Shown here in pieces: positions 1 to 64,000 of a stretch of 64,000 nucleotides of DNA; positions within the stretch are counted from its first letter, which is position 1; every line of letters begins with the position of its first letter. The notes under the pieces are model-generated. The model searched no databases. It worked only from the letters and a program-made list of their open reading frames with translations, and was not told where the DNA came from. Source of the stretch: Haladaptatus paucihalophilus DX253 (GTDB lineage Archaea > Halobacteriota > Halobacteria > Halobacteriales > Haladaptataceae); NCBI RefSeq assembly GCF_000376445.1, contig NZ_AQXI01000001.1, positions 776,962-840,961 of the forward strand, in the 5' to 3' direction. A program made the translations under genes and the position numbers.

Positions 1-710
1 TCGGCGCGTTCGAACACCATCTCCTCGCCGTCTTCCATCCCCGGTTCCTCGAAGACGATCTTCGCGTGCGGGTTGACGACGGCGGTGTGTTTGATGTACC
101 GGATGAGCTGCTGGCGCGCGCGCATGTTCGCCTCCATTTCGAGTTCGATGCGCGTGCCGTGGGTGCCGACGAGTTCCCTGCCGACCGGCGGCGTGTCGGA
201 TTCGGACTGAATCTCGGGCTCGTTCTCGTCGGTGTCGATGATGAGCTCGAAGTAGCGCTGTCGGTCGCTTCCCTTGGGTTTGCTCGTGATTTTGGCGGGC
301 TTCCCGCTCGTCAGCTGGGAGTAGAGGACGGCGGCGGAGATGCCGATACCCTGCTGCCCCCGCGACTGCTCGCGCTTGTGGAACCGCGACCCGTAGAGCA
401 GTTTCCCGAACACTTTCGGAATCTGCTCGCGGGTAATCCCCGGTCCCTCATCCTCGACGATGAGTCGATAGTAGTCGCCGACTTCCTCGATTTTTACGCG
501 GACGAACGGCTTCAATCGGGCTTCCTCGGAGGCGTCGAGGGCGTTGTCGACCGCCTCCTTGACGGCGGTGACCAACCCCCGGGCACCGCTGTCGAAGCCG
601 AGCATATGCTTGTTCTTCTCAAAGAACTCGGCGATGGAGATCTGTCGCTGGCTTTCGGCCAACTCTTCGGCGATCCCCTCGTCGCCGAGCGTAGACTGCA
701 TCGAAGGCAT
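1..710 (-). CDS. top6B: DNA topoisomerase VI subunit B, N-terminal part
   Basis: ATPase subunit of the archaeal type IIB topoisomerase, which works with Top6A as an A2B2 enzyme to relax and decatenate DNA. The frame runs off the left edge, so only about 236 N-terminal residues are present. They hold the GHKL ATPase motifs: an N box with [10 protein letters not shown], a G1 box with DEGPGI, and the lid region with [10 protein letters not shown]. The ATG at 710 ([12 protein letters not shown]) is preferred to the one at 701 because a TATA-like GTTTTAAC lies at 738-745, the distance expected for a leaderless transcript. It is divergent from the lipoprotein and gyrBA, the usual haloarchaeal grouping of topoisomerases; top6A probably follows outside the window. 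Confidence 0.95.
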
Positions 711-737
711 TCTTCGGGCGTATTTATCGTCGGGGAC

Positions 738-745
738 GTTAAAAC
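738..745 (-). promoter_or_regulatory. TATA box of top6B
   Basis: GTTTTAAC on the minus strand, centred about 31 bases before the ATG at 710. The spacing predicts transcription starting close to the start codon, that is, an almost leaderless mRNA. Confidence 0.5.
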
Positions 746-940
746 TGCGCCGATGGGGTGGAGTGAAAGTGAAAGTGAAGCCGACGCGCCGTCTCCATTC
801 CGAATTCCCCTTTTGCCGATTTCGACACCGAGATTTTCCCCGCCCGAACCGCCGTGCGTCGATTGGTTTTCTTCGAAGTATCTCAAATCGTCGTTTGAGC
901 CATCGATGTCGCTTTCCTTCCCGAACACGATGGTCGAAAC

Positions 941-1609
941 ATGAACCGACGACGATTCCTCGCCGCGGGATTGTCCGGCGTGAGCACGCTCGCGGGGTGT
1001 CTCGGTGGGGCGTCCGATACCGACTCGTCCTCGACCGAATCGACGGGGACGACCGCCGAAACGCGAACCGCGACCGGAACGCGCACGACGGACGAAACGA
1101 GAACGACGACCGAATCCGGGTCGAGGGGCGGCGCGAACCGGACGGTCACGGTCGCGGATGCGGGAACGCTCGAAGCGGGCGACGTCTCCGTCGCAATCGA
1201 CCTCACGAAGTCGGAAATTACCGCCGACCACACCGCGGAAGTGGTGTTCTCGCTGCGCAATCGAACGTCGGCGTCGGTCACGCTCTCGTACACGCTCCCG
1301 CGAGGGTTGAACGTCGTCACGGGGTCGAAATCGAACGGCGACGCTCGCCTGTTGCTGGTCGGCCAGGGGGAACAGTGGAACCGGACCGACGGCTGTTGGC
1401 AGCCCGACGCGCGGACGCTTGCGAGGGGAATGCCGGACACGGAACGGTCGATAACGCTCGCGGGAGGCGAAACGCGGCGGGAACCGTATCGACTGTGGAA
1501 CCACCCGGAGAACGCGTCCTGTTTCCCCGCCGGGACGTACGAGTTCGTTCGCGCGTTTCGACGAAACGACTCGGAATCGACGTGGCGGTTCGGTCTTTCT
1601 CTCTCCTGA
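941..1609 (+). CDS. Tat-exported lipoprotein of unknown function
   Basis: A 222-residue secreted protein. The N-terminus has a twin-arginine signal ([10 protein letters not shown]) and a lipobox ending LAGC, so it is predicted to be exported folded and anchored to the membrane by a lipid on Cys. A Thr/Ser/Glu-rich linker (about residues 25-60) is followed by a beta-rich domain of roughly 150 residues with Cys residues in a GCW and an ASCF context. The domain resembles the BsuPI/intracellular-proteinase-inhibitor-like beta sandwiches of many haloarchaeal lipoproteins, but I cannot assign a function. It stands alone between divergent top6B and gyrB. Confidence 0.8.
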
Positions 1610-1672
1610 CGAGGGGACATGAAAAGGAGAGGGGTGGATAATTTTAATTCGCACCGCGCGCGCGTGCGTGAG

Positions 1673-1680
1673 CTTTATCA
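1673..1680 (+). promoter_or_regulatory. TATA box of gyrB-gyrA
   Basis: CTTTATCA lies 30-38 bases before the gyrB ATG, the right place for a haloarchaeal core promoter giving a short leader. A second AT stretch at 1641-1650 is a weaker candidate. Confidence 0.4.
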
Positions 1681-1698
1681 GTGGTGCCTGCCTACTAA

Positions 1699-6119
<4,421 letters not shown>

Positions 6120-6464
6120 CGACTCCCTGATTTTTCGAACACATTTTCTCAGGATTCGGGTCGTTCGTCACCACGACCATCGAATCAGCGGAATTGTCGC
6201 GGCCGCCAAAATCGGAATTTGAGGATCACCGAAGCTACGAAATCGACACAACCGCTCGTCGCTAGCATTCTCGCCGGAAAATCTCCGATTTTCCGGGCCG
6301 ACGACCCCCCGAAAGGGGGTGAGGAGTGTCTTCCTGAACGGAGTGAAGGAAGGCCAGGAAGTCGCATGCCCGCACAGCGTAAGCGAGCAGGAACGTCTTC
6401 CGCTGCTTTGGGTGCAGATTTTGCCAGAGAGCGCGGCTCTACCGCGCTCTCGCGGCAAAAGGTG
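6120..6464. repeat. Gene-free convergent spacer with three hairpins
   Basis: This 345-base spacer lies between the 3' ends of gyrA and the convergent arginase gene. The first half is featureless. The second half holds perfect palindromes: CCCCC-GAAA-GGGGG at 6306-6319, CTTCCT/AGGAAG at about 6330-6352, and GAGAGCGCGG-CTCTA-CCGCGCTCTC at 6427-6451 enclosed by TTGCC/GGCAA at 6421-6425 and 6454-6458. The last could fold on either RNA strand and may end both transcripts. The style matches the other hairpin clusters in this window. Confidence 0.6.
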
Positions 6465-7385
6465 CTATAGGATACGCTTCCCCAGCGCGCTCGCGGCGAG
6501 TTCGGTGGCGAGCGTGGCGGTCTCGTTGTGTTCGTCCAGAATCGGGTTCACTTCCACGAATTCGAGCGACCGGAGGATGCCGTCCGCCTCGTTGCGCGTC
6601 GCCACGGTTTCGAGGGCCGAGTGGGCTTCGCGGTAGCTGACGCCGCCGCGGACCGGCGTCCCGACGCCGGGCGCTTCCTTGGGGTCGAGCCAGTCCATGT
6701 CGAAACTGACGTGGATGCCGTCCACGCCGTCAGTGGCGATGTCGAGTGCCTTCTCGACGATTTCGGTGATGCCGTGTTCGTCGATGTCGGACATGGTGTA
6801 GGTGGTGACGCCGCTCTCGCGGATGGCGTCGACTTCGGTGTCGTCCACGCTCCGGAGGCCGACGAGGACGACGTTCTCGGCGCGCAAGCCAGGGGCGTTC
6901 GCCCAGTCGGTATCCGCGAAGTCGTCGATGCCGAGCGCGCCCGCGAGCGGCATGCCGTGGACGTTCCCGCTCGGGGAGGTCTTCGGAGTGTTGAAGTCGC
7001 TGTGCGCGTCGAACCAGATGGCACCGATTTCGGCGTCGCGGGCCGCACCGCCGAGCGTCCCCATGGCGATGGAGTGGTCGCCGCCGAGGACGAGCGGGAA
7101 GGCGTCGTCGTCGATGGCGTCCGCCACCTCGTCGGCGAGGCGGGAACACACGTCCGCCGTCTCGCGGAGGAACTTGGCTTTGCCCTCCCTCGGCTCCTCG
7201 GTTTCCGGGTCGCGTTCTTCGGCTCGCGGAACGGTCAGGTCGCCGGAGTCGATGGCGGTCACACCGGCATTGGCAAGCTCTTCGGCCAGGCCCGCGTATC
7301 GAATCGCGGATGGTCCCATGTCCACACCACGTCGGTTCGCGCCGTAGTCGACCGGTGCCCCGATTATCTGGACGGGTTTCGTCAT
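6465..7385 (-). CDS. rocF: Arginase (ureohydrolase family)
   Basis: Hydrolyses arginine to ornithine and urea in the cytoplasm, feeding arginine catabolism. The 306-aa protein has all three binuclear Mn signatures: [19 protein letters not shown] and SFDMDWLDP followed by [10 protein letters not shown]. The N-terminus ([19 protein letters not shown]) is arginase-like rather than agmatinase-like. I chose the ATG at 7385; the upstream extension of ten codons is rich in Pro/Arg and has no support. It is divergent from a winged-helix regulator that starts at 7534, which could control it. Agmatinase is the main alternative. Confidence 0.9.
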
Positions 7386-7499
7386 GATCGAATGGACGGG
7401 TCGAGGGGGTTTCAAAAGCTCCCTTTCGACCGGATGGAACTCTATTTAAGAGCGGAGTACTGACGGGTAAGGTACCGCGATTCTCCCACCATATTCGGC

Positions 7500-7508
7500 G
7501 GATTTAAG
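7500..7508 (+). promoter_or_regulatory. TATA box of the winged-helix regulator gene
   Basis: GGATTTAAG lies 26-34 bases before the ATG at 7534, consistent with a leaderless or nearly leaderless mRNA. Confidence 0.5.
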
Positions 7509-7533
7509 GAAATCAATTACCAAGATTCGAGTA

Positions 7534-8067
7534 ATGTCTAGTATTGAGTTGACGCCTAGTCAGGAGACGATACTGACGGCATTGGTAAACTTGCACCGCG
7601 AAACCGAGGATGCAGTCAAGGGCGAGGACATCGCCGAAGAGGTTGACCGCAACCCCGGTACGATTCGAAACCAGATGCAGAGCCTCAAAGCGCTCCAGCT
7701 CGTGGAGGGTGTCCCCGGCCCGAAGGGCGGGTACAAGCCGACCGCGACGGCGTTCGAAGCGCTCGACATCCAGAACTTGGACACGGCCGCCGAGGTTCCC
7801 CTCGAACACGACGGCGAACCGGTCGAACAGAGCAACATCGAGGAAATAGACCTCACGAGCGTTCACCACCCCGAACTCTGCCGCGCCGAGATTCACCTTC
7901 GCGGCTCCGTCCGTGACTTCCACGAGGGTGACGAGGTGAAAGTCGGTCCGACGCCCCTCTCGAAACTCGTCGTGGAAGGGGCCGTCGACGGCAAGGACGA
8001 CACCCGGAACATCCTCATCCTGAAGATACACCGGATGGAAGCGCCGACCGAAGAGCCGAACCACTAG
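7534..8067 (+). CDS. Winged-helix transcriptional regulator with C-terminal sensory domain
   Basis: A 177-aa protein whose first 75 residues form a winged helix of the Rrf2/TrmB-like type (LTPSQETILTALVNL, then EEVDRNPGTIRNQMQSLKAL as the recognition region and a wing with GPKGGYKPT). The C-terminal 100 residues form a beta-rich domain (VHHPELCRAEIHLRGSV...) that I cannot name and that may bind a ligand. It sits head-to-head with arginase across about 150 bases, suggesting autoregulation and possibly arginase control. Its family is conserved in haloarchaea, but no ligand is apparent. Confidence 0.75.
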   Translation: MSSIELTPSQETILTALVNLHRETEDAVKGEDIAEEVDRNPGTIRNQMQSLKALQLVEGVPGPKGGYKPTATAFEALDIQNLDTAAEVPLEHDGEPVEQSNIEEIDLTSVHHPELCRAEIHLRGSVRDFHEGDEVKVGPTPLSKLVVEGAVDGKDDTRNILILKIHRMEAPTEEPNH

Positions 8068-8168
8068 AGACGGGTCGGATTCGACGGTTCACTTTTTCGC
8101 TCTCTCCGCTCTGACGCCTGCCGTTCGCTTTCGGAAACTATTATCCGCGGACGCACCTAGTGCCACCG

Positions 8169-9539
8169 ATGCACCGCCGAACGACGATTCGGTATTCGAC
8201 CCGTCTGGTCGCCGTGCTGTGGCTTCTGGTTTCCCTGTCCGGCCACGCACTGGCGCACGGTGCAAGTTTGCAGGGGTCCTCGAAATCCCTCTCGGTCCCG
8301 CTCTGGCTGTTCATTCTCACCGGCGGCGGCGTGGTGAGCGCGTCGTTCCTGCTCGCCAGTTTCGTTACCGACCGGTCGTTCATCCGAACGATACACCAGT
8401 GGCAGCGGTTCACGTCGCGGTCGGCCGACGACCTCCGCACCGTGACGGAGGTCGTCGGCGTCGTCTCCCTCGTCGCCATCGTCGCCGCCGGATGGTTCGG
8501 TCCGCAAACCCCCCGAGAAAACCTCGCCATCCTCGCCGTCTGGGTCGGGTGGTGGGCGGCGTACACGATATCGGTGTACGTCGTCGGCAACACGTGGCCC
8601 GCGTTCAACCCGTGGCGAACGGTCGGGGAGTTCCTGCCGACCCGCGACGCGAGTTATCCCGAGAAACTGGGCGCGTGGCCGAGCGTCGCCGGATTGCTCG
8701 CGCTTGTCTGGCTCGAAGTCATCAGCCCGCTCGCCGACAAACCCGACATGCTGGCGGACATCATCGTCCTCTACAGCGTCGTCACCATCGCGGGAACCCT
8801 CTGGTACGGCACCGACCGCTGGTTCGGGACGGTGGACCCCATCGCCCGCGTGTTTCGCTACTACGGGCGGGTCGCTCCGCTCCGACGCACCGAATCCGGC
8901 TTCGAGTTTCAACTGCCGGGTGCGCGCCTGACCGAGACGAAACTCGTCACCGGGTTCGACGAAGTGGGGTTCGTCATCGCCATCCTCTGGGTGACGACCT
9001 ACGACGGCTTCGTCTCGACCCCGCTCTGGTCGGACGTCGCGCGCCCCGTCGCCGCCGCCGGAATCCCGCTGACCGCCGCGTATCTCACGGCACTGCTCGG
9101 CGGATACGGCCTCTTCCTCGGCGCGTACCGACTCGCAACGCGGCTTTCCCGAGACACCGCGGACACCTATCTCACCCCTGCCACCATCGCCCGCCGCTTC
9201 GCGCCCTCGTTGTTGCCCATCGCGGTCGGCTACCACCTCGCCCACTACGTGAGCTACTTCCTCTCGCTTTCGCCGACCCTCCTGGGCGTGCTGTCGAGTC
9301 CGTTCGACCCGCCACAGGCGGTCTATATCGTTCTGCCTGCGTGGTTCGGAGCCGTCAACATGGGGTTCGTCCTGCTCGGCCACCTCCTCGCGGTGTGGGT
9401 GGCCCACGCCACGGCCTACGACGTGTTTCCGAGCCGATTACAGGCGATACGAAGCCAGTATCCGCTCGTCGCCGTGATGATACTGTACACGATGACGAGC
9501 ATGTGGATCGTCTCGCAACCGACGCTCACACCACCATGA
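8169..9539 (+). CDS. Polytopic membrane protein, unknown function
   Basis: A 456-aa integral membrane protein with about ten to eleven hydrophobic segments. The first behaves like a signal or anchor (LVAVLWLLVSLSGHALAHG). Histidines cluster in late helices (GYHLAHYVSYF and LLGHLLAVWVAHATAYD), which could bind heme or metal, but no known family signature is decisive. The ATG at 8169 is used rather than an in-frame start three codons earlier. It overlaps the next gene by four bases (ATGA), so the two are cotranslated and probably act together. Confidence 0.7.
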   Translation: MHRRTTIRYSTRLVAVLWLLVSLSGHALAHGASLQGSSKSLSVPLWLFILTGGGVVSASFLLASFVTDRSFIRTIHQWQRFTSRSADDLRTVTEVVGVVSLVAIVAAGWFGPQTPRENLAILAVWVGWWAAYTISVYVVGNTWPAFNPWRTVGEFLPTRDASYPEKLGAWPSVAGLLALVWLEVISPLADKPDMLADIIVLYSVVTIAGTLWYGTDRWFGTVDPIARVFRYYGRVAPLRRTESGFEFQLPGARLTETKLVTGFDEVGFVIAILWVTTYDGFVSTPLWSDVARPVAAAGIPLTAAYLTALLGGYGLFLGAYRLATRLSRDTADTYLTPATIARRFAPSLLPIAVGYHLAHYVSYFLSLSPTLLGVLSSPFDPPQAVYIVLPAWFGAVNMGFVLLGHLLAVWVAHATAYDVFPSRLQAIRSQYPLVAVMILYTMTSMWIVSQPTLTPP

Positions 9540-9808
9540 CCACGACGACAGACTACAGCGTTCCGTCCGGCGAATCGCCCCACGAGTGTGCCTACTGCGG
9601 CCACCCATTTCGGAAGGAGGAGTACCTCGTCCTCCACCGCGGGTTAGAACACGGGGACGAACTGCCCGAAGACGAGGTGGAAGCGTTCTACGACGCCTAC
9701 GAAACCGAGACGGAGGAACTCAAACACTTCCGTCTCAAGGCGCTCGGCGTCCTCGTCCTGCTGTACTTCGGGTTCCTGTTCATCTACGCCATCATCGGCG
9801 TCTCGTAA
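9536..9808 (+). CDS. Small C2H2 zinc-finger membrane protein
   Basis: A 90-aa protein with an N-terminal C2H2 finger (CAYCGHPFRKEEYLVLHRGL, with the second His at GLEH) and one C-terminal membrane helix (ALGVLVLLYFGFLFIYAII). It starts inside the stop of the upstream polytopic membrane protein (ATGA overlap), so it is likely a partner subunit with a cytoplasmic zinc knuckle. This family is widespread and uncharacterised in haloarchaea. It is not annotated as DNA-binding here because of the anchor. Confidence 0.75.
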   Translation: MTTTTDYSVPSGESPHECAYCGHPFRKEEYLVLHRGLEHGDELPEDEVEAFYDAYETETEELKHFRLKALGVLVLLYFGFLFIYAIIGVS

Positions 9809-9892
9809 TTCCGCCGGTCGCCGGTTGGGTGCCGATGAGCGACCACCGTTTTCGCCGATACCGTTAGGGTTCGCTCCGTCGTCTCGCATTCC

Positions 9893-10378
9893 ATGCCCTC
9901 GATTCGTCGCGCGACGGAAGCCGACGCCAAGCCGATTCTCGACCTTCGCTGTGCGTCCATCCGGGCGTTCGGAACGGAACGGTATCACGAGGAGCAGGTC
10001 GAACGCTGGGCGGCACATCCGTTCGGGAGCGCGCCGTATCTGGAGTCGATACGGAACGAATCGGAATCGGTCGCCGTGGCCGAAGGAAACGGCGAACTCG
10101 CCGGGTTCGGCCGCGTCGAACTGGATACCGGCGTGGTTTCGGCGGTGTACGTCCACCCCGACTACGCGCGGAACGGGGTCGGTTCGGCGCTCCTTTCGCA
10201 CCTCGAATCGGTGGCACGTGACGCGGGGGTCGATTCGCTGACGCTCCATGCCTCGTTGAACGCGGTTCCCTTCTACGAGGAACACGGCTACGAGCGGGTT
10301 TCGACGGTGACGCACGAGGTGACCGGTGGCGTCGAACTCGCGTGCGTGGAGATGCGGCGGGACATATCGGTCGAATGA
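9893..10378 (+). CDS. GNAT family N-acetyltransferase
   Basis: A 161-aa GNAT-fold enzyme using acetyl-CoA. The acetyl-CoA loop is visible as VHPDYARNGVGSALL (the R/Q-x-x-G-x-G/A motif), preceded by the beta strand VVSAVYV and followed by LHASLNAVPFYEEHGYE, the usual C-terminal motif B. The acceptor substrate cannot be inferred. It stands alone downstream of the zinc-finger gene. Confidence 0.85.
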   Translation: MPSIRRATEADAKPILDLRCASIRAFGTERYHEEQVERWAAHPFGSAPYLESIRNESESVAVAEGNGELAGFGRVELDTGVVSAVYVHPDYARNGVGSALLSHLESVARDAGVDSLTLHASLNAVPFYEEHGYERVSTVTHEVTGGVELACVEMRRDISVE

Positions 10379-10447
10379 AAACACCGAGCCGTCGGTTTTC
10401 GGCCCGCAAACCAAAAGACACGAAACCCTCCGGTGTCTGGTTCGAGT

Positions 10448-10822
10448 ATGAGCAATTACCTCGTTGCGATGGAGGCGGCATGGTTGGTACGTGATGTCGG
10501 CGATATCGACGACGCGATTGGCGTTGCGGTCAGCGAAGCCGGGAAACGGCTGAACCAGAAGAACATGGACTACGTCGAAGTCGAAGTCGGCGCGACGGGG
10601 TGTCCGGCCTGCGGCGAACCGTTCGATTCGGCGTTCATCGCGGCCCACACCGCGCTCGTCGGCCTCGTCCTCGAAATGAAGGTGTTCAACGCCGAGGGCG
10701 AGGAACACGCCCAGCGCATCGCCAAGAGCGAAGTCGGCGGCGCGCTCCGCGACGTCCCGCTTTCGATCGTCGAAACTATCGAATTCGACGAGGACGAGGA
10801 GATAGACTTCGGCGACGCCTGA
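10448..10822 (+). CDS. UPF0212 (DUF555) family protein
   Basis: A 124-aa conserved archaeal protein. A single CPACGEP motif in the middle suggests a metal site when paired in an oligomer. The start [17 protein letters not shown] matches the family's usual N-terminus, so the ATG at 10448 is taken instead of an upstream in-frame codon at 10433. It is conserved across Euryarchaeota with no known function. Confidence 0.85.
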
Positions 10823-10833
10823 ACAGTCCGAAC

Positions 10834-10856
10834 GATTTATACCATAACCATTGGTA
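10834..10856 (+). promoter_or_regulatory. Core promoter with overlapping inverted repeat (possible operator)
   Basis: TATA-like GATTTATA at 10834-10841 runs into TACCA-N7-TGGTA at 10840-10856, only ten bases before the XRE-CBS gene's ATG. An inverted repeat between TATA box and start is the expected place for a repressor site, and the downstream gene encodes an XRE DNA-binding protein, so autorepression is plausible. Confidence 0.45.
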
Positions 10857-10866
10857 ATTTCTACGC

Positions 10867-11406
10867 ATGGAACTCCCGACACCCCAAGACCTTCGGGAAC
10901 ACCGAACCGATTTGGGGCTCACACAGAGCGAACTCGCGGAGCGGGCGGGCGTCTCACAGCCCCTCATTGCGAGAATCGAGGGCGACGACGTGGACCCGCG
11001 GCTTTCGACGCTTCGGCGAATCGTGAACGCGCTGGAGGAATCGGAGGGCGACATCGTGCGAGCGGGCGACCTCCTGCACAAGTCCGTCGTCAGCGTCGCA
11101 CCCACCGACACCGTGAGCGAAGCGGTCCAGAAGATGCAGGAAGCGGGCTACTCCCAACTCCCGGTCATCAAAGAGGGCGTCCCGGTCGGCTCGATAAGCG
11201 AGAGCGACCTCGTTCACGTCAGCGAAGACGCCCGCGACGAGGCGGTCCGCGAGTTCATGGATGAGAGCTTCCCGACCGTCTCGAAGTCGGCGACGCTCAA
11301 CGAAATCAGCAACCTCCTGGACCACTACAAGGCCGTGATGGTGACGGAAGAGGGCGAAACCATCGGCATCGTCACCGAAGCGGACATCGCCGCACGGCTG
11401 TCCTAA
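10867..11406 (+). CDS. XRE-family HTH regulator with two CBS domains
   Basis: A 179-aa protein with an N-terminal Cro/C1-type helix-turn-helix ([23 protein letters not shown]) followed by a CBS pair (about residues 70-178; [15 protein letters not shown] and [12 protein letters not shown]). CBS pairs bind adenine nucleotides or S-adenosylmethionine, so DNA binding is probably tuned by such a ligand. This domain order is common in Archaea. The gene has its own promoter with a possible operator. The target genes are unknown. Confidence 0.9.
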
Positions 11407-11510
11407 CGACGAAACAGGGTGTCGGGTCGGTCGCGGTCTTCCATTTTGCCGTGTCGGACGATACCGTTTCTCACCACAAACGTATTCCGAGCGACGTCGT
11501 AGAGCGACGC

Positions 11511-12086
11511 ATGTGGCCGTGGGAATCCGCGATTTTCGCGTACCTCTGCTATTCGGTGTTCGTCCACGTTCGACATCACGAACCGCCGGGCGGGACCGCC
11601 GTCGTCGTCGCCGCCGTCGCGTCGGTCGTTCCCGACCTCATCGACAAACCGTTGAGTTGGCAGTACGGCGTCTTCCGGAACGGCTACGCTCTCGGTCATT
11701 CGGTGTTCGTCAGTCTGCTCGTCGTCGCCGTCGCCCACGCCGTCGCGCGACGGACATCGCGTCCGCGATTGGGTCTCGCGTTCGGCCTCGGCTTTCTCTC
11801 GCACAACGTCGGCGACGCGCTCGAACACATGAACGACGGACTCTGGTACGGCGTCGAACACGTCCTCTGGCCGGTGGTCGTGCTCCCGCCCGACGAGAGT
11901 CCGAGTTTCACCGGAACGGTGCGGCAGTTCCTCGGCGAGTATCGGACCCACCTCGTTCACCACGACTTCACGTCGTACTTCGTCCTCGTCGGTGTGATTT
12001 CGGCGTGTACGCTTCTCCTCTGGGCGTACGACGACTTTCCGGTCGCCCGCGAACTGCTGACGACGGTTCGGCGCGTCGTTCGGTAA
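11511..12086 (+). CDS. DUF457/YdjM-like integral membrane protein
   Basis: A 191-aa protein with four to five membrane segments. Conserved polar motifs typical of the YdjM-type family of predicted membrane-bound metal-dependent hydrolases are present: VVPDLIDKP, GHSVFVSL and SHNVGDALEH. The ATG at 11511 (MWPWESAIFAYL) gives a clean first helix; a longer start at 11451 would add 20 polar residues. The activity is a family inference and is not shown biochemically. Confidence 0.7.
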   Translation: MWPWESAIFAYLCYSVFVHVRHHEPPGGTAVVVAAVASVVPDLIDKPLSWQYGVFRNGYALGHSVFVSLLVVAVAHAVARRTSRPRLGLAFGLGFLSHNVGDALEHMNDGLWYGVEHVLWPVVVLPPDESPSFTGTVRQFLGEYRTHLVHHDFTSYFVLVGVISACTLLLWAYDDFPVARELLTTVRRVVR

Positions 12087-12207
12087 GCGTTCCAACGCCG
12101 CGTTCGCCCGTCGGCCAACGCTGAAATACGGGCGATGTCGGGAGAACCGAGCGGCGGTATTTCGGCCTCCGCGACAGTTTTTTCCGCGAAGTCACCGATT
12201 GCCTGCC

Positions 12208-12702
12208 ATGGGAATCGAGATTCGCTCGGCGGAACCGAGGGATACGGAGGAGATACGACACGTCGCGGAGCGGGCGTGGCACTCGGCTCACGCGCCCATC
12301 ATCGGCACGGAGGCGACCGACGACTTCCTCGAACGCTACTACGACGCGGAGACGTTTCGCTCGCTCATCGAAACCGAAGCGTCCATCCTCGACGTCGCCA
12401 TGGACGGCGACACTGGCGTCGTGGGATTCGTCGGCGCGAACCCGGTCGAGGGGTCCACGACGTTCGATTTAGGTCGCATCTACGTCCTCCCCGGTCGGTG
12501 GCGCGAGGGTATCGGCGGACGGCTACTCGCCCACGTCGAACGAACCGTCGAGCGGCGCGGCGGCGAGCGAATCCAACTCGGCGTCATGGCCGAAAACGAA
12601 CGCGCCATCGCGTTCTACGAGTCGGCGGGGTACCGGCGCGACGAGAAGTTCTACGACGAGCGGGTCGACACGGCGGGCTACATGTACGTAAAAGAGGTGT
12701 GA
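12208..12702 (+). CDS. GNAT family N-acetyltransferase
   Basis: A 164-aa acetyltransferase. The acetyl-CoA loop is YVLPGRWREGIGGRLL, followed by LGVMAENERAIAFYESAGY, both diagnostic. The ATG at 12208 is chosen over an upstream TTG. The N-terminal half (WHSAHAPIIG) resembles GNATs annotated as ribosomal-protein or small-molecule acetylases, but the substrate is unknown. Confidence 0.85.
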   Translation: MGIEIRSAEPRDTEEIRHVAERAWHSAHAPIIGTEATDDFLERYYDAETFRSLIETEASILDVAMDGDTGVVGFVGANPVEGSTTFDLGRIYVLPGRWREGIGGRLLAHVERTVERRGGERIQLGVMAENERAIAFYESAGYRRDEKFYDERVDTAGYMYVKEV

Positions 12703-12775
12703 CACGGAGGAATGGTGATGTGAGAAGAAATGGTGAGCGACGGTGGGGCACGAGTGGCGTAATCAACAGGTGGAA

Positions 12776-13192
12776 TCAACAGATGGCGTAGGTGATACCG
12801 ACCGCCCCGTCCTTCTGTATCTGTATGTGGACGTTTCCGTAACACTCGTTCGTCTCGACCGTCGTACACTGCTTGTAACCCGTGTCACTCGAACTGGCGT
12901 CGAGGAGTTGGACGCACACGCGGAACGTTTCCACGTCCGTCGCCCCCGTCCGTTCGAGGTTGTACAGCGCGGCGGTGTCGGCCGGTCCGACCTGACGGGT
13001 GACTTCGAAGACGGTTTCGTCGGCCGCCTTCCGCACCACCCAGACGTGAACCGTCTGCTCCTCGTCGTACCCATTTTCGAGCCAGATGGTGTGGTCCGAG
13101 TCGAACGTGCTCGTCTTGGACTCGAACACGCACCCCGCGACGGCGAACGTACCGGCGGAACCGAGCAGGGCGCGACGGGTCAGACCGGACAT
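12776..13192 (-). CDS. Small Tat lipoprotein
   Basis: A 138-aa secreted protein with a Tat-like signal (LTRRALLGSAGTFAVAGC) ending in a lipobox Cys. The mature domain of about 115 residues is beta-rich and has Cys residues in VCVQL, KQCTTVETNECY and the terminal YAIC, likely disulphide pairs outside the cell. It resembles other orphan haloarchaeal lipoproteins. A TATA-like TTATTTAAAC lies near 13213 on the same strand. Confidence 0.75.
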   Translation of the reverse strand: MSGLTRRALLGSAGTFAVAGCVFESKTSTFDSDHTIWLENGYDEEQTVHVWVVRKAADETVFEVTRQVGPADTAALYNLERTGATDVETFRVCVQLLDASSSDTGYKQCTTVETNECYGNVHIQIQKDGAVGITYAIC

Positions 13193-13322
13193 GGCGAGAA
13201 CACCACACTCTGTTTAAATAAGCATTCTGGAACAAAGAGTGGGAGCTACCAACTCCGCGTCGGGAGAAACACCGTTCCGTCCCCACAGCACGTCCCCGCT
13301 CGGATGGAAAATTATCCAGCTA

Positions 13323-14297
13323 TCAGTCCAAACTCAACCCGCGAATCGCCACCGTTTCGCCCTCCGCGACGGTGCCGATAATCCGTCCGTCCGTCTCTTC
13401 GGCGAGCGATTCGGCGTCGTCCTCGGGGAGTGCGACGACGAATCCGGTGCCCATGTTGAACGTGCGGTGCATCTCCTCGTCGGAGACGTTGCCGCCGTCC
13501 TGCACGAAGTCGAACACCGGCTGTGCGGGGAACGGGTCGTCGATTTCGTAGCGGTGCTCGCCCATGCGGAGCAGGTTCGTCCACCCGCCGCCCGTCACGT
13601 GCGCCGCGGCGTGCACGTCCCGCTCGCGGAGCGCGGGAAGCAGGTAGGTGTAGAGGCGCGTCGGTTCGAGCAGCGCCTCGCCGACGGTTCCCTCGTCGAG
13701 CGGGAAGTCGTCGTCGTAGTCGTGGTCCTTCGTCGCCGCCTTGCGGGCCAGCGTGAGGCCGTTCGAGTGAATCCCGCTGGATTCGAAGCCGACGAGAACG
13801 TCGCCCACTTCTGCCTCACCGGGGAAGATGGCGTCCTTCGGCGCGAGTCCGGCGCAGGCACCCGCGAGGTCCAGCCCCGAGATGACTTCCGGCATGACGG
13901 CCGTTTCGCCGCCGACGAGGGCGACGCCCGCTTCCTCCGCACCGGCCGCGAGTCCCTCGCCGACCTGCTCGGAGAACTCTTCGGTGGGTTCGTCCACGGC
14001 GAGGTAGTCCACGAAGGCGACGGGTTCGACGCCGCTCGCCACGAGGTCGTTCGCGTTCATGGCGATGCAGTCGATGCCGACCGTCGAGTAGTCGCCGAGC
14101 GCCTCCGCGACGAGCAGTTTCGTCCCCACCCCGTCCGTCGCCAGCGCGAGGTACTGGTCGCCGATGTCGAGCAGTCCCGCGTAGTCGGTCGTGTTGTCGA
14201 TGTCCGAAACCGCGCCGACGAGGGCTGCCGTCGCCGCTTCGCTCGCGTCGATATCTACCCCCGCGTCGGAATACGTCAGTTCCTCTTCCTCGGTCAT
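13323..14297 (-). CDS. purM: Phosphoribosylformylglycinamidine cyclo-ligase
   Basis: AIR synthetase of purine biosynthesis: it converts FGAM and ATP to 5-aminoimidazole ribonucleotide. The 324-aa protein has the PurM-family motifs: YSDAGVDID at the N-terminus, ATDGVGTK, MNANDLVASG, GGETAVMPE, GFESSGIHSNG and VTGGGWTNLL. I start at the ATG at 14297 because the upstream in-frame extension lacks family similarity. It is followed on the same strand by nothing related; purine genes are scattered in haloarchaea. Confidence 0.95.
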   Translation of the reverse strand: MTEEEELTYSDAGVDIDASEAATAALVGAVSDIDNTTDYAGLLDIGDQYLALATDGVGTKLLVAEALGDYSTVGIDCIAMNANDLVASGVEPVAFVDYLAVDEPTEEFSEQVGEGLAAGAEEAGVALVGGETAVMPEVISGLDLAGACAGLAPKDAIFPGEAEVGDVLVGFESSGIHSNGLTLARKAATKDHDYDDDFPLDEGTVGEALLEPTRLYTYLLPALRERDVHAAAHVTGGGWTNLLRMGEHRYEIDDPFPAQPVFDFVQDGGNVSDEEMHRTFNMGTGFVVALPEDDAESLAEETDGRIIGTVAEGETVAIRGLSLD

Positions 14298-14347
14298 GGT
14301 GAAACGCGTGTTCCGGGCGAGTAAAGGTTTGCCGTTGTCCCGTTCGG

Positions 14348-14965
14348 CTACAGCACCAGCAGCGCGTACAGCGCGAGCAGCACGCACGGAACGAGCGTAG
14401 CGATGAAGGCGGTCGTACTCCACTGCTGGACCTTCTTGCCGTCGAGCGGTCCCCACGGGAGCATGTTGAAGCCCGCGAGGAGGAAGTTAATCTGCGCGCC
14501 GCGGTAGCCGATTTCCGTGACGAGGGACGGCCCGACGAAGATGAGCGGGAAGAACAGAACGCCGAGGACGACGTTCGTCATGGGTCCGGCCAGCGCGATG
14601 AGGCCGTTTTCCCGCTCCGTCACCATCCCCCGATGATACACAGCGCCGGGTGCCGCGAAGAGGAACCCGGCGAGTCCGCCGACGATGGCGAGCAACAACA
14701 TATTGTAATCGGCGCGGAACTCGGCGAGTTGGCCGAACCGAATCGCCACCACCTTGTGGGCCAACTCGTGAAGAAGGAAGCCGATACCCGCCGTGAACAG
14801 CGAGACGACCAACGCTCCGACGAACGTCGCCGACGAGAATCCCATGCCGGGCTGGAGGAGCGACTGTCCGAATCCGGGCTGGAGAAAGAGGGTGAAGGCG
14901 AGGCCGAGCGCGCCCCACGCGACCAGCAGGTCGCGGAGTTCGCGCGCGCTGAAGCGGATGTTCAC
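14348..14965 (-). CDS. Site-2-type membrane metalloprotease (M50 family)
   Basis: A 205-aa intramembrane protease with the zinc motif HELAHKVVA in a hydrophobic helix and the second metal motif in FNMLPWGPLDG. About five membrane segments are visible. It starts with GTG, overlapping the TGA of the upstream TraB gene (GTGA), which implies coupled translation. M50 enzymes cut membrane helices of regulators or signal peptides; the substrate is not known. The TraB partner suggests a membrane quality-control or processing pair. Confidence 0.9.
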   Translation of the reverse strand: MNIRFSARELRDLLVAWGALGLAFTLFLQPGFGQSLLQPGMGFSSATFVGALVVSLFTAGIGFLLHELAHKVVAIRFGQLAEFRADYNMLLLAIVGGLAGFLFAAPGAVYHRGMVTERENGLIALAGPMTNVVLGVLFFPLIFVGPSLVTEIGYRGAQINFLLAGFNMLPWGPLDGKKVQQWSTTAFIATLVPCVLLALYALLVL

Positions 14966-16680
14966 GTCAGCACACCCCAGATGAGGTCGGCGCTGTTGTG
15001 CGCGCCCTCGACCATCAGCCGCGTGATTTCATCGACGCCGCCGATTTGCGGACCGAGGAACGGTAGGACGACGAAGGGGAACAGGGCCGTCGCTATCATG
15101 CTCCCGACGTTCGTCATGGCGACGACGGCGATGAGCCGGAAGAGGGGCACGTCGAGCATCCGGGACATGACGTCGGCGAGGGGCAACTCCTCGTCGCTCA
15201 TGATGTCGTTGAGTTTGGCGATGTCGGCGATGTTGACCTGCGTGTACTTCAACTCCATGTAGCCCGCGAACCAACCCGGTGCGAGCAGCGGGTTGATGCT
15301 CGTCAGCCACGCGATTGCGCCGCCGACGAGGGCGCTGCCCCAGTGTGCGCCCGCGAGTTTCGCCAGTCCGAACGCGAAGACGCCGTTGAACAGGAACCAC
15401 GCCGCGAACACTTGAATGAGAAACGTGTTTCGAACGCCCGCCATCGCCAGCAGGATGAAGAAGGCGAAGAAGGCGACCATGATGAAGTAGCCGAAGAATT
15501 TGAAAAGCGACAAGCGCTTTCCCTTCTCGGTGCCGACGAGCGACTCCATCGGCGGGAGGGTGCTCGGGTTGGCGAGGTAGCTCTCGATTCCGGCGCGGTG
15601 ACCCGCGCCGACCACGGCGATGACGTCGTGGCCCGCTTCGCGGAGCGCGACGAGTTTGTGCGCGATGAAGGCGTCGCGTTCGTCGATGAGCGCCTCCGCA
15701 CCGCCGGGCGAGAACCGACGGAACTCCTCCATCATCGCCGTAACCACGTCGCCGTCGGTGAGGTCCTCGATGTCGAACTCCTCGTCCAACTCCTCTTCCT
15801 CGACCGTTCCGCTTCCGAGGAGAACCCCACCGAGCACGCCGAGCACCATGCCGATGCCGACGCCGACAGCGAGCGAAGTGAGGATTCGGAGCACGACGCC
15901 GCCGATTCCGACGAGCGTCCCGGCGCTGACGACGCCGAGGGCACCGGTGCCAACCGCGAGGCCGCCGACGATTCCGAGAACCAGGCCGCCGCCGAGCGCT
16001 ATATCGATGCGCCTCGTCAGGCCGACGGAGAGGGCGAGGCTGCCGAGCACGAGTCCGGCGACGGTGCCGCCACCGAGACCACCGACGAGTTGGAGCGCAC
16101 CGCTTCCCGCACCGAGGGTGAGCGTGGCGTTCAATCCGAGGAGCGGCGAGAGGAAGATGCCGAATATCATGGCGAAGAAGACGCCGAAGACGGCACCGCC
16201 GATGAGGCCGATGGTGAGCGGGTCGGTGACGCCGAGGGCGAGACTGCCCACCATCCGTAACTTCTCGCGGGCGCTCATCCGCGCCCAGAAGCGCTGAATC
16301 GTCATCTGGATGTCGCGGTCCACCAGCGCCACGCCGCTACCGTGTCGTTCGGCGGCGTCGATGGCGGCCTTCATGTCCGCGCCGGGTTGGATATCGAACT
16401 CCTCACCCATGCGCGACTGGACGTACGACAGCATCCAATACGCCAAGAACTGGAAGACGGTGTTTCCGTGAAGGAGGTCGGACGGGTCGAGGTCGTCAGC
16501 CACTTCCCCCTGCATCTGCCGGTATCGTCCCTCGTCGAGTTCGACGGCGACGATTTCCGGTTGATCCTCCTCGATGGCTTCTTCCACTCGCTCGACGCTC
16601 GTTTCCGAGACGTGGGCCGTTCCGACGACTCGTACGTTTCCCTCGCCGCCACCGGATGACGGCGGGTGCTGGTCGGTCAT
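14962..16680 (-). CDS. TraB family membrane protein
   Basis: A 572-aa protein of the TraB/PrgY family. The N-terminal domain (to about residue 150) has the signature VVGTAHVSETSVERVEEAI and VAVELDEGRY, a fold related to Tiki/EreA-like hydrolases. A Gly-rich hydrophobic domain with many helices (about 150-290) precedes a second conserved segment (VVGAGHRAGIESYL) and four C-terminal membrane helices. Founding bacterial members inhibit peptide pheromone activity; the archaeal role is unknown. The ATG at 16680 is preferred over an adjacent TTG. It is cotranslated with the M50 protease. Confidence 0.9.
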   Translation of the reverse strand: MTDQHPPSSGGGEGNVRVVGTAHVSETSVERVEEAIEEDQPEIVAVELDEGRYRQMQGEVADDLDPSDLLHGNTVFQFLAYWMLSYVQSRMGEEFDIQPGADMKAAIDAAERHGSGVALVDRDIQMTIQRFWARMSAREKLRMVGSLALGVTDPLTIGLIGGAVFGVFFAMIFGIFLSPLLGLNATLTLGAGSGALQLVGGLGGGTVAGLVLGSLALSVGLTRRIDIALGGGLVLGIVGGLAVGTGALGVVSAGTLVGIGGVVLRILTSLAVGVGIGMVLGVLGGVLLGSGTVEEEELDEEFDIEDLTDGDVVTAMMEEFRRFSPGGAEALIDERDAFIAHKLVALREAGHDVIAVVGAGHRAGIESYLANPSTLPPMESLVGTEKGKRLSLFKFFGYFIMVAFFAFFILLAMAGVRNTFLIQVFAAWFLFNGVFAFGLAKLAGAHWGSALVGGAIAWLTSINPLLAPGWFAGYMELKYTQVNIADIAKLNDIMSDEELPLADVMSRMLDVPLFRLIAVVAMTNVGSMIATALFPFVVLPFLGPQIGGVDEITRLMVEGAHNSADLIWGVLT

Positions 16681-16759
16681 CAATGACGATACTCTCCCTC
16701 CATTTTTACCAGTATCGATGACAAGGCAATTTTTCTACCCGTTTCGGTTGCGAATCGAA

Positions 16760-17059
16760 TTAATCCGCTCGGCGAACGAGAACACGGCCGTGGCTCTTGA
16801 CGACGACTTCGTGATTCTCGACGACGAACGATATTTCACCCGTGACGGGGCGGAGTTGGCCGTCGCCGCGGGGACCGAAAATAGTTTCGAGGGCGTCCAC
16901 ATCGACGACGTGGTGGAGGGGTTGTAGTTCTTCGGGGGCACGACCGCTCGCCGACGAGAGCGTCTCGACGATGGTTTGGACGAGCGTCATTTCGCCGCCC
17001 CACGAGTACTGTGCCGACGCGACCGGTTCGGGCGTTCCTTGTAACACGGGGTCGTTCAT
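16760..17059 (-). CDS. HalOD1 domain output protein
   Basis: A 99-aa protein consisting of little more than the halobacterial output domain HalOD1 (LVQTIVETLSSASGRAPEELQPLHHVVDVDALE, shown here in part; then ISFVVENHEVVVKSHGRVLV). HalOD1 proteins are presumed signalling outputs in haloarchaea with unknown partners. The gene is preceded by a perfect inverted repeat at 17079-17100 lying between its TATA box and ATG, and by a DUF7344-like HTH gene on the same strand. Confidence 0.8.
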   Translation of the reverse strand: MNDPVLQGTPEPVASAQYSWGGEMTLVQTIVETLSSASGRAPEELQPLHHVVDVDALETIFGPRGDGQLRPVTGEISFVVENHEVVVKSHGRVLVRRAD

Positions 17060-17078
17060 GAATCGATTCGACGATTCG

Positions 17079-17121
17079 AACGCACATGCTACTGTGCGTT
17101 TAATGGTTGAGTTTTTAAATA
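17079..17121 (-). promoter_or_regulatory. Promoter of the HalOD1 gene with a perfect 8-bp inverted repeat
   Basis: A TATA-like TATTTAAAAAC occupies 17111-17121 (minus strand). Downstream of it is AACGCACA-N6-TGTGCGTT at 17079-17100, a perfect two-fold symmetric site covering the predicted transcription start. The arrangement is that of a repressor operator; the adjacent HTH protein is the obvious candidate binder. Confidence 0.5.
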
Positions 17122-17144
17122 GGGGCAGAAATGTGAGCAGAGTT

Positions 17145-17480
17145 TCATCGGACGGAGCTGTCGGCGACCTCGAACAAGTCCTCGTACGCGTCGGGGAAAT
17201 CGACGAATTCGACCGACTCGCGTTCGGAGTCCCACGCCACGAGTCCCGCCTCGTCGAGCATCGGGAGGTGAACGTGCACGAGCGCGATTCGCATCCGGTC
17301 CGTTTCTCCGTCGAGCCGGTCGGCGAGCTCCGACACCGGAATCGGCTCGTCTTCCGAGCGGATGACGACCAACGCCTCCCGTCGAGTCGGCACCGAGAGC
17401 ACCTTGAAGATGGCGTTCAGCGAGGGAGTCGTAGCGTCGTCCCATCGGCTACCGTCCCTCGGGATTGTCTCGATTGTCAT
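17145..17480 (-). CDS. Winged-helix protein of the DUF7344 type
   Basis: A 111-aa ArsR-like HTH protein: LNAIFKVLSVPTRREALVVI begins the domain, with PVSELADRL and a wing region (MRIALVHVHLPMLDEAGLV). This is the architecture of the small DUF7344 HTH proteins abundant next to HalOD1 and bat-type genes in haloarchaea. It lies just downstream of the PAS-GAF-HTH regulator gene on the same strand and upstream of the HalOD1 gene. Confidence 0.8.
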   Translation of the reverse strand: MTIETIPRDGSRWDDATTPSLNAIFKVLSVPTRREALVVIRSEDEPIPVSELADRLDGETDRMRIALVHVHLPMLDEAGLVAWDSERESVEFVDFPDAYEDLFEVADSSVR

Positions 17481-17526
17481 ACCAGAACCCAGACACCGAG
17501 GAGCATTGAGTGAGAGGGCTAAACGA

Positions 17527-19212
17527 TTAGTCTCGCTCCGGCTCGTCGAAGATGGCGGAGAGAACCTTTCGTTCTGCGATTCGGAGGTGCTTGTGCAGGG
17601 TCGGAGGCGCGATGTCCAGCGATTCGGCGAGTTCCTCGCCGGTACTTCCGCGCGGCCAGTCGTAGTATCCGGCCCGATACGCGGTCGTGAGGGCGGTCAG
17701 CTGGCGTTCGGTGAGACGGTCGTCGAGCGTATCGCGGAAGCGGGCGCGCGTTTCGGTCGGTTGTTCGACTGTCTGTCGGGAGACGAGCTCCGCGTCCTCG
17801 AACACGCCCGTCATGGCGTTGACCACCTCTCGAACGTCCCCCGTCTCCGGAATGTCGACGGTGACGTGCGCGACCCCCTCCTCCGCAACTGCCGAACGGA
17901 TGATACCACCGTGATTTGCGAGCGTGGAAAACGCCATCGGCCCGGCGTAGCGGACCTCCAGCAGGCACTCGTCCTCTCGCTGGGTGATGGCTCGAAAGTG
18001 CGTGACACCCTCGAATTCTTCGAAGAATTCGAGGACGCGCTCGGGGTCGCTACCCTCCGTCGAGACGTACAACAGGAGCGAGCCGTCCGGGTGCAGTACG
18101 GCGTCTTCGAACCGGGACGTACCGCCGACCTGTTTCGTGAGCGCGGTAAATGGATAGTCGTCCTCCGAGAACCGGAAGGTCAGTTCGATGGTCCGTTCCG
18201 AGACGAGCGCCTGTCGCGTTTTGACCGCGGAGAGGGCGTAACCGACCATCTGCCCGAGTTCCCCCAGAACCTCGCGTTCGGGTCCCTCGAACGCGAACGG
18301 ACGGTCGGCGTAGACGCCGAGGACGCCGTGAATCGAATCGTCGTACCGGAACGGAACGAACGCCATCGACCAGCGACCGGCGTCGGAGTCCGAAGCGCCC
18401 CACTCGTCGCCGCGGTCAGCGTCCTGTACCACCCACACCGACCGATTTCGAATCGCCTCGATGGCCGGTCCGTCCGACGCGTCGAAGTCCATCCGCCGGA
18501 GCCGCTCTGCGTCTTCCTCGTCGATACCCGCCCCCGACACCACCGTCAACGTCTCCAACTCCCGGTCGAAGCGGGCCACGAGCGCGAATCGATAGGGGTC
18601 GGCGTCGGCGATGCGGTCACAGACCGTTCGCTCTATCTCGTCCGCGGTGTCCGCACGGACGACGGCGCGGTCGATGCTCCGAACGACGGCGTTGATGTGA
18701 CGGAGCTGTTCGAGTTCGTCGCGCTGTGCTCGCAGCGCCGCGTCCCGCCGCTTTTCCCACGAGATGTCGCGGACGACGCCGACGGTTCCCTCGAATTCGC
18801 CGTCGGAGAGCACCACGGAAAACCGGAGTTCACAGGGGACCCGTTCCCCGTCCGCGTTTCGTATCGGAGCCTCCATCGCTCGGACCCCGCCCGGTTCGTT
18901 CGCCAGCAGGTCCGCGATTTCGTCTTCGACCCGCGTCACGTACGGTTCATCGACGAGAAGCGAGGCGTGTTCGCCGAGCAGTTCCGCGCGGTCGTAGCCG
19001 GTGGCCTCGACCGTGGCGTCGTTGACCGAGACGAAGCGACCGGCCGGGTCGAGTTGGTAGATTCCGTCCCCGATGGCGGCGACGACCTTCTCGGTCGCCA
19101 ACAGTCGGGTTTCATCCGTTCGTCGCTCCTTTTCCGCTTCCACTCCCTCATTTCTTCGCTCCTCTTCCGCCTCCGCTCCCTCCTTTTCCCCCTCCTCCCG
19201 CTCCTCGCTCAT
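17527..19212 (-). CDS. PAS-GAF-bat HTH-10 transcriptional regulator
   Basis: A 561-aa bat-type regulator. After a very charged Glu/Arg coiled-coil start comes a PAS domain (about 45-155; LDPAGRFVSVNDATVEATGYDR shown in part), a GAF domain (about 170-320), a bacterioopsin-activator domain and a C-terminal HTH-10 (LTERQLTALTTAYRAGYYDW, then LAESLDIAPPTLHKHLR). It should sense a small molecule or redox state and bind DNA. No Cys-pair redox motif is obvious in PAS. The ATG at 19212 is used; upstream codons look non-coding. It leads a regulatory trio with the HTH and HalOD1 genes. Confidence 0.9.
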   Translation of the reverse strand: MSEEREEGEKEGAEAEEERRNEGVEAEKERRTDETRLLATEKVVAAIGDGIYQLDPAGRFVSVNDATVEATGYDRAELLGEHASLLVDEPYVTRVEDEIADLLANEPGGVRAMEAPIRNADGERVPCELRFSVVLSDGEFEGTVGVVRDISWEKRRDAALRAQRDELEQLRHINAVVRSIDRAVVRADTADEIERTVCDRIADADPYRFALVARFDRELETLTVVSGAGIDEEDAERLRRMDFDASDGPAIEAIRNRSVWVVQDADRGDEWGASDSDAGRWSMAFVPFRYDDSIHGVLGVYADRPFAFEGPEREVLGELGQMVGYALSAVKTRQALVSERTIELTFRFSEDDYPFTALTKQVGGTSRFEDAVLHPDGSLLLYVSTEGSDPERVLEFFEEFEGVTHFRAITQREDECLLEVRYAGPMAFSTLANHGGIIRSAVAEEGVAHVTVDIPETGDVREVVNAMTGVFEDAELVSRQTVEQPTETRARFRDTLDDRLTERQLTALTTAYRAGYYDWPRGSTGEELAESLDIAPPTLHKHLRIAERKVLSAIFDEPERD

Positions 19213-19298
19213 TGCGATACTAGCCGTTAGCGAGGTGGATAACTCTGGCGCGCGGGGAACCGCGGCCAACTAAATACGCCGCCCGAGAATGGTCGGGT

Positions 19299-19778
19299 AT
19301 GGCAGACACGGCAACCCTGATGGATTCGTACACCGAGATGACCGAACTGCTGTTGCCGAACGACACGAACAACCTCGGTCGGGCGCTCGGGGGTGTGGTG
19401 TTGCACTGGATGGACATCTGCGGGGCCATCGCTGCGATGCGATTCTGTGGGAACCAGTGCGTCACGGCGTCGATGGACCACGTGGACTTCATCTCGCCCA
19501 TCGACCGCGGCGAGGTGGCCGTGGTGGAGGCGTTCGTCTTCGAAACCGGCCGGACCAGCATCGACGTGAAGGTGAACGTCCGGGCGGAAGACCCGCGGAA
19601 GGGCGAGGAACGCGAGACGACGACCTCGTTTTTCACGTTCGTCGCACTGGACGAAAACGGCACCCCGACGCCGGTCCCGAATCTCGACTGCCCGGACGAA
19701 AACCAGCAGGCGCTCCGCGATTCGGCCCGCGAGGAGCGACTCCAACAGCTCCAGAACGTGGTTGACCGAATCGACTGA
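19299..19778 (+). CDS. Acyl-CoA thioesterase (hotdog fold, BACH-type)
   Basis: A 159-aa single-hotdog thioesterase that hydrolyses acyl-CoA. Signatures: LLPNDTNNLGRALGGVVLHW, the family motif with the catalytic Asn/Asp region, followed by MDICGAIAA and TASMDHVDFISPID. The C-terminal tail is Gln/Glu-rich and helical. The preferred acyl chain cannot be inferred. It is monocistronic. Confidence 0.9.
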   Translation: MADTATLMDSYTEMTELLLPNDTNNLGRALGGVVLHWMDICGAIAAMRFCGNQCVTASMDHVDFISPIDRGEVAVVEAFVFETGRTSIDVKVNVRAEDPRKGEERETTTSFFTFVALDENGTPTPVPNLDCPDENQQALRDSAREERLQQLQNVVDRID

Positions 19779-19815
19779 CCGCGAAAAAACCGTCCGCAAA
19801 AATTCGACCGTCGCC

Positions 19816-20823
19816 CTACTTGCTGGTCGTTGTGGTCTCGTTCGCCATCGTCGTTTCGTTCATCGCCGTCGTTGTCGTCGTCATCTGTTCTCCGGTCGTC
19901 GTTTCGTTCATCGTCGTGGTCGTCATCTGCTCGGTGGTCGTCTCGTTCATCGCCGTGGTCGTCATCTGCTCGGTGGTCGTCGTGGTCGTCGTCTGTTCGC
20001 CAGTCGTCGTCTCGGTCATCGTCGTGGTGGTCTCGTTCGCCGTCGTCGTCGCGGGGGCGGCGGTCGTCGTCTCGTTCGCGGCCGCCGTGAAGTCGGTCAC
20101 GAGGATGAGGTCGAGCGGTCTATCGGGACTTCCGGCCGGGACGCTGCTGTTGTCGGCGTAGCCCGCCGCGAACGCCGAGTAGACGGTGCGGTCGGAGAGC
20201 GACACGTTGAACGTCTTCAGCACCTCGCCGGAATCGTTCGCCGTCGCGGGGCGAACTTCGAGCGTGTAGTCGCCCGCCGGGACCTGCTTGTATGCGGTCG
20301 CGTTGCGGAACGAGACGTTATCGAACAGCGTGGTGTTGGTCTCCGCGACTGTCACGTCCACCGGTCCTGCGTCGGGCGAGACGTGAACGAGGCGCACCGA
20401 GGCGTTGCCCTGGTCGGGCGCGGTGAAGTTGTCCTCGTAGACGACCGGTTCGAAGGCGGTGTCGCCGCTTCCGGAAATCAGGCCGGTTGCCGCGACGGTG
20501 TAGTTCGTGTCGGCGTCGAACGTCACGTTGTCCGAGAAGACGACCGTGCTCGGGTCGTCAGCGGCCGTAATCGTGACGTTGTGTTCTCCTGCCGACAGGC
20601 TGGTATAGTCGGTGACGTTCCCGTAGGACAGGTTGGAGACTACCGTCTCGTTGTCCACGAGGACGTCAACCGGCGGCGCATCGGGCGACATGTGCGCGAT
20701 GCGGACCTGTGCGTCACCGCTCTGATTTCCTTCGGCCATCGCCCCCATGCCGGCGAAGCCGACGCTGAGTGTGACCAACAGTGCGACCAATCCGACTCCG
20801 AGTGTGCGTGTTGTTTCCCTCAT
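19816..20823 (-). CDS. Secreted DUF4397 protein with Thr-rich stalk
   Basis: A 335-aa exported protein. The start at 20823 gives a Sec-like signal (TLGVGLVALLVTLSVGFAGM). Two DUF4397 repeats follow (VRIAHMSPDAPPVDVLVD and VRLVHVSPDAGPVDVTV), beta domains found in surface proteins. The last 80 residues are Thr repeats broken by MNE and EQM units (for example TTTEQM and AMNETTT), a mucin-like stalk suited to O-glycosylation. Many NxT/NxS sites suggest N-glycosylation. There is no clear C-terminal anchor, so attachment is uncertain. Confidence 0.85.
   Translation of the reverse strand: MRETTRTLGVGLVALLVTLSVGFAGMGAMAEGNQSGDAQVRIAHMSPDAPPVDVLVDNETVVSNLSYGNVTDYTSLSAGEHNVTITAADDPSTVVFSDNVTFDADTNYTVAATGLISGSGDTAFEPVVYEDNFTAPDQGNASVRLVHVSPDAGPVDVTVAETNTTLFDNVSFRNATAYKQVPAGDYTLEVRPATANDSGEVLKTFNVSLSDRTVYSAFAAGYADNSSVPAGSPDRPLDLILVTDFTAAANETTTAAPATTTANETTTTMTETTTGEQTTTTTTTEQMTTTAMNETTTEQMTTTTMNETTTGEQMTTTTTAMNETTMANETTTTSK
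19819..20070 (-). repeat. In-gene low-complexity Thr-repeat tract
   Basis: Degenerate repeats encoding Thr runs with Met-Asn-Glu and Glu-Gln-Met spacers form the 3' end of the DUF4397 gene. On the plus strand they read as long runs of GTCGTC-type codons and create a spurious hydrophobic ORF. Such tracts expand and contract by slippage. Confidence 0.7.
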
Positions 20824-21018
20824 TCCAGTGGCATCGTCGGCTACCACGAGGATAAAGCGCCCACACCGTCCATCCGCATAATGGCGGTTTTCGAGCCCGG
20901 TAACTCCCGTTTCTGGCGAATCCGTCGCATCGAAATCCTCGCCTAACGCGGCGGTGGCGGCGTCCGGCCCTCGGCGGTCGAAGGAACGCTTATCCGACAT
21001 CCCGTTCTATCCGGGGCC

Positions 21019-21477
21019 ATGGGACTCGACGTGCCGACCCCGGACCCGCCGACGCTTCGTCCGGAGGCAGATGTGCAGGAGTACGACGACGTGTCGGTGG
21101 CGGCGGAGAACGACTACCACCGCGACGAACTGGAAGCATTCCTCCACGAGGGCGCGTGGGAGGAGTCGTTCGACCGGTGGGCCGCGGACACCGAGTTGGA
21201 CGAACGCGAGTTCGAAACCGCGGTCGATCTGGACCTGTTCGCCGAGTTCGACTTCTTCTGGGACGACTTCGCGGACCGCGTGGGGTACCACGCGCCGGGC
21301 ATCCCCGAGGACTGGAAGGTCAGGGATATCCACCCGGACATCGACTCGTGGAACGCCGTCTCGTCCATCAACGCCTCCCTAACCGAACTCGGACAGGTGG
21401 TCTGTGACGTACTCGAAGCGGACTACGTGGATTGGGAGGCGGAGTTCGACGCGCCCGACGACCTGCCCGATTTCTAA
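21019..21477 (+). CDS. Hypothetical acidic protein
   Basis: A 152-aa soluble, strongly acidic protein with no recognisable domain, no signal and no membrane helix. It is helical at the centre (residues 35-90, rich in Glu/Phe/Asp) and contains the aromatic motif DFFWDDFADRVGYHAPGIP. Codon use matches neighbours and a TATA-like GCTTATCCG lies about 25-30 bases before the ATG, so I consider it real. Its 3' end overlaps the convergent MaoC gene by four bases. Confidence 0.7.
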   Translation: MGLDVPTPDPPTLRPEADVQEYDDVSVAAENDYHRDELEAFLHEGAWEESFDRWAADTELDEREFETAVDLDLFAEFDFFWDDFADRVGYHAPGIPEDWKVRDIHPDIDSWNAVSSINASLTELGQVVCDVLEADYVDWEAEFDAPDDLPDF

Positions 21478-21863
21478 TCCTCGGCCGACTCCCGAAATAT
21501 CACACCGTCGATATCACCGGCGAGGGCGACCGCATCCGACTCGTTCGTACAGGAAAACGAGACCACCATCTCGTGGCGCTCGGGGCGCGTGGTGACGCTC
21601 TCGACCGTGGTTTCACACGTTATCTCCTCGCCGACGTACACCGGGCGGCGGAACTCAAAGCTCATCGTCCGAGCGACGAAATCCATGTCGCCGCCGATTT
21701 TCGTGGGGAGCGTCGCCGTCAACAGGCCGTGTACCATCGGTTCTTCCTCCTCGACGTGGTGGCTCCCGCGGTCGCCCGAGAGGTCGGCGAACGAAGCAAC
21801 GTCCGCGGCCGTGAACGTCCGCGAGAAGGTCCTCGTCTCGCCTTCCGTCGGCGTGGCTGTCAT
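21474..21863 (-). CDS. MaoC-like (R)-specific enoyl-CoA hydratase
   Basis: A 129-aa hotdog-fold protein. The hydratase signature is partly visible: FTAADVASFADLSGDRGSHH, then MVHGLLTATL, corresponding to the A-x-x-S/T-G-D-x-N-P-x-H segment of MaoC enzymes but with Gly-Ser-His replacing the usual Asn-Pro-x-His. It probably acts on 3-hydroxyacyl/enoyl-CoA thioesters, perhaps linked to polyhydroxyalkanoate or fatty-acid metabolism; activity is uncertain given the altered motif. The ATG at 21863 is chosen. Confidence 0.8.
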   Translation of the reverse strand: MTATPTEGETRTFSRTFTAADVASFADLSGDRGSHHVEEEEPMVHGLLTATLPTKIGGDMDFVARTMSFEFRRPVYVGEEITCETTVESVTTRPERHEMVVSFSCTNESDAVALAGDIDGVIFRESAED

Positions 21864-21972
21864 GCCTATTCGTTCACACGAATCCACCTAACGTTTTCTC
21901 CGGGTCTTCGGCGCGAGGGTCGGTAAATCGAGACGTGTTCGTTTTATGGTATCGGGGTCACACACTCCGGGT

Positions 21973-23607
21973 ATGGTGTCGCCGCTCGACGGGTGGCCGA
22001 TGCAACTCGGTATGTCGCTCGGCCTGTTGGTATCCGCGCTCATCGTCTGGGGATTGGACCGTCCGCGTGGACGGTGGGGAACGGTCCTCCGGAGGCGGTT
22101 GTTGTTCGGCGTCCCGTGGGGCACCCTCGTCTGCGTCACGGGCGTCGTCGCGGTGTACCTGTTCGTACAGGACGGCTGGAACCACTGGTACAACCCCGTC
22201 ACGGTGGCGTTCGCGTCGTGGTCGTACCTCTACCCGCTCGGCATGCTCGCCGGGCCGTTCTCGCACGTCGGCCCCAGCCACCTCCTCGGCAACATGACCA
22301 GCACGCTCGCCGTCGCGCCGTTGGCGGAGTACTACTTCGGACACTACCCCCCGGAGCGGGGCGAGACCTCGTTTTCCTCGTGGCGAACGAACCCGTGGGT
22401 GAGGGCGTTCGTGTTGTTTCCCCTCGGCGTCGTCGTCATCGCGCTCTGTACGGGCCTGTTTTCGTGGGGACCGGTCATCGGGTTTTCCGGCGTCTTCTTC
22501 GCCTTCGCCGGGTTCGCCCTCGTTCGCTACCCGCTCGGAACAGTCGTCGCCCTCTCCGCCCAAGACGTGATTCAGACGCTGTACGTGGCGTTTCGGAGTC
22601 CCCAAACCATCGGCGAAGCGACGACGCACTTCTCGCGCCCGTGGTGGTTCGGCATCGCCGTGCAGGGCCACACGTTGGGATTTTTCCTCGGCGCGGTCGC
22701 GGGCGTCTACCTCCTCCGAACGCGTGACGTCCGGCCGAGCGCGCTCAGGACGTGGGCGGGCGGCGTCATCGTCCTCGTCTCGTCGTCGCTGTGGGCGTTG
22801 TGGTGGTACCGCGGGATGGAGACGTTCGTCCTCTTTCGCGGCCTCGGCGTCATCTTCGTACTCGCGCTGGCGACGCTGGTCGCGCTCGCCGTCCGCACGA
22901 CCGACCGAAACGCGTTCTCCCCGAAGACTCGACAGGTAGGGGCGGTTCTGCTGTTGATTCCGCTCATCGCCATGGCGGGCGTCGCCGTTCCCATCAACCT
23001 CACGTCGGTTCAACACGGCGGTCAGAACGCGCTCTCCGGCGTGTCGGTTCGGGGATACACGGTGACGTACGCCGAGGACGTACCAAATCAGAAGGTGTCC
23101 GTCGTGGACGTGTCGGTTGGCGGCGAGACGACGCAAGTGAACACGAGCGGCGTCATCGTCGTCAACCCGGACCGGGAGATATGGTCGCGGGAGGTGTCGA
23201 AGGGACAACTCGCGTACTCCGGCGGAGCGACGGTTAGGGTCGGCGGCGTCGGCTGGTCGAAGGCGGTGCGGATAAAGCGCACCGGCTGGAGCGCCACCGG
23301 CGGCGGGACGGCGTATCAGGTGTGGCTTCGCCCGTTGGACGGCCAGTGGAAACGCGCCTTCTCGTCGGGACCGGCGACCGCGAGTCCCGTCCTCGCCGGG
23401 AACAACGTCTCCATCGTCGCGCAGAAGGGACGGTTCGCGCTTCGACTCTCGCGGAACAACACCACCGTTGGCACCGCGCCGATGCCGACGCGGAACGCGA
23501 CGGTCACGGTGGACGGCATCCGGTTCACCCGCGAGAAACGCCGCATCATGGCGTCCATCAACGACACGCGGGTTCAAGTCGCCGCGAAGGAACAGTACCG
23601 CAACTAG
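21973..23607 (+). CDS. Rhomboid-family intramembrane serine protease with long C-terminal domain
   Basis: A 544-aa protein with a rhomboid core: HVGPSHLLGN (His103, Asn107), catalytic GFSG (Ser172) and HTLG (His233) in membrane helices. After further helices to about residue 320 there is a soluble domain of about 220 residues with beta structure, repeated Val/Thr strands and Asn-x-Thr sites, probably outside the cell. I prefer the ATG at 21973 to one at 21946 because TTTTATGG at 21941-21948 looks like the TATA box for a leaderless message. The substrate is unknown. Confidence 0.85.
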   Translation: MVSPLDGWPMQLGMSLGLLVSALIVWGLDRPRGRWGTVLRRRLLFGVPWGTLVCVTGVVAVYLFVQDGWNHWYNPVTVAFASWSYLYPLGMLAGPFSHVGPSHLLGNMTSTLAVAPLAEYYFGHYPPERGETSFSSWRTNPWVRAFVLFPLGVVVIALCTGLFSWGPVIGFSGVFFAFAGFALVRYPLGTVVALSAQDVIQTLYVAFRSPQTIGEATTHFSRPWWFGIAVQGHTLGFFLGAVAGVYLLRTRDVRPSALRTWAGGVIVLVSSSLWALWWYRGMETFVLFRGLGVIFVLALATLVALAVRTTDRNAFSPKTRQVGAVLLLIPLIAMAGVAVPINLTSVQHGGQNALSGVSVRGYTVTYAEDVPNQKVSVVDVSVGGETTQVNTSGVIVVNPDREIWSREVSKGQLAYSGGATVRVGGVGWSKAVRIKRTGWSATGGGTAYQVWLRPLDGQWKRAFSSGPATASPVLAGNNVSIVAQKGRFALRLSRNNTTVGTAPMPTRNATVTVDGIRFTREKRRIMASINDTRVQVAAKEQYRN

Positions 23608-23670
23608 CGCCACCGATACGGAAAATAGCGTCACCGATACGGAAAATAGCGTCACCGATACGGAAACTAT
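23608..23670. repeat. Three tandem copies of a 21-bp unit
   Basis: Three consecutive 21-bp copies (23608-23628, 23629-23649, 23650-23670) with core CACCGATACGGAAA fill the entire gap between the rhomboid stop codon and the convergent methyltransferase. The third copy runs four bases into the methyltransferase's 3' end, supplying its stop codon. Copies one and two differ at one position. Confidence 0.85.
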
Positions 23671-24287
23671 CGCCACTCGATTCTGAAGACCTCGGCGTCG
23701 AGAACCGTTCGGTCGCTTCGCTGGAACTCGAACTGCCGCGAGAGCGGTAGCTCGGCGCGGAAGGCGTGCGTCACCGCGGCGTCCGCGTCGGCAGCGAACG
23801 ACTCGACGAACGCCATGCTCCCCTCGTTGTGAATCGAGTAGGACACGTCGGCGACGGCGGCGGTCGTTTCGAGAAACTCCCTGTCCGCGTGTTCGTTGCC
23901 CCGTTGTGCCCCGAACGGCGGGTTCATCAGGACGGTCACGGGGTCGTCGGGACACAGCGGTGCGTCAGTCGCGTCGCCGAGCATCCAGTCGATGGAACGG
24001 GCAGGTTCCACCCGACGTTCGTTCTCCGTCGCTTGGCGCAACGCCGCCGGGTCGCGGTCGAGTCCGACGACGCGGACGGGTGAGCGCGTCGCCGCGCCGA
24101 TGGCGAGCATGCCGGTGCCCGTTCCGAGGTCGACGACGGTTTCGCCCGCGATGTCGCCGTGCACGTCGGCGAGGTGGACGAGGTGAGCCGCGAGGTCCGC
24201 CGGTGTCGGGTACTGTTCCAACTCGACCCGCGGGTCCTCGAACTCGGTGACGGCGGAGAGGCGTCGTTCCAGCGCGCGTTTCCCCAT
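23667..24287 (-). CDS. METTL5-like RNA/DNA N6-adenine methyltransferase
   Basis: A 206-aa class I SAM methyltransferase. SAM motif I is VVDLGTGTGMLAIGA, the acidic motif II GLDRDP follows, and the catalytic NPPFG marks amino-group methylation of adenine. The N-terminal LEQYPTPADLAAHLVHLA is typical of archaeal METTL5-family proteins, whose eukaryotic relatives methylate 18S rRNA; rRNA is therefore the likely but unproven substrate. The ATG at 24287 is chosen. Confidence 0.85.
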   Translation of the reverse strand: MGKRALERRLSAVTEFEDPRVELEQYPTPADLAAHLVHLADVHGDIAGETVVDLGTGTGMLAIGAATRSPVRVVGLDRDPAALRQATENERRVEPARSIDWMLGDATDAPLCPDDPVTVLMNPPFGAQRGNEHADREFLETTAAVADVSYSIHNEGSMAFVESFAADADAAVTHAFRAELPLSRQFEFQRSDRTVLDAEVFRIEWR

Positions 24288-24352
24288 GGTCGGGCGAACG
24301 CGGCGGGGTGACGTAAGAAGCAGGATTCGGAATGCGAGGGTCGAGGGTCGAG

Positions 24353-24745
24353 TTACAGTGCCAGCGGGCCGTCCAGTTCGAGCGTGACGCCCTCGCGGCG
24401 GGCGCGCTCCTTCAGCGCGGCGAGGGACGGACGGACCTTCGATTCGTCTGCCACGGTGTCGAACTCGACGGTGACGGTTCCCGCGCCGAGGAACGAAGCG
24501 GTTCGAATGTACTCGCGGATGCGGTCCGCTTCGTCCTGCGTGGCGAACGAACAGTCGGCGTCGAAGCAGGCATCCACCGTCACTTCGGCGGGGACGTACT
24601 CCTTCGCGGCGAGTTCGGCTTGGAGGTCGCGCAGGTCGTCGCGTCCGGACGGAAGCGCGGCCGCGTCGAGCGTTACGGGGGTCTTGTCCGCGGGTCGGCA
24701 GCGTTCGATGGCGGTTTCGATGGTCGAGGGACGAGTGGCGCTCAT
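24353..24745 (-). CDS. Hypothetical haloarchaeal protein
   Basis: A 130-aa soluble protein with alternating helices and strands (RRPADKTPVTLDAAALP region, DACFDADCSFATQDEADRI, then GTVTVEFDTVADESKV). Two Cys lie close together (ACFDADCSF). I recognise no domain. The ATG at 24745 is preferred because the 24 upstream codons cross the AT-rich promoter. It lies 65 bases after the methyltransferase start on the same strand and may be cotranscribed with it. Confidence 0.65.
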   Translation of the reverse strand: MSATRPSTIETAIERCRPADKTPVTLDAAALPSGRDDLRDLQAELAAKEYVPAEVTVDACFDADCSFATQDEADRIREYIRTASFLGAGTVTVEFDTVADESKVRPSLAALKERARREGVTLELDGPLAL

Positions 24746-24871
24746 GGCTACCACACAATACCTACCGGGAATACAAAAAGGTTTGTGTATGTCCAGTAGT
24801 AATTGAATATGGGTCAAACGACCGTTACAGTCACCTGAAAGTACTTACTGAGCGAGGGGAGATGTGATGCC

Positions 24872-25828
24872 ATGAACCGACGACGTGCCCTCGCGTGCGT
24901 CGGGTCCGTCCTCCTCGCCGGGTGTCTCTCCGAATCGACATCCGGGGGTTCGGACCCCGCCGCGTCGAACGCGACGAACGGAACGACCACGACCACGACC
25001 ACCGAGCAGCCGAACACCTCCACCGGAACACCCGCCTCGCCGACCCTCGAAATCCCGGCCGAGAATCACTGTCCGTCGTTCGGCGATTCCCGGGTCGTCT
25101 GCTCCGTGGACGCCGACGACGGGACGACGTTGCAGATGGTACCGTCGAAAACGCGGGTGGACCTTCCGAAAGCGACGGTTTCGTTCACCCTCCGAAACGA
25201 GACGGGGGCGACGTTCACGACGAACTACTACGGGTGGTCCGTATCGAAGCGCGTGGACGGCGAGTGGTTCCACATCGCGCCCCAAATCGTCCCCGAACCC
25301 GCGATGATGCTCGAATCGGGCGATTCGCACACGTGGACTCTCACCATCGACAACACCGACCTCGATGCCGCGAGCGCCCGTTCACAGGGAACCGACGACA
25401 TCGCGCTCGTGGGACTCGGCGGCGGCACCTACGCCTTCGGTATCGACGGGTGGTTCCAAAAGGGGGGCTACGAGAACGCAATCGGCGTCGCCGCCCGGTT
25501 CGAACTGAACGGTGACGACCTCGAACTCGCGCCGACCGCCGACCTCGAAGTGGTCGGACGGAACGGCGACGAGAAACGCGTCCGGCAGGGAGACGGCGGG
25601 GAAACGTTCGTCGCCACGCGCATCGACGAGTCGGAAGCGGAGGACCCGCGGCGCGTGCTGCCCGAGGAGGCCGTCCGTCTCCCCGCGCTTCGCAACCTCC
25701 TCGCGTCGTTCGAATCGGGCGTCGAAATGGTTCGTCTCGACACTGAACAGACCGGCCCGTTCTCCACCGACATGGGGGTCATCGAGTACGAGGGCGAGAC
25801 ATACAGAATCACACCAGTAGACGTGTGA
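24872..25828 (+). CDS. Tat lipoprotein with Thr-rich linker
   Basis: A 318-aa secreted protein: signal MNRRRALACVGSVLLAGC ends in the lipobox Cys, followed by a Ser/Thr-rich linker (about residues 22-50). The mature domain contains FTLRNETGATFTTNYYGW, the same type of beta-sandwich as in the lipoprotein at 941-1609, and a C-terminal part ending in EYEGETYRITPV. One Cys pair (HCPSF and VVCSV) may form a disulphide. The function is unknown. Confidence 0.8.
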   Translation: MNRRRALACVGSVLLAGCLSESTSGGSDPAASNATNGTTTTTTTEQPNTSTGTPASPTLEIPAENHCPSFGDSRVVCSVDADDGTTLQMVPSKTRVDLPKATVSFTLRNETGATFTTNYYGWSVSKRVDGEWFHIAPQIVPEPAMMLESGDSHTWTLTIDNTDLDAASARSQGTDDIALVGLGGGTYAFGIDGWFQKGGYENAIGVAARFELNGDDLELAPTADLEVVGRNGDEKRVRQGDGGETFVATRIDESEAEDPRRVLPEEAVRLPALRNLLASFESGVEMVRLDTEQTGPFSTDMGVIEYEGETYRITPVDV

Positions 25829-25920
25829 GAACGCGAAGCCGAGAAAGTGAAATCCTCTACCCGATAAAATATAATAATATTTACGATAGAATTAAATTCG
25901 CCGATTAGGTATGTGTATTC

Positions 25921-26829
25921 ATGCCACGCGACACGGACGATACAAACGGACGGACCGGAATGAGCCGTCGAACGATGCTGAAAGGGACCGCCACCGCGGC
26001 GGTCGGGTTGGCCGGGTTCACCGGAAGCGTCGCCGGGTTCGAGGGCGACGACGGAGACATCACCGGCCCGGCGGACTTCCCCCGTGCGACGACGCGCGGT
26101 CACTTCGACATCAACTGGCTGTACGAGGAGGAGTTAACGGACGGGCACACGAAGTGGGATTACGACACCGTGGGAGACATCCCCGGCTACGGAAGCGCGA
26201 CCCCCGACGAGGTGGTCATCTCGGTCCACGGATGGTTGGTCGCATCGGACGAGGCTCCGGACCACTTCGAGACGGTCAAGACCTCGCTTCGGAACAACGG
26301 TTACACCCACCCCATTATCGGGTTCAGCTACGACTCGGACACCCGCCTCGACCAGTGGTGGCCCGCGACGGACATCGCGGAGCGAAACGGCGCGAAACTG
26401 GCCAATTTCATCACCGACTACCGCGCCCGGACCGGTGCCGACGTGCGCCTCATCGGCCACTCGCTCGGCGGGCGGGTCGTTCCGGCGACCATCAAAGCGT
26501 TGGACTCGCTCGGCTACCGCGATTACGTCGCGTCGGCTACCCTGCTCGGCGGTGCCGCCGACAACGATGCCGTGGCGGTCGATGGCGAATACGGTCCCGC
26601 CATCGCCAACGTCGTCGAACAGTTCGACAATTTCTGGAAATCGGACGACAACGTGCTCAACTGGGCGTACTCGACCGGCGAATTCGACGCCGCCGTCGGC
26701 GAGGAGGGCTGTGAGGGGACGCCGCCCGCGAACTACGAGGACCACAACGTCGATTACGTCCCCGACCACTTCTCGTACCACGAACCCGGCGACGGGTGTA
26801 TGGCTGACGTTGTTGGGGAGTTTCAGTGA
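25921..26829 (+). CDS. Secreted alpha/beta hydrolase (lipase/esterase-like)
   Basis: A 302-aa Tat-exported hydrolase. The signal has SRRTMLKGTATAAVG and a hydrophobic run to about residue 40. The oxyanion region is VISVHGWL and the nucleophile elbow is IGHSLGGRV, so Ser in GHSLGG is catalytic; candidates for acid and base are an Asp after LLGGAADND and the C-terminal His in PDHFSYHEP. The nucleophile elbow and mid-size fold suggest a lipase or esterase. It is preceded by AT-rich sequence likely to hold a strong promoter. Confidence 0.8.
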   Translation: MPRDTDDTNGRTGMSRRTMLKGTATAAVGLAGFTGSVAGFEGDDGDITGPADFPRATTRGHFDINWLYEEELTDGHTKWDYDTVGDIPGYGSATPDEVVISVHGWLVASDEAPDHFETVKTSLRNNGYTHPIIGFSYDSDTRLDQWWPATDIAERNGAKLANFITDYRARTGADVRLIGHSLGGRVVPATIKALDSLGYRDYVASATLLGGAADNDAVAVDGEYGPAIANVVEQFDNFWKSDDNVLNWAYSTGEFDAAVGEEGCEGTPPANYEDHNVDYVPDHFSYHEPGDGCMADVVGEFQ

Positions 26830-27044
26830 GCATCGTGAACTGAAGCAAGTCAGAGCTTTGCTCTGACGGAGTTCTCGTGAGTGACGGAGGAACGAACGAG
26901 AGCACGTCGGAACTCGTTCCGACGGAGTTTTCGTGAGTGAAACGAGCGAATGCCAGAAAAAGCGGAGCTTTTTCGCGGTTCTCGTGAGTGACGGAGGAAC
27001 GAACGAGAGCCAGCCAACGTAAGCGTTGACTGGATCTCGTGAAT
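26830..27044. repeat. Four-hairpin repeat cluster with a 32-bp direct repeat
   Basis: Between convergent genes are four tight palindromes: GTCAGAGC-TTT-GCTCTGAC (26849-26867), CGTCGGAA-CTCG-TTCCGACG (26905-26924), GAAAAAGC-GGA-GCTTTTTC (26956-26974) and CCAGCCAACG-TAAG-CGTTGACTGG with one mismatch (27010-27033). A 32-bp sequence ending GAACGAACGAGAGC is present exactly twice, at 26872-26903 and 26979-27010. The layout suggests duplicated REP-like elements; terminator activity for both genes is possible. Confidence 0.85.
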
Positions 27045-28310
27045 TTACCGCCGAGTTAGTCGCTTCGCGGTTTTCGGTGCGTGCTTCGAATACGCCCACC
27101 CGAGCAGATACCGGCCGTAGGCTTCGGCGTGGGGGAAATCCTCGTCATCGACCGTGCTGTCGCCCGAATCGATGAGGCCGTGTGCTGTATCGAGAAGGGT
27201 GCGAGCGAACGACCCGTCGTCGGATTTCGATAGCGCGGTGCGGAGTTCGGACACCGCCAGTTTCTTCGCTCGGAAGACGCGTTTCGAACCGATTTCGCCC
27301 GACTCTTTCGGAATATCGACACGTCGTTTCGCGTCTCGCCACGCGAGAAAGTGCTGGAGTGCGTCGGCGGTCGTCGTGGCCGAAAGCACTTCGTATCCGT
27401 CTTCCCGGTACCGCTTTGCGTCCCAGAGGGTATTTCGACCGTAGAACCATCCGTGCGTGTAAATGCGACCCCGCAGTCGCCGATACGGGCTTTTCGGCAG
27501 GTCGTCGTCCGCATTGTCGTCCCCTTTCGAGCGAAGTTCCTCCGCCTGCTGTTCGAGGTGCGTTCGATTCCGTGCGAGTGCGTCTCCGAACGGGTTCGGG
27601 TCCTTCAGACCGCCACGATACCGCTCGTAGAGGCGTCTGCCATCATCGAAATCCCGTCGTGCCGATTCGATATCACTGAGCGATTTTCCCGCCTCCATCG
27701 CGTCTTCGGGCGGCGAATCGAGGTCGAGAAAGGACGCGGCCTGCTGTGTGTGCCGTTCGACCCGTCCGACGTGAACGAGGAAGTCGTTCGGGTCGTCACA
27801 CTCGTACTCGATGTTCGTTCGAAACGAGTCGATTTCGCGTTCGAGTTTCGTCTGTGACCGTTTCGGATTTTTCTCCGTATACTCGTCGTTCAGATACTGT
27901 GCCGTTCCGAGCGTTTTGGCCGCGGTGCTCGCCGCCCATTGGCACCGTTCGAGGGTTTGTGGCGTTCCGGAACCATCCTGAATGTCGTCTATCGTGGCTC
28001 GTGATCGGTCCGGTAAATCGTTCAGATAGTCCCGGTCGAACTCCTTCAACGCGGATTTGTCGGCCCGTTTCCACTCCGTTTTCGCCTCGTCGATTATCCG
28101 CTGTGCGTGTGCCTTTGCGACTCGGACGTGACTCGCGGGAATCTCGATTCGCGGCGGGATGGACGGGATTCCGACGTGTTTCGTCCGCGCGTCCACGACC
28201 GGTGCGGGCATGGTATTGGTGACGAATGAAGCCGAACCGAGACCGAGGACCGACCCTCCGGCGAGGAGAACTCGTCTGCGGGAGAGAGGGCTATCCGGGC
28301 GAGGGGACAT
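27045..28310 (-). CDS. Tat-signal protein of unknown function
   Basis: A 421-aa protein with SPLSRRRVLLAGGSVLGLGS at the N-terminus, so export by Tat is likely, but there is no lipobox. The mature part is almost entirely charged alpha helix with Arg/Glu/Asp-rich segments and few Cys (ERCQW and YECDD). I recognise no domain. It has a lower GC share and more Lys than neighbours. It ends in the hairpin cluster and is followed on the same strand by nothing; dph2 lies 35 bases upstream on the same strand. Confidence 0.7.
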   Translation of the reverse strand: MSPRPDSPLSRRRVLLAGGSVLGLGSASFVTNTMPAPVVDARTKHVGIPSIPPRIEIPASHVRVAKAHAQRIIDEAKTEWKRADKSALKEFDRDYLNDLPDRSRATIDDIQDGSGTPQTLERCQWAASTAAKTLGTAQYLNDEYTEKNPKRSQTKLEREIDSFRTNIEYECDDPNDFLVHVGRVERHTQQAASFLDLDSPPEDAMEAGKSLSDIESARRDFDDGRRLYERYRGGLKDPNPFGDALARNRTHLEQQAEELRSKGDDNADDDLPKSPYRRLRGRIYTHGWFYGRNTLWDAKRYREDGYEVLSATTTADALQHFLAWRDAKRRVDIPKESGEIGSKRVFRAKKLAVSELRTALSKSDDGSFARTLLDTAHGLIDSGDSTVDDEDFPHAEAYGRYLLGWAYSKHAPKTAKRLTRR

Positions 28311-28345
28311 GATAGAGAAAGGAAACGATAGCTACAAAAATTTTC

Positions 28346-29383
28346 CTACCACGTGCCGTGGAAGGTGTCGAATTCGAGGGAGTCCAGCGGCTCGTTGCCG
28401 ACGGCGATTTCGTACTCGCCGGGCGTGAGCATGGGTTTGTGGAAGCGCGGGCCGTCGTCGGTGGTGATGCGCGGACAGCCGGTGTTGACGAAGGCGTCCA
28501 TGTCGAAGTTTCGCAGTCGGTCGGGCGTCACCTCGTCCATCGTGATGAGGTAGGCGTTCTCGTTTTCGTCGAGGATGTCCTGTGCGACGTCCCAGCGGCC
28601 CTGCCCGATTTTGGTGCAGAAGATGACGCCCCACTTCTCGGCGTCCATCGCGCGGTGGACCGCGCCGTAGCGCTGTTTGAGGAACTTTTCGGTGTCCGCC
28701 ACGGTGACGACGTTGTTCACGGGGTCGGCGATGACGACGGTCTTATCGGGGTGCTCCATCGCCAAGCCGAGCGGGTGGAACTTCCCGCCGCCGACGTAGA
28801 GCACTTGGTCGGCGTCGATGTCCGCCGAAGCGTAGTTACATCCCAAGACCTGCCCCTCGTGTGTCAGTCGGTCGTCGCCGCGTCGGGTGTGTACGTCGAA
28901 CCCGCGCTCTTCCAACCACTCGCGCATCTTCTCGAAGTGGTTCATGTGCTGGGCGGTCGTCACGAGGCCGACGTCGCCGACTTCGAGTTCCTCCAGCGAT
29001 TCTTCCATGATGGGGAAGACATCGACGTTGGAAAACAGCGGAACGTAGATGACCTTGTCCGTGTTCTTCATCGGCGAGTGGCCGAAGTGGACGAACACGT
29101 CGGTTCGCTTCATCAGGTAGGTGTCCAAGTCACAGGCTCCGTAGCACGGCTGGCCGGAGAGGAGAATCGTCACGTCGTCGGGGAGCAGTTCGCGCAGGTC
29201 GTCCGCCACCTGCGGGCCGCGGCGTTTGAGTCCCTCGGGGAACTGCAACCCCACCTTGTCGGCGTCGCGCTCCTCGACCGCTTCGATGATGCGGTCGAGT
29301 TCGTAGTCCCACTCCCGGTCGTGCTTGAGGGACATCCCCGTGTTCCTGAGGTCCCCCTCGCTGTACTCGCTTTCGTTGCTCAT
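28346..29383 (-). CDS. dph2: Diphthamide biosynthesis enzyme Dph2
   Basis: Radical-SAM-like enzyme that transfers the 3-amino-3-carboxypropyl group of S-adenosylmethionine to a His of elongation factor 2, the first step of diphthamide formation. The 345-aa protein has the three cysteines that ligate the 4Fe-4S cluster, one per domain: GQPCYGACD, VLGCNYAS and VNTGCPRI. LQFPEGLKRRGPQVA is the family start. A TATA-like GTTAAAAG precedes it near 29410-29417. The archaeal enzyme is a homodimer, so no Dph1 partner is needed. Confidence 0.95.
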   Translation of the reverse strand: MSNESEYSEGDLRNTGMSLKHDREWDYELDRIIEAVEERDADKVGLQFPEGLKRRGPQVADDLRELLPDDVTILLSGQPCYGACDLDTYLMKRTDVFVHFGHSPMKNTDKVIYVPLFSNVDVFPIMEESLEELEVGDVGLVTTAQHMNHFEKMREWLEERGFDVHTRRGDDRLTHEGQVLGCNYASADIDADQVLYVGGGKFHPLGLAMEHPDKTVVIADPVNNVVTVADTEKFLKQRYGAVHRAMDAEKWGVIFCTKIGQGRWDVAQDILDENENAYLITMDEVTPDRLRNFDMDAFVNTGCPRITTDDGPRFHKPMLTPGEYEIAVGNEPLDSLEFDTFHGTW

Positions 29384-29449
29384 TATCCCCTCATTGCGGG
29401 CGAGAACTTTTAACCTCGGCGTTCTCGGTTTTCCCGATCTGCTCGATTT

Positions 29450-29489
29450 CGGGATTCGGCAGGCCTAAAGTCCTTCAGCCCGAATCCCG
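29450..29489 (+). promoter_or_regulatory. Inverted repeat flanking the ylbF-like promoter
   Basis: CGGGATTCGG (29450-29459) and CCGAATCCCG (29480-29489) are perfect 10-bp arms around a TATA-like CCTAAAG (29464-29470), ending four bases before the ATG at 29494. It could be a regulator binding site or an RNA hairpin; the position across the core promoter favours the first. Confidence 0.4.
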
Positions 29490-29493
29490 AGAC

Positions 29494-29892
29494 ATGAGCG
29501 TCGACACGACGACGGAGACCGCGGAGCAGTCCGATATCGAACGGCTGGCGACGGAACTCGGTGAGGCGATCGTGGAAAGCCCCGTCTACCAGCGATTCGA
29601 GGAGACGAAGGCGGCCGTCGAAGCCGACGAGGAGGCACAGGAGCGGATCAAGGAGTTCGAACAGCTCCGACAGGAGTTCATGCTCGCGCGACAGACGGGC
29701 GAGGCGACCCAAGACGACGTGGCGGAGGTCCAGAAGGCCCAGCAGGAACTTCACTCCCTGCCGGTCATGGCGGAGTATCTCGACGCACAGGACGAACTCA
29801 CGGCGCGACTGGAGGACTTGAACCGCGCCGTCTCCGAGCCGCTCGCCGTCGATTTCGGCCAGCAGGCTGGCGGTTGCTGTCAGGACGAGTAG
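29494..29892 (+). CDS. YlbF family regulator
   Basis: A 132-aa helical protein of the YlbF/YmcA (DUF964-like) family: ELGEAIVESPVYQRFEETKA starts the helical bundle and LPVMAEYLDAQDELTARL closes it. In Bacillus, YlbF, YmcA and YaaT act with RNase Y in mRNA processing and carry an Fe-S cluster; the archaeal role is unknown. The C-terminus ends GGCCQDE with a double Cys, a possible metal or Fe-S ligand. A flanking inverted repeat surrounds its promoter. Confidence 0.85.
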   Translation: MSVDTTTETAEQSDIERLATELGEAIVESPVYQRFEETKAAVEADEEAQERIKEFEQLRQEFMLARQTGEATQDDVAEVQKAQQELHSLPVMAEYLDAQDELTARLEDLNRAVSEPLAVDFGQQAGGCCQDE

Positions 29893-29951
29893 TCGGACAC
29901 CCGAATCCCCGTTTTCTGCTCCTGCGACGCATTCACGGCGAGCGACGGCAC

Positions 29952-30440
29952 TCAGTTCAGCCGCCAGAGTTCGTAGTTCAACAGGGTGGCGAAGGCGACC
30001 CAGCAGAGGTACGGCACGAGCAGGAGGGTCGCCCGTCGGTCGATTCTGGCGAAGGCAACCATCGTTGCGACGATGGCGGCGAGGAGGGCGAGGATGACCG
30101 CGAGTCCGCCAGCGGGCCAGCGCATGCCGAAGAAGACGAGTGTCCACCCGGCGTTCAGGACGAGTTGCACCGCGAAAACCGCGAGCGCGAACCGGTTGTC
30201 CCCCCGTCGCCAGACCAGATAGAGCGCAATACCCATCAACAGGTAGAGCGTCGTCCAGACCGGGCCGAACACCCAACTCGGCGGCGTGAAGGCGGGCTTT
30301 TGCAGGGTCGTGTACCACGTCGCCACGTCGTTCGCGGTCAGAAACGACGGGATGATCCCCGCCAGTTCACAGACGACGATACAGACGAGCAGGGCGGGCA
30401 CGTCGCGGAGCGAGAACGACGAACGCTGTGCTATCTCCAT
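29952..30440 (-). CDS. tspO: TspO/MBR family protein
   Basis: A 162-aa five-helix membrane protein of the tryptophan-rich sensory / peripheral benzodiazepine receptor family. Signatures: LQKPAFTPPSWVFGPVWTTLY, the ligand-pocket segment (given in part), GWTLVFFG, and WVAFATLLNYELWRLN at the C-terminus. Homologues bind porphyrins and cholesterol and are linked to tetrapyrrole-related regulation and oxidative stress. It lies in a same-strand group with the EthD gene. Confidence 0.9.
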   Translation of the reverse strand: MEIAQRSSFSLRDVPALLVCIVVCELAGIIPSFLTANDVATWYTTLQKPAFTPPSWVFGPVWTTLYLLMGIALYLVWRRGDNRFALAVFAVQLVLNAGWTLVFFGMRWPAGGLAVILALLAAIVATMVAFARIDRRATLLLVPYLCWVAFATLLNYELWRLN

Positions 30441-30495
30441 GGGGTCGCTACGACACGAAAAAGGGTGTTCCTTTCGCCGAACTACGTGGGTTCGA

Positions 30496-30819
30496 CTAGT
30501 CGAGGTCGTCCAACTGGACCGTCTCGTCGAGGATGAGCGTCGGTCCCTGTTCCGTGTCGATGAACTCGGCGGCGTCGGCCATGACCTCCGTTCCCTTCTC
30601 GGAGTCGAAGGCGGCCTTCATGTCGGCGGTCGAGTCGAAGTAGAGTTCGAGCACGCCGTCGTAGCCCGCCTTCTCGGGGTCCTTCGAGACGGAGGTGACG
30701 TACTTCCTCAGGCCGGGCAGTTCCTTGGCGAGTTCGGAGTGCTCTTCGAGCCAGTACTCCTCGAACTCCTCGTGGGTCATGCCGTCCTTGCGCACCAGCA
30801 GATCGACCATCTTCATCAT
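30496..30819 (-). CDS. EthD family protein
   Basis: A 107-aa dimeric alpha-beta-barrel (ferredoxin-like) protein. EthD features are visible: KMVDLLVRKDGMTHEEFEEYW, the HSELAKELPGLRKYV segment and GVLELYFDSTADM. EthD of Rhodococcus is needed for ETBE oxidation, but most homologues have no known activity. Two adjacent ATG codons (30819 and 30816) are possible starts. Confidence 0.8.
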   Translation of the reverse strand: MMKMVDLLVRKDGMTHEEFEEYWLEEHSELAKELPGLRKYVTSVSKDPEKAGYDGVLELYFDSTADMKAAFDSEKGTEVMADAAEFIDTEQGPTLILDETVQLDDLD

Positions 30820-31015
30820 GGTACTCGAAGTCGGTTCCCCGACGACTTCGTTGTATCGACTGCTCCGCGGAAATTCCGCCGTCGCTCCCGAAACGGAGTC
30901 GGGTAGGTGAGCGTTCCGCCGACGCCCGCAAGTGCGTTCTCCGAAAGGGTGGAACCTGAAACGCCTCGTCGGGCAAGTCGAACGGATTCTCGAATCCGGC
31001 ATCGACGGTCGTCCG

Positions 31016-31633
31016 TTAGCGTCGCCCGAACGTCGCCGTGAACCGCGACCGGCCGACTCGGTTCCCGTCCATCGCGCTGAACAGCGCGTCCCGTTCTGTC
31101 CCCGCGTCGAGCTGTAGCTCGCGTTCGAGGAGGTACAGCGTAAACCGGTAGGTGTGCGGCCCGCCGCCCGTCGGCGGGCAGGGATCGCGGTAGCCGATTT
31201 CGCCGAATCCGTTGGTTCCCTGCCGCGCGCCGTCGAGCGACCCGACCGTCCGCCGCCGTGGCACGTTTTTCGGCACCGTCGTCGTCCCCGGCAGGAGGTT
31301 CCACAGCAACCAGTGGGTGAACGTCCCGCTCGGCGCGTCCGGGTCGTCGACCACGACGGCGAGCGAGTTCGCGTCGTCGGGCACCGACCCGATTTCGAGC
31401 GGCGGCGAGACGTCATTACCGCTGCAGGTGAACTCGGTCGGAACGCTGGCACCGTCCTCGAACGCGGGTGTCGTGAATTCAGTCATGGTGTCGCTCCGTT
31501 CGGTTGTTCGCGTCGATTCCGTTCCCGTCGGGCGGTCGCTCCGGCCGTCGCCGTCGCGGCGAACGCCAGCACACCCCGCCAGGGCGACGCCTCCCCCACC
31601 CAATCCCACGAGGACGGTTCGTCGTCGGAGCAT
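31016..31633 (-). CDS. PEBP/YbhB-YbcL family lipoprotein
   Basis: A 205-aa protein of the phosphatidylethanolamine-binding (Raf kinase inhibitor-like) family. The N-terminus has MLRRRTVLVGLGGGGVALAGC, a Tat-like signal with lipobox, which is unusual for this normally cytoplasmic fold. The PEBP domain includes FTCSGNDVSPPLEI, VVDDPDAPSGTFTHWLLWN, and YRDPCPPTGGGPHTYRF, matching the anion-binding pocket. Export suggests lipid or small-anion binding at the cell surface. The ATG at 31633 is chosen because upstream codons have no signal sequence. Confidence 0.9.
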   Translation of the reverse strand: MLRRRTVLVGLGGGGVALAGCAGVRRDGDGRSDRPTGTESTRTTERSDTMTEFTTPAFEDGASVPTEFTCSGNDVSPPLEIGSVPDDANSLAVVVDDPDAPSGTFTHWLLWNLLPGTTTVPKNVPRRRTVGSLDGARQGTNGFGEIGYRDPCPPTGGGPHTYRFTLYLLERELQLDAGTERDALFSAMDGNRVGRSRFTATFGRR

Positions 31634-31711
31634 TACGTGGTATTTCGCGGCGCGCGGTAAAATGCCCTGTTGCCGTCGGTTTAAGTGCGTGGGCGTCCTT
31701 CCCTCGGGTCG

Positions 31712-31876
31712 ATGGCGGAACTCAACCGACCCGAACGACGGCAGTGCGTCGAGTGCGGACGCGAGGATTCGTGGGACGATTCGACGCACAACTGGCGAAT
31801 CGCTGGCGAGGAAGGCAGACCCTTCTGCATCCACGAGTGGGACATCAACGGCTCGCACAACCCGATTCGGAATTGA
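31712..31876 (+). CDS. HEWD family small zinc-finger-like protein
   Basis: A 54-aa protein with CVECGR and a later FCIHEWDINGSHNPIRN, the HEWD signature that names this haloarchaeal family. Two or three Cys with His suggest one zinc. A TATA-like GGTTTAAG lies about 27-35 bases before the ATG. The function is unknown; these proteins are common and short in haloarchaea. Confidence 0.75.
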   Translation: MAELNRPERRQCVECGREDSWDDSTHNWRIAGEEGRPFCIHEWDINGSHNPIRN

Positions 31877-32201
31877 ATCAGGTCGAAGAAGAGCGAATGG
31901 GTGTAAGGTGGACTCGACCGAAATGGGATTGGACCGGGATGGGACTTAACCGGAATGGGATTCGGCCGATGATTCGACTTGGCCGATGATTCGACTTGGC
32001 CGATGATTCGACCACTAGCGAGTGGTGACTCGGCCCCTAGCGCGTGACTGGTTCAACACTAGGTTGGGATGGTTTGGCGGCTAGGTCGATGACAGTTCGA
32101 CGGCTAGAGAGAAGACCGTTCGTGCGGTTGCGTTCGGCCGCGACAGCTTCCACACCCCACCGAACCAATAGGATTAACTCGCCAGAATTTGATATGTCGA
32201 A
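31877..32201. repeat. Spacer with degenerate then exact 17-bp tandem repeats
   Basis: No gene is supported here. From about 31917 the sequence repeats with a period of 16-17 bases: three degenerate copies with ACCGGNATGGGA cores, then near-exact copies of GGCCGATGATTCGACTT at 31964-31980 and 31981-31997, and a partial one at 31998-32012. Further on are several GGCTAG-type words with no clear frame. A weak TATA-like GGATTAACTC at 32171-32180 could serve the structured RNA that follows. Confidence 0.75.
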
Positions 32202-32262
32202 CGAAGCAAACCGGGGTATTTGCCGAAAGGCCAGTGTAGGAGCACTGACCCCGTTTGCTTCG
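32202..32262 (+). ncRNA. Candidate three-way-junction structured RNA
   Basis: Fully nested pairing is visible on the plus strand. The closing stem pairs 32202-32217 with 32248-32262: 15 base pairs with one bulged C at 32211 or 32212. Inside are two abutting hairpins: GCC-GAAA-GGC (32222-32231, a GNRA tetraloop) and CAGUG-UAGGAG-CACUG (32232-32247). Only AUUU (32218-32221) is an unpaired junction strand. It sits 14 bases before the ATG of a short ORF and its 3' closing strand can also pair with a sequence touching that ATG. I do not recognise a known riboswitch or ribozyme class. A palindromic mobile repeat is an alternative reading. Confidence 0.6.
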
Positions 32263-32275
32263 AGAGGCTCGAAGC
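32257..32275 (+). promoter_or_regulatory. Alternative hairpin abutting the start codon
   Basis: GCTTCGAG (32257-32264), loop AGG, CTCGAAGC (32268-32275) is a perfect 8-bp stem ending at the base before the ATG. Its 5' arm overlaps the 3' strand of the closing stem of the junction RNA at 32257-32262, so the two folds exclude each other. A purine-rich GAGAGG (32262-32267) that could serve as a ribosome-binding site is partly paired in the hairpin. Confidence 0.6.
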
Positions 32276-32464
32276 ATGTCGAACAACGAACCTTCTTCGG
32301 AAAAACGTATCGCCACCGAACAGACGCTCCTCCGCCTTGGCGCGGTGTCCCCCGAGAACGTGAGTGAAGAGTTACTGCTCGACATTCACGATTTGTTCGA
32401 GGAGCACGGTATCCCCATGCACAGCGTTTCGGTCGAACGCTGGCGCACTGGGTACGTCTGTTAG
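32276..32464 (+). CDS. Hypothetical 62-residue acidic protein
   Basis: A small ORF with normal haloarchaeal codon choice, acidic composition and a predicted helix (LLLDIHDLFEEHGIPM), ending RTGYVC. I recognise no family. It lies immediately behind a structured leader and an alternative hairpin, and is followed by a U-rich tract at 32486-32492 that could terminate transcription. The frame has only 63 codons, so protein status is not proven. Confidence 0.5.
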   Translation: MSNNEPSSEKRIATEQTLLRLGAVSPENVSEELLLDIHDLFEEHGIPMHSVSVERWRTGYVC

Positions 32465-32483
32465 TTGGATAAGGATACCGGGA

Positions 32484-32492
32484 ATTTTTTTA
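32484..32492 (+). terminator. U-rich terminator candidate
   Basis: A run of T residues (AATTTTTTT at 32484-32492) follows the stop of the small ORF by 20 bases. Archaeal RNA polymerase stops at such tracts without needing a hairpin. Confidence 0.5.
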
Positions 32493-33321
32493 AACAGATT
32501 CGCTACGAACAAGACTGTCTCCGTTCGACATTACCGATACCGGTGTAGAGCGAACCTCGAACGCTTCCGTCTGTTCGCGTCGGGGTGGCGTTGGTTTTCT
32601 ATGACTGCAACTACAGACGTCGATGAAACCGCGACCGCACCGCAACAGCCACACCCTCCCCAACCGATTGCGTTCCTCACTCCGAAAGAGCACGCTCTTT
32701 CGTGCTCTCGCTCGCTCCGCTCACGAGAACTTCGTTGCGGTACCTGCGGGCCACGGCCGCAGGTCAGCGAGACGCGACGCGTCTCGCAAGTCTCATCCCT
32801 CGCACGCTTCAGCGGGACGACGCGGCCGAGGATGGCCACGTCGTCCCGCCAGCGCGCGCCACGATGGAACGCCGAGTTGCGTGGAACTGAATCGATTCTT
32901 CGGGCGCGTGCACCAACAACCCCGAGGACGCTCCGTCCGAGGGGTTGCTTGGTTATCACGCGAGGGATGAACGAAACGAAGTGGAGTGAATCGGTTGGGG
33001 AGGGTGTGGCTGTCGCGGTGCGGTGCTGGGTGGGATTGAAAGGGGCCGAACGCTCGCGCTTGCATGGTCGGCTCAGCGGCCACTATCGCGGACCAGGCGG
33101 TGCGGAGAGGTCCGCGATATGTCGGCTGAGCGACCGCGAGCGGGCGGGGGCTTTCGGAGTCAAGTTCACTGTTGCTCCACTCGGAGCATCCTCGCAAGTA
33201 ATCTCATCTCGTAGCGAGCGTGGCGGGGGTGTTCGAGAATTTCGGCACGTCCGTCTCGACTGAACTACGACGGAGAAAACTGGTAAATCGAAGTAACCGC
33301 TTCTCGCTTCGCGTTCGTCGG
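32493..33321. repeat. Hairpin-rich gene-free island with 36-bp inverted repeats
   Basis: No gene is supported in these 829 bases; open frames end in palindromes. The segment 32634-33024 is bounded by 36-bp inverted repeats (32634-32669 and 32989-33024, one mismatch). Inside and just beyond are long stems: GCGAGACGCG-A-CGCGTCTCGC (32767-32787), GCGGGACGACG with CGTCGTCCCGC (32812-32849), CAACCCCGAGGACG with CGTCCGAGGGGTTG (32917-32947, mismatched GA steps) and TATCGCGGACC with GGTCCGCGATA nested in GCTCAGC/GCTGAGC and CGCTCGCG/CGCGAGCG (33051-33142). This may be a non-autonomous mobile or REP-like element. Confidence 0.75.
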
Positions 33322-34491
33322 TCAGAGGTCAATGAGTTCGACGTTTTCGGCGGCCGCTTTGGCCAGTTCGAATAGGTCGTCGGGTTCGGCGTTCTGGGCG
33401 ATTTCGTGGGTGGCGTTGGTTTCGGGGTAGTCGGGTGCGAGGCGGTTACAGCCAGCGGGAATCGTGGAGTCGGTGTAGGTGTCGATGCGGCGGGCGCGGG
33501 CCACGATGTCGCTCTTGTCCATCGTGAGGAGGGGGCGATGGATGGGCATGGTCGTGGCCGTACCGACCACGCCGAGATTCCGCGCGGTCTGGCTGGACTT
33601 CTGCCCGATGGCTTCGCCGGTGACGATGCCGTGGGCGGACTCCTCGCGGGCGATGTGCTCGGCGACGCGGTACATGAACCGGCGGAAGACGAGCATTCGG
33701 GCGGGACCGACCTCCTCGCCGAGGAGTGTCATCGCCTCGCCCGCCGGGACCTTCCGGACGCGCATGTCCTGTTCGGGGGCGTATTTGGCGAGTTTGCGAA
33801 CCGTTTCGACGGCGCGGGCACGGTGGTCGATACCGCCGTAGTCACCCAAATCCAGGTAGACGGGGATCACGGGACTGCCGCGCTTCATGACCTCCCACGT
33901 GGCGACGGGGGAGTCGATGCCGCCGCTGACGAGCGAGACGAGTTTCGTCTGGGTGCCGAGCGGGAGTCCGCCCGGCCCGTCGCGTTTTTCGAGGAAGACG
34001 AAGGCCTCGTCGTCGCGCACCTCGACGGAGAAGGTGATGTCGGGGTCGTCCAAGTCGACCTCGGGGTTCTCGACGGCGTTCCAGACGGCGGTACCGCCCT
34101 CGCGTTCGAGTTCCGCGCTGGTGAACGGATGGTCCTTCGAGGAGCGCCGGGCGCGTACGGCGAAAGTCCCCTCGTGGTAGTGCTCGCGGGCGGCGTCGGC
34201 CAGCGTCTCCTCGATGACCGCCTGTTCCGGCGAGACGACGGCGGCGGCGCTCGCGGACTGGACGCCGAAGGTGTCGGCCGCCGCGGTCGTCGCTTCCTCG
34301 ACGTTCTCCTCGGTCGCGTGGACGAGGAGGCGCGACCAGCGGCGTTCGACCTCGGCGTCGATACCGCGGTCCGCGAGTATCGCGGCGATGTTGTCGCGGA
34401 GCCGTCGCTCCATCTCGGTCTGCACTTTCCCGCTTTTCACGCCCACGTCGCCGTGCCGGACGAGGACGGTATCGGCTCCCGACGGATGCAT
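33322..34491 (-). CDS. thiI: tRNA 4-thiouridine synthase ThiI (archaeal form)
   Basis: Adenylates U8 of tRNA and inserts sulphur. The 389-aa protein has an N-terminal ferredoxin-like and THUMP domain (to about residue 170) and a PP-loop ATPase (SLVSGGIDSPVATWEVM). It has no rhodanese domain, as expected for archaeal ThiI, where sulphur comes from another source. TGEAIGQKSSQTARNL is another family motif. In some organisms ThiI also feeds thiamine synthesis. The ATG at 34491 is chosen over one five codons upstream. Confidence 0.95.
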   Translation of the reverse strand: MHPSGADTVLVRHGDVGVKSGKVQTEMERRLRDNIAAILADRGIDAEVERRWSRLLVHATEENVEEATTAAADTFGVQSASAAAVVSPEQAVIEETLADAAREHYHEGTFAVRARRSSKDHPFTSAELEREGGTAVWNAVENPEVDLDDPDITFSVEVRDDEAFVFLEKRDGPGGLPLGTQTKLVSLVSGGIDSPVATWEVMKRGSPVIPVYLDLGDYGGIDHRARAVETVRKLAKYAPEQDMRVRKVPAGEAMTLLGEEVGPARMLVFRRFMYRVAEHIAREESAHGIVTGEAIGQKSSQTARNLGVVGTATTMPIHRPLLTMDKSDIVARARRIDTYTDSTIPAGCNRLAPDYPETNATHEIAQNAEPDDLFELAKAAAENVELIDL

Positions 34492-34542
34492 AGCCGGGCA
34501 TAACAAGCGGCGAGATAAACGACTGTCGAAGGCGTGCCGGTA

Positions 34543-35742
34543 TTAGAAGGTCGTCACGTCGCCGTCGATGGCCCGCTTCGTGATGCTCGATACGTCCGCC
34601 AGTTCCTCGTCCACGATGTCCACGATTTCGGGTTCGATGTCGCTCAGTTCGACGCCTTCCTCGGTGACGACGTGGGCGTCCGCCACGTGCGGTTCGTCGA
34701 TGGGGCGGCCGATTTGCGAGAGGAGGCGAACCCGCATGTCGCGGATGCCGTCCACTTCGGCGACGACGGTTTCGGCAATTTCCGTGCTCAGCAGGTTGTA
34801 AATCTTCCCGATGTGGTTGACGGGGTTCTTGCCGCTCGTGGCTTCCATGCTCATCGAGCGGTTCGGCGTGATGAGACCGTTCGCGCGGTTACCGCGGCCG
34901 ACGGAGCCGTCGTCGCCCATCTCGGCGCTGGTGCCGGTCGTCGTGAGGTAGATGCTCTCGTCGTCGTCGGCGGTGTTGACGTAGACGTTCACCTCGCGGT
35001 CGGTGTACTCGCACGCGACCTGATGGGTGTAATCGCGGACCGCCTCGACCATCGCGTCGTACTCCTCGCGGTTTTCGACGTATTTGTCCACCATCGCGGC
35101 GGCGACGGTCACGTCGATGGTGTCGCGCTCGCGCTTGCCCATGATTTTCACGTCGGGGCCGAGCGCGGGGTTGTCCGCCGCGAACTCGCCGTTGAGCCGT
35201 CGTTCGGCGTTCAGCACGATTTGTTCGGTTTCGGAGAGGGGGGCGTGGCCGACGCCGAAACTCGTGTCGTTCGCCATCGGAACCGTCGCGCCCTCCTCGG
35301 AGAAGACGTCTTGGAGGTCGCCGCTTCCCTCCCCGAGTTTCACGTCGATGATGACGTCACGGCCGACGTCGAGTTCGGGGATGTTCTCGTGGAGGTACTC
35401 GCGCGCGGCGTCGAGCGCCACGGTGTCGGTCGGGATTTTCGTTCCTTCGTATTCCTTTGTCGCGCGGCCGACGATGAGGATGTAGATGGGTTCGACGAGT
35501 TCGCCGCCGCCGAACCGCGGGTTCGAACTCCCGGCGACGAGTTGCGCCTCGTCCGTGTTGTAGTGGAGGACTTTGCCCACGCGGTCGAGATACGTCTGCG
35601 AGAGCGCGCTAGAGACCGCTTCCGCGATACCGTCACAGATGGAGTCGGGGTGGCCGATTCCCTTTCGTTCGACGATTTCGATGTCCTGATCTTCGACCGC
35701 CCGACGGTCGATAGGTTCCACCTGAATGTTCCGCTCGGTCAT
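34543..35742 (-). CDS. mat: Archaeal S-adenosylmethionine synthetase
   Basis: Makes S-adenosylmethionine from methionine and ATP, the cell's methyl donor. The 399-aa protein belongs to the archaeal MAT type, unlike bacterial Met[23 protein letters not shown] (in part), [13 protein letters not shown] and [20 protein letters not shown]. The ATG at 35742 gives the canonical N-terminus [16 protein letters not shown]-like AGTTATAG lies about 25-35 bases upstream on the minus strand. Confidence 0.97.
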
Positions 35743-35807
35743 TATATCGGATTCGCAGTCACGGATTCTATAACTTGCGGAAACGCTTTCGACCACAGGT
35801 ATTACCG

Positions 35808-36347
35808 TTACTCATCTTCGAGCAGCAATCCGAGATACGACGTTCGTATCTGGTCGTCGGGGTCGAGACCGAGTTCGTGAAGGACCTCGTAAGCACCCAC
35901 GCGGGCGGATTCGACACCCGCTTCGTTCGTCTCGGTTTCGACCTCGACGAACTCGCCGAGCCCCGTCACGACGTCGAGGCTGACGACGTAGCTATCCAGT
36001 TCGTAGCGTTCGCGTTCCTTGTGGACGGTCGCCGCCGATTCGAACCCGAGCGCCGAGAGCAGTTGGTCCACGGTTTCCCCGTCGCCGACCACGGTCTCGT
36101 GTTCCTTGCGCGTCTTCGATTCCTGCTCGACCAACGGCCCCTTGTAGGTCACGACCTCCACCGCGTCGTCGTCGTCCGCCTCCCGCCGGATGCGGAGCGC
36201 TTCGTCGGTCTCCGCGAAGTCACGGTGGGGAGCGTCGTAGTAGAAATCCTCCTGCGTCACCGTGCCGAGCGAGCGGGCGTCGAGTTCGTGAAGGCGTTCC
36301 CGGACCGTCTCGTGGTCGGCCCGGACCTTCACTTCGACTTCGTACAT
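35808..36347 (-). CDS. CYTH domain protein (class IV adenylate cyclase-like)
   Basis: A 179-aa CYTH (triphosphate tunnel metalloenzyme) protein. The signature EVEVKVRAD is the ExExK motif at residues 3-7; further tunnel residues appear as ALRIRRE, VTYKGP, and VHKERERY. Archaeal members are annotated as class IV adenylate cyclases or thiamine/inorganic triphosphatases; which one cannot be told from sequence. It precedes the S-adenosylmethionine synthetase gene on the same strand with a 65-base gap. Confidence 0.9.
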   Translation of the reverse strand: MYEVEVKVRADHETVRERLHELDARSLGTVTQEDFYYDAPHRDFAETDEALRIRREADDDDAVEVVTYKGPLVEQESKTRKEHETVVGDGETVDQLLSALGFESAATVHKERERYELDSYVVSLDVVTGLGEFVEVETETNEAGVESARVGAYEVLHELGLDPDDQIRTSYLGLLLEDE

Positions 36348-36395
36348 GCTCGGGACGAAGGGGGCGGGAGTCAAAAGCACACCGTGTCGGCGAAA

Positions 36396-37328
36396 TCACG
36401 CCGTTCGCGTCGCTGCCGTGTCCCGTTCCGCTCCGTTCGCTCCACCAGCGACGCCGAGATAATCGGCGAGGGTTCGCAAGTCGCTCGCCTCGCGGTCGAA
36501 CGCCCGAACGTCGTTTTCCGACACCGTGTTGTCGAACTTCAGCGACCGATACTGGTCCGAACCCATGGGAACGAACGGAATCGCGTCCGCGACCGTCAGC
36601 CCGATTCCGGCGAGCGGCATCGGAATCGGCAGGACGGCGACCGACTTCCCGTCGGCGCGATAGGCGAGTTTCGCCACGTCGGCGAGGGTGAGCACCTCGG
36701 GCCCGCCGAGGTCGTAGGCGCGTCCGAGGCGGGCGTCGTCCTCCACGCAGTCGGCCAGTATCGGCGCGAGGTCGCCCACCCAAATCGGCTGGAACCGCGT
36801 CTTCCCGCCCCCCGGCAGTCCCGTCACGTACGGCGTGGTGAGCACCTTCGTGAACGAGACGAACTCGCCGCCGTCGCCGAAGACGACCGACGGACGCACG
36901 ATGACCCACTCCAGCGACGAGTCGCGGACGACTTCCTCGGCTTCGCCCTTCGCCCGGATGTAGGCGGTCGTTCCGCCCGGGTCGGCACCCAACGCGCTCA
37001 TCTGGACGAGTTTCGGGACGCCGTGCTCTTCGGCCGCCCGAACGACGTTTTCCGTCCCACCGAGGTGGACCGACTCGTGGCTCGCGCCGCTCGGCGGCTT
37101 GAACAGCGGCGAGAGCGCGACGAGGTTGACCACGGCGTCACGGCCCGAAAACGCGCCTTCGATGCTTTCGTAGTCGGTCACGTCGCCCGAGACCGTCTCG
37201 ACTCCAGTCGGAAGGTCCGAATCCCGCGGCGAGCGCGAAAGCACCGTCACGTCGTGTCCCCGCCCGTGCAGTTCCTCCGTGAGCGCCGTTCCGACGAACC
37301 CGCTGCCGCCGACGATGAGTACTCGCAT
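36396..37328 (-). CDS. NAD(P)-binding protein of the complex I NDUFA9 / NmrA-like type
   Basis: A 310-aa atypical short-chain dehydrogenase with a Rossmann glycine motif VGGSGFVGTAL. Conserved segments VSGDVTDYESI, NLVALSPLF, SALGADPGGTTAYIRAKGEAE and IVRPSVVFGDGGEFV match archaeal and bacterial homologues of NDUFA9, which often function in quinone or respiratory-chain settings, or as nucleotide sensors. Substrate unknown. It is followed at once by the CYTH gene on the same strand. Confidence 0.85.
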   Translation of the reverse strand: MRVLIVGGSGFVGTALTEELHGRGHDVTVLSRSPRDSDLPTGVETVSGDVTDYESIEGAFSGRDAVVNLVALSPLFKPPSGASHESVHLGGTENVVRAAEEHGVPKLVQMSALGADPGGTTAYIRAKGEAEEVVRDSSLEWVIVRPSVVFGDGGEFVSFTKVLTTPYVTGLPGGGKTRFQPIWVGDLAPILADCVEDDARLGRAYDLGGPEVLTLADVAKLAYRADGKSVAVLPIPMPLAGIGLTVADAIPFVPMGSDQYRSLKFDNTVSENDVRAFDREASDLRTLADYLGVAGGANGAERDTAATRTA

Positions 37329-37422
37329 ACTACCCCTTCGTCGGTCAGGGCCTTGACGACACTCCCTGACGTGTTCGACACGGGTCGTCGTTTGCGAACG
37401 CGGAGGTCGTGAAACCCGGTCG

Positions 37423-38922
37423 TCACTCCGGGAGTTCGCCGACGAATTCGTACTCTCGGGGTCGCTTGTACTCCTCGAGCGCGTCGCTCCGGACGCAGTG
37501 GTCGTCGAGGTCGGCCGCCGTGAGGTCGCCGTCCGCGACGATGAACGCCTTCGGCACCTCCCCCCACTCGTCGTCGTCGATACCGACGACGGCGGTTTCC
37601 TCGACGTTTGGATGCTCCGCGAGCACCGCCTCGACGTTCTCCGGGTAGATGTTCTCCCCGACGTATTTTATCAGGTCGCGTAGCCTGCCGGTCATGGCGA
37701 AACAGCCGTCCTCGGTCTCGATGCAGGCGTCGCCGGTGAAGTACCAGTCGCCTTCGAACGCGTCTTCGGCACTCTCGTAGTCGTGCAGGTAGCCCTCGAA
37801 CGCTCCGGGACAGTCGCGGTGGACGATGAGTTCTCCCTCGCGTTCCGCCTCGACCGTCGCCGTCGGGTCGTGTTCGTCGATTTCGACGATTCGCATCCCG
37901 TCCACCCCCGCGTACCCGAACGTCCGCGGGTCGTCCCGGTGTCGGAGATTCACTTTCGTGTATGGCGGGAATATCTCCGTCATCCCGTACGTGTTGTAGA
38001 TGTAGTCGGGGTCGATGACGCGCTTGGTCGCGTCGAGCAGGTCCTCGCTCATCGGCGCTCCGGAGAAGCTGATTATTTCCACGGAATCGAACACGTCGCG
38101 GTCCCCGTCGGTGTCGTCCCCGTCCTCCGACCCGAGCAACCGCTCGTACATCACGGGCGCTTCGTGGAGGACGGTGACGTTCTCCTCCGCGATTATCCGT
38201 CGATACTGCTCCCGGTCGAATTCGGGCACCGGAATGTACGTGCCGCCCGTCAGTACCGTGGACAGCAACATCCCGTGAACGCCGAGTGTGTGAAAGAGGT
38301 GAATCCTACCGAGGACGGTCTCCCCGTCGTACATCCGCTGACTGTGGACGTTCAGAAAGACCCTCTCGACGCCGCCTCGGTGCGTAATCTCGATTCCCTT
38401 CGGGTCTCCGGTCGTCCCGGAACTGTACTGGATGACACTGCCGTCGTCCGGCAGTATCGACACCGAAACCCGCTCGTCAACGTCACGGACCAATCGTTCG
38501 TAGCCGTTCACGTCGGGAGCGGAGACGTCGGCGGTCGTGACGAACGTCTCGCAGTCCAGTTCGTCCCGGAGGTCGAGCACCTGCTCCGCGATTGGCCCAC
38601 CGAACACCAACATCGACAGGTCGGCGTCCGAAACGAAGTATCGCAACGTCTCGTCGCTGCTGTGGAAGTTGAAGGGGACGGCGACGGCACCGACTCGCTG
38701 CACCGCGAGGAACAAAAAGACGTGTTTCGGCGTATTCGGGAGGGCGAGCCCGATTCTCTCCCCCTTCTCGATGTCGAACGCTCGAAACCCGGCGGCGAGC
38801 CGTTCGACCCGCTCGTCCACGTCGGCGTAGGTGAACCGTCGGTCGGTTATCGGGTCGACGACGGCGGTTCGGTTGGGCGTCCGCTTCACCGTGTTTCGAA
38901 ACAGCTCACTAACGTTCCACAT
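37423..38922 (-). CDS. AMP-dependent acyl/aryl ligase lacking its C-terminal lysine segment
   Basis: A 499-aa adenylate-forming enzyme (ANL family). The P-loop motif is IQYSSGTTGDPKGIE; YNTYGMTEIFPP and GDACIETEDGCF are further core motifs, with RLRDLIKYVGENIYPENVE the hinge. The C-terminal domain stops at EFVGELPE, just before the usual segment with Gly-Lys, whose lysine positions the carboxylate during adenylation. No lysine follows in the stop-bounded frame. Thioester formation alone may remain. It may activate an aromatic or fatty acid for the cluster; substrate unknown. AT-rich sequence upstream holds its promoter. Confidence 0.85.
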   Translation of the reverse strand: MWNVSELFRNTVKRTPNRTAVVDPITDRRFTYADVDERVERLAAGFRAFDIEKGERIGLALPNTPKHVFLFLAVQRVGAVAVPFNFHSSDETLRYFVSDADLSMLVFGGPIAEQVLDLRDELDCETFVTTADVSAPDVNGYERLVRDVDERVSVSILPDDGSVIQYSSGTTGDPKGIEITHRGGVERVFLNVHSQRMYDGETVLGRIHLFHTLGVHGMLLSTVLTGGTYIPVPEFDREQYRRIIAEENVTVLHEAPVMYERLLGSEDGDDTDGDRDVFDSVEIISFSGAPMSEDLLDATKRVIDPDYIYNTYGMTEIFPPYTKVNLRHRDDPRTFGYAGVDGMRIVEIDEHDPTATVEAEREGELIVHRDCPGAFEGYLHDYESAEDAFEGDWYFTGDACIETEDGCFAMTGRLRDLIKYVGENIYPENVEAVLAEHPNVEETAVVGIDDDEWGEVPKAFIVADGDLTAADLDDHCVRSDALEEYKRPREYEFVGELPE

Positions 38923-38995
38923 CGTTTTAGTTGATATAAATTATAATATAAAATCTCTACGACGCTCATGTATTCGTCGTGAGTCCGCACGCGGT

Positions 38996-40456
38996 TCACT
39001 TCGTGACTTCCGAAACGGCCGCCTCGATGTCCTCCAGACAGTCGGCGACGTTCTCCCGATGGACTCGGAACGAGAGCACGCAGATGCGGACGGCGAAACG
39101 GCCGTCGAGCGTCGTTCCCGAGAGGTGAACGCGGCCGCGGGCGTTGACCTCCTCCAACACCCGTTCGTTGAGTTCGTCGAGCGCGTCGCCCTCGACGCCC
39201 GACGGTTCGACCCGGAACGCGAGCGTGGACAGTTGGGGTTCCGCGACTATCTCGACGGGTTCGAGGTCGCGGAGGCAGTCGGTGGCCCGTTCCGCGAGTT
39301 CCATTTTTTCCGCTAGCGCGGCGCGGAAAGGGTCGACGCCGTGCAGTTTCAACGGCAGCCAGACGCGAAGACCGCGGAAGTCCCTCGATAGCTCCGGTCC
39401 CAGTTGGCTGAAGTCCACCGTCCCGGAGTCGGGGTCCCAGTCGGGGATGTAGTCCGCCTCCACGGCGTGTGCGCGGGCCAACGCCCCACCGTCCCGCATC
39501 AGGAGCGCGCCGGTCCCGTACGGGAGGAAGAGACCTTTGTGCGGGTCGACGGTGATGGAGTCACAGCGGTCCAATCCGGCGAGTTGCGTTTTCCCCGTCT
39601 CGGTCAGGGCGAAGAATCCGCCGTAGGCTCCATCGGCGTGGAGCCAGAGGGATTCTCGCTCGCAAAGGTCGGCGAGCGCATCGAGGTCGTCCACCGCGCC
39701 CGTGTTCGTCGTCCCCGCGTTTCCGACGACGAGGAACGGCTCCTTTCCGGCGGCTCGGTCCGCCTCGACCGCCGATTCGAGGGCGTCCACGTCGATGCGG
39801 AACTCGTCGCCCGTCGGAATCGAACGGATGTTCTCCGACGGGAAACCGGCGAGGACCGCGGCCTTCGTCACCGAGTGGTGCGACTGGTCGCTGGTGTATA
39901 TCACGCCGTCGAGGAAGTCCTCCGAGAGGCGTTCACGCCTGGCGGTTATCGTGGCTATCAGGTTCGCCATCGACCCGCCGGACGTGAGCAGGCCGAAGGA
40001 GCCGTCGGGGTAGCCCATCATTTCGCAGAACCACTCGACGACGTTCGTTTCGATGGCGACGAGCGCCGGGGCGGCGAACCACGTCCCGACGTATCGGTTG
40101 GTCGCGTCGGCGATGAAGTCGGCGAGCGCGGCGTGAAAGAGGCCGCCTCCCGCGGTGTACGCCATGTATCCCGGGTGGGAGTTGGTGATGGAGTGGACGA
40201 TGGCGTCCTCGAACAGCGTATCGAGGAGTTCGTCGTACGGCATCGACTCCTCGGGGAGCGGTTCGCGCAGTTCGTCCGCCCTCTCGTGTGCACCGTCGAC
40301 GTTGGACGCGGGTCCGTCAGGCAACCGGTCGAGATGGTCCAGCACGCGGGCTTCAGTCTCTCGAACCATCTCCTCTTTTTCCGTACGGGTGAGTTCCAGC
40401 GGTCGGTCTCCGAACGAACGGTCGTCTCCGTCCGACGGGAGAGTAGAATCGGCCAT
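38996..40456 (-). CDS. PLP-dependent amino-acid decarboxylase (group II)
   Basis: A 486-aa fold-type I enzyme of the aromatic-L-amino-acid / diaminobutyrate decarboxylase group. Motifs: HSITNSHPGYMAYT near residue 95, SGGSMANLIA (PLP phosphate), HADGAYGGF, and VDPHKGLFLPYGTG with the Schiff-base Lys. It should convert an amino acid to an amine. Substrate could be an aromatic amino acid or a diamino acid; the sequence alone cannot decide. A group II decarboxylase beside an N-hydroxylase is known from haloarchaeal siderophore genes. The ATG at 40456 is chosen; the upstream extension is untranslated AT-rich DNA. Confidence 0.9.
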   Translation of the reverse strand: MADSTLPSDGDDRSFGDRPLELTRTEKEEMVRETEARVLDHLDRLPDGPASNVDGAHERADELREPLPEESMPYDELLDTLFEDAIVHSITNSHPGYMAYTAGGGLFHAALADFIADATNRYVGTWFAAPALVAIETNVVEWFCEMMGYPDGSFGLLTSGGSMANLIATITARRERLSEDFLDGVIYTSDQSHHSVTKAAVLAGFPSENIRSIPTGDEFRIDVDALESAVEADRAAGKEPFLVVGNAGTTNTGAVDDLDALADLCERESLWLHADGAYGGFFALTETGKTQLAGLDRCDSITVDPHKGLFLPYGTGALLMRDGGALARAHAVEADYIPDWDPDSGTVDFSQLGPELSRDFRGLRVWLPLKLHGVDPFRAALAEKMELAERATDCLRDLEPVEIVAEPQLSTLAFRVEPSGVEGDALDELNERVLEEVNARGRVHLSGTTLDGRFAVRICVLSFRVHRENVADCLEDIEAAVSEVTK

Positions 40457-40620
40457 TATATCATACACCCATTTGAAAATTAAAAGTGTTTGCGTACGGA
40501 TTCGATTCCATCGGGGCGTACCCACCGGAGCGACTGGGAGTATATCACAATAAATGCGCTTTTCTCAACGTAATATTAAAACAATTAAAAATATACGTGT
40601 AGCGTCGGTAGCGAAAATAT
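40457..40620. promoter_or_regulatory. AT-rich divergent promoter region
   Basis: The decarboxylase and DUF4268 genes diverge from this 164-base spacer, far more AT-rich than the coding DNA. The 16-bp word AATATTAAAACAATTA (40572-40587) ends 33 bases before the DUF4268 ATG and recurs exactly upstream of the chorismate-aminating gene at 45902-45917, hinting at shared control. Confidence 0.5.
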
Positions 40621-41532
40621 ATGACTGACACCGGCACAACAGGTCCCGATGGTGCCGCCTCTCACGACAGCACCGAAACTTCGTCCCTCATCGAAGCGGT
40701 ACGCTCCGACGGGGCGGCCGGGTTCGACCGCGAACTCGGGTTCTATTTCGACACCGTTTCGGCCACGGTGGACGACGCGCTGTCCTTCGACGCCATCGCA
40801 ACGACGACGGCCAATCGAACCGTCGCCATCGAGGCGGTCGGTGACGAGCAGCGATGGGACCGGACGCTGGCGTCCGCGTCGAAGCTCGACCCGGACTTCC
40901 TCGTGTTGGTCGGAGCGGCGTTCGACGACGACCACGTGGCGCTACTTCGGTGGCTGAACGAAGCCACGCACGCCGACCTGTTCGCCGTGTCGTTCGACGC
41001 GTCCGAAGGCGACGACGCCGACCGCGGTTCGGCGGGTCAGCCCGACGTGCTCGTCGAACCGTCGGGGTGGTCCACCCGGTCGGAACGGAGCCTCACGGAA
41101 AAGCAACTACTCCAACTCCGCTACTGGGCCGAACTCCGCGACCGAATCGAAGGGCGAACGACCCGTCTGGAGTCGTGCGAGCCACAACCGAACAACTGGT
41201 ACAACAACTCGATGAGCGAAATCGGGTACAAGCTTCAGTTCGCCATCAACAGCTACACGTCCGTTCTGTTGACCCAACTCGTGGTTCGTGACGATCCGGA
41301 CGGGTTTCAGGCGCTCGCGGACGACCGTGATGCCATCGAACGCGATATCGGGGAGGACCTCATCTGGCTGTCGCCGGACGAGGCGAAGGGCGAGGGCAAC
41401 CGTGCGCGGATAACCCTCCGACGCGACGGCGACCTGTTCGCGGAGGGGTCGTGGTCCGAGTATCAAACGTGGATGCTGGACGCGGGCGAGCGGTTCTACG
41501 ACGTGTTTCACGAGCGCATCCGGGGATTGTAG
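40621..41532 (+). CDS. DUF4268 domain protein
   Basis: A 303-aa protein with a DUF4268 domain in its C-terminal half, seen in QPNNWYNNSMSEIGYKLQFA, the EEDL-type IGEDLIWLSPDEAKGEGNR and FYDVFHERIRGL. The N-terminal half (residues 25-150) has an alpha/beta pattern reminiscent of nuclease-like domains (FDAIATTTANRTVAIE, FLVLVGAAFDDDHVALL) but I see no catalytic motif. DUF4268 proteins are often in mobile or defence settings. It may have no direct role in the biosynthetic cluster. The next gene lies 56 bases downstream on the same strand. Confidence 0.75.
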   Translation: MTDTGTTGPDGAASHDSTETSSLIEAVRSDGAAGFDRELGFYFDTVSATVDDALSFDAIATTTANRTVAIEAVGDEQRWDRTLASASKLDPDFLVLVGAAFDDDHVALLRWLNEATHADLFAVSFDASEGDDADRGSAGQPDVLVEPSGWSTRSERSLTEKQLLQLRYWAELRDRIEGRTTRLESCEPQPNNWYNNSMSEIGYKLQFAINSYTSVLLTQLVVRDDPDGFQALADDRDAIERDIGEDLIWLSPDEAKGEGNRARITLRRDGDLFAEGSWSEYQTWMLDAGERFYDVFHERIRGL

Positions 41533-41588
41533 GATTTTTATGGTCGCTTCACCCGACGAATTCGATTCGGAACGGAGCCGACGATAGC

Positions 41589-42482
41589 ATGTCCGACGAC
41601 CTTCCGACGCCGTTCCACATCGTCGACGTGTTTTCGCGGGGGCGCTACACCGGAAATCAACTCGCGGTCGTCCGGCACGCCGACCGGCTATCACCCGACG
41701 AGATGCAACGCATCGCGCGGGAGATCGACTACTCCGAAACGGCGTTCGTGACCGACGACTCGCCGACCGGTGACGGATACGGCGTTCGCATGTTCACACC
41801 CGAAGCCGAAGTGCCGTTCGCCGGTCACGCGACGCTCGGGACGGCGGCGGTGATTCGAGACGTTATCGCCGACGGCGACCCGGATGCGGTCACGCTCTCC
41901 CTGCCGGACGGTCCCGTCACCGTGACGACCGACCGCGACGGCGACGGGACGGTCTTCTGGCTCGAACCGCGGAGGGTATCGTTCCGCGACACCCTCGACC
42001 CGGGAATCGCCGCCGACGTGGTAGGTGTCGCCCACGACGATATCGCGCCGTCCCTTCCCTGCCAGGTCGTTTCCACCGGGCTACCGCAGTTACTGCTCCC
42101 GCTCCGGAGCCTCGACACCGTACGTCGTGCGGCCACGAACCGGGAACCGTACTACGAGCACGTGGTCGAGAGACTCGGTGTCAACGCAGTGTTGGTGTTC
42201 GCCACGGAGACGTGCGACCCCGAAAACGACCTGCACGTTCGCGTGTTCGTGGAGTCCCAAGGCATCCCGGAGGACCCGGCGACCGGATCGGCGAACACGA
42301 GCCTCGCGGGGTACTGCTTACGTGAACGGGCGTCGTGCGCCGCGGTTCGGTTCACGGCCGAGCAAGGGTACGAGATGGACCGCCCATCGACGCTGTACCT
42401 CCGCGCCGAGCGGACGGACGACGGTATCGTCTCCCGGGTCGGCGGACGGGTTTCGAACGTCGCCGACGGTCGGTTGCTGTAG
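41589..42482 (+). CDS. PhzF-like isomerase/epimerase
   Basis: A 297-aa PhzF family protein. Key residues are present: the catalytic Glu in DYSETAFV, His in FAGHATLG and Asp in IPEDPATGSAN. PhzF isomerises 2,3-dihydro-3-hydroxyanthranilate in phenazine synthesis; other members act on different substrates, so the name is structural. Its presence beside chorismate-aminating genes makes a related aromatic or cyclohexadiene substrate plausible. The ATG at 41589 is preferred to upstream in-frame starts overlapping the DUF4268 gene. Confidence 0.9.
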   Translation: MSDDLPTPFHIVDVFSRGRYTGNQLAVVRHADRLSPDEMQRIAREIDYSETAFVTDDSPTGDGYGVRMFTPEAEVPFAGHATLGTAAVIRDVIADGDPDAVTLSLPDGPVTVTTDRDGDGTVFWLEPRRVSFRDTLDPGIAADVVGVAHDDIAPSLPCQVVSTGLPQLLLPLRSLDTVRRAATNREPYYEHVVERLGVNAVLVFATETCDPENDLHVRVFVESQGIPEDPATGSANTSLAGYCLRERASCAAVRFTAEQGYEMDRPSTLYLRAERTDDGIVSRVGGRVSNVADGRLL

Positions 42483-42530
42483 CGCTCCATCCCCCGACTC
42501 GTCGATGCTCCGCGGTGAACCCGACGTCGC

Positions 42531-43601
42531 TCAGAATCCGAGGAGCGACTCGGGATTGTCGTGGATTATCTTCCGTTTCTGCACGTCGGTGAGACCGTCG
42601 TGTTCGAGCACCGAGGACGGCGCGTCGAAGTCCATGTGGGGATAGTCCGTGGTCAGGATGAGTTGGTCCTCTAATCCGTTCATGTCGATGATGTACTGGA
42701 GGTCGTCGGGCTTTCTCGGCTGCTCTTCGAGCGGCTGAACGCCGTAGTAGAAGTCGCTCAGATATTCGCTCGGGAGTTTTGTGAGTTCCGGTGCGTCCGA
42801 GGGCCGCTCCAGATACTCTCGGTCCATGCGCGTCCGGAGGAACTGAATCCACGAGATACCCGCCTCCAAGAAGCACCAATCGACGTCGTACCGTTCCGGG
42901 ATGCCCCGCGAGATGATGCTCGTCGCGTGCCACATCTTCGCTATCGGATGGGCGAGCGTGTGATACCCCATGAACGTCTCCATGTTCAGCCCCGGCATCG
43001 GGAACGCCGGGTACAACCCGCTCCCGCTGTGGAGGTAGATCGCCAAATCGTGCTTCTCCGCCGCTTCGTATATCGGTTCGAACCGCTTGTGACCGAGAGG
43101 ATGTTTCGGTCCGACATCGACGATGAACAGCCCGACGATGCCCGGGTCACTCCCGTACTCCTCTATCACCTTGGCGCTCTCCTCGGGATGTTCCGGGATT
43201 ATCAGGAGTTTCGCGTAGTTGTCCTCCTGTGGGTCGGCGTACAGCCTGGTGATGTGCTCGTTGATGGCCCACAGATACTGGATGCGCTTCGGGACGTTCG
43301 GAATCTGCGTCAGTTTGAACTGTCCCGGCGAGAAGACGGTGACGTCGATTCCGAACTCCTCGCGCTTTTCGTCGTAGTCGTCGGGATGCGTTATCGGATG
43401 CGGCGACCACTTGATTCGTCCTCCGGCGGAACGGTCCCACCCGTCCCACGGCATCGGCCCCATCTCGGGATGAGCCATGTACCCTGACTCCTCCCGCTCC
43501 CTGAGGTCCTCGTCCAAGTACTCGAAGAGGTGGTTGTACCTCGTTAGCGAATGCACCTCCATGTCGTACACGGTAACATCGTCTACGTCATAACTGGCCA
43601 T
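42531..43601 (-). CDS. Amidohydrolase-family decarboxylase (ACMSD/LigW-like)
   Basis: A 356-aa amidohydrolase of the ACMSD clade. The first metal motif reads YDMEVHSL, that is Glu-x-His instead of His-x-His; the third ligand His lies in YLHSGSGLYP and the Asp in LTTDYPHMDF. Glu-x-His with His and Asp is the ligand set of the Mn-dependent non-oxidative decarboxylases 5-carboxyvanillate decarboxylase (LigW) and gamma-resorcylate decarboxylase, so decarboxylation of a hydroxyaryl acid is likely. The substrate is not defined. A start at 43601 fits the N-terminus of relatives. Confidence 0.85.
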   Translation of the reverse strand: MASYDVDDVTVYDMEVHSLTRYNHLFEYLDEDLREREESGYMAHPEMGPMPWDGWDRSAGGRIKWSPHPITHPDDYDEKREEFGIDVTVFSPGQFKLTQIPNVPKRIQYLWAINEHITRLYADPQEDNYAKLLIIPEHPEESAKVIEEYGSDPGIVGLFIVDVGPKHPLGHKRFEPIYEAAEKHDLAIYLHSGSGLYPAFPMPGLNMETFMGYHTLAHPIAKMWHATSIISRGIPERYDVDWCFLEAGISWIQFLRTRMDREYLERPSDAPELTKLPSEYLSDFYYGVQPLEEQPRKPDDLQYIIDMNGLEDQLILTTDYPHMDFDAPSSVLEHDGLTDVQKRKIIHDNPESLLGF

Positions 43602-43875
43602 GATATCTACACCTTAGGAACAAAACCAATAGTTCTTTTGATAAATAAATATTGAATAGAATATTAAATTATATTATGCAAAAAAGAAATAAAAACCCCC
43701 GCCGATACTCTGTTCGAAGCGTGCGAAGTCACGTCGGGGGCGTTTCGGCCGGAGACACTGCTGCGAGCCGACGCGGTTCGTGGGACTCGACCGCGCGTTT
43801 CCATCGTCACTTTGTTCTCTTAACTATTTCTTATTCATTCGTAATTTTTTTGTGCTAGTTGCGGGAGAGATTTGT
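43602..43875. other. AT-rich divergent spacer with no gene
   Basis: This 274-base spacer separates the divergent decarboxylase-like and Rieske genes. It carries AT tracts (43630-43690 and 43815-43850) suited to promoters; a 68-codon frame at 43652-43858 has no features and is ignored. Confidence 0.6.
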
Positions 43876-44187
43876 ATGGTCGAGCCAGCAGTCGAAGTGG
43901 GAGGACGCGCCGAATTTCCCGAGGGAGAGGGAACGATGGTCGAATTCGACGGGCGCGAAATCGCTGTTTTCCGGTCGGGCGACGAATTTTACGCCGTCGA
44001 GAACAAGTGTCCCCACCAAGGCGGGCCGCTGAGCGACGGGAAGGTCGAGGAAACGTCCGTGTTCTGTCCGTGGCACGGGTTCGAATTCGACCTCACGACG
44101 GGCGAACACTCTCATTTGGGTGACCTATGCGTCGAAACCTACGCCGCATTCGTCGAAGACGGGACGGTGTACCTCTCGAAGGAGTAG
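43876..44187 (+). CDS. Rieske [2Fe-2S] ferredoxin
   Basis: A 103-aa stand-alone Rieske protein. The cluster ligands are CPHQGG (Cys-x-His) and CPWHGFEFDL (Cys-x-x-His) with 17 residues between. It resembles electron-transfer ferredoxins of aromatic-ring oxygenases (BphF/NirD-like), yet no oxygenase terminal component lies in the window. The ATG at 43876 is chosen; a longer in-frame start crosses an AT-rich hydrophobic stretch that resembles promoter DNA. Confidence 0.9.
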   Translation: MVEPAVEVGGRAEFPEGEGTMVEFDGREIAVFRSGDEFYAVENKCPHQGGPLSDGKVEETSVFCPWHGFEFDLTTGEHSHLGDLCVETYAAFVEDGTVYLSKE

Positions 44188-44246
44188 TGCGACTCAGTTC
44201 GGGTTCAAAACGAAAACGAACTGTCGGCCGTCTTCGACCGTTCGTC

Positions 44247-44681
44247 CTATTCGGGTTCCACGAGTTCCATGACGTTGCCGTCGGGGTCGTAGAAGTAGGC
44301 CACCCTCGATTGGACGGTGCCGACCGATTCGGGTTCGCCGAGGAACTCGACTCCCTTCTCGCGGAACTCCTCGTACTTCGCGTCGATATCGTCGACTTGC
44401 CAGCAGAAGTGGTCGTCGCCGACGTCGTGTGGCCCTCGCATCGCGTTGATGTTCTTGTTCGCGGGGGCGTCGAGGCACTTCATCTCGAATTTGATTCCGT
44501 TTCCTTCCATGACGGCGAACTCGCCGCTCGCCCCCTCGACGCCGAGGAGGTCCTCGTGATGCTCGCTCAGTTCCTTTTTCTCACGGAGCAGTTCGAGTCC
44601 CAGTACGTCGCGGTAAAATTCGATCGACCGGTCGAGGTCGGACACGTTTACGCCGTAATGGTGCGCTGGTCCTACAACCAT
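44247..44681 (-). CDS. VOC (glyoxalase/dioxygenase) superfamily enzyme
   Basis: A 144-aa metalloenzyme of two beta-alpha-beta-beta-beta units: HHYGVNVSDLDRSIEFYRDVLG starts the first (in part), with DDHFCWQVDDIDAK and DGNVMELVEPE in the second. Metal ligands expected at the first His, Glu (KFEMK), His (DDHF) and Glu (MELVE) are all present. The closest annotated relatives are glyoxalase, extradiol dioxygenase and methylmalonyl-CoA epimerase; the reaction is unknown. ATG at 44681 is preferred over a GTG at 44702. Confidence 0.85.
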   Translation of the reverse strand: MVVGPAHHYGVNVSDLDRSIEFYRDVLGLELLREKKELSEHHEDLLGVEGASGEFAVMEGNGIKFEMKCLDAPANKNINAMRGPHDVGDDHFCWQVDDIDAKYEEFREKGVEFLGEPESVGTVQSRVAYFYDPDGNVMELVEPE

Positions 44682-44788
44682 GGTTGAAATATCTACTAAC
44701 ACTGTTTAAATTATTTTATTAATTTCTGTTTTGAACATGTAGAATAATTCTACGACGGATGGGACAGCGGAGTTCGTGTCGGCATCGC

Positions 44789-45655
44789 TTACGAATCGTC
44801 GTACTCCGACTCCACGCGGGCGTCGAACGCGTCCCGTATCGTTCGGGTCAACTCGCTGGTGTCGAACCGTCGGTCCCCGACGCGGGTGACCGGCCGCACT
44901 TCCCACGTGGTGTTCGTCACGAACGCGTCGTCCGCACGGTAGAGGTCGTCCGGGCGATACGTGTCTCTCTCCACCGCGATATCGCGTTCCCTCGCCAGTT
45001 CGAGCACGACGTCCCGAGTGATTCCCGGAAGCACCGGCCCGTCGAGGGAGGGCGTCTTGAGAACCCCGTCGTCACAGAAAAAGAGGTTGCTGGTCGCCCC
45101 TTCGGTGAGGTTTCCGTCCACGTCGAGCATGAGTGTCTCGTCCGCCTCTGACTCGCTTCGAGCCATGATTCCGTTGAGATAGTTGTGCGTCTTGGCGGCC
45201 GCCGGGACCGCCGAATCCGGGATTCGAACGGTATCGACGATTTCGACTTCGGCGGGAGAATCCCAGACGGGCGACCCTCCGACCCCGCTCCGGGGGAGTT
45301 CCGAAACGAGAATCACGAGCGTCGGGGACGGGTCGGTCGGCGGGGCGAGTTTCCCCGAATGCTCCCCTCGCGTGACGGTAAGCCGGATGTACGCCTCCGA
45401 AAATCCGTTGGCTCGCAGCGTCTTCCGAACGTGGTCCAGCAACTCTCCCCGTTCGTATCCGTGGTCGAAGTTCAGGAGGTCACAGGTTCGCTGGAGGCGG
45501 TCGTAGTGTCGGTCCCACTCGAACGGAGCGCCGTCGTACGACCGAAGCGTCTCGAAGGCGGCGTCCCCGTACTTGAACCCCCTGTCCGTGACGGACACGG
45601 TCGCCTCGGATGCCGGAACGAGTTCCCCGTCGACGCAGTACTGCAATTCACTCAT
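44789..45655 (-). CDS. Class IV PLP aminotransferase / aminodeoxychorismate lyase-like
   Basis: A 288-aa fold-type IV enzyme. VTDRGFKYGDAAFETLRSY is the N-terminal class IV motif, Lys in KTHNYLNGIM binds PLP and EGATSNLFF with LPGITRD complete the site. It could be a 4-amino-4-deoxychorismate lyase (PabC), a branched-chain or D-amino-acid aminotransferase. Location between a VOC gene and a chorismate amidotransferase pair favours a role on an aminated chorismate product. It is divergent from that pair across 324 AT-rich bases. Confidence 0.85.
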   Translation of the reverse strand: MSELQYCVDGELVPASEATVSVTDRGFKYGDAAFETLRSYDGAPFEWDRHYDRLQRTCDLLNFDHGYERGELLDHVRKTLRANGFSEAYIRLTVTRGEHSGKLAPPTDPSPTLVILVSELPRSGVGGSPVWDSPAEVEIVDTVRIPDSAVPAAAKTHNYLNGIMARSESEADETLMLDVDGNLTEGATSNLFFCDDGVLKTPSLDGPVLPGITRDVVLELARERDIAVERDTYRPDDLYRADDAFVTNTTWEVRPVTRVGDRRFDTSELTRTIRDAFDARVESEYDDS

Positions 45656-45979
45656 GGATAGATTTTCGATGGTACGGAACTACGTTCCGCAGTGTGATCG
45701 ACCGGTTCCGAAACGATGGGTGTGTTTCGCCCGAAAGCGGTGTGTTGACGATTCACTCTCACAGCCGAAGAAACTTACCGGTTCCTCTTATATTTTTTCA
45801 CTATATATTTCCCGAACTAAACTTCAGAATATATAATCCATTCTCCACAGAGATATTAATATACAGATTAATACAGAGAATATATTTGGGTATTAAAACA
45901 AAATATTAAAACAATTATGGTTTACAGTTCCAGAAAGATAGTTAATGAACGACACAGCGTTCATTGGTGCAATTACTAA
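45656..45979. promoter_or_regulatory. AT-rich divergent promoter region
   Basis: These 324 bases between divergent genes are AT-rich and gene-free. The word AATATTAAAACAATTA at 45902-45917 repeats exactly the one at 40572-40587. Another AT block at 45789-45870 contains degenerate copies of CAGAGATATTAATATAC and CAGATTAATACAGAG-like words. Several TATA candidates are present. Confidence 0.5.
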
Positions 45980-47464
45980 ATGGTCGATGAAATATCTGTA
46001 ATTACCCGGAAGGACGAGTTCGAATCGGTCGCGAGCGGCTTGGAGGGAGACGCTCGAATCCCGGTCGAAGTGCGAATAACCGTCGACGACCCCTACACCG
46101 CGTACCGAAAGGCGCGGTTCGATTCGGAGGGTGCCTATCTGGAGACCACCGGCGGTCAGGACGGATGGGGATATTTCGGTATCGAACCGGCCTACTGGCT
46201 CACGAAATCCGACGACGAACCGGACAGCTTCGAGCGACTGGAGGAGTTGTTGAACGGAGAGCGATTGGTCCGCGGCGACTGCGACGTCCCGTATCCGTGT
46301 GGCGCGTTCGGGTGGCTGTCGTACGACATCGCACGGGAGTTGGAGGATCTCCCGGACACCACGGACGACGACAGGTCGCTCCCCCGCCTCCAGTTCGGCG
46401 TGTACGATTTGGTTTCCGCGTGGAAAGAGCCGCGGGATGGCGACGGGACGGAACTTCGAATCACGTGCTGTCCGCGGGTCGCCCCCGACGACGATTTCGC
46501 GTCGGTGTACGCCGACGCCCGAAGCCGACTCGAAGCGCACGTGGGGCGGATTCGAGACGGCGACCCGTCGGTCGAGCACCCGCCCGTCGATGGACCGATA
46601 TCGTTCCGAAACGAGGTCGGGCAGGAAGAGTACAGCGACCGGATTCGGACCGTGAAACGGTACATTCGAGACGGAGACACCTTCCAAGCGAACATCTCCC
46701 AGCGGCTCTCCGCACCCGCCGCGGTCCATCCCACGGACGTCTTCGGCGCGCTCAGGGAAGTGAATCCCGCACCGTACTCCGGAATTTTGGAATTCCCCGG
46801 TGTCGATCTGGTCAGCACGAGTCCGGAGTTGCTCTTGGATTGTGAGGGTCGTCGTCTCGTCACGGAACCCATCGCGGGAACGCGACCGCGCGGGGAAACG
46901 ACGGAGGAGGACGAGGAACTCGAATCGGACCTGCTAGCGAACGAGAAGGAACACGCGGAACACACCATGCTCGTCGACCTCGAGCGAAACGACCTCGGGA
47001 AAGTCGCCGAGTACGGGAGCGTGGAGGTGACGGATTTCAGGCGCATCGACCGCTATTCGGAAGTAATGCACACGGTGTCGGTGGTCGAGGGAGTCCGGCG
47101 AGACGACCAATCGATTCCCGACTCCATCGCCGCCGTCTTCCCCGGCGGGACCATCACGGGCGCACCGAAGCCGCGAACGATGGAGATCATCGACGAGGTG
47201 GAGTTCACCCGCCGCGGACCGTACACCGGCGCTATCGGCGTGCTCGGGTTCGACGACCGAGCGACGCTGAACATGACGATTCGGACGCTCGTTCGGACGT
47301 CGGGGCGGTACTACCTCCGCGTCGGGGCGGGTATCGTTCACGATTCGGAGCCGGTCGCGGAGTTTTACGAGACGCTCGACAAGGGACGCGCGCTCATCAA
47401 CGCCGTCAGCGACGCGCTCGACGACGACGCGGACCTCGAACTCGAAGTGGGTGACGCCCGATGA
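45980..47464 (+). CDS. Anthranilate/aminodeoxychorismate synthase component I
   Basis: A 494-aa chorismate-binding enzyme (TrpE/PabB family). The active-site segment is TEPIAGTRPRG; Ala replaces the Lys of PIKGT that forms a covalent intermediate in classical PabB, so the chemistry predicted is anthranilate or 2-amino-2-deoxyisochorismate formation rather than 4-aminodeoxychorismate. NEKEHAEHTMLVDLERNDLG and VFPGGTITGAPKPRTMEII are other core motifs. It overlaps component II by four bases. It is probably a specialised copy beside the primary trpEG or pab genes. Confidence 0.9.
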   Translation: MVDEISVITRKDEFESVASGLEGDARIPVEVRITVDDPYTAYRKARFDSEGAYLETTGGQDGWGYFGIEPAYWLTKSDDEPDSFERLEELLNGERLVRGDCDVPYPCGAFGWLSYDIARELEDLPDTTDDDRSLPRLQFGVYDLVSAWKEPRDGDGTELRITCCPRVAPDDDFASVYADARSRLEAHVGRIRDGDPSVEHPPVDGPISFRNEVGQEEYSDRIRTVKRYIRDGDTFQANISQRLSAPAAVHPTDVFGALREVNPAPYSGILEFPGVDLVSTSPELLLDCEGRRLVTEPIAGTRPRGETTEEDEELESDLLANEKEHAEHTMLVDLERNDLGKVAEYGSVEVTDFRRIDRYSEVMHTVSVVEGVRRDDQSIPDSIAAVFPGGTITGAPKPRTMEIIDEVEFTRRGPYTGAIGVLGFDDRATLNMTIRTLVRTSGRYYLRVGAGIVHDSEPVAEFYETLDKGRALINAVSDALDDDADLELEVGDAR

Positions 47465-48057
47465 TTCTGGTGATAGACAACTACGACTCGTTCGCGTACA
47501 ACCTCGTGCAGTACATCGGCGAGTTCGCCGAAGAAATCGTCGTCCGCAGGAACGACGCGATAACCATCGATGAAATCCGCGAACTCGACCCCGACGGAAT
47601 CGTCGTGTCCCCGGGTCCCGGAACGCCGCAAGAAGCGGGCGTTTCCATCCCGATCTTCGAGGAGACGCGGATACCGGCACTCGGCGTCTGTCTGGGCCAT
47701 CAGGCGCTGTGTGCGGCGGAGGGGGCGACGGTCGGACACGCCCCGGAAGTCGTGCACGGCAAATCGTCGGAGATCAACCACGACGGAAAGGGAATCTACG
47801 AGGGCGTGCCGAGTCCCTTCCGTGTCGGTCGATATCACTCCCTCGCGGTCCAGAGCGGGACGCTCCCGGATTCGCTCCGGGTGACGGGAAACACCAAGGG
47901 AGACGAAGACGAGCGCGTCGTGATGAGCGTCCGCCACGAGTCGAAACCCCACATCGGAATCCAGTACCATCCCGAGAGCGTTCTGACCCCGCCGGGGAAG
48001 CGACTGATACGAACGTTCTGTCGAAAGTGTCGGACGGATTCCTTCCCCGACGTGTAG
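47461..48057 (+). CDS. Class I glutamine amidotransferase, component II
   Basis: A 198-aa glutaminase (TrpG/PabA family) supplying ammonia to component I. The catalytic triad is GVCLGHQALC (Cys) and IQYHPESVLTP (His, Glu). The start overlaps the stop of component I (ATGA), which gives equal synthesis. The C-terminus has an added basic tail with a Cys pair (FCRKCRT). Substrate specificity is set by component I. Confidence 0.95.
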   Translation: MILVIDNYDSFAYNLVQYIGEFAEEIVVRRNDAITIDEIRELDPDGIVVSPGPGTPQEAGVSIPIFEETRIPALGVCLGHQALCAAEGATVGHAPEVVHGKSSEINHDGKGIYEGVPSPFRVGRYHSLAVQSGTLPDSLRVTGNTKGDEDERVVMSVRHESKPHIGIQYHPESVLTPPGKRLIRTFCRKCRTDSFPDV

Positions 48058-48207
48058 GGCGGAAGCGGTTTCCGCGAGAACCGTTCGAAGGCGACCGGCA
48101 GAAGTCCGCCGGAAGCGAACGGCCATCCGTCGCGTCCACGAACGGCCGGAAACCGACAGGGCAACGCCAACCGAGTTCCGAGAAGACGAATTCATGAACG
48201 ACGAACA

Positions 48208-49401
48208 ATGAAGCTAGTGGTGAAATTCGGCGGGACGAGCCTCGCTAATCGACGTCGCATCGACCGGGCTACGAAGACGGTCGCCGGATTGGTCGAAGCG
48301 GGACACGAGGTCGTCGTCGTCGCGAGCGCGATGGGGAACACGACAGACGAACTCCTGAACGGCTTGCCCCCCGACTCGTCGAACCTCGACCGCGCCGAGG
48401 TCGTCAGCATGGGGGAGCGGACTAGCGTTCGGATGCTCAAATCGCACCTCACAGCGGCGGGCGTGGACGCCACGTTCGTCGAACCGGGGGACGACGACTG
48501 GCCGATATTCGTCCGTCCGGACGACGGGGACGGCATCGACATCGAACGAACGAAACGAGGCGTAGAACGGCTCCCCGAACGGGTGGACGGGTGCGTCCCG
48601 GTCGTGACGGGATTTCTCGCGGAGGACGACGAGGGGAACGTTCGGACGCTGAACAGGGGCGGAAGCGATACGACCGCGACGTTGCTCGGCAACGTCATGA
48701 ACGCGGACAAAGTCGTCCTCGTCACCGACGTTCGCGGGATACGCACCGGCGATCCGAAGGCCGTTGACGGGACGAAACGGATCGACGAAATCTCGGTCGG
48801 AGAGGTCCGAGATTTGGCCACCTGCAGTGCGGAGGTCGTCGCACCGGCAGCCCTCGAATACAAGACCGAGACGACCGAGCTCAGCGTCGTCCATTACGAA
48901 CACGACGACGTACTCGCCGACGGAACCGACATCTACGGCGAGTTCGAGACCGTGTTGAACGTCCGCGATGTGCCGTTCGCCGGAATCACCGTATCCAGGA
49001 CCGTTTCGCGGTCGGGGTCGCGGGTCGACGGACCGCTCGTCGAAACGCTCTCGACGGCCGGAATCGCGGTCAAAAATGCGTTCGCGGATATGGATTCGGT
49101 CACGTGCTACGTTCGTCGGGACGACCTGCACGATGCGGTCGAGTCCGTCCACCGTCTCGTGACGGAACACGACGGCCTTTCGAGCGTTTCGACGAGGGAG
49201 ACCGTCGCGGCCGTTCACGTCGTCGATGGCGAACGCGGAGCTGCGTTCGACACCGTTCGGCGGGTTGCGACATCGCTGTTGGATTCGTCCATCGAGATAT
49301 TCGACGCCGAAATCGGGACGACTTCGATGACGGTGTATCTGGACTGGGACGACCGTCACCACGTCGAGGACCTGCTCCAAAGCGCGAGAACGCGTGGATG
49401 A
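48208..49401 (+). CDS. Aspartate kinase
   Basis: A 397-aa amino-acid kinase. The signature VVKFGGTSLANRRRI is the phosphate-binding motif and NRGGSDTTATLLG binds aspartate; two ACT domains are seen after about residue 270. It phosphorylates aspartate to aspartyl phosphate, the entry to homoserine, lysine and 2,4-diaminobutyrate. Inside this cluster it may raise precursor supply. It follows the amidotransferase with a 150-base gap and precedes the N-hydroxylase. I cannot say whether it is feedback sensitive. Confidence 0.9.
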   Translation: MKLVVKFGGTSLANRRRIDRATKTVAGLVEAGHEVVVVASAMGNTTDELLNGLPPDSSNLDRAEVVSMGERTSVRMLKSHLTAAGVDATFVEPGDDDWPIFVRPDDGDGIDIERTKRGVERLPERVDGCVPVVTGFLAEDDEGNVRTLNRGGSDTTATLLGNVMNADKVVLVTDVRGIRTGDPKAVDGTKRIDEISVGEVRDLATCSAEVVAPAALEYKTETTELSVVHYEHDDVLADGTDIYGEFETVLNVRDVPFAGITVSRTVSRSGSRVDGPLVETLSTAGIAVKNAFADMDSVTCYVRRDDLHDAVESVHRLVTEHDGLSSVSTRETVAAVHVVDGERGAAFDTVRRVATSLLDSSIEIFDAEIGTTSMTVYLDWDDRHHVEDLLQSARTRG

Positions 49402-49482
49402 ACGACGTTCGCGTAGAGAGGTCGAGCGCCGACGACCGCCATCATTTTTCCCACCAATTATATCTTTTTAAAAAACCATTGA

Positions 49483-49515
49483 TTTTATATCTTGCTAATT
49501 ATTTATATTAGCCAA
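49483..49515 (+). promoter_or_regulatory. Promoter and inverted repeat in front of the N-hydroxylase
   Basis: TTTTATAT at 49483-49490 is a good TATA box for a leaderless start at 49515. Between them TTGCTAAT (49492-49499), a 7-base AT spacer and ATTAGCCAA (49507-49515) form an inverted repeat touching the start codon. Half-sites with TTAGCC/GGCTAA resemble DtxR/IdeR-type iron-repressor boxes. Assignment is inference. Confidence 0.45.
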
Positions 49516-50867
49516 TGGCTGCCGATAGTTTCGACGTTATCGGGGTTGGAATCGGGCCGCTCAACCTCAGTCTCGCTGCCCTCATCGACGACGCCGGTCG
49601 ACGTCTGAAAACGCGTTTCTTGGAGCGGGATACGGAGTTCGATTGGCATCGGGACATGCTCATCCCGGGAACGGACCTGCAGAACTCCTTTACCGGGGAT
49701 TTGGTCAGTCCGGTGGACCCGACGAGCCAATACAGCTTTTTGAACTATCTGAAGACGAAGGACCGGTATTGGGAGTTCTTCAACTACGAGCAGTTCAACA
49801 TCCCCCGAAAGGAGTACAACGAGTACTGTCGCTGGGTGTCGGAGCGGCTCGAAAACTGTCGTTTCGACCGGGAAGTCACTACCGTTTCCGAGGGTGACGA
49901 CGGCGCGTTCATCGTTCGGGCGAGAAACCCGGAGACGGGAGAACGACACGAGTACCGCGCCGACAACATCGTCCTCGGCGTCGGTTCCCGCCCGTACGTT
50001 CCCGACGAACTCTCCGGGAAACTCGGCGAAGACGTGTTTCACTCCTCGCAGTTCCTCTCGCGGCGGGCGGACTGTCTCGAAGCCGACTCCATCACCGTCG
50101 TCGGGTCCGGCCAGAGTTCGGCCGAGATCTTCCTGAGTCTGTTGCGCGCACAGGAGGAACACGGCTACCGACTCGATTGGCTGACGCGTTCGGACGGGTT
50201 CTATCCGGTGGACCCGTCGAAGCTCACCCGCGAACTTCGAACGCCCGACTACATGGACTACTTCTACGACCTCCCCCGAGAGGTGAGCGACGGGCGGGTT
50301 GCCCAACAGGACCTGTTGTACAAGGGAATCTCCCCGGGTACCAGCGCCGCAATCTTCGATACGCTCTACCGCCGTTCGATACGGAACGACGTCGATGTCG
50401 GCATGCTATCGAAGACGGCGGTACAGAGCATCGAGTCGCAGTCCAAGGGTCGGTATCGTCTTCGATGTCACCAGTGGGAGGAAGATCGCCTGTTCCGACA
50501 CGACAGCGAAGTCGTGATTCTAGCGACCGGCTACCATCGTCCGGTCCCTTCCTTCCTCGAACCCGTCGAGGACGCGTTGGTGGACGCGGACGGGCGGTTC
50601 TCCATCGACCGCGATTTCGAAGTCGAGACGAACGGGCTGGCGGGCCGACTGTTCGTCCAGAACGATGGGATGGACGCCCACGGGTTCAACGTCGCCGACC
50701 TGTCGCTCTGTTCGCATCGAAACGCGGTCATCATCAACAGCATCGTCGGGGAAGAAGTATACTCGGTCGAGAACGGCTCGCGCTTCCAGAGCTTCGGAGT
50801 GGAGCAGTTCGTCGAGGAGTCGCCGAACAGCGAACTGATAGAGAAAGTGGCGTTTTCGACCGACTGA
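49515..50867 (+). CDS. SidA/IucD/PvdA-type flavin N-hydroxylase
   Basis: A 450-aa FAD- and NADPH-dependent amine N-hydroxylase, as for lysine N6- or ornithine N5-hydroxylation in hydroxamate siderophores. The FAD motif is GVGIGPLNLSLAAL, the substrate loop includes DWHRDMLIPGTDLQNSF, the NADPH motif is VVGSGQSSAEIFLSL and the family motif ILATGYH follows. Specificity for lysine, ornithine, diaminopropane or an aryl amine is not clear. No IucA/IucC-type synthetase is visible in the window. Confidence 0.9.
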   Translation: MAADSFDVIGVGIGPLNLSLAALIDDAGRRLKTRFLERDTEFDWHRDMLIPGTDLQNSFTGDLVSPVDPTSQYSFLNYLKTKDRYWEFFNYEQFNIPRKEYNEYCRWVSERLENCRFDREVTTVSEGDDGAFIVRARNPETGERHEYRADNIVLGVGSRPYVPDELSGKLGEDVFHSSQFLSRRADCLEADSITVVGSGQSSAEIFLSLLRAQEEHGYRLDWLTRSDGFYPVDPSKLTRELRTPDYMDYFYDLPREVSDGRVAQQDLLYKGISPGTSAAIFDTLYRRSIRNDVDVGMLSKTAVQSIESQSKGRYRLRCHQWEEDRLFRHDSEVVILATGYHRPVPSFLEPVEDALVDADGRFSIDRDFEVETNGLAGRLFVQNDGMDAHGFNVADLSLCSHRNAVIINSIVGEEVYSVENGSRFQSFGVEQFVEESPNSELIEKVAFSTD

Positions 50868-50881
50868 TACCGGCTCGACTG

Positions 50882-50918
50882 TCCGGTGGTTCGACCGATT
50901 ATCCGGTGGTTCGACCGA
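50882..50918. repeat. Two tandem copies of a 20-bp unit
   Basis: TCCGGTGGTTCGACCGA occurs at 50882-50898 and 50902-50918 with three intervening bases, in the short convergent gap between the N-hydroxylase and dihydroneopterin aldolase genes. Confidence 0.7.
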
Positions 50919-50956
50919 CATCGGCGCGACGCCGACCGAACCGGCACGCGCGTTTT

Positions 50957-51319
50957 TTACCGATGATCGGATTCGATATCGACGATGCGCAGCAGCGAAT
51001 CGTCGTCCGCCGTCCCGATGGTCGCATCGACGGTCGTCTCCCCGCGACGGACCGTCATCTCGACCGCTAGCAGGGAGCCGTCCAGCGCGGTGTACCCGTT
51101 GTCGTGTTCGATGGCGTCCAGCAGCTCGTCGTCGCGGATATCGACCGTAATCGACCCGCAATCCGGTCGGTTCTCACCGGCGTCCTCGATGGCTCGTTCG
51201 AGCGACGTGGTGGTTTCCGGACCGACCGGCGTCCCGACGAACTGGTGATACAACGCTCCGACTTCCACACCCGCCTCGAAACAGGCTCGCTCACGCTCTG
51301 AAGGAGTCACGTTCGACAC
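50957..51319 (-). CDS. mptD: Archaeal dihydroneopterin aldolase
   Basis: A 120-aa protein of the archaeal DHNA family (MptD, DUF381-like), which splits dihydroneopterin to 6-hydroxymethyl-dihydropterin for folate or methanopterin. The diagnostic N-terminus is ERACFEAGVEVGALYHQFVG and the C-terminal LLAVEMTVRRGETTVDATI follows. It is convergent with the N-hydroxylase. Proximity to PabA/PabB homologues is suggestive of pterin chemistry but is not an operon. Confidence 0.9.
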   Translation of the reverse strand: MSNVTPSERERACFEAGVEVGALYHQFVGTPVGPETTTSLERAIEDAGENRPDCGSITVDIRDDELLDAIEHDNGYTALDGSLLAVEMTVRRGETTVDATIGTADDDSLLRIVDIESDHR

Positions 51320-51423
51320 TCGCCTCGCGGAGAATAAACAGCTTCGGTTCGGACGGAAAATAAATACGGTGCGGCCGCGGCATCGAGCGAAACGCCGTGA
51401 AATCGGCGAACGGTCGGGAGGGA

Positions 51424-52092
51424 CTAGTCGAGAGGCCGATCGGCCCCGCTGTGATTCGTGACGTGTTCGCCGATGAACCAGTCGATGATGCGTCCCTCCG
51501 CGCGGTGGAGGGTGTCGCTCGCGGTCGCTTTCGAGATGCCGACCGATTCGGCGACCTCGGTGAGCGTCGCCGTTCGCGGCGTCGCGTAATAGCCGCGTTC
51601 GAAGGCGGCGAGGACGAGTTGTCGCTGTCGGTCGGTGAGGAGATGGCTCGCAAAGTCGGTGCCGAAGGTGCGGACGTATTCGATGTCGAACCGAATCTCG
51701 GCGTCAGCGAGACGGTCGCCGAGGCGGGACAACCGACCGGAAGTCGTCGTCAGTTCCCACGTGACCTCGCCGTCCCGAACCACGAACGGCGTTTGCGGAA
51801 GCACACCCGTCCGCCACACCGGCGTCAGAAGCACGGGGGCTTCCGTTTCGACCTGCAACAACAGTTCGTCGTCGTGCGTCCAGAGCAGGTCGAGGTCGGT
51901 TACGTCCTCCCGCCGCTCGATATCGACGAGTACCTCGGACCCGTTGGAAGCGGTGCATTCGAGGAGGGCGATACCCGTCGTCTCCCCCGCGAGCGTGGCG
52001 ACGACCGTAAATTCGATGTCCGGGTGTGCGGTCGAAACGCCGTGTATCCACGTCTCTTCCGGTATCGTTACGATGAGTTTGGTGTGTGGCAT
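51424..52092 (-). CDS. Bat-type HTH-10 regulator
   Basis: A 222-aa regulator with a bacterioopsin-activator-like beta domain (residues 1-155; KLIVTIPEETWIHGVS, DIEFTVVATLAGE) and a C-terminal HTH-10: LTDRQRQLVLAAFERGYYAT then EVAESVGISKATASDTLHR. There is no PAS or GAF domain. It diverges from the membrane-protein gene at 52224 across 130 bases and is a likely controller of it. ATG at 52092 chosen over an upstream in-frame ATG. Confidence 0.85.
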   Translation of the reverse strand: MPHTKLIVTIPEETWIHGVSTAHPDIEFTVVATLAGETTGIALLECTASNGSEVLVDIERREDVTDLDLLWTHDDELLLQVETEAPVLLTPVWRTGVLPQTPFVVRDGEVTWELTTTSGRLSRLGDRLADAEIRFDIEYVRTFGTDFASHLLTDRQRQLVLAAFERGYYATPRTATLTEVAESVGISKATASDTLHRAEGRIIDWFIGEHVTNHSGADRPLD

Positions 52093-52223
52093 ACGAAATC
52101 GGTCGGTGGTGGACACGAGGTGCGCCGGAAAGGAAACCGGTAGTGCGAACATGTTCGTACGACGCTGACCGGTTCGCGCCAAGCCATACCGGAGCACGCG
52201 GCGTAGCGACTGCACGGAGAACT

Positions 52224-53492
52224 ATGCAAAAACGAATCGATCCGTTCCTCACGATGGCGAGTCTCTATCTCTCCGTCGGCCTTCTGGCGTTGCTCGGACG
52301 GCTGACGACGGGGATGGGACTCACCGAAACACTTCCCAGACTCCGGTGGCTGTTGATTCACTTCGTCACCATCGGCGCGATGACACAGGCGCTGTTCGGA
52401 CTCCTCCCGTCGCTGCTCGCGTCGGTCGGGGCCACGGAATCGCGCCCGACGAACGCCTCGCGCTGGCGTCAGTGGCTGCTGTTGAACGTCGGATTTCCGA
52501 CCCTCCTCGTCGGGATGGCGGCCGGTTCGACGACAACCGCCGTCGTCGGCGGGAGTTTCGTGCTGCTCGCGCTGGTCTCGCTCACGGTCACGGTATTCCG
52601 CCTTTCGTCCCGTCCGCGCGGTCGGCTGGGGCGGTTCTACCGGACGGCTCCGTGGTTCCTCGTCGTCGGCGTCTCCATGGCGTTCGGGATGTTGCTCGAC
52701 GTTCACGGCCCGGGCGGCTACTTCGGCTCCATCGAGGCGCACGTCCACGCGAACGTGTGGGGCTTTCTCGCTCTCGTCGCCGCCGGGACCCTGTTACACC
52801 TCGTCCCCGCGCTGGACGGCACGACCCTCCGCTATCCGACGCTCGTTCCCGTCACCTACTGGGGGCTGACGCTCGGCGCAATCGGTCTCGTCTCCGGTCC
52901 GTGGCTGGCGTTCCACGCCCTGACGTTCGGCGGCTTGTCGGTGTACGTCGTCGGGACCGTCGCGCTCCTCGTGAACGTCGTCGGCACGAGACGGGCGAGC
53001 GGGTGCCGCCCGGACGCTCGCATCGGCCACGTGCTCGGGGCGTACCTCTGGCTCGTCGTCCCGGTCCCGTTCGCGCCGCTGGTGCTGTTGTTTCCGACCG
53101 TCGTCCCGGGTGCCCCCATCGAAACCGCCGCCATCAACGGATTGGTGTTCGGGTGGATGCTCCAGTTGGCGATGGCGTTCCTTCCGGTCGCCGCCGCCTC
53201 GACCGACGGGCGACCGTGGTCCTTCGACCTCGAAGCGGCGGCCGAACGGGCGATTTCTCCGTCGTGGGTCGAACTCGGCAGCCTGAACGTCGGGATGGTT
53301 GCCATCTGGCTGACCGCGCTGCCGCCGTTTTCGGGTATCGCCGACGCGCTCACGCTCGGCGGGTTCTCGCTCGTCGCGCTCGCGTGGGGCGTCTTCCTCC
53401 GAGAACTGTGGACGGCGCTGGTCGCCGATTCCGGGCGCGGCGGAAACGTGTCCGAGCGTCCTCGCTCGACGGGGGAGTCCGCCGCCGATTGA
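52224..53492 (+). CDS. Polytopic membrane protein (NnrS/heme-copper-oxidase-like)
   Basis: A 422-aa protein with about twelve membrane helices. The sequence EAHVHANVWGFLALVAAGTL resembles the helix carrying heme ligands in heme-copper oxidase subunit I and in NnrS proteins. Other His lie in IHFVTIG and WLAFHALTFG helices. It may bind heme and take part in nitric-oxide or respiratory stress, controlled by the divergent HTH-10 gene. The family call is not firm. Confidence 0.65.
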   Translation: MQKRIDPFLTMASLYLSVGLLALLGRLTTGMGLTETLPRLRWLLIHFVTIGAMTQALFGLLPSLLASVGATESRPTNASRWRQWLLLNVGFPTLLVGMAAGSTTTAVVGGSFVLLALVSLTVTVFRLSSRPRGRLGRFYRTAPWFLVVGVSMAFGMLLDVHGPGGYFGSIEAHVHANVWGFLALVAAGTLLHLVPALDGTTLRYPTLVPVTYWGLTLGAIGLVSGPWLAFHALTFGGLSVYVVGTVALLVNVVGTRRASGCRPDARIGHVLGAYLWLVVPVPFAPLVLLFPTVVPGAPIETAAINGLVFGWMLQLAMAFLPVAAASTDGRPWSFDLEAAAERAISPSWVELGSLNVGMVAIWLTALPPFSGIADALTLGGFSLVALAWGVFLRELWTALVADSGRGGNVSERPRSTGESAAD

Positions 53493-53546
53493 ACCCGCCC
53501 GCGACCCGTTCCCTGACTCTCCTCCCTCGCGGCGACTCCCGTCGAA

Positions 53547-54728
53547 CTACTTCGCCGTGCTGACTATCTTTATCACGTCGCCCTCTTCGAGTTCGTAGTC
53601 GTCGCTGATGTCGCGCTTCGTTTTGGCGTTCACCGCGTGGAGGTAGCCGTCGCCGATGTCGCTGTGGACCGCGTAGGCGAGGTCGCGGGGCGTCGAACCG
53701 CGCTGCAGGAGGAAGGCATCGGGGAGGACGTTGCCCTGTCCGTCCGTCCACTTCGATTCGTTCTGAACGGGATAGGCCGTGATACGGTCGAGCAGGTCGT
53801 AGGCGGCGGCGTCGAGACTTCCCTGGACGCCCGTGCCGCCCCACTCCTGCATGACGTCGCGGATTCGTTCGAGTCCGGCCCGCTGTTGGTCGCTCAGGTC
53901 GCCGACCACCTCGAAGTCGTCGTCCCCGGGGTCGTAATCCACGACGCCCGCCTCCACACCCTGCCGGAGCGCGAGTTCGCCCTCCGCCGTCGCGGGGATG
54001 ACCATCTTCCCCGTCTCGCGGAGTCGCTCGATGTTCTCCTCGGGCGCGACGTCGGCCTTGTTCGCCACGAGGATGATGGGCTTGGTCCGCGCGCGGATGT
54101 CGCGGGCCAGTTCCTCGCGGTGCTCGTCCGTCCACTTCTGCGGGTCGCTCGGGTACTCCAAGCCGCGGAGGCTCGCCGTCACGTCGTGTTCCGTCGCGCC
54201 GAACCCCGTCAGCATGTCCGCCAGTGCCTCGTCGATGTCGAACCCGGGCGAGCGCGATTGGCGCACCACGCCCTCCCAGTTGCGGTCGATGATGCCGGTC
54301 AGCCACTGGTCCATCTCCTCCTCGATGAAATCGACCTCCTCCACCGGGTCGTAGCTCCCGACTTCGACGGGTTCACCCTCCTCGTTCGTCCCCCCGGAGG
54401 CGTCCACGACGTTGACGATGGCGTCGGCGTTGGTCAGCGCGTCGAGGAACTGGTTGCCCAGTCCCCTGCCCTCGTGTGCCCCCGGCACGAGTCCGGCCAC
54501 GTCTAGCAGTTCGATGGGAACGTAGCGCTTGCCGTCGTGACAGTTGTCGTTGCCACAGCGCTCGTCGCGTTCGAGACAGGGGCAGTCGGTGCGGACGTAG
54601 CTCACGCCGCGATTCGCGTCGATGGTCGTGAACGGGTAGTTCGCCACGTCCACGTCGGCCATCGTGGCGGCCTTGTAGAAGGTGGACTTCCCGGCGTTCG
54701 GTTTGCCCGCCAGCGCGATAGAAATCAT
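53547..54728 (-). CDS. ychF: YchF-type redox-regulated ATPase/GTPase
   Basis: A 393-aa Obg-family P-loop NTPase. G1 is AGKPNAGKST, G3 DVAGLVPGAHEG, G4 VANKAD, and a C-terminal TGS domain ends in VHSDIGDGYLHAVNAK. A Cys-rich insert DCPCLERDERCGNDNC near residue 48 could bind zinc or Fe-S; this insert is common in archaeal versions. YchF relatives associate with ribosomes and bind ATP. ATG at 54728 is chosen; upstream codons are AT-rich leader. Confidence 0.92.
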   Translation of the reverse strand: MISIALAGKPNAGKSTFYKAATMADVDVANYPFTTIDANRGVSYVRTDCPCLERDERCGNDNCHDGKRYVPIELLDVAGLVPGAHEGRGLGNQFLDALTNADAIVNVVDASGGTNEEGEPVEVGSYDPVEEVDFIEEEMDQWLTGIIDRNWEGVVRQSRSPGFDIDEALADMLTGFGATEHDVTASLRGLEYPSDPQKWTDEHREELARDIRARTKPIILVANKADVAPEENIERLRETGKMVIPATAEGELALRQGVEAGVVDYDPGDDDFEVVGDLSDQQRAGLERIRDVMQEWGGTGVQGSLDAAAYDLLDRITAYPVQNESKWTDGQGNVLPDAFLLQRGSTPRDLAYAVHSDIGDGYLHAVNAKTKRDISDDYELEEGDVIKIVSTAK

Positions 54729-55033
54729 GATTGATGGTACCACAGAGGGTCGGAATTGTGTTTCGATTTTTGCAACGGGAAGAGGTATTCGGTGATTTTG
54801 TGATTTCAGTTGCCGAGAAGCAGACCGCTTCGAAAGCCCCCGCCACAGTTCGCGCGAGGAGGCTGGGGAAGACGAGGTGCGGTCGTATGCCGCCAGTAGT
54901 TGTTCACGAAGCGTTCTCGTATCCCTTCTCAAGCGAATCTCCACGTGCAACGAATCAACCGTCTACGAACCATGTCTGGCCATTTCTATCTAGCCGCAAT
55001 CAGCTATCTCGACCACGGCGTCGGGCGCGTGCC
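54729..55033. other. Gene-free spacer containing a repeat fragment
   Basis: No intact gene is present. Near 54861-54883 a GGCTGGGGAAGACGAGGTGC word is a diverged copy of a repeat at about 56284-56306 (GGCTGGGGAGGGTGAGGTGC) and both are followed by GTTCACGAAG-like words, so parts of this spacer and that at 56094 share an origin. The rest shows nothing clear. Confidence 0.55.
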
Positions 55034-55132
55034 ATGGCAGCGGTGAACGTCATCGAAGTGCTCGGAATCTCGGCGGTGTCGTGGGAGGACGCGGCCAAAG
55101 AAGCGTTTGAGAACGCGGCTACTCCACTTTAA
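55034..55132 (+). pseudogene. Truncated dodecin-like fragment
   Basis: A 32-codon frame encodes VNVIEVLGISAVSWEDAAKE with a short tail, closely matching the first 30 residues of dodecins of the VIEV-G-S-SWEDA type, flavin-binding dodecamers. A full dodecin is about 65-70 residues; here the frame stops after AFENAATPL and its last 14 bases overlap the 3' end of the convergent deoxyhypusine synthase gene. The second half is missing, so this is a remnant. Confidence 0.7.
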
Positions 55133-56093
55133 ACCCGCCCGCGACCAGCATGGGAACCACCAGCGTCGCTTCGGCCTCGACCTGCACGTAGTTTTTCGCC
55201 TCCTGTTTGATTTTACCCCACGAGACGGCCTCGTGCGGCGGGGCACCGGAGAGCGACCCGTCGCCCTCCATGCCGGTCGAGACGTAGACGGCGTAGTCCG
55301 CGCCGCCGCGGAAGAGGTTGGTCATGATGGCGTGGTGCTTGGGGACGCCGCCGCCGAGGACGATGAGGCCCGTCTTGTCCGCGAGCAGTCCCTGCTCGAT
55401 GAGGCTGTCGTAGTCGTCCACGATTTCGATGCCGATGTCCGAGTCGTATCCCTGTCGGTAGTAGTAGAGGAAGTTGCCGACCTCCGCGTCGGTCAGGGCG
55501 GGACAGAAGATGGGGATGTCGTTGTCCGCGGCGTTCGAGAGGATGGAATCCTCGTCGTCCAGCGTCTCGCCGAGTTCGCGGGAGAACTCCATCGGCGTGC
55601 GGATTTTCTCCTCGGCGAAGAAGTCCTCGAAGAAGTCGTTGAGGTAGGACTCCAACCAGACGTAGCGGTCGGAGGGGACGAAGATGTTGCCGAGGCGGTT
55701 GATGCCCTGCTCGCGCATCTCGGCCTCGTCCACGTCCCACTCGCCCATCTTGAACGGCTTTTCGGTCTTGATGACATCCTCCGTTATCGACCCGGAGGTG
55801 GTTATCATCACGTCCACGAGGTCCTCGCGGGCGAGGTAGGCGAGCGTCTCCCGAAGCCCCGAAGAAACGATGTTCGAGGTGAAGGTGAGGTATATCTCCG
55901 CGCCCTCCTCGCGCATCGCGCGAATCAGTTCGATCGCCTCGGAGAGGTGGGTCGCCTGAAACCCGGTCGTCTCGTACGACGACAGCATGTCGAAGAAGTC
56001 GAAATCGCCCCTGAAATCGTAGCCCGCAACGTCCTCGGAATCGAGTTCCTCCTCGCTTCCGGGGACGACGTGTTCGTGACTTTCGTCGCTCAT
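55119..56093 (-). CDS. dys: Deoxyhypusine synthase
   Basis: Transfers the aminobutyl group of spermidine (or agmatine in some archaea) to a Lys of initiation factor aIF5A. The 324-aa protein has the catalytic Lys in EAVSWGKIKQEA, the NAD/substrate motifs TFTSNIVSSGL and TTSGSITEDVIK, and GLIVLGGGVPKHH. The N-terminal 25 residues are acidic. The 3' end has been joined by a dodecin fragment on the other strand. Confidence 0.95.
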   Translation of the reverse strand: MSDESHEHVVPGSEEELDSEDVAGYDFRGDFDFFDMLSSYETTGFQATHLSEAIELIRAMREEGAEIYLTFTSNIVSSGLRETLAYLAREDLVDVMITTSGSITEDVIKTEKPFKMGEWDVDEAEMREQGINRLGNIFVPSDRYVWLESYLNDFFEDFFAEEKIRTPMEFSRELGETLDDEDSILSNAADNDIPIFCPALTDAEVGNFLYYYRQGYDSDIGIEIVDDYDSLIEQGLLADKTGLIVLGGGVPKHHAIMTNLFRGGADYAVYVSTGMEGDGSLSGAPPHEAVSWGKIKQEAKNYVQVEAEATLVVPMLVAGGFKVE

Positions 56094-56515
56094 GGTTCGT
56101 TTTCATCACCGCGCGAAAATGAGTGTTCAGATTTGGCGACGGCGTGTCGGCGGACAAGTAGAAGATGCTAGTGTCGGCTTACGTCTGTTCGGCGCGCGAG
56201 AAACGCGCGAGGGACGAGGACGCGGTGAGAGCCACTGCGTGGCTCTCATGCTCGCGGTTTAGCCGCGAGCAAGCGACCGAGGTGGCTGGGGAGGGTGAGG
56301 TGCGGTTTCATTGCCGGTCGGTCGTTGCTCACGAAGCAGCTTTCTACGAGAGTACAGGAAGTTCTCTACGAGATGCCAACCAGACCTCCACGGGATTCTC
56401 GAAACAATCTAAAGCGACTCTCGCTCCTGTCCACATCGATTCCCGAATCCCGGTGTCGTGCAAAACCATCCAAAAAGCAAGCAGTCGATGTCGCCCGTCT
56501 CTCTGACTCCCGAAC
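56094..56515. repeat. Gene-free spacer with a hairpin pair
   Basis: This 422-base spacer between two minus-strand genes contains TGAGAGCCAC-TGC-GTGGCTCTCA (56226-56248) and GCTCGCGG-TTTAG-CCGCGAGC (56250-56270), both perfect stems, followed by GGCTGGGGAGGGTGAGGTGC (56284-56303), a word related to those at 54861 and 32991. It is another copy of the dispersed palindromic repeat type. No gene is supported. Confidence 0.75.
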
Positions 56516-57247
56516 TTACAGTTTCACGGCCATCATCACTTCGTCCACGTACTCGCCGTCTATCTTGTAGTGGTTCTTCCGCACGGCCTCGGTTTCCCAG
56601 CCGTGGGCTTCGAGGAAGTCGATGGCGTTCTGGTTGGTCGAGGGCGCGCTCTGGTACACTTTTTCGTAGCCGTTCGCGCCCGCCCACTCCAGTCCGCGTT
56701 CGAGGAGGTGGCTGCCGATGCCGTGGCCCTGATACTCGTCCAGCACGCCGACGGTCAACTCGGCGGTGTGGCTGAGTTTATCGAGTTCGGGCGCGTTGAG
56801 GTGGACCCACCCGACCACTTCGTCGTTGACGGTTGCGACGAAGAACATCCGGGATTCGAGGTCGTTGTGCCGGAGTAAGGCCTCCTGATGGTCGATTTCG
56901 TCGGCGACCGTTTCCGCGACGATGTACGACCCCTCCTGGGCGACCTGTCGAATCGCGCCGATGATGCCGGAGAGGTCCTCCTGCCGCGCGGGGCGGATGA
57001 TGAACTCCACGTCGTCCACGTCGAACTCCTCTTCCGCGCCGGTTTCCAGCGCGACGGAGAGTATGTCCTCGTCCTCCGAGAGGTAGCCATCCCGACGAAG
57101 GATGGCGACGTGATGACGGAACCCGCTCGGGTCGATGCGGAGCGAGTCCTGCACCTCGTTCGCGTTCGCCCGTCCGTGGCGTTCGACGTACTCGTAAATT
57201 CGTCGGCGGTCCTCGTGGCCGAACTCCAGTTTCTCGGAGAACTCCAT
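56516..57247 (-). CDS. HTH-GNAT acetyltransferase
   Basis: A 243-aa two-domain protein: an N-terminal winged helix (EDRRRIYEYVERHGRANANEV, then GFRHHVAILRRDGYL) and a C-terminal GNAT domain with the acetyl-CoA loop VLDEYQGHGIGSHLLERGL and QNAIDFLEAHGW. Haloarchaeal enzymes of this design are thought to acetylate proteins or regulate their own gene; no substrate is shown here. ATG at 57247 is preferred over 57262 because the TATA-like TTAAAAATAA (57272-57283) places the transcript start near 57250. Confidence 0.85.
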   Translation of the reverse strand: MEFSEKLEFGHEDRRRIYEYVERHGRANANEVQDSLRIDPSGFRHHVAILRRDGYLSEDEDILSVALETGAEEEFDVDDVEFIIRPARQEDLSGIIGAIRQVAQEGSYIVAETVADEIDHQEALLRHNDLESRMFFVATVNDEVVGWVHLNAPELDKLSHTAELTVGVLDEYQGHGIGSHLLERGLEWAGANGYEKVYQSAPSTNQNAIDFLEAHGWETEAVRKNHYKIDGEYVDEVMMAVKL

Positions 57248-57377
57248 GAGGACTGTTACCATCTATCTATACTTATTTTTAACGATGGATTTGACGCCGT
57301 ACTGGGAAGTCCCGGCGACCGTGAGAACCGCCGCTCGATTCTTGTAGCATGGCGTCGTGGTGACGCTGGGGGGAAGC

Positions 57378-57773
57378 ATGGATTACAGCGATTTCATCGG
57401 ACAGGTACAGCATCGACTCCAGTTGGGTAAACAGGGACAGGCGGTGCGAGCGATTCGGGCCACGCTGACGACGCTCGGCGAGCGATTGCAGGAAGGCGAA
57501 GCCAAAGACCTCGCGGGGCCGCTCCCGATGGAGATAGACTGGTATCTCCTGCAGGCGGAGTCCGGCCAGCGGTTCCACTTCGACGAGTTCGTCGACCGCG
57601 TCGCCGAGCGCGAGACCATCGACCGACAGAAATCGCTCTTTCACGCGCAGGGCGTGATGTCGCTCGTCGAAGAGGTCGTTCCCGAAGGCGAATTCGAACA
57701 GATTCGCGGGCAACTGCCCGCGGAGTACGACCCGCTCTTCGAACTCGTCGGAAACGAAAACGCGTTCGACTAA
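57378..57773 (+). CDS. DUF2267 protein
   Basis: A 131-aa all-helical protein with the DUF2267 pattern: DYSDFIGQVQHRLQLG, AVRAIRATLTTLGERL, GPLPMEIDWYLL and FDEFVDRVAERE. Function unknown; common in bacteria and haloarchaea. ATG at 57378 is chosen over one seven codons earlier. Its stop overlaps that of the convergent gene by four bases. Confidence 0.85.
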   Translation: MDYSDFIGQVQHRLQLGKQGQAVRAIRATLTTLGERLQEGEAKDLAGPLPMEIDWYLLQAESGQRFHFDEFVDRVAERETIDRQKSLFHAQGVMSLVEEVVPEGEFEQIRGQLPAEYDPLFELVGNENAFD

Positions 57774-58150
57774 CGCCGGGCGCGCCGCGTTTCCGGGTCG
57801 GGAACGCGCGTCAGCAACTGCACCGTGTCGCGGAGGTCGTGAGTCTGTATCACCAGTTCCGCGACCTCGCGCACCGTGAACTCCGTTTCTATCTCGCGAC
57901 CGTAACAGCGTGCGTACAGCGCCAGCCAGTCGTTGAGCGCCCGTTCCATCCGTTCCATCTCGTCCGCGTCGAACCGCGCGAACTCGCCGGTCCGACCGTC
58001 GATGTACACGGAAACGACGTCACCGACGCCCTCCCGGAGGTACGACACCGACCGCTCCTCGTCCGGGAAGGTATCCGGCGCGTCGAACGATTCGCGCTCG
58101 TTCCGCGCCCGTTCCGCGAGGGACGCGATTCGGACGCGGTACTCGCTCAT
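57770..58150 (-). CDS. Hypothetical protein at the end of the fix operon
   Basis: A 126-aa soluble helical protein with no known domain. It contains VVSVYIDGRTGEFARFDADE, a short strand-turn-strand followed by an acidic helix. It starts seven bases after the fixC-fixX stop and so is probably cotranscribed with the fix genes; a small accessory role is possible but not shown. The C-terminus is Arg-rich. Confidence 0.7.
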   Translation of the reverse strand: MSEYRVRIASLAERARNERESFDAPDTFPDEERSVSYLREGVGDVVSVYIDGRTGEFARFDADEMERMERALNDWLALYARCYGREIETEFTVREVAELVIQTHDLRDTVQLLTRVPDPETRRARR

Positions 58151-58157
58151 TCGCTCG

Positions 58158-59831
58158 TTATCCCTCTCGGAACTCGACGCCCTTGCCGCCGCGCGGGTGT
58201 TCCCATTCTGTATCGGCGACGAGCGCACACGTCCCGCACTCGACGCAGGGTTGCGTGTCGAGGCTGACGATCTTTTCCTCGTTGCCGTTCTCCCGGACCG
58301 TCTCCTCGCGGTAACAGCCGCCGCCGAAGTCCTTCGCGCTGACCGGACAGGCCGACACCGCCGCACCACTGGCCTCGTAAGAGTTGTCGCGCAGTCTGAT
58401 GTGCGGGTTGCCCACGTCGGTGTCGTAGGTCAGGTCGCCGATGCGGTCGGCGAGGCTCTTAGGTTCGACCTCGTTTTCGTCCGTGATTTCGGTTCCCAAC
58501 TCCTCCGCGATGACCGTCGGCAGCGTGACGTACGGCGTCCGCGTGTCGGGAATCATCGAGGAGAGATACGGCGAACTGTACAGGCGTTCGAGTTGCCCCG
58601 ACATCACGCCGGAACTGAGCACCGCGCGGCCGAGCGACGAGGAGAGCACGCCGTCCACGAGTTCGCTCACCCGGTCGTTCTCGGCGACGCCGCGCGTCGC
58701 CCGGTACTGGGTCGGACGGAGCTTGCCCATCACGCCCTCGTCTTCGAGTTTCTTCTCGTAGAGACGTCCGGCCTTCTCGGGGTTGCCGCGCATCCGCGAT
58801 TCAGCGAAGGCCTCGGCGGCGAGCGCCCCGGCGGTCACGGCGTGGTTCATGCCCTTGATGATGGGGCCTTGCGCCTGCATCTGCCCGCCAGCGTCGCCGA
58901 CGAGGACGAGTCGCCCGCGGTGCGGTGCCGGATGTGCTACCTTCTTCGAATCGGGAACGAGTTTCGCGGAGTACTCCACTTCGTCGTACTGGCCGTTCAA
59001 CCACTGGGCGAGCAGCGGGTGCGTGAGCAGGTTGTCGAGCAGTTGGTGCGGTTCCGCCTCCTCCGCGACGAGGCTGTCGAGGTGGAAGACGGACCCGATG
59101 GAGAGCGTCTCCTCGTTCGTGTAGAGGAAGCCGCCTCCCCGAACGCCGTCAAACAGGTCGCCCGAGAAGAGATGTGCCGCGCCCGTGTTCGGACCGACGT
59201 CGAACCGCTCGTCGATGACGTCCTCGGGCATGTCGATGACGGCCTTGACGCCTTGGAACCACTCGTCCGGTTCGTCCCAGTTCATCAGTCCCGCTTGCCG
59301 GGCGAGTTCGCTGTTCACGCCGTCCGCCGCGACGATGAAGTCGGCTTTGATGGGGTCGAGTTCGTCGCACGTGACGCCGACGATTTTGCCCCGCTCGCGG
59401 AGCAGGCCGTTCACCCGGACGCCGGTCAGCAATCCGCCGCCCGTCTCGTGGGTCATCTCGTGAACTCGGTCGGCCAGCCACGAGTCCATCTCGCGCCGGA
59501 GAACCGCGTCACACCACTCCGTGTCGTGGTCGTGGAGTCGGGTGATGTCGAACGATTTCACCTTGTCGCCCGCCACGTTGTGGATGTGGTAGTCCGTAAT
59601 CGGCCGTTCCGCCGCCTCCTCGCGGAAGTCGGGGAACAGCGAGTCGATGGTGTAGGGGGCCGACTCCTCGGCGTAGATGAGGCCGCCCGAGACGTTCTTC
59701 GACCCGGCCTCGACACCGCGTTCGAGGACGAGCGTTTCGATTCCGTTGCGTGCGAGCGTCGCGGCGGCGGCGGCCCCGCCGGGACCGGCACCGACCACGA
59801 CGGCTTCGTAATGTTCGTATTCCTCACTCAT
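58158..59831 (-). CDS. fixC: FixC-FixX fusion, electron-transfer flavoprotein:quinone oxidoreductase
   Basis: A 557-aa flavoprotein. FAD binding is shown by VVVGAGPGGAAAAATLARNG, and GDAGGQMQAQGPIIKGMNHA is typical of the ETF-QO/FixC family. The last 70 residues are a ferredoxin (FixX) with Cys in SACPVSAKD, GGGCYRE and QPCVECGTCAL, so FixC and FixX are fused. It takes electrons from FixAB and passes them to quinone or, in bifurcating systems, splits them with ferredoxin. It follows fixB by three bases in the same operon. Confidence 0.95.
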   Translation of the reverse strand: MSEEYEHYEAVVVGAGPGGAAAAATLARNGIETLVLERGVEAGSKNVSGGLIYAEESAPYTIDSLFPDFREEAAERPITDYHIHNVAGDKVKSFDITRLHDHDTEWCDAVLRREMDSWLADRVHEMTHETGGGLLTGVRVNGLLRERGKIVGVTCDELDPIKADFIVAADGVNSELARQAGLMNWDEPDEWFQGVKAVIDMPEDVIDERFDVGPNTGAAHLFSGDLFDGVRGGGFLYTNEETLSIGSVFHLDSLVAEEAEPHQLLDNLLTHPLLAQWLNGQYDEVEYSAKLVPDSKKVAHPAPHRGRLVLVGDAGGQMQAQGPIIKGMNHAVTAGALAAEAFAESRMRGNPEKAGRLYEKKLEDEGVMGKLRPTQYRATRGVAENDRVSELVDGVLSSSLGRAVLSSGVMSGQLERLYSSPYLSSMIPDTRTPYVTLPTVIAEELGTEITDENEVEPKSLADRIGDLTYDTDVGNPHIRLRDNSYEASGAAVSACPVSAKDFGGGCYREETVRENGNEEKIVSLDTQPCVECGTCALVADTEWEHPRGGKGVEFREG

Positions 59832-59834
59832 CGT

Positions 59835-61331
59835 TCAGTCATCGTCCTCCGCTACGACCGCATCCAGTTCGCCCGCCTCTATCGCGTCCGTCAGGCGGGG
59901 AAGCACGTCGAACAGGTCGCCCTCGATGAAGAAGTCGCTGAAGTCCCGGATGTCCGACTCCCGGTCGGTGTTGATGGCGACAATGGTTTCCGACTCGTCC
60001 ATCCCCACCTTGTGCTGAATCGCGCCGCTGATACCCGCCGCGATGTAGAGCGGCGGCTGGACTATCTGTCCCGTCTCGCCGATTTGGCGCTCCTCGGTGA
60101 CGTACCGTTCGACGTGTCCCTCGACGTTGTAGGAGGCCGTCACGATGCCGCGGGACAGCCCGAGGTCCGCGTCGTCGAAAGCGTCCACGAGGTCCACCGC
60201 GAGTTCGATACCCTTCGTCGGGTCGTCGCCGATGCCGCGACCGATGGCGACGATGACCTCTCGTCCGGTCAAATCGACGCCGGTGTCCAGCGTGTCCCAC
60301 TCGGTGACCGCCACGCGGAACCAGTCGTCCGGGAGGTCGATGTCGTGTGCGATGACCTCGCCTTCCCGGTCCCCGTCGGGTGCCATCGCGTCGAAGCTGC
60401 CCGGAATCACCGAACAGCCCTGCGGGTGGAACTCCCGGTCCGGGTTGTCGATACAGAGGATAGTCGAGTACTCGAAGCCGGAGAAGTCCGGGCGTTGCAT
60501 GTGGAGAATGCGCTCGAACTCCACCTTCTCGCCGGGTTCGCCGGTCTTCACCGGGTTCGAGATGAGTTCGTCCGTGATGGTCAGGCCGGAACAGTCGCTC
60601 GCCAGCCCGGAGTCGAGTTCGCCCTGTACCTGCGCCGAGAGGTCGCGCCCGTTGTTCGTCGCCGGGAAGAGGAAGTATCGCGGCTTGTCGTAGTCCTTCC
60701 AGTCGGCCTTCGTTCGCGCCATGTCCGCCACGATTTCGGTGTACGGCTTGTGGCGGAACCGTGCTAATCGTTCGTCGTCGTGATAGACCGCCACGTCCGC
60801 GCCGAGGGTGATACACTCCTCTGCGAGTTCTTCCATGTCGTCGCCGACGAGGACTGCGACGACCCGTTCTTCGTCACCGTAGTCCTCGGCGTAGCCGTCC
60901 ATCAGCTCGCGCGCTTTGCCGAGCATCTCCTTGGACACGTCGAGAAGTTCGCCGCCCTGCGTCTCGCAGTACACCCACATGTCCTGGTAGACGCCGTTTT
61001 CGAGCGCCCGGACGTGTTTCTTGTCGAGAGTCGCCTCCCCTTCGTCCGGGTCTTGAACGTCTTCTTCCGTCGCCTCGTACTCACCCTCGGTTTCTGCGTC
61101 GTCCGCGTCGCCCGTACCATCGCCCTCGTCCGCATCGACCGTATCCTCGCCGCCGTCGGTCGCTTCCCGCACCTCGTTGATTCGCGCCTGAATCGCTTCT
61201 TTGGCCGTCTTGCGGTCCTTTCCTTCCTCCTCGGCCGTGAGGAGGTCGGACAGCGCGCCGGGGTCTTCGATGGTGCGTACGTCGTCTTCTATCTCCTCGA
61301 CGGTTCGGTCGCCGGGGTCGGTGTCGGTCAT
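59835..61331 (-). CDS. fixB: FixB, electron-transfer flavoprotein alpha subunit, with N-terminal extension
   Basis: A 498-aa ETF alpha. The core begins near residue 100 (KKHVRALENGVYQDMWVY) and has the ETF-alpha FAD motif VAIGRGIGDDPTKGIELA, SRGIVTASYNVEG and AAGISGAIQHKVGMDESE. The 100-residue N-terminal extension is acidic and helical, with EEIEDDVRTIEDPGALSDLL then a Glu/Asp/Gly linker, absent from bacterial FixB. It overlaps nothing; fixA stops three bases before its ATG. Confidence 0.93.
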   Translation of the reverse strand: MTDTDPGDRTVEEIEDDVRTIEDPGALSDLLTAEEEGKDRKTAKEAIQARINEVREATDGGEDTVDADEGDGTGDADDAETEGEYEATEEDVQDPDEGEATLDKKHVRALENGVYQDMWVYCETQGGELLDVSKEMLGKARELMDGYAEDYGDEERVVAVLVGDDMEELAEECITLGADVAVYHDDERLARFRHKPYTEIVADMARTKADWKDYDKPRYFLFPATNNGRDLSAQVQGELDSGLASDCSGLTITDELISNPVKTGEPGEKVEFERILHMQRPDFSGFEYSTILCIDNPDREFHPQGCSVIPGSFDAMAPDGDREGEVIAHDIDLPDDWFRVAVTEWDTLDTGVDLTGREVIVAIGRGIGDDPTKGIELAVDLVDAFDDADLGLSRGIVTASYNVEGHVERYVTEERQIGETGQIVQPPLYIAAGISGAIQHKVGMDESETIVAINTDRESDIRDFSDFFIEGDLFDVLPRLTDAIEAGELDAVVAEDDD

Positions 61332-61334
61332 TAT

Positions 61335-62183
61335 CAGTCACCCGCCGCGAATGGTCGCATCGTTTCGAGCACGTCCGCCATCGCCTCCTCGTCGTCCAAC
61401 GTCGCCATCGTCGCTTCGCGCTCGGCCGGTGCCTTCGGAATCGGGTCCACCGAGGTCTCGATGGTCGGCGACGTGTCCAGCCCCGATGTAGTCGGGGTCG
61501 AGATTCAGGTCCTCGTGGTCCCACGTCGTGAGGTGCTCCTCGTACTCCTCGGCGCGATCCGCCGTCTCGGCTTTCAGCTGTTTTCGCCGGAGGCGGTGTC
61601 TGGCCGTCCGATAGCTCGCCTCGTACTCGGGGTCGGTGACGATGAACGCCGGGAGCGGGGATTCGACCGTCTCGATTTCGTCCACGTCGCCCTCGACGAG
61701 TCGCTTGGCGCGGACGCGTCCCTCGTCCTCGTCCACCTCCAACGCGATGACGTGCGTGATGATGGGATAGTCGAGACACCACGCCGTCTGGGGACCGGTC
61801 TGGCCCGTCTCCCCATCCGCCGTCTTGAAGCCCGCGAACACGAGGTCGGGGTCGCCGATCTTCTCGATTCCCGCCGAGAGCGTGATCGCCGTCGCCCACG
61901 TGTCGGCGGCGGCCATCGCACGGTCGGAAAGCAGGTAGAGGTCGTCGGCGTACACCTCCATCGCCTCGCCCAGCACGTTGCCGTAACCGGGCGGTCCCAT
62001 GCTCATCGCGCTCACGTGCCCGCCGTGTTTCACCTTCGTCTGGAGGGCGGCGTTCAGTGCGAACCGGTCGTTCGGGTTCATCACCGTCGGGGTTTTCCCA
62101 CGTTCGAGGTGGCCGTCCTCGTCGAACGACACCTGCCCCTCGCGGAAGTCCGGGACGCCCTTGGTCAACACGACCGAGTGCAT
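61335..62183 (-). CDS. fixA: FixA, electron-transfer flavoprotein beta subunit, with apparent frameshift
   Basis: ETF beta of about 282 aa. The N-terminal 230 residues are normal (VVLTKGVPDFREGQVSFD, MNPNDRFALNAALQ, MSMGPPGYGN, TGPQTAWCLDYP). After LNLDPDYIG the frame continues into a Gly/Arg/Asp-rich tail with no family likeness, ending at 61338. Removing one G from the G4 run at 61481-61484 restores LDTSPTIETSVDPIPKAP and a stop at 61335-61337, three bases before fixB. Start ATG 62183 has a good Shine-Dalgarno AGGAGGT at 62188-62194. It is either a sequencing error or a real break. Confidence 0.85.
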
Positions 62184-62187
62184 CGGT

Positions 62188-62220
62188 ACCTCCTACCGTG
62201 AGTGTATTTAGTATGCATAC
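62188..62220 (-). promoter_or_regulatory. fixA promoter: palindrome, TATA box and ribosome-binding site
   Basis: On the minus strand GTATGCATAC (62211-62220, perfect 10-bp palindrome) directly precedes TATA-like ACTAAATACA (62203-62212) and AGGAGGT (62188-62194), which is four bases before the ATG. A true Shine-Dalgarno is rare among the leaderless genes of this window. Confidence 0.5.
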
Positions 62221-62353
62221 GTCAATCATTACCAATTGCGCCAGTCGTTATTATACTGTCGGAGAGTCAACAAAAATCTGACATACGGCCGCGGGACAAT
62301 CGTCTGTTGATGGCTCGTGCTCAGCGGAAACGACGGCGAAAAGGTATCAGCAC

Positions 62354-63370
62354 TCAGGCTTGTGGGGCCGGGCCGTCGGACCCGCTTCGGTCCCGATGCG
62401 TCGTCTCGACCGCTTCCGAAGCGTCCTCGTCGGTATTCTCGGATTTCGCCCTCTCCTCGTCGGTCGATTTTCGCGTGTCGGCTCGCACCATCGTCATCTC
62501 GCCGCGGGCGCGCATGGTCCCGTCGGCGGTCGCGTTCTCGTGGAATTCGAGGTCGGTACACGAGACGTCGCCGAGCACCTCCGCACCGTCTTCGAGGACG
62601 ACGGTCCCGCTGCGGGTCGTCACGTCGCCGTGAATCCGCGTTCGCTCGCCGACCACGATGTCGCCGCGCGCTCGAAGGCTCCCGAAGACCTCGTTGCCCG
62701 CACCGACCGTAATCTCCTCCGCCCGGATGTTGCCGTGAAGGCGACAGTCGTCGCCGACCGTCGCGGGCGTCGAGACGCGCCACGCGTCGTCGCTGACGTG
62801 GCCGCTTCGGGGAATCGTCACCGGTTCCGCCTCGCTCTCGTCCACCATCTCGTCGATGATGCCTTGGGCGGCTTCCTCCTCGCCGAGTCGGAGAAGCTGT
62901 GAGAGGTAGACGAAGAGGAAGACGACGGTCGGCATCGGGTTGCGGATGACGATCCACCCGTTGGCTTCGAAGCCTTCGTCGATCTGTACGTCGTCGCCGA
63001 TGTCGAGGTCGCCGCTGACCATCAGTTGCCCCGTGACGTGGACGCGCTCGCCCAAATAGGCGTCCTGTCCGACGAGCACGTCGCCATTCACGTCGCACCA
63101 GAGGTCGAGGCGGCAGTCCGATTCGGCCTCGATGTGTCCGCCGAAAGTCGCCCGTTCGCCCGCGATGACGTTGTTCCCGTGAACGCCGAACGCGCCGCTC
63201 GTCTGTGCACCGACGATGATGTCCCCGTCGGTCACGAGGTCGTGTTCTTCGACGGTCGTCCCGTCGGGAATCGAGAGTTCATCCAGTGGGTCGGAACGGA
63301 GCGGCACACATCCTACCAGCAAGTCGCTCGTAATAAAACCTCCCGAGACCGTCAGACGTTCGTCTGCCAC
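62354..63370 (-). CDS. Bactofilin-like polymer-forming cytoskeletal protein
   Basis: A 338-aa protein built of two right-handed beta-helix segments with hexad-like repeats: GVHGNNVIAGERATFGGHIEA and VLVGQDAYLGERVHVTGQLMV (about residues 60-135; in part) and AEEITVGAGNEVFGSLRARGDI (about 215-265). A hydrophobic segment VVFLFVYLSQLL sits between them and the C-terminus is acidic and disordered. This is the architecture of haloarchaeal polymer-forming cytoskeletal (bactofilin-type) proteins, perhaps scaffolding the envelope. Confidence 0.8.
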   Translation of the reverse strand: MADERLTVSGGFITSDLLVGCVPLRSDPLDELSIPDGTTVEEHDLVTDGDIIVGAQTSGAFGVHGNNVIAGERATFGGHIEAESDCRLDLWCDVNGDVLVGQDAYLGERVHVTGQLMVSGDLDIGDDVQIDEGFEANGWIVIRNPMPTVVFLFVYLSQLLRLGEEEAAQGIIDEMVDESEAEPVTIPRSGHVSDDAWRVSTPATVGDDCRLHGNIRAEEITVGAGNEVFGSLRARGDIVVGERTRIHGDVTTRSGTVVLEDGAEVLGDVSCTDLEFHENATADGTMRARGEMTMVRADTRKSTDEERAKSENTDEDASEAVETTHRDRSGSDGPAPQA

Positions 63371-63432
63371 GTTTCAGCCATCGGTCGAAAATCGGCCGCG
63401 TGACCGCGACCGCCACCTTGACCGCGAACCCG

Positions 63433-64000
63433 CTAGTTCCGGAGCCGAACCGCGCCCTTCCGGAAGACGAGATGGTTCGGGATGATGAACTCCTCGCCGT
63501 CGTTCTCGATGTGCGTGACGAACATATCCACCTCCTGGACGATTCCTTGATTGCCCGCGACGCGAATCTCGTCCCCGATGCCGTACGGTTGGTTGAGCAG
63601 GAGGTAGATGCCCGCCGCCGAGGAGCGGAGCAAGTCCCAGAACGCGACCGCGCCGAAGACGATGGCGGCGAGGTCGTACGCGCCGAACAGCACCAGCAAC
63701 GTGAGCACCGCGATACCGATTTGGCTCAGCGCGATGAGCGACGCGATGTAGACGATGCTGTATTTGACGATTCGGGGGATGACGTTGACTTCCGGGAGCT
63801 TGACGCTCCGGAGGCGTTCGCTCACCAGCAGTTCCGCCTTGTCCGCGACGACGAACCCGACGATGAACACGAGCGCCGCGACGAACAACTGCGGTGTAAA
63901 GAGGATGATCTGCCAGAACAGTTGCGTGCTCAGCGGCAGTTCGGCCGTGTTGAGCGCGAGGAGAATCGTGACGCCGTAGATGAACCACGAGGTGAGACGC
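63433..64000 (-). CDS. MscS-type mechanosensitive channel, C-terminal part
   Basis: The frame enters from the right edge and ends at 63433; about 189 residues are visible. Three membrane helices (WFIYGVTILLAL, LFVAALVFIVGFVVADKAELL and IVYIASLIALSQIGIAVLTLLV, cut here) are followed by the MscS beta-domain signature PYGIGDEIRVAGNQGIVQEV, then FIIPNHLVFRKG. It ends soon after the beta domain, so it is a small MscS. Such channels release solutes on osmotic downshock. Confidence 0.9.
   Translation of the reverse strand, partial: RLTSWFIYGVTILLALNTAELPLSTQLFWQIILFTPQLFVAALVFIVGFVVADKAELLVSERLRSVKLPEVNVIPRIVKYSIVYIASLIALSQIGIAVLTLLVLFGAYDLAAIVFGAVAFWDLLRSSAAGIYLLLNQPYGIGDEIRVAGNQGIVQEVDMFVTHIENDGEEFIIPNHLVFRKGAVRLRN

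Follow-up and report, generated by a model that had tools for sequence, protein, structure and literature searches.

Judged from its sequence conservation, the leader in front of a 62-aa gene of Haladaptatus paucihalophilus DX253 is a real, evolutionarily conserved RNA with two mutually exclusive predicted folds, and it belongs to an undescribed haloarchaeal RNA family that is present in over half of the haloarchaeal genera sampled. The reading that we consider probable is that of a translational two-state leader under cis-antisense control, whose copy in the window (the whole stretch of 64,000 nucleotides analyzed here) would serve the 62-aa gene. Conservation, both folds, the promoter-like motif and the genomic context were read directly from the sequences, and from these we infer the ON/OFF direction, antisense transcription and processing of the duplex; all transcript data for the family come from the phiH and phiCh1 literature.

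The three-way-junction leader RNA lies on the plus strand at 32202-32262. The segment 32200-32278 has a minimum free energy of -35.7 kcal/mol (RNAfold; z -5.4), which none of 200 dinucleotide shuffles equaled in stability, and the wider segment 32190-32290 has a z-score of -4.9. The leader scores 99.6 bits with the covariance model R1, of which it is itself one of the training sequences, and covariation is seen in its relatives. Its closing stem P1 pairs 32202-32216 with 32249-32262; the initial annotation had described this stem as 15 bp long with one bulged C, and the fold and the bulged C were borne out, while the length proved to be 14 bp. The two hairpins that it had described inside the stem were both recovered, P2 (GCC/GGC, 32222-32224/32229-32231) with a GAAA loop of the GNRA type and P3 (CAGUG/CACUG, 32232-32236/32243-32247) with the 6-base loop UAGGAG. 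The rival hairpin P4, GCUUCGAG-AGG-CUCGAAGC (32257-32264/32268-32275), has a 3-nt loop, stands flush with the AUG at 32276, covers the GAGAGG tract and has GCUUCG (32257-32262) in common with P1. Upstream on the same strand a promoter block, AACCAATAGGATTAACTC (32163-32180), putatively the BRE/TATA region of the sense transcript, is conserved in type-1 copies, to which the window copy belongs, and is almost identical in most of them (AACCAATAGAATTAACTC). By analogy with the mapped starts of phiH1 T4 and T1, the sense transcript would start at about 32195-32203, at the 5' strand of P1. The ORF which follows at 32276-32464 (plus strand, MSNNEPSSEKRIATEQ...YVC) belongs to a paralogue family in Haladaptatus, and a Pfam search with it gave no match above the cut-off.

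This genome has about ten copies of the leader, the one in the window included, and each is placed just before a start codon. Nine paralogous copies lie on the contig of the window (the eight further leaders there were found by BLAST or R1), and one type-2 copy lies on contig C4. The paralogous ORFs have MSxNEPSxEKRIATEQ in common and are divergent beyond it; among them are two CPxC zinc-finger-like 50-mers and one ORF with a degenerate CTG start. A degenerate leader with CTG for ATG and a broken zinc-finger ORF (L053:1523-1602; G000:C1:758722) lies upstream, some 50 kb from the window copy. R1, built from 13 leaders, matched in all 9 genomes of the genus and in 13 of the 28 genomes of the family, and R2, built from 21 plasmid/element-type leaders, matched in 137 of 392 Halobacteriales genomes and 54 of 95 genera. 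No match outside the order was found in a sample of 295 genomes from the phylum, all 16 positive genomes being inside it; exact-pattern matches in bacterial contigs resemble chance matches and were left out of the family. The leader is also present on plasmids, on viral contigs (seven of them from IMG/VR) and in the isolated halovirus BJ1, and the protein of the type-2 operon is carried by 13 Haladaptatus plasmids. This operon (L021-L058), conserved and usually present in one copy per replicon, encodes a 23-aa ORF, a 164-aa MASFDEKPNGG protein, and zinc-ribbon-like and coiled-coil proteins. That the RNA is of no known class, as initially annotated, was upheld: Rfam 15 gave no match above the gathering threshold in the window and, at a relaxed threshold, chance matches alone (E 3-5) at ten diverse loci, and a search for tRNA or tmRNA found none. 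We found no earlier description of the leader family in the literature searched, which is a part of the whole. With its covariation-level support, it is a structured leader family of at least 54 genera and isolated viruses which is absent from Rfam.

A covariance search across haloarchaea, proposed at the outset as one check, found compensatory changes in all four helices, P1, P2, P3 and P4. For P1-P3, the alignment A5 of 56 distinct diverse leaders, which was fitted to the model and hence favours it, has double changes in 14 of 19 pairs, amounting to 112 cells, a value that none of 500 shuffles reached; when registers were slid, pairing collapsed to 35-45%. The structure-free MAFFT alignment of type-2 leaders, with 5 pairs and 8 cells (0/500), gives a weaker result that agrees with this one. 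P4, the start-codon hairpin sharing GCUUCG and ending at the ATG at 32276 that the initial annotation had recognized, has 84 double-change cells in 91 distinct leaders with strands free of gaps, again with 0/500 shuffles reaching that number; as the leaders are related by descent, none of these shuffle counts should be taken as probabilities. In the same 91 leaders pair 6 is GC in 42, UA in 28, CG in 8 and AU in 5, and pair 7 is GC in 42, CG in 11, AU in 8 and UA in 7. These two pairs lie outside the strand common with P1 and are therefore evidence for P4 alone. Drift in the lower P1 strand is mostly compatible with wobble pairing (GGAGC, GAAGU, GAGGC), and it is still paired in 99%, a number biased upward because the parser used pairing itself to place the 5' strand in register. 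All three strands have changed together in L095 (GAGAGC/GCUUUC/GAAAGC), L116 (GAAAGG/GCUUUC/GAAAGC) and BJ1 (GGA.AGC/GCUGUC/GACAGC).

The two states are nearly balanced. With either the lower part of P1 or P4 forced in 114 leaders, the energy of the P1 state minus that of the P4 state has a median of -1.35 kcal/mol and the states are within a few kcal/mol in most leaders, the two values for the window copy being -35.7 and -33.8. This balance is partly inherent, because both GAAGC strands vie for one GCUUC, and the cost of the P4 loop is paid by the two extra pairs of P4. The distance from P4 to the AUG is 0-1 nt, and SD-like 4-mers (from AGGAGGUG) occur in 48 of the 114 P4 loops versus 18 expected by shuffling. 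Since P4 abuts the AUG, the P4 state should block initiation and the P1 state should permit it. With GCUUC paired to the 5' GAAGC, P1 would be closed, the region before the AUG single-stranded and any SD-like purines exposed, presumably the ON state; with GCUUC paired to the 3' GAAGC, P4 would form as a hairpin flush with the AUG, presumably the OFF state. Gating of the start codon by a choice of two predicted folds is supported, because both folds covary, have one strand in common and are near iso-energetic. P4 as an intrinsic terminator was ruled out, as no U run follows it. By the usual view haloarchaeal mRNAs are mostly leaderless, and structured leaders have been described as an untypical means of controlling their translation (PMC4983044).

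Such a choice of folds is also how translational riboswitches work, and the initial annotation had proposed one. The start-codon choice itself stands, by covariation, one common strand and near iso-energetic states, and the leader resembles the Rfam classes of translational riboswitches in this gating; it differs from them in having no Rfam match, and the metabolite ligand did not find support. A ligand-binding riboswitch of a new class, in which the three-way junction would be the aptamer and a small molecule or ion would stabilize P1 and free the start codon, is in our opinion unlikely. It would agree with the two conserved, mutually exclusive folds of similar energy and with the location of the leader at the 5' end, and a synthetic riboswitch that masks SD and AUG does regulate in Haloferax (PMC8241225). 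However, no conserved unpaired ligand-binding core was found: conserved residues are mostly paired, the junction J1/2 and the P2 loop vary in sequence and length, and there is no large invariant core outside the helices. The downstream genes are moreover of unrelated families and situated on mobile elements rather than in one pathway, and the signatures of an antisense promoter and of a divergent regulator speak against a metabolite switch as well.

The first of these signatures lies inside the first codons. In a set of 53 ORF starts that are less than 65% identical, the nucleotides +26 A (40/53), +29 A (43/53), +33 Y (51/53), +36 C (41/53) and +37 G (50/53) are conserved over a background which is flat elsewhere. 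Protein conservation is not the explanation, since +33 and +36 each fall on the third base of a codon and codon 13 specifies different residues (A, D, E, G, V). The motif is partly protein-coding as well, and it has a weak TATA. Its minus-strand sequence is CGnnR..TYWT, which matches the register of the haloarchaeal BRE (CGAAA) and TATA (TTWT) elements (PMC4983044). In the window the putative antisense promoter is located in codons 9-13 (32300-32312, minus strand) and has 7/7 motif positions, with the TATA-like TTWT opposite 32301-32304 and the BRE-like CGnnR opposite 32308-32312; the predicted antisense start is opposite about 32273-32275. A weight matrix built from the sense promoters of these loci peaked on the minus strand with the antisense start +3 from the AUG (z 4.8), and antisense starts lying 2-4 nt ahead of the AUG were the three best among all offsets. 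A motif score of 6-7/7 was found in 42 of the 53 ORF starts, from which the motif had been defined, versus 15 of 1166 control frames. Among viruses, which took no part in that definition, the score is 6/7 in the T1 ORF of phiH1, 6/7 in phiCh1 and 7/7 in BJ1. As a sequence motif only, the family has an opposite-strand promoter that would place the antisense start at the AUG, and antisense transcription over the leader is what we would expect from it. A TATA-free reading of the in-ORF motif as an RNA element was rejected, the match to BRE/TATA being the more economical account. Also rejected was a fifth hairpin within the ORF (+17 to +40): it is strong at some loci, but its mean stem score is only a little above that of shuffles and no better than further downstream. 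The loops of targets of antisense RNAs are marked by YUNR, and this was found in the P3 loop of 47 of 102 leaders against 10.7 expected, an excess that owes part of its size to shared ancestry; in the window copy, with its UAGGAG loop, no clear YUNR is seen. If the conserved nucleotides are a promoter and not protein, this may explain the N-terminus that is common to unrelated small ORFs.

The second signature is the genomic context. At 42 of 50 non-redundant mobile-type loci a manual count found a divergent small ORF (67-158 aa) about 100 nt upstream, which is either a phiH-repressor/MarR-like wHTH protein (Pfam MarR_2) or a member of another family, for which Pfam gave no match. Mobile-type promoter regions contain operator-like palindromes (mean score 6.0 versus 4.3 in shuffled ones), and in type-1 promoter regions none were above shuffles (3.9 versus 4.0). 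The window copy has no divergent regulator and no operator, hence an antisense transcript would there have no coding role. With its constant promoter and with leader and antisense motif intact, the window module appears to have been captured by a chromosomal small-gene family. Genes behind the leader are unrelated in family (SWIM, RAMP-like, many without an assigned family), and a tblastn search for the SWIM protein in an annotated phage collection found none. The operons at L064 (G130) and L076 encode proteins like those of the RAMP superfamily (PF03787; the match, with E 0.0016, does not reach the curated cut-off), possibly a stand-alone CRISPR-effector-like cluster on a haloarchaeal element. 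A two-state leader with no antisense partner, responding to temperature, to salt or to a protein (which could be the divergent regulator, the small protein encoded downstream or an RNA-binding protein of the host), is improbable to our mind, even if the conservation of the divergent regulator and the CxxC-type motifs of many first ORFs, which could bind RNA, fit with a protein. First ORFs are of several unrelated kinds, type-1 loci keep the leader without the regulator, and none of these factors would explain why nucleotides +26 to +37 are nearly invariant in ORFs that are unrelated.

Halovirus transcripts are in accordance with a cis-antisense leader. The early-lytic T4 transcript of phiH1 was mapped to start at 34556, back-to-back with repR (PMC4284463), and the best R1 match in the 50-kb stretch of phiH1 begins exactly there (19.2 bits, E 0.009); the best match in phiCh1 is at the orthologous place (16.8 bits). 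Both T4 leaders fold as three-way junctions (z -4.9 and -2.9) and resemble the family in that the junction is 5'-terminal at the start site, the winged-helix repressor gene repR is divergent and a later strand, GAAGGC, competes with P1; the phiCh1 leader also has the conserved CGGUGCUGG..CACCGACCGCG stretch. They differ from the family in having the first ORF about 80 nt further downstream, and their covariance-model score is weak. The mapped start of phiH1 T(ant), 38732, is the base before the AUG of the T1 ORF. According to a review, this antisense RNA exposes T1 to host RNases, and the cleavage removes the ribosome-binding sites (PMC4284463). The target of T(ant) is the T1 leader, whereas the covariance-model match is the T4 leader. 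The T1 leader, compared by eye, is like the family in being structured and in having GAGC directly before the AUG that could compete with the outer stem, but it is 151 nt long with another internal fold, and the models detect no homology. In the ORF6/ORF7 region of BJ1 (AM419438 3547-3600; L203:748-801) R2 scores 20.5 bits (E 0.0014), P4 is GCUGUC..GACAGC-AUG, and the leader has, as in the family, a divergent winged-helix gene on one side and on the other an operon that includes a SWIM gene; it differs in its longer P2 and in the annotation of ORF7 from an upstream GTG. That GTG, at 3547, sits inside the leader RNA, and ORF7 more likely starts at the ATG that immediately follows P4, at about 3598. 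A look-alike in the pleolipovirus Halfgib1 (L204:14748-14853), divergent from a winged-helix gene, has by eye a P4 (CCGUA/UACGG plus GCU/AGC) that runs up to the AUG of HfxHg1_095; R2 is silent there and the in-ORF motif is 4/7. P1 begins at the 5' end of the transcript in both T4 and T1 of phiH1, as it would if the leader were a stable 5'-end structure mainly protecting mRNA or aiding the expression of mobile genes, with P4 incidental; this is very unlikely, because the P4 pairs outside the common strand covary through all four Watson-Crick types.

The cis-antisense reading would join these elements as follows. In most members, on plasmids, proviruses and viruses, an operon begins with the leader RNA and is divergent from the gene of a small DNA-binding regulator. 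A second, antisense promoter in codons 9-13 of the first ORF would produce an RNA which begins opposite the AUG, spans the leader from end to end and could extend into the regulator gene, which is on the same strand. Sense and antisense RNAs would meet through the U-turn loop of P3, and once they are paired the ribosome-binding region would be masked or cut away, which is what has been reported for phiH T1/T(ant). In the window copy the regulator is missing, and the leader, the two folds and the antisense motif have been kept. Plasmid and phage cis-antisense systems such as CopA/CopT and hok/Sok have a structured 5' leader, an antisense RNA from the opposite strand and a YUNR U-turn loop; the family differs from them in being archaeal, in having the antisense promoter inside the first codons and in the shared-strand switch at the AUG. 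More tentatively, this may be a general archaeal early-gene module that has been missed, composed of a bistable start-codon leader and a first-codon antisense promoter reading into the divergent repressor gene in the manner of PRE, the establishment promoter of lambda. Haloarchaeal viruses, plasmids and integrated elements that are not related to each other would have this module in common, and small genes of the chromosome would have captured it. The older work on phiH antisense RNA would then be tied to a general module, the leader would help to locate, in haloarchaeal genomes, the operons with which mobile elements begin their expression, and a lysis/lysogeny decision by RNA switching in archaeal viruses becomes a directly testable question.

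The idea of a mobile element, a structured repeat or MITE flanked by a target duplication of 9 bp, initially suggested because ATGTCGAAC is present at both 32194-32202 and 32276-32284 (which was confirmed) and in keeping with about ten dispersed copies, can hardly be maintained: promoter, leader and ORF start are one unit common to the copies, an ORF was present behind every copy examined (a few short or degenerate), compensatory changes extend across the order, and neither a direct repeat flanking every copy nor an insert without an attached gene was found, the 9-mer pair being exact solely in the window copy and decaying in relatives. A separate MITE-like element of 391 bp with 36-bp terminal inverted repeats of 97% identity is present in the window at 32634-33024; it has 70 full or partial matches in the genome and adjoins the paralogous copies L002, L004 and partly L007.
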